Assembly: GCA_003660555.1 (NCBI GenBank)
Contig: QMUK01000016.1
Location: 1 to 18,288, forward strand
Direction of reading: 5' to 3'
From: Thermococci archaeon
Lineage (GTDB): Archaea; Hadarchaeota; B88-G9
DNA: 18,288 nt
In this document: in pieces, positions 1 through 18,288 of the stretch
How the letters are laid out: each line of letters starts with the position of its first letter
Numbering within the stretch: the stretch's first letter is position 1
The notes under the pieces: model-generated
The model's database searches: none
The model's input: the letters and a program-made list of their open reading frames with translations, nothing else
Told to the model about the DNA's origin: nothing
Translations under genes and position numbers: made by a program

Positions 1-91
1 TCAAGAAAAGTGATATGGATGCGAAAGCCAATATTTCAGAGAGTGTTGCCGAGTAGTCGTCAGTCGTGGTCCCGTATCCGAGCACGACCAC
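1..91 (-). CDS. Partial CDS, 5' part of an unidentified gene
   Basis: An open frame on the minus strand runs off the left edge. Its N-terminus reads VVVLGYGTTTDDYSATLSE and then becomes hydrophobic (ending AFASISLFL). Two GTG codons (91 and 85) are candidate starts; a GGAGAGG stretch lies just upstream of both. An A/T-rich TATA-like stretch (114-128) is centred about 30 bp ahead, the spacing expected for an archaeal promoter with a very short leader. It lies on the same strand as, and downstream of, the UPF0147 gene. Only 30 codons are visible and I do not recognise the family. A competing plus-strand frame (1-150) is also open but has a less protein-like composition. Confidence 0.35.
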   Translation of the reverse strand, partial: MVVLGYGTTTDDYSATLSEILAFASISLFL

Positions 92-113
92 CCTCTCCAG
101 TTCTGTTGTCTTT

Positions 114-128
114 CATTTTATTTTATTT
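114..128 (-). promoter_or_regulatory. TATA-like element for the partial left-edge gene
   Basis: Read on the minus strand this is an AAATAAAATAAAATG-type A/T run centred about 30 bp upstream of the GTG at 91. The spacing fits TBP binding. The motif is loose and there is no experimental support. Confidence 0.3.
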
Positions 129-143
129 CATGGGGCAAATCGT

Positions 144-159
144 CTAATACAAAAATTAG
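144..159 (-). terminator. Possible weak oligo-T terminator after UPF0147
   Basis: About 25 bp past the UPF0147 stop, the minus strand carries a five-T run inside a small inverted repeat (CTAAT ... ATTAG). Archaeal termination relies mainly on oligo-T tracts, so a role is plausible. One short T run is weak evidence. Confidence 0.25.
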
Positions 160-182
160 TAGTGATGTATTATTATTGTTGA

Positions 183-443
183 TCAGTCTACCACTCTTTC
201 AAGCTCGCCTATCACACTCCATATGATTGTCCTAGTATGTATGGGCATATTTGGATCATTACTTATCTCATCTAGGATGGCTATAGCATTACTAGCTCTG
301 ACCCCAGGAGTGTGCTCCTTGTTCTCCAGAGCATCTATAGCATTACTGGCGGCCCTCCTTATGTTCCTAGGGACTGTAGTGTCATTGACTATCTGTTCGA
401 GCTGAGCTATAGCTCCAGATATTATTTCTTCGTACTCCTCCAC
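183..443 (-). CDS. UPF0147 family protein
   Basis: A small helical protein of 86 residues from the GTG at 443. It has the typical pattern of the archaeal UPF0147 family: an acidic N-terminal helix ([18 protein letters not shown]), a [18 protein letters not shown] core and a near-duplicate second half ([19 protein letters not shown]). The two halves, each with an NDP/NDT-then-P-then-R pattern, suggest an internal HEAT-like helical repeat. The function of the family is unknown to me. I prefer the GTG at 443 over a TTG at 458 because GGGAGGG (450-456 on this strand) is spaced six bases before it, and the shared promoter at about 480 puts the transcript start near 455. It is divergent from the p27-like gene. 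Confidence 0.85.
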
Positions 444-475
444 CCAAATCCCTCCCAAAACTAGTTGGGATAGGG

Positions 476-483
476 TTAAATAA
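476..483. promoter_or_regulatory. Shared TATA element, divergent promoter for UPF0147 and p27-like gene
   Basis: TTAAATAA sits between the divergent genes. Rightward it is centred about 26 bp ahead of the ATG at 506, which predicts a leaderless mRNA, and there is no SD before that ATG. Leftward it is about 37 bp ahead of the GTG at 443, which leaves a leader of about 12 bases carrying the SD. One near-symmetric element can therefore serve both genes. Confidence 0.55.
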
Positions 484-505
484 ACATGTTATTTAAGCCT
501 TACTC

Positions 506-814
506 ATGGAAGAAGAGGAAGAGATAAACAGAATGGTCCGTGTCCTCCTTTCAGGAGGAAAAATGCTCTCTAAGAGATGCGAAAAGTGCGGGGCACCGAT
601 GTTTGAGTTGAAGGGAAAAGAGTTGTGCGTAGCTTGCCATGGGAGAGAGAGGAGTGGGCTTGAAGTAGTGAGCGACAAGTTGCTCTCTAAGGCTATAGAG
701 ATTTCAGAAAAAATAGAAGGAGAAGAGGACCCTAAGAAGCTAATAACAGACTTAGAAGTTCTCAAGGAGATATTAGAGCTTATCAAACATTTGAGAGAGA
801 TGGGGGTGAGATAA
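506..814 (+). CDS. Autoantigen p27 (Sjogren/scleroderma autoantigen 1)-like zinc-ribbon protein
   Basis: This 102-residue protein has a short acidic N-terminus, then MLSKRCEKCGAPMFELKGKE followed by CVACHGRE. Cys25, Cys28, Cys41 and Cys44 form a CxxC-x12-CxxC zinc ribbon. That arrangement, with MLS and CGxPMFxxKG ahead of the second pair, is typical of the archaeal/eukaryotic Sjogren's syndrome/scleroderma autoantigen 1 family, whose molecular role is poorly known. The C-terminal half is a charged helix (ISEKIEGEEDPKKLITDLEVLKEILELIKHL). The ATG at 506 has no SD and sits about 26 bp from a TATA element, so a leaderless mRNA is likely. A later ATG at 533 is possible. The stop codon directly abuts the TTG start of the winged-helix gene, implying coupled translation and possibly a joint role. 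Confidence 0.8.
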   Translation: MEEEEEINRMVRVLLSGGKMLSKRCEKCGAPMFELKGKELCVACHGRERSGLEVVSDKLLSKAIEISEKIEGEEDPKKLITDLEVLKEILELIKHLREMGVR

Positions 815-1042
815 TTGAATAGGATATTGGAGATCCTCAAAGAGAGAGGGGAGATGAGTACCAAGGAAATAGCAAAAGAAGTTGGACTCGGCATGGGAGA
901 GACCATGAGGATATTGACTAGACTCCTAGAGGAGGGGAAAGTCAGAGCTGTGAGAAGAGAGAGTAGTTGGTTCTGGAAGATAAGGGTCCCAGACGAGGCA
1001 GAAAAGAAAATTGAGAAGATGATTAGGAAAGGCATTCAGTAG
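815..1042 (+). CDS. Small winged-helix DNA-binding protein
   Basis: A 75-residue protein with one predicted winged helix-turn-helix: helix 1 NRILEILKERGEM, then STKEIAKEVGLGMGETMRILTRLLEEGKVRAV (helix 2, recognition helix, wing), then a basic C-terminal helix (EKKIEKMIRKGI). This is the MarR/LysM-like wHTH layout common in small archaeal transcription regulators. The start is TTG at 815, directly after the upstream TAA; GGGGGTGA at 802-809 provides an SD. It forms a two-gene unit with the zinc-ribbon protein, so the pair may act together on DNA or transcription (inference). Its stop overlaps the 3' end of the convergent hef gene by 7 bp. Confidence 0.72.
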   Translation: MNRILEILKERGEMSTKEIAKEVGLGMGETMRILTRLLEEGKVRAVRRESSWFWKIRVPDEAEKKIEKMIRKGIQ

Positions 1043-3228
1043 TTGTTCCCTTCAGTATAGGGTTTGGTGAGGACCTCTCTTATTCTCTTTGCCAATTTCT
1101 CTCCTAGGTTCTTAACTTCAATCAGCTCCTCCTCCGATGCTGTCATAACCCTCTCGACTGTCTTAAATCTCCTTAACAGAGAGTCTGCCAGGGAGGGGCC
1201 AACTCCAGGGAGGGACTCAACTATAAACCTCTGATACTCTTTAGTCCCCATTCTAGGTCTCTTTATTCTGAGAGATATCTCCTTCTTCCCTCTTTCCATC
1301 GCTCTCTTTAGAAGCATGTGTATTATTATGGCAGTCTCCTTTTCATTTCTGGAGAATATAACTGGTATTCCGAAGTCTACTATTAGAGAGATGAGGGCTC
1401 CCAAGTACGAATGAGGGTGCAACCCTCCTCTATAGCCTTCTCCCTCTATCAATAGGATTGGATTTCTATATCTCTTTAGCAATTTCGCTTGTGTGAAGAG
1501 TCTTCCATCTACTATGGATTTGGCGAAATCGTCGCTTCTTTTTCTCTCTATGCAAATTTCATCTGGGAGCAAGTAATCTCCGACTCCGAGTTCGGAGAAA
1601 TCTAGACCTACTCCCAATCTCTCAAGCTCTCTAACTACTTCGGATCCAATTTCCCTGTTGTCTACTATTATTTTCCCTATAGGCTGAGAAGAGAAAGACA
1701 ATAGATCTGGCTGTTGCCCATATTCCTTTGCTTTCCCGAACTTCAATTTGGATAGTTCTTCCCTCATCTTCTCCTCCTTACTCACGCTCACCCAATAATA
1801 AGTCTCGTCCCTAGTACCCTTGGCTACTAAGACCACTACTTTGCCTTTGCCGAATCTACCAGTTCTCCCTCTCCTTTGTATGGATCTTATCTCTGAAGGT
1901 ATGGGTTCATAAAAAACCACTAAATCGACTGAAGGTATGTCTAATCCCTCCTCTGCAACACTTGTAGCCACTAGAACATTGTATTTCCCAGATCTGAACT
2001 TCTCTAGTATTTCCACTTGTTCCTTTTGACTCATGCCTCTTTCTCCAGATCTATTCGCCTGTCCTATGAACGCTATTGGCTTAATTCCTTTTTCATCAGA
2101 GAGTTCATTAACTATCTCCTTCACAGTGTCTCTGTACTGAGTGAAGACTATGGCTCTTTTATCTCCAAATAACTCCTTAGATAATATCCTCTTGAGTTCC
2201 TTCATTTTAGGATGAGATTCGTTTATTCCCTTGAGAATTTCCATTACTCTGGAGAACCTACTGTCTGAGACTAGCTCCCTCAAGGACTTCTGGGCTCCTC
2301 TCCCGAGAGAAGTCTCCTTCAACCTCTCTAAGTATTTCCTCAGTGGGGTGGCTCCTTGAGTTTCAAGTAACTCCAGAGCGTGCATTAGTCTGACTGAGTT
2401 CGCCTGAGCTATTAGTGCTTCTGGATCTCCAGATATTTTGCTAGCCAACTCCAATATTTCCTTCCTACTGACCTTCCTCATATCCCTTGTCTCTAAATAC
2501 CCTTTCTTCTTTAGAACAGATAGATAATCTCTAAGTATGCTTGTTAAAAGAGCCTTAATTTCCCTGAAATTGCGTGGTAATTGGACTCTCCTCCATTCTA
2601 TCTCTATCCTGTGGACATAGGGTCTGACGTCCGGATCTTTCTCTGTTCTAACCTCTAGGTTCTCTATGTATAGGTTTCTCATCACTTCCTCTATCTTTTC
2701 TTTTTCTCCTCCAGGAGATGCCGTTAAACCGAGGATGAGTGGGTTCTCTGCCTCCCTGACGTATCTCTCCGCTATGTATACGTAGGAGTAATTACCAACC
2801 GCTCTGTGTGCCTCGTCGAATATAATTAGAGAGAAATCCCTGAGGTTCAGGTAGCCTCTGATCAGATCGTTCTCTATTACTTGTGGTGTAGAAACTATTA
2901 CCTTGGATGTCTCGTAGAATTCTCTCCTTTTCTCTGGAGGTATCTCCCCAGTGAGCGTTATTACTTCTTCCTCGCTTAACTTAGTCTTCTCGATTATGCT
3001 CCTTCTGTGTTGGTGAACTAATGGTTTAGTGGGTGAGAGAAATAGTATCTTGCCTCCTCTCCTATGGAGGACGTGTACCATCACCATTATAGCTATAATG
3101 GTTTTCCCCAATGCGGTAGGCGCCACAACTAGGGTGTTCTTCTCAGAAGCTTTGGCAGCTATTACCTCCTGGTATATCCTCCTCTCTATTTTCCCCTCTC
3201 TCAGCAGGGGGTGCTCAACGTACTGCAT
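1036..3228 (-). CDS. hef: Hef: FANCM/XPF-type helicase-nuclease fusion
   Basis: A 730-residue three-part enzyme that acts on branched DNA such as stalled replication forks. The N-terminal superfamily 2 helicase carries Walker A APTALGKT (36-43), DEAH (about 138-141), TAS (about 169) and motif VI QRRGRTGRFG, with the long thumb-like insertion of Hef/FANCM in between. Next is an ERCC4 nuclease (about 520-660) with DNRE, GDY and the catalytic ERKRSDD at about 561-567. A tandem helix-hairpin-helix follows (LPGVGPSLADSLL and VKNLGEKLAKRI). All nuclease signature residues are present, so both activities should be intact. I chose the ATG at 3228, not the TTG at 3249, because the TATA element at 3254-3263 lies about 30 bp ahead and Hef proteins normally begin close to this point. 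It is divergent from a second XPF-type nuclease and overlaps the wHTH gene tail to tail. Confidence 0.93.
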   Translation of the reverse strand: MQYVEHPLLREGKIERRIYQEVIAAKASEKNTLVVAPTALGKTIIAIMVMVHVLHRRGGKILFLSPTKPLVHQHRRSIIEKTKLSEEEVITLTGEIPPEKRREFYETSKVIVSTPQVIENDLIRGYLNLRDFSLIIFDEAHRAVGNYSYVYIAERYVREAENPLILGLTASPGGEKEKIEEVMRNLYIENLEVRTEKDPDVRPYVHRIEIEWRRVQLPRNFREIKALLTSILRDYLSVLKKKGYLETRDMRKVSRKEILELASKISGDPEALIAQANSVRLMHALELLETQGATPLRKYLERLKETSLGRGAQKSLRELVSDSRFSRVMEILKGINESHPKMKELKRILSKELFGDKRAIVFTQYRDTVKEIVNELSDEKGIKPIAFIGQANRSGERGMSQKEQVEILEKFRSGKYNVLVATSVAEEGLDIPSVDLVVFYEPIPSEIRSIQRRGRTGRFGKGKVVVLVAKGTRDETYYWVSVSKEEKMREELSKLKFGKAKEYGQQPDLLSFSSQPIGKIIVDNREIGSEVVRELERLGVGLDFSELGVGDYLLPDEICIERKRSDDFAKSIVDGRLFTQAKLLKRYRNPILLIEGEGYRGGLHPHSYLGALISLIVDFGIPVIFSRNEKETAIIIHMLLKRAMERGKKEISLRIKRPRMGTKEYQRFIVESLPGVGPSLADSLLRRFKTVERVMTASEEELIEVKNLGEKLAKRIREVLTKPYTEGNNY

Positions 3229-3253
3229 GATGTACTCAAGATATATCAATGGG

Positions 3254-3263
3254 ATATAAATAT
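3254..3263. promoter_or_regulatory. Palindrome-like bidirectional TATA element between hef and the XPF-like gene
   Basis: ATATAAATAT reads as a TATA box on both strands. The leftward ATG (3228) is about 30 bp from its centre and the rightward GTG (3290) about 32 bp. Both spacings predict leaderless or near-leaderless transcripts, so one element probably drives both nuclease genes. Confidence 0.6.
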
Positions 3264-3289
3264 TCTTGGGGGAGGATTTGAGTAGAATA

Positions 3290-3958
3290 GTGGTGGATAT
3301 ACACGAAGAGGCATCGGGAATTCCAGAAATTCTCGAGAGATTCGGACTTAAAGTCGAGTACTCTAAATTAACTGTCGCTGACTACGTAGTCAGTGAGGAG
3401 TGTGGGATTGAACGGAAAAGAGCCCAGGATTACCTTTCGTCCCTTTTCAGGAGGAGACTCTTTGATCAGTTAAAGAGATTATCAGAGGCCTATTCCAAAC
3501 CCATATTGATAGTAGAAAGGGACCTATGGGAAGAAATAAGAGGGACTAGGATAAGACCTGAGGCAATATGGGGGAGTTTGGTGAAGATATCAGTTGAATA
3601 CGGAGTGAGTGTCTTCCACACCACAGACAAATGGGAGAGTGCCAAACTCATAAGGATAATCCATAACAAGGAGGGGGATACTAGCACAGGGAGAAACGAA
3701 GAAACAATACTGGTGAAGGAATACCCTAGGAAATACACTAGCGAAGACAGACAAATAATGATCCTCAGCTCTCTGCCTGGTGTCGGACCAGAAATAGCTA
3801 AGAGAATGTTGGAAAACTTCGGGAGTCTCAGGAGAATATTTTCTCTCAGAGAAAGGGACCTCGTCAGAATAAATGGAATAGGAAAGAAAAAGGCCAGAGA
3901 GATTGTTCGGCTGATGGATTACGAATATAAAGGGAAGAATAGGAGGTATTTGGTTTGA
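3290..3958 (+). CDS. Short XPF/ERCC4-type structure-specific nuclease with HhH domain
   Basis: A 222-residue stand-alone nuclease of the crenarchaeal XPF type: an ERCC4 domain (about 1-135) followed by tandem helix-hairpin-helix (SLPGVGPEIAKRM near 161; INGIGKKKA near 194). Acidic and basic catalytic positions are kept: Asp3, Glu6, Asp31, and ERKRAQD at 41-47. Two signature positions differ from the usual pattern: the DxRE Arg is His (DIHE) and the GD Gly is Ala (VADY). I see no clear C-terminal PCNA-binding (PIP) motif; the end is NRRYLV. I chose GTG 3290 because the promoter at about 3258 predicts a transcript start near 3284, downstream of the TTG at 3266; the family normally has only a few residues before this Asp. 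Family members cut near ss/ds junctions as dimers. The divergent Hef gene makes a joint repair function or heterodimer plausible (inference). Confidence 0.87.
   Translation: MVDIHEEASGIPEILERFGLKVEYSKLTVADYVVSEECGIERKRAQDYLSSLFRRRLFDQLKRLSEAYSKPILIVERDLWEEIRGTRIRPEAIWGSLVKISVEYGVSVFHTTDKWESAKLIRIIHNKEGDTSTGRNEETILVKEYPRKYTSEDRQIMILSSLPGVGPEIAKRMLENFGSLRRIFSLRERDLVRINGIGKKKAREIVRLMDYEYKGKNRRYLV
3941..3947 (+). promoter_or_regulatory. Ribosome binding site for dtdA
   Basis: AGGAGGT inside the last codons of the nuclease gene sits seven bases before the TTG at 3955. It fixes this TTG as the start and couples translation of the two genes. Confidence 0.7.
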
Positions 3959-4737
3959 ATCTAATTGTTTTCTCCAAACAAGATCTGGCTTCTCTGAACG
4001 TCCTCGATAAATTCGAGGAAGCCATGGGCGTCTCAGCTGAAGTTGGAGAAGTTGTGAAAGTCTCGAAAGGATGGTCTGTTTTTCTATCGGAGAGAGATTG
4101 TATTCACTCCGGAGAAATAGTAGAAAAAATAGGAGCTGACTTGACTTTATTCGTCTCTAGGCATAGTAGCTCTTCAGGTAAGCCAACTCTGAGCGTTCAC
4201 ACCCCAGGGGAAATTTGTTCTAAGGATTTGCCATACTCCTCTCCCAGAGAGTCTTGGTTCCTCCTCAGATTCATGTACGAGAAAGCTTCTGATCTCGGAA
4301 TTTCATATGACGTGTGTTATGAAGCCACGCATCACGGACCAAATATACCAAGGAGAATGACATTCATAGAGATAGGTAGTGATGAAAAGGCTTGGACTGA
4401 TCCCGTTGCTGGTGAAATCCTAGCCTCTGCTATAGTTTCCCTTGTTGAGAGGGAGAAGCTGCCGAACACCGAGAACTTCTTGGGAATTGGTGGGCCACAC
4501 TATGCCCCTAACTTCACTAAGGTTGCTCTATCCACTGAGGTCTCCCTAGGACATATAGTGCCGAAGTATAAGCTAGAGCTCCTAAACGAGGATTGCTTGG
4601 AAGAATTGCTGGAAAGGAGTTTCTCTGACAAGATCCTAATTGACTGGAAGGGAACTACAAGGGAGTGCAGAGAGTTCCTGAGCGATTTCTGTCTCTCGAG
4701 AGGCCTAGAGATAAAGAAGACCAAGGAAGTGGTCTAG
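3955..4737 (+). CDS. dtdA: D-aminoacyl-tRNA deacylase, archaeal DtdA type
   Basis: Hydrolyses D-amino acids wrongly attached to tRNA, a cytoplasmic proofreading step. The 260-residue protein shows the archaeal/plant DtdA (GEK1-like, zinc-dependent) pattern: HTPGE at 82-86, YEATHHGPN at 122-130 with the paired His126-His127, IEIGSDEKAWTDP at about 138-150, IGGPHYAPNF at 178-187 and GHIVPKY at 199-205. His residues in these motifs are likely metal ligands. The TTG start overlaps the TGA of the nuclease gene (TTGA) and has a strong SD. The pairing with a DNA-repair nuclease is probably co-transcription rather than shared function. The length matches the family with no truncation visible. Confidence 0.92.
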   Translation: MNLIVFSKQDLASLNVLDKFEEAMGVSAEVGEVVKVSKGWSVFLSERDCIHSGEIVEKIGADLTLFVSRHSSSSGKPTLSVHTPGEICSKDLPYSSPRESWFLLRFMYEKASDLGISYDVCYEATHHGPNIPRRMTFIEIGSDEKAWTDPVAGEILASAIVSLVEREKLPNTENFLGIGGPHYAPNFTKVALSTEVSLGHIVPKYKLELLNEDCLEELLERSFSDKILIDWKGTTRECREFLSDFCLSRGLEIKKTKEVV

Positions 4738-4784
4738 CGTATTCGGTATACCATTAGAGCGTTCTTGGAAATGATAAACAAAGG

Positions 4785-4792
4785 TTAAATAA
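4785..4792 (+). promoter_or_regulatory. TATA element for ftsZ
   Basis: TTAAATAA preceded by GG (BRE-poor). It predicts a transcript start near 4814-4816, giving a leader of about 22 bases that contains the ftsZ ribosome binding site. An 8-bp palindrome, GGTATACC (4745-4752), lies upstream and could bind a regulator, but nothing else supports that. Confidence 0.5.
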
Positions 4793-4808
4793 TGTCTGTG
4801 ACCCTAAT

Positions 4809-4831
4809 CCCCTAGAGACTCGGGGAGGGAG
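4809..4831 (+). promoter_or_regulatory. ftsZ ribosome binding site, with a possible occluding stem
   Basis: GGGGAGGGAG (4822-4831) ends six bases before the TTG start at 4837 and is an unusually long SD. TCCCC (4808-4812) can pair with GGGGA (4822-4826) across nine bases. If transcription begins upstream of 4808, this stem would hide the SD. With the start predicted from the TATA box, the 5' arm would be at or beyond the mRNA end. Confidence 0.45.
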
Positions 4832-4836
4832 TCTTC

Positions 4837-5943
4837 TTGAAACAAATAGTAGAGGCTGCAACTGGGGAAAAAGAACTCCCAAAGAAGAAGGTTCATCCAG
4901 TAGATGATGAGCTAGAAGAACTCTTACAGAGAGCTAGAGCGAGGATAATCGTGGTAGGGGTCGGAGGGGCTGGGTGCAATACCATAACCAGAATAATGGA
5001 AGTCGGAATAAAGGGTGCAGAGACTGTTGCAATAAACACGGACGCTCAGGACTTACTCTACACAGTGTCAGATAAAAAAATATTAGCAGGTAGGGAGCTT
5101 ACTAGAGGGTTAGGTGCGGGAAACGACCCCAAATTAGGAGAAGAAGCTGCTAGAGAGAGTGAAACTGAAATAAAAGAGGCTTTACAAGGAGCAGACATGG
5201 TATTCATAACAGCTGGACTTGGTGGTGGAACTGGAACTGGAGGGGCTCCAGTGGTGGCTCAAATTGCTAAGAGATTGGGCGCATTGACTGTAGCAGTAGT
5301 AACACTTCCATTTACCGTAGAGGGTTTGGTCAGACAAAATAATGCTGAAATAGGATTAGAAAAGCTCAGAAATAGTGCAGACACCGTTATAGTTATACCT
5401 AACGATAAGCTCTTGGAGGTGGCTCCGAACTTACCGATAGGTGCCGCTTTCAGAGTCGCGGATGAGATACTCACTAGGGCTGTGAAGGGAATAACTGAGC
5501 TAATAACTAAGCCTGGATTAGTGAATCTAGACTTCGCAGACGTTAGGAGGATAATGAGCAAGGGAGGAGTGGCTATGATTGGGATAGGAGAATCAGACAC
5601 AGAGAATAGGGCCGAAGAGGCGGTGAAAGACGCTTTATCTAGTCCACTGCTAGACGTAGACATCTCTGGGGCAAAAGCTGCCCTGATAAACGTCACGGGT
5701 GGCCAAGGGATAACCCTTTCAGAGGCAGAGAAAGTAGTGGAAATCGTCAGTGGACAGATGGATCCAGAGGCCGAAATAATATACGGAGTGCAAATCGACG
5801 ATGAATTGGAAAACACCCTCAGAGTCCTAGTAATAGCATCGGGTGTGTCTTCCCCATACATACTTGGACCTGAAACCGAAATAGAAGTAGAAGAAGAGGG
5901 GGTCAAAAAGAAAATAGACTTGGGAATAAGATATTTGGACTAG
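4837..5943 (+). CDS. ftsZ: Cell division GTPase FtsZ
   Basis: A tubulin-family GTPase that polymerises into the cytokinetic ring at mid-cell. It has 368 residues. After an N-terminal extension (about 1-34) typical of archaeal FtsZ, it shows [12 protein letters not shown] (41-52), the tubulin signature GGGTGTG (129-135), PFTVEG (158-163), [10 protein letters not shown] (168-177) and the T7-loop catalytic motif NLDFAD (230-235), all intact. This looks like the archaeal FtsZ1 group. The C-terminal linker is short and acidic, ending in IDLGIRYLD, which may be the tail peptide that binds a membrane anchor such as SepF (inference; no SepF gene is visible here). The TTG start is set by a strong SD. 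It appears to be transcribed alone. Its TAG stop shares the palindromic CTAG with the stop of the convergent propeller gene. Confidence 0.96.
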
Positions 5944-8906
5944 CCCCTCCTAGTCTTCTTTTTCTTTGCAATGACTTTTTTGCTTGGCCCTTCCGATGGT
6001 CCAGGAGGTGGTACATGATCTACTGTCTCTTGGATTACCCTAACTCTAAGAGTAGCCTCTGATCTCACAGATGTGTCATCTGACAGATGTGCGTAAACTC
6101 TGAGCAGATAAATTCCTGATGGTACTCCCGATGGGGCGAATAAGTTTAACCAGACAGTTTTAGATTCCATGGGAAGTAGGTATATGTCCCTAATTGGGCT
6201 TCCAAGCTCATCGGCAAGCAACACTGGGTATCCCTCCAACGTGAGAGTTTGAGTGAGGATAGTTGGATGGAATCCGACCTCTATTCTCTCAGGTACGTTT
6301 CCGCAGTTTATTACTTCAAATGCTTGTGATTGGGTCATTCCGATTGTTAGTGTTCTTTCCTGTAGTCTCTTGGCTCCTCTCAATCTGTCCTCTGGAGTGA
6401 AGTGGCCCATGGGTATGACGTGAGTTACTAGTACTCCTTTGATTTCCTTAACGTTGGTGTCCATTCTGACTTGTGCCGAACAATTCACTGGTTCGACTGT
6501 GACGTTTGGAGGAACTGCAGAGAGATTCACCCTAGTCAGAAAGTCGACCCAAGTTATCATCCTAGAGGGCTCAGTGTATTTAGGAGGTCTGATCTTGAAT
6601 CTCAGTATAACTTGTTCCCCTGGATCTAAAGTTAGATTCGGTAAACCATTACCATTTGTGTCCCCTATCCTGTTTCCGCTTTGATCCTCTATTACAATTG
6701 ACCAATATGGTGGTTTGCTAAGGGATATCTCCACAATTTCTTGGTAGTTATCGCAATTCTGGATATAGATCTCGTGTATGGCTTCCTCAGGTGAGTGACA
6801 ATCAGTTTCTGGTGAGGAACTCTTCGAGGAAACTTTAGGCTCTGCTAGGATGCAACAATACCCTGGTGGTGGGGGTGGTGGAGGCTGAAATATTTCTCTA
6901 CAGAGGCCGAACCTACTGCGGTCTCCTCTATTGGTGACCCAGAGGCCTATGTATTGATCAACGCTCCCTGGTTGCTCCCATATTCTAACTTCAGAGGAGC
7001 TCTTCCCTACTATCTCTATCCTAGAATCTCCGTCTATGTCTGCTAGCAGCACATCTGACGCGTGTGAGTTGCTTGTTCTCATGCCGTTTAACTGCATGGG
7101 CCAACCTGGCAATGGAGTGCCATCGTGATTTAGGATTACTACTCCGTCCACAGACCATGGGGGAGACCAGACGTAAGTGGCTATTTCAACGTCTCCGTCT
7201 CCGTTAACGTCTCCAAGTGCTGGAGCTATTTCATATAAAGATCCTCCACAATACCCGGATCCCAAATCTACTGGGAATCCTGGGAGTTCGGTTCCAGTAT
7301 TTGCGTCTATGAGGTGGAGATCCCCTCCACACCAATCATCATGTATCGCTACTTCATAGCTTCCATTTCCGTCAAAGTCACATATTGACGGGAAAGTCTG
7401 ACCGTCGAAGTCAGAGTCGGAGAAACAGAATCTCAGAGAACAATCGTGGTCGTAAGAGACTAATCCTCTGCACGGATTGCCGGAAGAGTTCCAGAAGAAC
7501 TCGTAGTAATTATCTCCGTCTACGTCAAGTCCTATGGGCCCTGTCTCATTGTTGCTACCTGTCGCTGTGGTACAGAATTCAGTGCCGTCTTGCTCCCATA
7601 TATACAATCTGGAGTAATCCGTCGTGAATAACTCTAGCACGTTGTCTGAATCAACGTCCCCTATTACTATTGGGTTGTTGAAGGATCCTGAGGGGTTAGG
7701 CCAGCCAGGATAAGTGGAATAAGACGATCCGTCCCAATACCAAACCTTAGCTCCACTTCCTCCAACTATTATCTCCATGTCTCCATCGTTGTCCAGATCT
7801 GCTAGGCTTAGGTCTGAGTCATAACAACCCCCAGGTACTGAGAACCCAGAGCCCGTATCGGGATTGCCAGAAGTGTCGTAAACGAGCATTTGGTTAGTTC
7901 CGGTGCAAACCACTATTTCGACCTCTCCATCACCATCCGTGTCTCCCACAGCTGGGCAGGAATCGTTGCACCCAGGGATAGTAAATAACAAAGTGCCATC
8001 TGTATCGTACACGTCTATTCCAGGACCAGTCCCGAACATGGGGCATCTGTTTATTATTATCTCATATCCTGGATCTGAATCAATTTCTTGATGCAAGTAG
8101 GCTCCGTGTACTCCTCCTACCCATATAGTTCTCTCCAGAGATTGCATTAACTCTACTTTCCTGTTACCGAGGCTTAGTCCCGGAGCGAGTATTCTTGGTA
8201 AACCCGGATCTCCAAACATCTTACTATACTTCGGATGTGGACCGAACTCTATTTCCAGCCGAGAAACATTGAATTCTCTGAAAATTATTGGGTCGTCTCT
8301 ACTTTCATCGAAGGAATAGGTCTCGACCGTTAACTTCCTTGCCTGAATCACTATCTTCCTAACTGGGAACACTTCCGCTTTAATTCCGTTCACATTCACG
8401 TCAATAGGAATCCCTCTGAATATTGCTTGAGGGAACGGTATTTCGTCTTCTATATCTGAGAATTCGTTTTCCCTTCTTCCTGTAGTTAATTCCACCACTT
8501 CACCCTTATCTGTCCTTAGTTTAACCATCCATATCTTCGTTGGAACTTTACCCTCTACCTTAATTCCCTTGGAAGTTAGCTGACCTAACATCTCTTTCGC
8601 CCAATCCACGTCTGGGTTTCTGGGAATCTCAAGTACTGGGAGAGTCCTCTCATCTCCCTCCACTTGCAACGTTGGTACTCGGAAGGTTCCTTCTATCAAA
8701 GTTCCTGTGTCGTCTTCAATAGTCACTTGTATTTCGCTTCCTTTCTCTGCGAATACTCTTGCTGAAACAAATAGTTTTGGCCAAAATCCTAGAGTTTTTC
8801 TGTTCTCTAATCTGGGTAGTTCCCCAGAAAGGGATACTTGCACTAAAGTAGTTGTGGACAACATGAACACCATTGCCATGGCCAGTAAACTCCTTTTCCC
8901 GACCAA
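5940..8906 (-). CDS. Large secreted FG-GAP/VCBS-type beta-propeller protein
   Basis: A 988-residue exported protein of unknown function. Residues 1-28 form a signal peptide (basic start, hydrophobic core [16 protein letters not shown]). Residues 30-255 are beta-rich and unrecognised. Residues 259-645 hold about eight FG-GAP/VCBS-like blades with calcium-binding Asp loops, for example [14 protein letters not shown] (320-333), [14 protein letters not shown] (368-381), [12 protein letters not shown] (565-576) and [13 protein letters not shown] (621-633). A Pro tract (675-681) leads to a beta-rich C-terminal region of about 300 residues, likely Ig-like domains ([19 protein letters not shown]), ending in a basic KKKKTRRG tail. 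About 19 Cys residues, most of them in the propeller, suggest disulfides. I see no C-terminal membrane segment. The start is TTG at 8906, after a G6 run that acts as SD. A role in adhesion or the cell surface is inferred from the architecture. Confidence 0.82.
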
Positions 8907-8953
8907 GTTTTTCCCCCCTTCGCTTGATTGGGGTGATGAATCGCATTCTGAAG

Positions 8954-8965
8954 TTAAATATTTTT
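8954..8965 (-). promoter_or_regulatory. TATA-like element for the propeller protein gene
   Basis: On the minus strand the sequence reads AAAAATATTTAA, centred about 50 bp before the TTG at 8906. It predicts a leader of roughly 25 bases carrying the G-rich SD. Confidence 0.45.
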
Positions 8966-9010
8966 CCCTGGATGGTTTAAGTTAGTCCCGCGATTGTTCC
9001 GGATAGCCAA

Positions 9011-9038
9011 TTCCTAGATGCTGTACAGCAGTTCCTAG
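9011..9038. repeat. Palindrome flanked by direct repeats, operator-like
   Basis: A perfect 12-bp palindrome (9019-9030) lies between two TTCCTAG heptamers 21 bp apart, which is two helical turns. The outer CTAG units can also pair with each other, so the element could be a dimeric-protein operator or a small RNA hairpin. No binding protein can be named. Confidence 0.45.
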
Positions 9039-9185
9039 CTTCGACCCAATACTTAGATGTTACAATTTCTCCCATGAGTGATCGATTAATTTGTTGCATG
9101 AGTGACATAGAGCGTTTTCGATGATGAATGGTGGAGGTACATGGGATTCATCTCACTTTGGCTCCGGTTTTCGCCATAGGTAAAA

Positions 9186-9192
9186 TTTATAT
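9186..9192 (+). promoter_or_regulatory. TATA element for the secE-spt5-ribosomal operon
   Basis: TTTATAT centred about 35 bp ahead of the secE ATG predicts a transcript start near 9215 and a leader under 10 bases. This is the only strong promoter-like element seen ahead of the eight-gene plus-strand block. Confidence 0.6.
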
Positions 9193-9223
9193 TCAGTTTC
9201 TCTTACTACACCCGGGCTTCTCA

Positions 9224-9391
9224 ATGGGGAAAGTGGAATTCCTTAAACAATGCTACAGAACACTCATGTTAACCAGAAAGCCAACAAATGAGGAGTTCAA
9301 GAGGGTAGCTAAAATAACCGGGGCAGGGATAATCATAGTCGGACTGATAGGATTCCTAGTACGCGTGATATCTCAAATGCTCTCGGGATAG
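9224..9391 (+). CDS. secE: Preprotein translocase subunit SecE (Sec61 gamma)
   Basis: A 55-residue single-span subunit of the SecYE translocon that braces SecY in the membrane. An amphipathic cytoplasmic helix (VEFLKQCYRTLMLTRKPTNEEF) is followed by the family signature, here TRKPTNEEFKRVAKITGAG, and one transmembrane helix (IIIVGLIGFLVRVISQML, about 36-53). The length and the P-x-x-x-E-F motif match archaeal SecE/Sec61 gamma. I use the ATG at 9224. The frame is open back to a GTG at 9128, but that extension is unlike SecE and lies upstream of the predicted promoter. It lies directly upstream of spt5, the usual archaeal arrangement. Confidence 0.88.
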   Translation: MGKVEFLKQCYRTLMLTRKPTNEEFKRVAKITGAGIIIVGLIGFLVRVISQMLSG

Positions 9392-9400
9392 GGGAGAAAA

Positions 9401-9877
9401 ATGTCTGAAGGAAATAGTAAAAGCAAAATATTTGCTATTAGAACAACAATAGGCCAAGAGAAAAATGTGATAAGGATGATAGAGGCAAAAAGCAGGAGCA
9501 AACAGCTTGAGATATACTCTCTCTTCTCTCCCGATGAGCTAAGGGGATACGTTTTAGTGGAAGCTCCTGAGAGGAGAGATGTCCTAGAAGCCATGGCAGG
9601 AATCCCCCATGCGAAGGGTGTATTAGAGGGGGAAGTTCCGTTTTCGGAAATAGAACATTTCTTGGAGGAGAAACCTCCAATAAAGGGATTAGATATAGGA
9701 GACATCGTCGAACTGATAAGTGGTCCATTCAAAGGAGAGAAAGCAAAGGTTATAAGAGTGGACAAAGGGAAGGAGGAAGTAACCATAGAATTAATAGAGG
9801 CGACGGTGCCAATTCCGGTGACAGTGAAAGCCGATTACGTCAGGATATTAGAGAAGAAGGAGGAAGAGGAGATTTAA
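9401..9877 (+). CDS. spt5: Transcription elongation factor Spt5 (NusG-like)
   Basis: Binds the RNA polymerase clamp, together with Spt4, and raises elongation processivity. The 158-residue protein has an NGN domain (about 8-90; KIFAIRTTIGQEKNVIRMI at the start, then YSLFSPDELRGYVLVEA and the GIPHAKGVL loop) and a KOW domain (about 97-150; GDIVELISGPFKGEKAKV). It ends in an acidic LEKKEEEEI tail. Domain order and size are those of archaeal Spt5. The ATG at 9401 follows GGGGAG with proper spacing, 9 bp after secE. Spt4 is not in the window. Confidence 0.93.
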   Translation: MSEGNSKSKIFAIRTTIGQEKNVIRMIEAKSRSKQLEIYSLFSPDELRGYVLVEAPERRDVLEAMAGIPHAKGVLEGEVPFSEIEHFLEEKPPIKGLDIGDIVELISGPFKGEKAKVIRVDKGKEEVTIELIEATVPIPVTVKADYVRILEKKEEEEI

Positions 9878-9904
9878 TCTAGCTAGTGCTAGGGAGTGAT
9901 GACA

Positions 9905-10399
9905 ATGGGAGAAGCCACAGTAGAAGTGTTGATAGAGGGGGGGAAGGCAACACCTGGTCCACCTTTAGGACCCGCGTTGGGTCCTCTTGGAGTCAACATA
10001 GGAAAAGTGGTAGCAGAAATAAATGAGGTAACGAAAGAATATGAAGGAATGAAAGTTCCAGTGAAGGTGATAGTGGATACAGATACCAGAGAGTACAGAA
10101 TAGAAGTTGGACTACCCCCTGTATCAGCACTGATTAAGAAAGAGATTGGAATAGAGAAGGGTTCTTCGGAACCTGGTAGTAAGACTGTTGGGGATCTACC
10201 ATTAGAGAAGGCCATAGACATAGCTAAGAAGAAATTGGAATCTATGCTGTCATATGACCTAAAGGGTGCAACTAAGGAAGTTTTAGGAACTTGCGTTAGC
10301 ATGGGTGTGACTGTAAATGGAAAAGACCCGAGGGAGGTTCAAAAGGAAATAGATGAGGGAATGTACGATGAGCTATTCGAAAGTAATGAGAAGGAGTGA
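9905..10399 (+). CDS. rpl11: Large-subunit ribosomal protein uL11
   Basis: Binds the GTPase-associated centre of 23S rRNA at the base of the L12 stalk. The N-terminal domain opens with [20 protein letters not shown], the signature Pro/Gly-rich segment. The C-terminal RNA-binding domain follows (about 75-145: [16 protein letters not shown], then [19 protein letters not shown]). It has 164 residues, normal for the archaeal form with its acidic end. Of the three in-frame starts (GTG 9896, ATG 9899, ATG 9905) I choose the last, because GGGAGTGA (9892-9899) is then spaced properly. It lies between spt5 and L1, the conserved order. Confidence 0.96.
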
Positions 10400-10405
10400 T
10401 CTGCA

Positions 10406-11053
10406 ATGACTTATAATAAGGAAGCCATACTAGAGGCTGTAGAAAGGGCAATCAAGGAGGCAAAGGAGCGTAAGTTCAAACAGAGTGTGGAGCTACTAAT
10501 CGGGTTGAGAGACTTGGATTTAAAGAAGCCTGAGAATAGGATAAACACGGAAGTAGTCCTCCCTCATGGCAGAGGGAAGGAAGTTAAAGTTGGTGTAATA
10601 GCCTCTGGGGATTTGCTTCAAAAAGGAAAAGAGATGGGACTAGAAACAATATCTAAGGAAGATTTACAAAAATTGGCCGAGGATAAGAGGAGGGCGAAAA
10701 AACTAGCCAAGAGAATAGACTTCTTCATAGCTCAAGCTGACTTAATGCCACTAGTTGGTAGATTCCTAGGGCCCGTGCTTGGCCCTAGGGGAAAAATGCC
10801 TAAACCAGTACCTCCTGTAGCAGAATTAACACCTATGGTAGAGAAATTGAAGAGGACAGTCAGGATGAGGGTAAAGGACAACCCCGCAATAAACTTGCCT
10901 GTTGGATCAGAGGACATGGATCCAAGAGAAATTGCTGAAAACGTGGTGGCTGTATTGGATCACCTAGAAGGAATTCTACCCAAAGGGAGACATAATATAT
11001 CGTCCATTCACGTTAAAACCACAATGGGACCTTCCATTAAAGTGGAGGTGTGA
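10406..11053 (+). CDS. rpl1: Large-subunit ribosomal protein uL1
   Basis: Forms the L1 stalk that handles exit-site tRNA. The 215-residue protein has the bipartite L1 fold: N- and C-terminal strands of domain I around a Rossmann-like domain II. Recognisable stretches include VELLIGLRDLDLKKPENRI, VVLPHGRG, VGRFLGPVLGPRGKMPKPVP (about 117-136, the rRNA/mRNA-contact segment) and the C-terminal SSIHVKTTMGPSIKVEV. The SD is GGAGTGATC, which contains the stop codon of L11. In some archaea L1 represses its own operon by binding mRNA near its start; I did not identify a mimic hairpin here. Confidence 0.96.
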   Translation: MTYNKEAILEAVERAIKEAKERKFKQSVELLIGLRDLDLKKPENRINTEVVLPHGRGKEVKVGVIASGDLLQKGKEMGLETISKEDLQKLAEDKRRAKKLAKRIDFFIAQADLMPLVGRFLGPVLGPRGKMPKPVPPVAELTPMVEKLKRTVRMRVKDNPAINLPVGSEDMDPREIAENVVAVLDHLEGILPKGRHNISSIHVKTTMGPSIKVEV

Positions 11054-11055
11054 CC

Positions 11056-12063
11056 TTGAGAGTCGCAGAGTGGAAGATAAGGGAAGTAGAGAAGATAAAG
11101 GAACTGATAAAGAGCCATAGGGTCATAGGTGTAGCGAGGCTCTCCGGAATACCTGCGAGAAAAATGCAGGAGATAAGGAGAGAGTTAAGGGGAAAAGCCA
11201 AAATAAGAGTGTCTAGGAAGACGTTGATGAGACTTGCTCTCAGAGAGTGCGAGAAGAATGGTAAGAGTGGGATTAGCAAACTAGAGAACTTCTTAGATGG
11301 AGAATGTAGCCTGATCTTCACTGAGATGAATCCATTGGAGCTGAACTCCTATCTGGAAAGTAAGAAGTCCAGAGCTCCAGCAAAACCTGGTTCCATTATG
11401 CCTGCAGATGTGATAATCCCTGAGGGAGAGACGAATCTTCCTCCAGGTCCTGTAGTTACAGATCTAAAAGTAATGGGTGTTCCAGCGGACATTAAGAGGG
11501 GGAAAGTGATAATAACTAAGGAAAGCATATTAGCAAAGAAAGGAGAGAAGATTAGCGAGAAAAAGGCTGAGATAATAAATGCTCTTGACCTAAGCCCAAT
11601 AGTAGTCGGGCTAGAGCTCCTAGCAGCATACGACGACGGTGTGATATTCACTAAGGAGGTTTTGGGTCTTAGGAAGGAAGATTTCCTAGAGGATCTAAGG
11701 ACTGCGTTCTCGAGGGCATTGAACCTTTCGATTGGAATATGCTATCCAACGGAGCATAACATAGGACACCTATTGAGTTCCGCTTTCGTAAAGGCCAAAG
11801 CACTGGCAATAGAGGCTGGAATAATAACTCCCGAGGTAATCAAGGAGCTAGTGGCGAGTGCGTATATTAAAATGCTCTCTTTAGCATCAAAACTACCTAA
11901 GGATGCTTTGGATAAGGAATTAGAAGAAGCTACTTCCGGAATCACCAAAAAAGTAGATAAAAAAAGAAAGATAGAGAGAAAGGAGGAAGAGGAGGAGAAG
12001 GAAGAGGAAGAAGAGAAGGAAGAGGAGGAAGCTATGGAGGGGCTAGCTGCTCTGTTTGGATGA
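11056..12063 (+). CDS. rpl10: Large-subunit ribosomal stalk protein uL10 (P0)
   Basis: Anchors the L12 dimers to 23S rRNA. The 335-residue protein has the archaeal P0 layout: an N-terminal rRNA-binding domain (WKIREVEKIKELIKSHRVIGVARLSGIP ahead of KTLMRLAL), the archaeal insertion domain (about 105-180; LPPGPVVTDLKVMGVPADI), C-terminal helices for L12 dimers (about 230-290) and a Lys/Glu-rich tail ending [11 protein letters not shown], the factor-binding tip shared with L12. TTG 11056 is preferred over GTG 11050 because GGAGGTG (11044-11050) then sits five bases upstream; the SD overlaps the last codons and stop of L1. The final 51 bases are identical to the 3' end of rpl12. Confidence 0.95.
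   Translation: MRVAEWKIREVEKIKELIKSHRVIGVARLSGIPARKMQEIRRELRGKAKIRVSRKTLMRLALRECEKNGKSGISKLENFLDGECSLIFTEMNPLELNSYLESKKSRAPAKPGSIMPADVIIPEGETNLPPGPVVTDLKVMGVPADIKRGKVIITKESILAKKGEKISEKKAEIINALDLSPIVVGLELLAAYDDGVIFTKEVLGLRKEDFLEDLRTAFSRALNLSIGICYPTEHNIGHLLSSAFVKAKALAIEAGIITPEVIKELVASAYIKMLSLASKLPKDALDKELEEATSGITKKVDKKRKIERKEEEEEKEEEEEKEEEEAMEGLAALFG
12013..12063 (+). repeat. 51-bp direct repeat, copy in the rpl10 3' end
   Basis: The last 51 bases of rpl10, including the stop codon, are identical to 12343-12393 at the end of rpl12. Identity stops at the preceding base. The repeat encodes an acidic run and the MEGLAALFG tip. The exact DNA match goes beyond protein conservation and suggests gene conversion or recent homogenisation. 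Confidence 0.9.
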
Positions 12064-12081
12064 CTCTAGGAGGTGTTTATT

Positions 12082-12393
12082 ATGGAATACGTGTACGCGG
12101 CCTTGATATTGCATAGTCTTGGAAAAGAAATAAACGAAGAGAACGTTAAGAAGATTTTGGAGGCTGCAGGAGCTGAAGTGGATGAAGCTAGAGTGAAAGC
12201 ATTAGTGTCCGCTTTAGAGGGTGTAGACATAGAGGAAGCAATATCCTCGGCCTCTGTCTCAGCGGTACAGCCACCTACCGTAGAGTCCAAGGAAGAGAAG
12301 GAGGAGAAAGAGGAGGAGGAGAAAGAAGAGGAGGAAGAGGAGGAGAAGGAAGAGGAGGAAGCTATGGAGGGGCTAGCTGCTCTGTTTGGATGA
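12082..12393 (+). CDS. rpl12: Ribosomal stalk protein L12 (P1-type, archaeal)
   Basis: Forms the flexible stalk dimers that recruit translation GTPases. The 103-residue protein has the archaeal P1 N-terminal dimerisation domain ([20 protein letters not shown], then [22 protein letters not shown], about 1-60), a hinge ([14 protein letters not shown]) and a highly acidic Glu/Lys run ending MEGLAALFG. The ATG at 12082 follows AGGAGGTG (12068-12075) with ideal spacing; an upstream in-frame GTG (12073) lies within that SD and is rejected. Its final 51 bases duplicate those of rpl10. Confidence 0.95.
12343..12393 (+). repeat. 51-bp direct repeat, copy in the rpl12 3' end
   Basis: Second copy of the exact repeat described at 12013-12063, 330 bp downstream and in the same reading frame relative to its gene. 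Recombination between copies would delete 330 bp and leave an in-frame L10 tail, removing L12. Confidence 0.9.
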
Positions 12394-12400
12394 TACGAAG

Positions 12401-13471
12401 ATGAAGATATGCCTAATAGGTAAGTATCCTCCAGAGAGAGGCGGAATCTCTACTCACCTGAGGATACTCAAGAGAGGATTAGAAGAGAGAGGACATGAGG
12501 TCACAGTAGTGACTTACGCTGGGAACAGTAAAGAGAAAAATGTAATCAGCGTTCCCATACCTAAGTACCCCTTCGCAAGAGGCTTGTCCTTTACCTTTTC
12601 CTCTATTCCATTGATCCTGAAGAAACACATTGACACAGAGAAGTTCGACTTAATTCATTCTCACTACTTGGTTCCTCCTGGGATAGTTGGTGGTCTCTCC
12701 TCTAAGGTATTGAGGGTGCCCAGTATAGTAACAGCTCATGGATCAGACGTTTATATTTTGTCGAAGTCCAAAGCAGGAAGATCCATGGTGCGCTTAAGTT
12801 TCGAACTGAACGACGTGGCAATAGGAGTGAGTTCCAACTTGGTGAGAGAAATGTTCAAGCTAGGCGCTAGGAACGTGAAGTTGATCAGACACGGTGTACC
12901 AAAACCTGAAATTTCCGATAAAAGACCTAGAGAAGATTTGGGGATAGAAGGATTTACTCTATCGTTCGTGGGGAATCTAGTGCCTCAAAAGGGTATCAAG
13001 TATCTTCTAGAAGCTATAGAGTCAACAGATGGTGTGAATTTGATGATACTCGGGGATGGTCCAGAGAAAAGGAGGATACTAACTAAATGGAGAGATCTAA
13101 TTGGAGAAAGAGTTTTCATCCTGAGGGATTACCTCCCGGGAGATGTCATAGATGACTCGGATGCTCTAGTGCTCCCATCGATATCGGAGAGCTTTGGATT
13201 GGTACTTCTAGAAGCTATGTCTCTCTCTAAACCGGTACTGGCCTCAAAAGTTGGCGGAATACCCGAGATAGTAATAGATGGAGTAAATGGAATACTCTTC
13301 CGCCCCAGAGACGTTCACTCAATTAGAAAAGCAATAAACACCCTGAAGATGGATGAAAATTTGAGGAAACGAATGGGGAGAGAGGGAGAGAAGATTTGGA
13401 GGAGCAAATACACTCCGGAGGAGATGTTAAATAACGTCTTAGAGGTATATTTGGGTCTGATAGAGGGTTAA
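12401..13471 (+). CDS. GT4-family (GT-B fold) glycosyltransferase
   Basis: A retaining nucleotide-sugar glycosyltransferase of 356 residues. The N-terminal acceptor domain opens MKICLIGKYPPERGGISTHL, with the Gly-Gly-x-x-x-His loop typical of GT4 enzymes, and continues with SHYLVPPGIVGGLSSKV and AHGSDVYIL. The C-terminal donor domain has FVGNLVPQKGIKYLLEAI, LMILGDGPEKRRI and the EX7E motif, Glu263 and Glu271 in SESFGLVLLEAM. The acceptor and sugar cannot be told; candidates include S-layer glycan, glycolipid or compatible-solute synthesis. I use the ATG at 12401, seven bases after the rpl12 stop, instead of the overlapping TTG at 12386. With no promoter visible in the gap, it is probably co-transcribed with the ribosomal genes. 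Confidence 0.88.
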   Translation: MKICLIGKYPPERGGISTHLRILKRGLEERGHEVTVVTYAGNSKEKNVISVPIPKYPFARGLSFTFSSIPLILKKHIDTEKFDLIHSHYLVPPGIVGGLSSKVLRVPSIVTAHGSDVYILSKSKAGRSMVRLSFELNDVAIGVSSNLVREMFKLGARNVKLIRHGVPKPEISDKRPREDLGIEGFTLSFVGNLVPQKGIKYLLEAIESTDGVNLMILGDGPEKRRILTKWRDLIGERVFILRDYLPGDVIDDSDALVLPSISESFGLVLLEAMSLSKPVLASKVGGIPEIVIDGVNGILFRPRDVHSIRKAINTLKMDENLRKRMGREGEKIWRSKYTPEEMLNNVLEVYLGLIEG

Positions 13472-13475
13472 GGAA

Positions 13476-16400
13476 TTGATTAGGATAGAGGAGATTGTGC
13501 TAAAGGACTTCAAGTCTTTCAGCGGAAGAGTCAGGATTCCGCTATCTGAGAGATTCACGGCGATAGTTGGTCCCAATGGTTCTGGTAAGAGCAATGTAGT
13601 CGATGCCATATGCTTCGTTCTAGGGATGAATCGGGCGAAGTTGCTAAGAGCTGGGAGACTTTCAGACCTAATATTTTTTGATGGGAAGCGAGTCAAAGAC
13701 AAGAGCGAAGTTTCTTTAATTGTGAGGAACGGTGCTGAAAAAACGAAAGTGAGCAGAGTGATAAGTAAGAAAGGGGAGAGTAAATATTACCTAAATGGAA
13801 GGAGAGTAAAGAGAGAGGAACTCTTGGATTTCCTCTCGTCTCTTGGAATAAAACCAGATGGGTATAACTTCGTTTTACAAGGAGACATATCTAAAGTGAT
13901 ACAAATGAACAAAATCGAAAGAAGGGAGCTAATAGAGGAGATTGCAGGAATATCAGAGTACGAGAAAAGGAAAGAAAGATCTCTGAATGAGTTGAGAAGA
14001 GTTGAGGAGAATCTCGGTACGCTCAACGCTCTCGTAAATGAGGTTTGGAGAAACGTCTCCAGACTTTCAGAGGAAAGAGAGCGGGCGATTAGATATAAGA
14101 CCATTTCCGATGAGATTTCCAGAAAAGAAATTGAATTTAAAGCTTGTAAATACATGGAGCTCTCGCTCAGAATAGAGGAGCTACATAGAAAGGTCGATGC
14201 AATCAATGAAAAACTGAAGGTGCTTGAATCTGATAGAAATCGCATCATGAACGAATATTCAAGAATAAATGAGGAAATCAAGCAGATTAGAATGGAACTA
14301 AGTGAGATAGAAGCAAAAAAGAAGATAAATTTCTCTTCGGTTCTTGAAAACATAAGAAAGACTAAGAGCGATTTAGAAACTAGAATTAGGGATATAAAAG
14401 ACAGAATATCTAGTTTATCAGACGAAATTGACGAGAAAACTAAGGAGAAGGATGGAATACTACGGGAGATCCAAGAATATTCAAGGGAGCTAAGGAATCT
14501 AGGGGAAAAACTAGATGAGATTTCAGTCGAGTTGAGGGAGACGAAGGAGAGAAGAGTGAAAATAAAGAGAAGATTTTCTGAGCTCGATAGGGAGAGGGTG
14601 GAATCTCTGAGGAAAATAGAGGAAATAGAGAAAAATATTAGGGAAATTCAGGAAAAACTGGAGAAAAATCAGGAAAAGGAGAGTGGACTCTCTTCTGAGA
14701 TGAAAAAAGTGGAATTGGAAGTTAATCTCCTAGCCAAGAGTTTGGAAGAGCATAAGTTCAAACTACTCTCGGTTGAGGAAAGGATTTCCAACTTGTCAGA
14801 GACCATATCCAAGAATCAAATGAGGATAGGCCTCCTCAAACGTAAAGTCTCCGAGAACATGAGGGAAATGACTGCAATCGGTAGTGAGCTAGAGGAAGTG
14901 TCCAGTAGGCAAAAATCTCTGGAAATAGAACTGATAGATCTAGAGAGAAGGGTGCCTTCGAAGGAGAAAATAGATGCAGAAGGAGTTCATGGCAGGGTAT
15001 TTGAACTAATACGACCAAAAAGCAAAGACTTCATAGACGCCATAGAGGCGTGTGCTGGTAGGAGGCTAGAGAACATAGTCGTACAGGACTGGGAAACTGC
15101 TAAGAGATGCGCAGAGATGATGAAAAAGATGAAATTGAGGAGAAAGGAGACTCTACTTCCCATAAAGGAGCTCAAGCCTAGAGTCATAGATGCGCCAGAG
15201 AGCGTAATAGGAAGAGTGATAGACCTAATAGACTTCGATGAACAGTACAGGAAAGTCATGGAGCACATATTCGGAGGGACTATAGTAGTCAGAGATTTAA
15301 ATGAAGCGAAGAAATTCCTAGGGAAATACAGGATGGTTACTCTGGACGGAGACCTCATAGAGAGAAGTGCTTCCCTGACGGTTGGTGGGGGAAAAATAAA
15401 GAAGTTGATGTCCCAGGCCAAATTAGAAAAGATTAGGATAGAGTTAGAAGAGGTCAGATCTAAGAGGGAGAGTCTTTCATCGGAATACGAGAAACTGAGA
15501 AAAGAAAAAGACGAGATGATGATGGAGATATCTGCCTTGGAGAGAGAAAACAAAAGGTTGTCAGAGATTCTCGAAGAAATTAAAAGCTCTAGGGATGAGT
15601 TATCATCCAAAATAGATTCTATTTCCAATGCATTGAATGAGAAAAGAAGAGAGCTCTCTGAAGTAACCAGATCACTGGAGGAGGTTAGAGCTGAGATTAG
15701 TTCTCTAAGAACTAAGTTGGAAGAACTTGAGAATATAAAGCAGGAGATTATGAGCAAGAACTTCGACGAAATACAATCCATATCAAACGAATTGGAGACA
15801 ATAGACTCAAAGATCTCATATTTAATCTCAGAGAAAGAGAGAATTGAGAAGAAGGCTTCTGAGATAGAGAACAGGAAAAAAGGATTAGATTATCTAAGAC
15901 AGGTAATTTTGAAGGATGTGGAAAGACTTCAAGGAGAAAAGGAGATGCTTGAGAAAGAACTGGATAAGTTAAAAGTTGAACTGTCATTGACAGCTGATAA
16001 AGAGAGGGATCTAATTTCAGAGATTGAGAGAGCATCTAAGGAGATACTCGAGAGACAAAAAATAGTAGCTAAGAAGGAAAGACATCTAAAGGAGATCTCT
16101 AGAGAGATAGAACAAATAGAGAAAGAAATTAAGGAACTGGTGGAGAGAAAGGGATACCTAATGGGGGAGATATCTAGACTAGAGGAGGAGAGATCTAACT
16201 TTGAGATTAGCTTACCCAGAGAGATCGAATTCAGAGATCCAAACGAAATTCTCGACGAAATAGAAGAATTGAAGAGAGAACTGGATGAGATAGGAGAAGT
16301 AAACATGAGGGCCATAGAGGAGTACGATGCTGAGAAATCTAGATACGACGAACTAAAAGAAAAGAGAGACAAATTGCTAGAGGAGAGAGAGTCTATCCTA

Positions 16401-16898
16401 AAATTAATACGTGAAATAGACTCAAAGAAAAAGGAGACTTTCCTCAGGACATTTGAAGAGATAAATCGTAGATTTGGCAATATATTCTCTGAATTAAGTC
16501 CTGGTGGAACGGCGAAATTGACGCTAGATGATCGAAACGATCCATTTCGAGGTGGTGTCGGGATAATGGCCAAACCCAGGGGAAAGGAGCTGAAGAGGCT
16601 AGAGGCCATGTCGGGTGGAGAGCAAGCACTAACGGCTATAGCCTTGATATTCGCGATACAAAGTTTCAAACCTGCACCGTTCTATGTTTTCGACGAGATA
16701 GATGCTAATTTGGACCCAGAAAACGTTGAAAGAGTTGCTGAGATGATAAAGAGAGCTAGCAGCGATAGTCAGTTCCTAGTAGTCAGTCTGAGGGAGGAAA
16801 TGGTCTCTAGAGCAGACGTGATAATAGGGATAAAAAACGAGGGGGGCAGATCCAAGGCCATAGGACTGAGCTTCTCCGATCTATCTTCTCCCTCTTAA
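13476..16898 (+). CDS. smc: Chromosome segregation/condensation ATPase SMC
   Basis: A large ATPase that extrudes or bridges DNA loops. The 1140-residue protein has the full SMC architecture: N-terminal head with Walker A GPNGSGKS (32-39) and Q-loop FVLQGDISKV; coiled coil (about 165-500); hinge (about 500-640; GRVFELIRPKSKDFIDAIEA to SLTVGGG); return coiled coil (about 645-985); and C-terminal head with signature MSGGEQALTA (1045-1054) and Walker B FYVFDEIDANLDP (Asp1073-Glu1074). All ATPase motifs are intact. The start is TTG at 13476, four bases after the glycosyltransferase stop, with AAGGA close upstream. The kleisin partner ScpA is not found in the window, although scpA often neighbours smc. 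The stop overlaps the convergent membrane-protein gene by 18 bp. Confidence 0.96.
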   Translation: MIRIEEIVLKDFKSFSGRVRIPLSERFTAIVGPNGSGKSNVVDAICFVLGMNRAKLLRAGRLSDLIFFDGKRVKDKSEVSLIVRNGAEKTKVSRVISKKGESKYYLNGRRVKREELLDFLSSLGIKPDGYNFVLQGDISKVIQMNKIERRELIEEIAGISEYEKRKERSLNELRRVEENLGTLNALVNEVWRNVSRLSEERERAIRYKTISDEISRKEIEFKACKYMELSLRIEELHRKVDAINEKLKVLESDRNRIMNEYSRINEEIKQIRMELSEIEAKKKINFSSVLENIRKTKSDLETRIRDIKDRISSLSDEIDEKTKEKDGILREIQEYSRELRNLGEKLDEISVELRETKERRVKIKRRFSELDRERVESLRKIEEIEKNIREIQEKLEKNQEKESGLSSEMKKVELEVNLLAKSLEEHKFKLLSVEERISNLSETISKNQMRIGLLKRKVSENMREMTAIGSELEEVSSRQKSLEIELIDLERRVPSKEKIDAEGVHGRVFELIRPKSKDFIDAIEACAGRRLENIVVQDWETAKRCAEMMKKMKLRRKETLLPIKELKPRVIDAPESVIGRVIDLIDFDEQYRKVMEHIFGGTIVVRDLNEAKKFLGKYRMVTLDGDLIERSASLTVGGGKIKKLMSQAKLEKIRIELEEVRSKRESLSSEYEKLRKEKDEMMMEISALERENKRLSEILEEIKSSRDELSSKIDSISNALNEKRRELSEVTRSLEEVRAEISSLRTKLEELENIKQEIMSKNFDEIQSISNELETIDSKISYLISEKERIEKKASEIENRKKGLDYLRQVILKDVERLQGEKEMLEKELDKLKVELSLTADKERDLISEIERASKEILERQKIVAKKERHLKEISREIEQIEKEIKELVERKGYLMGEISRLEEERSNFEISLPREIEFRDPNEILDEIEELKRELDEIGEVNMRAIEEYDAEKSRYDELKEKRDKLLEERESILKLIREIDSKKKETFLRTFEEINRRFGNIFSELSPGGTAKLTLDDRNDPFRGGVGIMAKPRGKELKRLEAMSGGEQALTAIALIFAIQSFKPAPFYVFDEIDANLDPENVERVAEMIKRASSDSQFLVVSLREEMVSRADVIIGIKNEGGRSKAIGLSFSDLSSPS

Positions 16899-18206
16899 CC
16901 TTCTTATCTTCTCCTCTACTTCAGCTAGCTCTCTTTCGTACTCTTCTCTCAGATCTCTGTAAGTTTCCGGACCTAGTTCGTCCTTTAAGCTTTCTATAGA
17001 AGATATAAGCTTAGTTATTCTTTCTTTCTCTGATAGGAGCTTGTTGAGTTCTTCATCCCTTACTAGTGTCTCTGGTCTTTCTCTTGGCCTAATTACTTCT
17101 CGTCTTCTCTCCTCCTCTTTTATTGCTTCTCTCTCTACTGCAGGCCCAATTTCGGTAGGAGGCTTCTCTATTCTTTCCTCCCTTGGGGCTTTCTTTGGTA
17201 TTCTTTTCGGTTCCTCTTTCCTTACCTTCCTCTTCCTCAGAACTCTCTTCCTAGACACTTTTCTATCTTTTTCCTCTGGTACTGCCTCTCTCTCTGTGAT
17301 CAATTTTCTTCTTCTAACTCTGGCTTTGCCTCCTCTCAGGGAAATCAGGAACAAGGTCAATATGGCGAGAGCTATTATTATTCCCAATGCCATTCCGAAC
17401 TTGGTCGGAAGAGAAACCGATATCGGAATTGTGCCACCTTCCTTCCCTAATTCCCCAAGAGAGTATTTTATGAAATCCAATGCTGCTGGTGAGATTCTCC
17501 GATTAGTGAGAAAATCAGAATCACATCCGAAAATTACCCTCCCTTTTCCTAGTGTTCCTTCCATGAAGACTGTGGCTGAAGAAGGTCTAGCTCCAGGACT
17601 AGCTTTCCCTATGGGCTTTAGCTTGAGTGGAGATGGCCCCGAAACTAGGTAGCAGGCTTCATATACCGTTACTTCTCTCTTCTCTCTCCCTAAGAGTAGA
17701 TCTCTTATTAGAATGTTTTCTGGATCTCCGTCGTTATATATTGGATCAATTACTGCTTCTCCGGAGAAAGTGACTTCGAATTCTCTTGATAGGGAATTAA
17801 CTGCTCTATTTCCTTCTGGATCTGGATCTGATAGAACGATGAGTATTCCCCCTCTGTATACGAAGTCCCTTATCCTCCTAGCTTCTTGAGAGAAGCCTGC
17901 TGTCGGCTGTACTATTACCAATGCTTTGACTCCCTCGAGAGAAAAGTTCCTCTCTCTAGCTACCCTCACTTCGTATCCCATGGCCTCTATTTCTTCTTTG
18001 AGCTTGGATAGTCCATTGTTTCCCCTATCTGTTACACTTTTCTTCTCTCCATGGGAGTTATCGAAGAGTATTGTTCCTCCTGAGTGTGCTTGGGGGGATA
18101 GTACCGAGAACGTCAGCAATATCAGGACTATTCCTAGAAGAATCCTCCTAGGCAATTCTTTACCTGATACGAGCATTTCCCTCACTCCCCATACTAAATT
18201 CTCCAC
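16881..18206 (-). CDS. Membrane-anchored DUF4350-like protein with cytoplasmic coiled-coil tail
   Basis: A 441-residue protein of unknown function. Residues about 20-38 are a signal peptide or anchor (RILLGIVLILLTFSVLS). Residues 44-255 resemble the DUF4350/glutamine-amidotransferase-like fold: ILFDNSHGE, then GYEVRV, ALVIVQPTAGFS, a GGILIVLSDPD strand-turn, and GKGRVIFGCDSDFLTN. No catalytic Cys typical of amidotransferases is evident. A transmembrane helix (about 270-290) leads to a basic patch (KARVRRRKL) and a long charged tail ending in a predicted coiled coil (about 385-439, LNKLLSEKERITKLISSIES onward). The ligand-like domain would be outside the cell. The start could be GTG 18206, one base after the upstream stop with GGAG close by, or ATG 18176, which also has an SD and gives a more normal signal peptide. 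Confidence 0.68.
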   Translation of the reverse strand: MENLVWGVREMLVSGKELPRRILLGIVLILLTFSVLSPQAHSGGTILFDNSHGEKKSVTDRGNNGLSKLKEEIEAMGYEVRVARERNFSLEGVKALVIVQPTAGFSQEARRIRDFVYRGGILIVLSDPDPEGNRAVNSLSREFEVTFSGEAVIDPIYNDGDPENILIRDLLLGREKREVTVYEACYLVSGPSPLKLKPIGKASPGARPSSATVFMEGTLGKGRVIFGCDSDFLTNRRISPAALDFIKYSLGELGKEGGTIPISVSLPTKFGMALGIIIALAILTLFLISLRGGKARVRRRKLITEREAVPEEKDRKVSRKRVLRKRKVRKEEPKRIPKKAPREERIEKPPTEIGPAVEREAIKEEERRREVIRPRERPETLVRDEELNKLLSEKERITKLISSIESLKDELGPETYRDLREEYERELAEVEEKIRRLRGRR

Positions 18207-18207
18207 A

Positions 18208-18288
18208 TCACTCCTTCGCCAAATAGTTGGCGAATTCCTCTATTTCTCCCTTTTTACCTATGACTATAGCTCTGTCCCCCCTGTTTAA
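18208..18288 (-). CDS. Partial CDS, 3' end of an unidentified gene
   Basis: The last 26 codons of a minus-strand gene that extends past the right edge. The visible protein includes GDRAIVIGKKGEIEEFANYL and ends in AKE: a beta-strand, then a glycine turn, then a helix. The stop lies one base before the GTG of the DUF4350-like gene, and GGAG in its final codons could serve as that gene's SD, so the two are probably one operon. Too little is present to name the family. Confidence 0.6.
   Translation of the reverse strand, partial: LNRGDRAIVIGKKGEIEEFANYLAKE

Follow-up and report, generated by a model that had tools for sequence, protein, structure and literature searches.

In eukaryotes, two ERCC4-HhH proteins occur in one cell in the XPF-ERCC1 and FANCM-FAAP24 systems, and ERCC1 as well as both halves of FANCM-FAAP24 have lost their nuclease function. 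In archaea, the Hef proteins of Pyrococcus, Thermococcus and Haloferax are full-length molecules composed of a helicase, an ERCC4 nuclease and an HhH domain, with a PIP-like motif in the linker. The archaeal short XPF, exemplified by the Aeropyrum protein (2bgw/2bhn) and the PCNA-dependent XPF of crenarchaea, lacks the helicase, and several crenarchaeal short XPFs end in PIP-like tails. Both types can be encoded in one genome, as in Hydrothermarchaeota such as Candidatus Pyrohabitans, where the genes are unlinked and located on separate contigs. An interaction between Hef and PCNA has been reported in Thermococcus, Pyrococcus and Thermoplasma (review PMC7776575).

The window analysed in this work is a complete contig of 18,288 bp that belongs to the 1.3-Mb genome, in 150 contigs, of an uncultured archaeon. 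Two intact open reading frames are arranged head to head at positions 1036–3249 (minus strand) and 3266–3958 (plus strand), coding for a Hef helicase-nuclease and a short XPF-type nuclease, respectively, and they account for the only two ERCC4 matches of the whole genome. Hef would have 737 residues if translated from the TTG at 3249, and its start is likely the ATG at 3228, which gives 730 residues. The short XPF frame comprises 230 residues; its exact start is uncertain and is likely the TTG at 3278 (226 residues). About 49 bp separate these likely start codons, and the interval contains a TATA-like box (TATAAATA, or TATTTATA on the other strand; positions 3255–3262) that reads as TATA-like on either strand and may act as a promoter common to both genes. 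The stop codon of the short XPF overlaps the start of the downstream gene dtdA, coding for a D-aminoacyl-tRNA deacylase. The possibility of a chimeric contig was discarded, since the GC content (about 0.43) is flat across the Hef/short XPF junction and gives no compositional sign of a join. A previous sequence-only reading of this DNA had described two complete, divergently oriented ERCC4-HhH proteins, and the open reading frames, the Pfam domains and the PDB matches all agree with that description.

The Pfam domains detected in Hef are DEAD, Helicase_C, a helical insert, ERCC4 (8e-29) and HHH_5, and its best PDB match is the Hef helicase 1wp9 (3e-148). On the minus strand, the SF2 helicase region (1849–3177), formed by the DEAD, helical insert and Helicase_C parts, carries the motifs APTALGKT, DEAH and QRRGRTGR. 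The linker between helicase and nuclease contains the PIP-like motif QPDLLSF (1693–1713), and several other Hefs show PIP-like motifs at the same position. The ERCC4 nuclease domain (1315–1665) has an intact GD...ERK...D active site and the tandem HhH domain (HHH_5) occupies positions 1069–1218. The fusion of an SF2 helicase to ERCC4 and HhH, the catalytic GD..ERK..D residues and the position of the protein in the Hef group place it in this class. It resembles the Pyrococcus, Thermococcus and Haloferax proteins in its full-length architecture, in all the motifs and in the PIP-like motif of the linker, but differs from them in that its gene and another ERCC4 gene are arranged head to head. The genome also contains one PCNA match and one match to the Hjc resolvase.

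In the short XPF, Pfam detects ERCC4 (4e-26) and HHH_5, and the best PDB match is the XPF endonuclease 2bhn (2e-35). The ERCC4 domain (3293–3652, plus strand) has an intact AD...ERK...D active site and is followed by a tandem HhH domain (3764–3907, plus strand). With these domains, its size, the presence of the catalytic residues and no helicase, the protein matches the archaeal short XPFs. The absence of a PIP motif noted in the earlier reading was confirmed: no PIP box was found in the protein, whose C-terminus ends in KNRRYLV, and for this reason it is classified as a short XPF and not as the PCNA-dependent crenarchaeal subtype, from which it also differs by grouping with the short XPFs of Hydrothermarchaeota. 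The same reading had taken the missing PIP motif to fit a partner other than PCNA; this does not single out Hef, since no clear PIP motif is present either in the Hydrothermarchaeota relatives, whose genes are far from Hef.

To read the catalytic positions of both proteins, 80 ERCC4-HhH proteins from archaea were aligned; D, D, ERK and D are kept in Hef and in the short XPF. In the latter, the residue preceding the catalytic D is A instead of G, and the D-x-R-E strand has H in place of R; these variants are also present in several relatives. To judge from these residues, both nucleases are apparently catalytically competent. The locus thus resembles XPF-ERCC1 and FANCM-FAAP24 in the presence of two ERCC4-HhH proteins in one cell, but the eukaryotic pairs include one or two dead nucleases, whereas both active sites are intact in the window pair.

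The explanation that we consider probable is that two old XPF-family nucleases act separately, their divergent adjacency being a lineage-specific trait and not a conserved two-subunit module. It builds on the domains, the intact active-site residues, the phylogenetic grouping and the lack of conserved adjacency. Each nuclease would work as a homodimer, like the solved relatives. Hef would remodel and cut stalled replication forks, presumably tethered to PCNA by means of the PIP-like motif of its linker. The short XPF, a member of the Hydrothermarchaeota-type clade, would have flaps, forks or repair intermediates as cleavage substrates and no PCNA tether of its own, and the divergent adjacency may provide joint expression of both genes.

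A survey of 394 archaeal genomes by means of profile matches to Pfam ERCC4 revealed at least two matches in 38 of them (about 10%), the window genome included. Therefore, the co-occurrence of Hef and XPF in one genome, to which the sequence-only reading had drawn attention, is real but not exceptional, and it is less rare than textbooks suggest: the picture of one ERCC4 protein per archaeon fails for roughly a tenth of the sampled genomes. In Hydrothermarchaeota and in the window lineage, Hef is accompanied by short XPFs of a distinct clade, and this makes a division of labour testable, with Hef in fork repair and the short XPF in another role.

Adjacency of the two genes has a different distribution. 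None of the other 37 two-copy genomes has adjacent Pfam-detectable ERCC4 genes, the closest pair being 25.6 kb apart (G037), and none of the loci of 80 named relatives contained another ERCC4 gene within flanks that reached up to 6 kb. Each of the 27 other phylum genomes surveyed, none of them from the same family as the window genome, has one short ERCC4 protein, one Hef-length protein, or none, and a second ERCC4 match was detected in none of the 27. The head-to-head pair expected in related genomes is consequently absent from all of these, and the placement of the two genes side by side seems peculiar to one lineage and does not look like a conserved two-part machine. Two points weigh against fully autonomous nucleases. 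According to a back-of-envelope calculation, two random genes among roughly 1,400 have a chance of about 1/3,000 of being divergent neighbours, so that the adjacency somewhat exceeds the chance prediction even across 38 two-copy genomes; a functional link therefore keeps a modest probability. Besides, the genomes compared belong to other families, and the pair may be conserved over short evolutionary distances.

One such link could be co-regulation without physical pairing, in which a bidirectional promoter would serve both nucleases, for instance under replication stress. The location of both starts within about 50 bp around one TATA-like box readable on both strands is consistent with this idea. 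However, no compared relative has the intergenic region, and the overlap of the short XPF with dtdA suggests housekeeping co-transcription. We regard this explanation as unlikely.

The sequence-only reading had also suggested a heterodimer. Hef and XPF would be preferred or obligate partners through their ERCC4-HhH cores, with the helicase and PCNA contact supplied by Hef and a second nuclease by the short XPF. The adjacency of the divergent genes, with their gap of about 50 bp, is the one positive sign of such a complex; the presence of a PIP-like motif in Hef and of none in the short XPF would fit it, and other archaea do have head-to-head ERCC4 pairs that look heterodimer-like. However, neither of the attributes of the XPF-ERCC1 or FANCM-FAAP24 type was found: there is no dead partner, since no catalytic residue has been lost from either active site, and the gene pair is not kept in the relatives compared, none of them of the same family, an absence that the earlier reading had itself named as grounds for refutation. 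In addition, the proteins most closely related to the short XPF have genes far from Hef. The heterodimer is thus improbable. Slightly more doubtful is its most elaborate form, a doubly active complex expressed from one bidirectional promoter, with helicase and PCNA contact on one subunit, which could cut both fork strands; if true, it would represent an unknown state between the homodimers of archaeal XPF and the asymmetric pairs of eukaryotes.

The head-to-head pairs mentioned above were found in three genomes of one family (G326, G490 and G532; L077:450-2049, L244:2680-4185 and L245:1610-3095), and in each of them a catalytic short XPF is paired with a dead ERCC4-HhH protein. Their phylum is inferred to be Asgard-type because the RpoB tree puts another member of it, G037, together with Jordarchaeia and Sigynarchaeota. 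The catalytic partner is a short XPF with GDYI...ERKRGDD; the dead partner, of 230–250 residues, still has the distal ERCC4 and HhH parts but none of the active-site residues. Profile comparison between the sets of catalytic and dead proteins gave a probability of 98.8%. Against the PDB, the dead protein alone matches Hef and XPF only weakly (E 0.04–0.6), and therefore its likeness to ERCC1 is one of architecture and not of demonstrated descent. As far as sequences can tell, the Asgard-type pair would be a strong candidate for an XPF-ERCC1-like heterodimer, much better than the window pair. These pairs show that head-to-head pairing can be kept, which is a further point against autonomous nucleases in the window, although the Asgard-type pairs include a dead partner. 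More divergent ERCC4-HhH-like proteins without active-site residues are also present in two of these genomes (L246:1561-2217 and L247:1776-2480; G490 and G326).

With respect to ancestry, the short XPF joins the Hydrothermarchaeota short XPFs with a support of 99/95 in the ERCC4-HhH tree, and its best matches are short proteins from nine Hef-bearing genomes, most of them Hydrothermarchaeota. The window Hef is located inside the Hef group (95/86), where it joins the Hefs of its own phylum weakly (83/81). A local inverted duplication, in which the neighbouring Hef had its nuclease half copied in place to give the short XPF, would agree with the adjacency, with the single short ERCC4 proteins that fall inside the Hef clade in this phylum (so that lone Hef nuclease halves can exist) and with the borderline rejection of the forced Hef/short XPF sister tree (AU test, p = 0.053), but it is very improbable given the 33% identity between the two window proteins versus 40–46% between the short XPF and its best matches, the identity of up to 53% of the Hef domain to another Hef, and the cost of 41 log-likelihood units of holding the pair together. 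Hence, the short XPF probably did not arise as a copy of Hef at this locus, and the groupings do not support the proposed intermediate evolutionary state, understood as a Hef that gave origin to the XPF next to it. One wider group formed by the short XPF clade and the TACK short XPFs was not rejected (p-AU 0.258), and this clade may lie inside or outside the latter. The short XPF may have been retained from an ancestor that had both genes or acquired by horizontal transfer; with the organism unplaced in the RpoB tree, these two origins are not separable.

The single short ERCC4 proteins of the window phylum (L024-L042) suggest a different history. They are mostly 41–49% identical to the window Hef and 31–37% to the window short XPF, and they form one clade with the full-length Hefs of the phylum; the helicase has therefore apparently been lost from Hef. 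Based on these comparisons, such a loss probably took place more than once in this phylum. Many genomes of the phylum also encode separate Hef-like helicases of 567–717 residues without ERCC4 (L213-L223), several of which share a conserved C-terminal region that is not related to ERCC4. Their consideration as degenerate FANCM-like partners was rejected, as their C-termini lack ERCC4 signal. Divergent ERCC4 proteins of about 370–410 residues, with inserts and intact active sites, accompany Hef in further genomes of the Hydrothermarchaeota phylum (L073, L074 and L081).

The two sides of the locus differ in their neighbours. Beyond the 3′ end of the window Hef there are p27-like and UPF0147 genes, which are also next to Hef in Methanolobus, Methanosalsum, G049 and other archaea. 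On the opposite side, dtdA is near no other ERCC4 gene among the loci compared, and a search for a conserved neighbourhood of the short XPF that could serve as a functional clue gave none. For these reasons, the ancestral side of the locus would be that of Hef, and the short XPF side would be specific to the lineage. In another part of the window (5940–8906, minus strand), a 988-residue FG-GAP repeat protein with a signal-like N-terminus is encoded between ftsZ and the secE-nusG-ribosomal protein genes.
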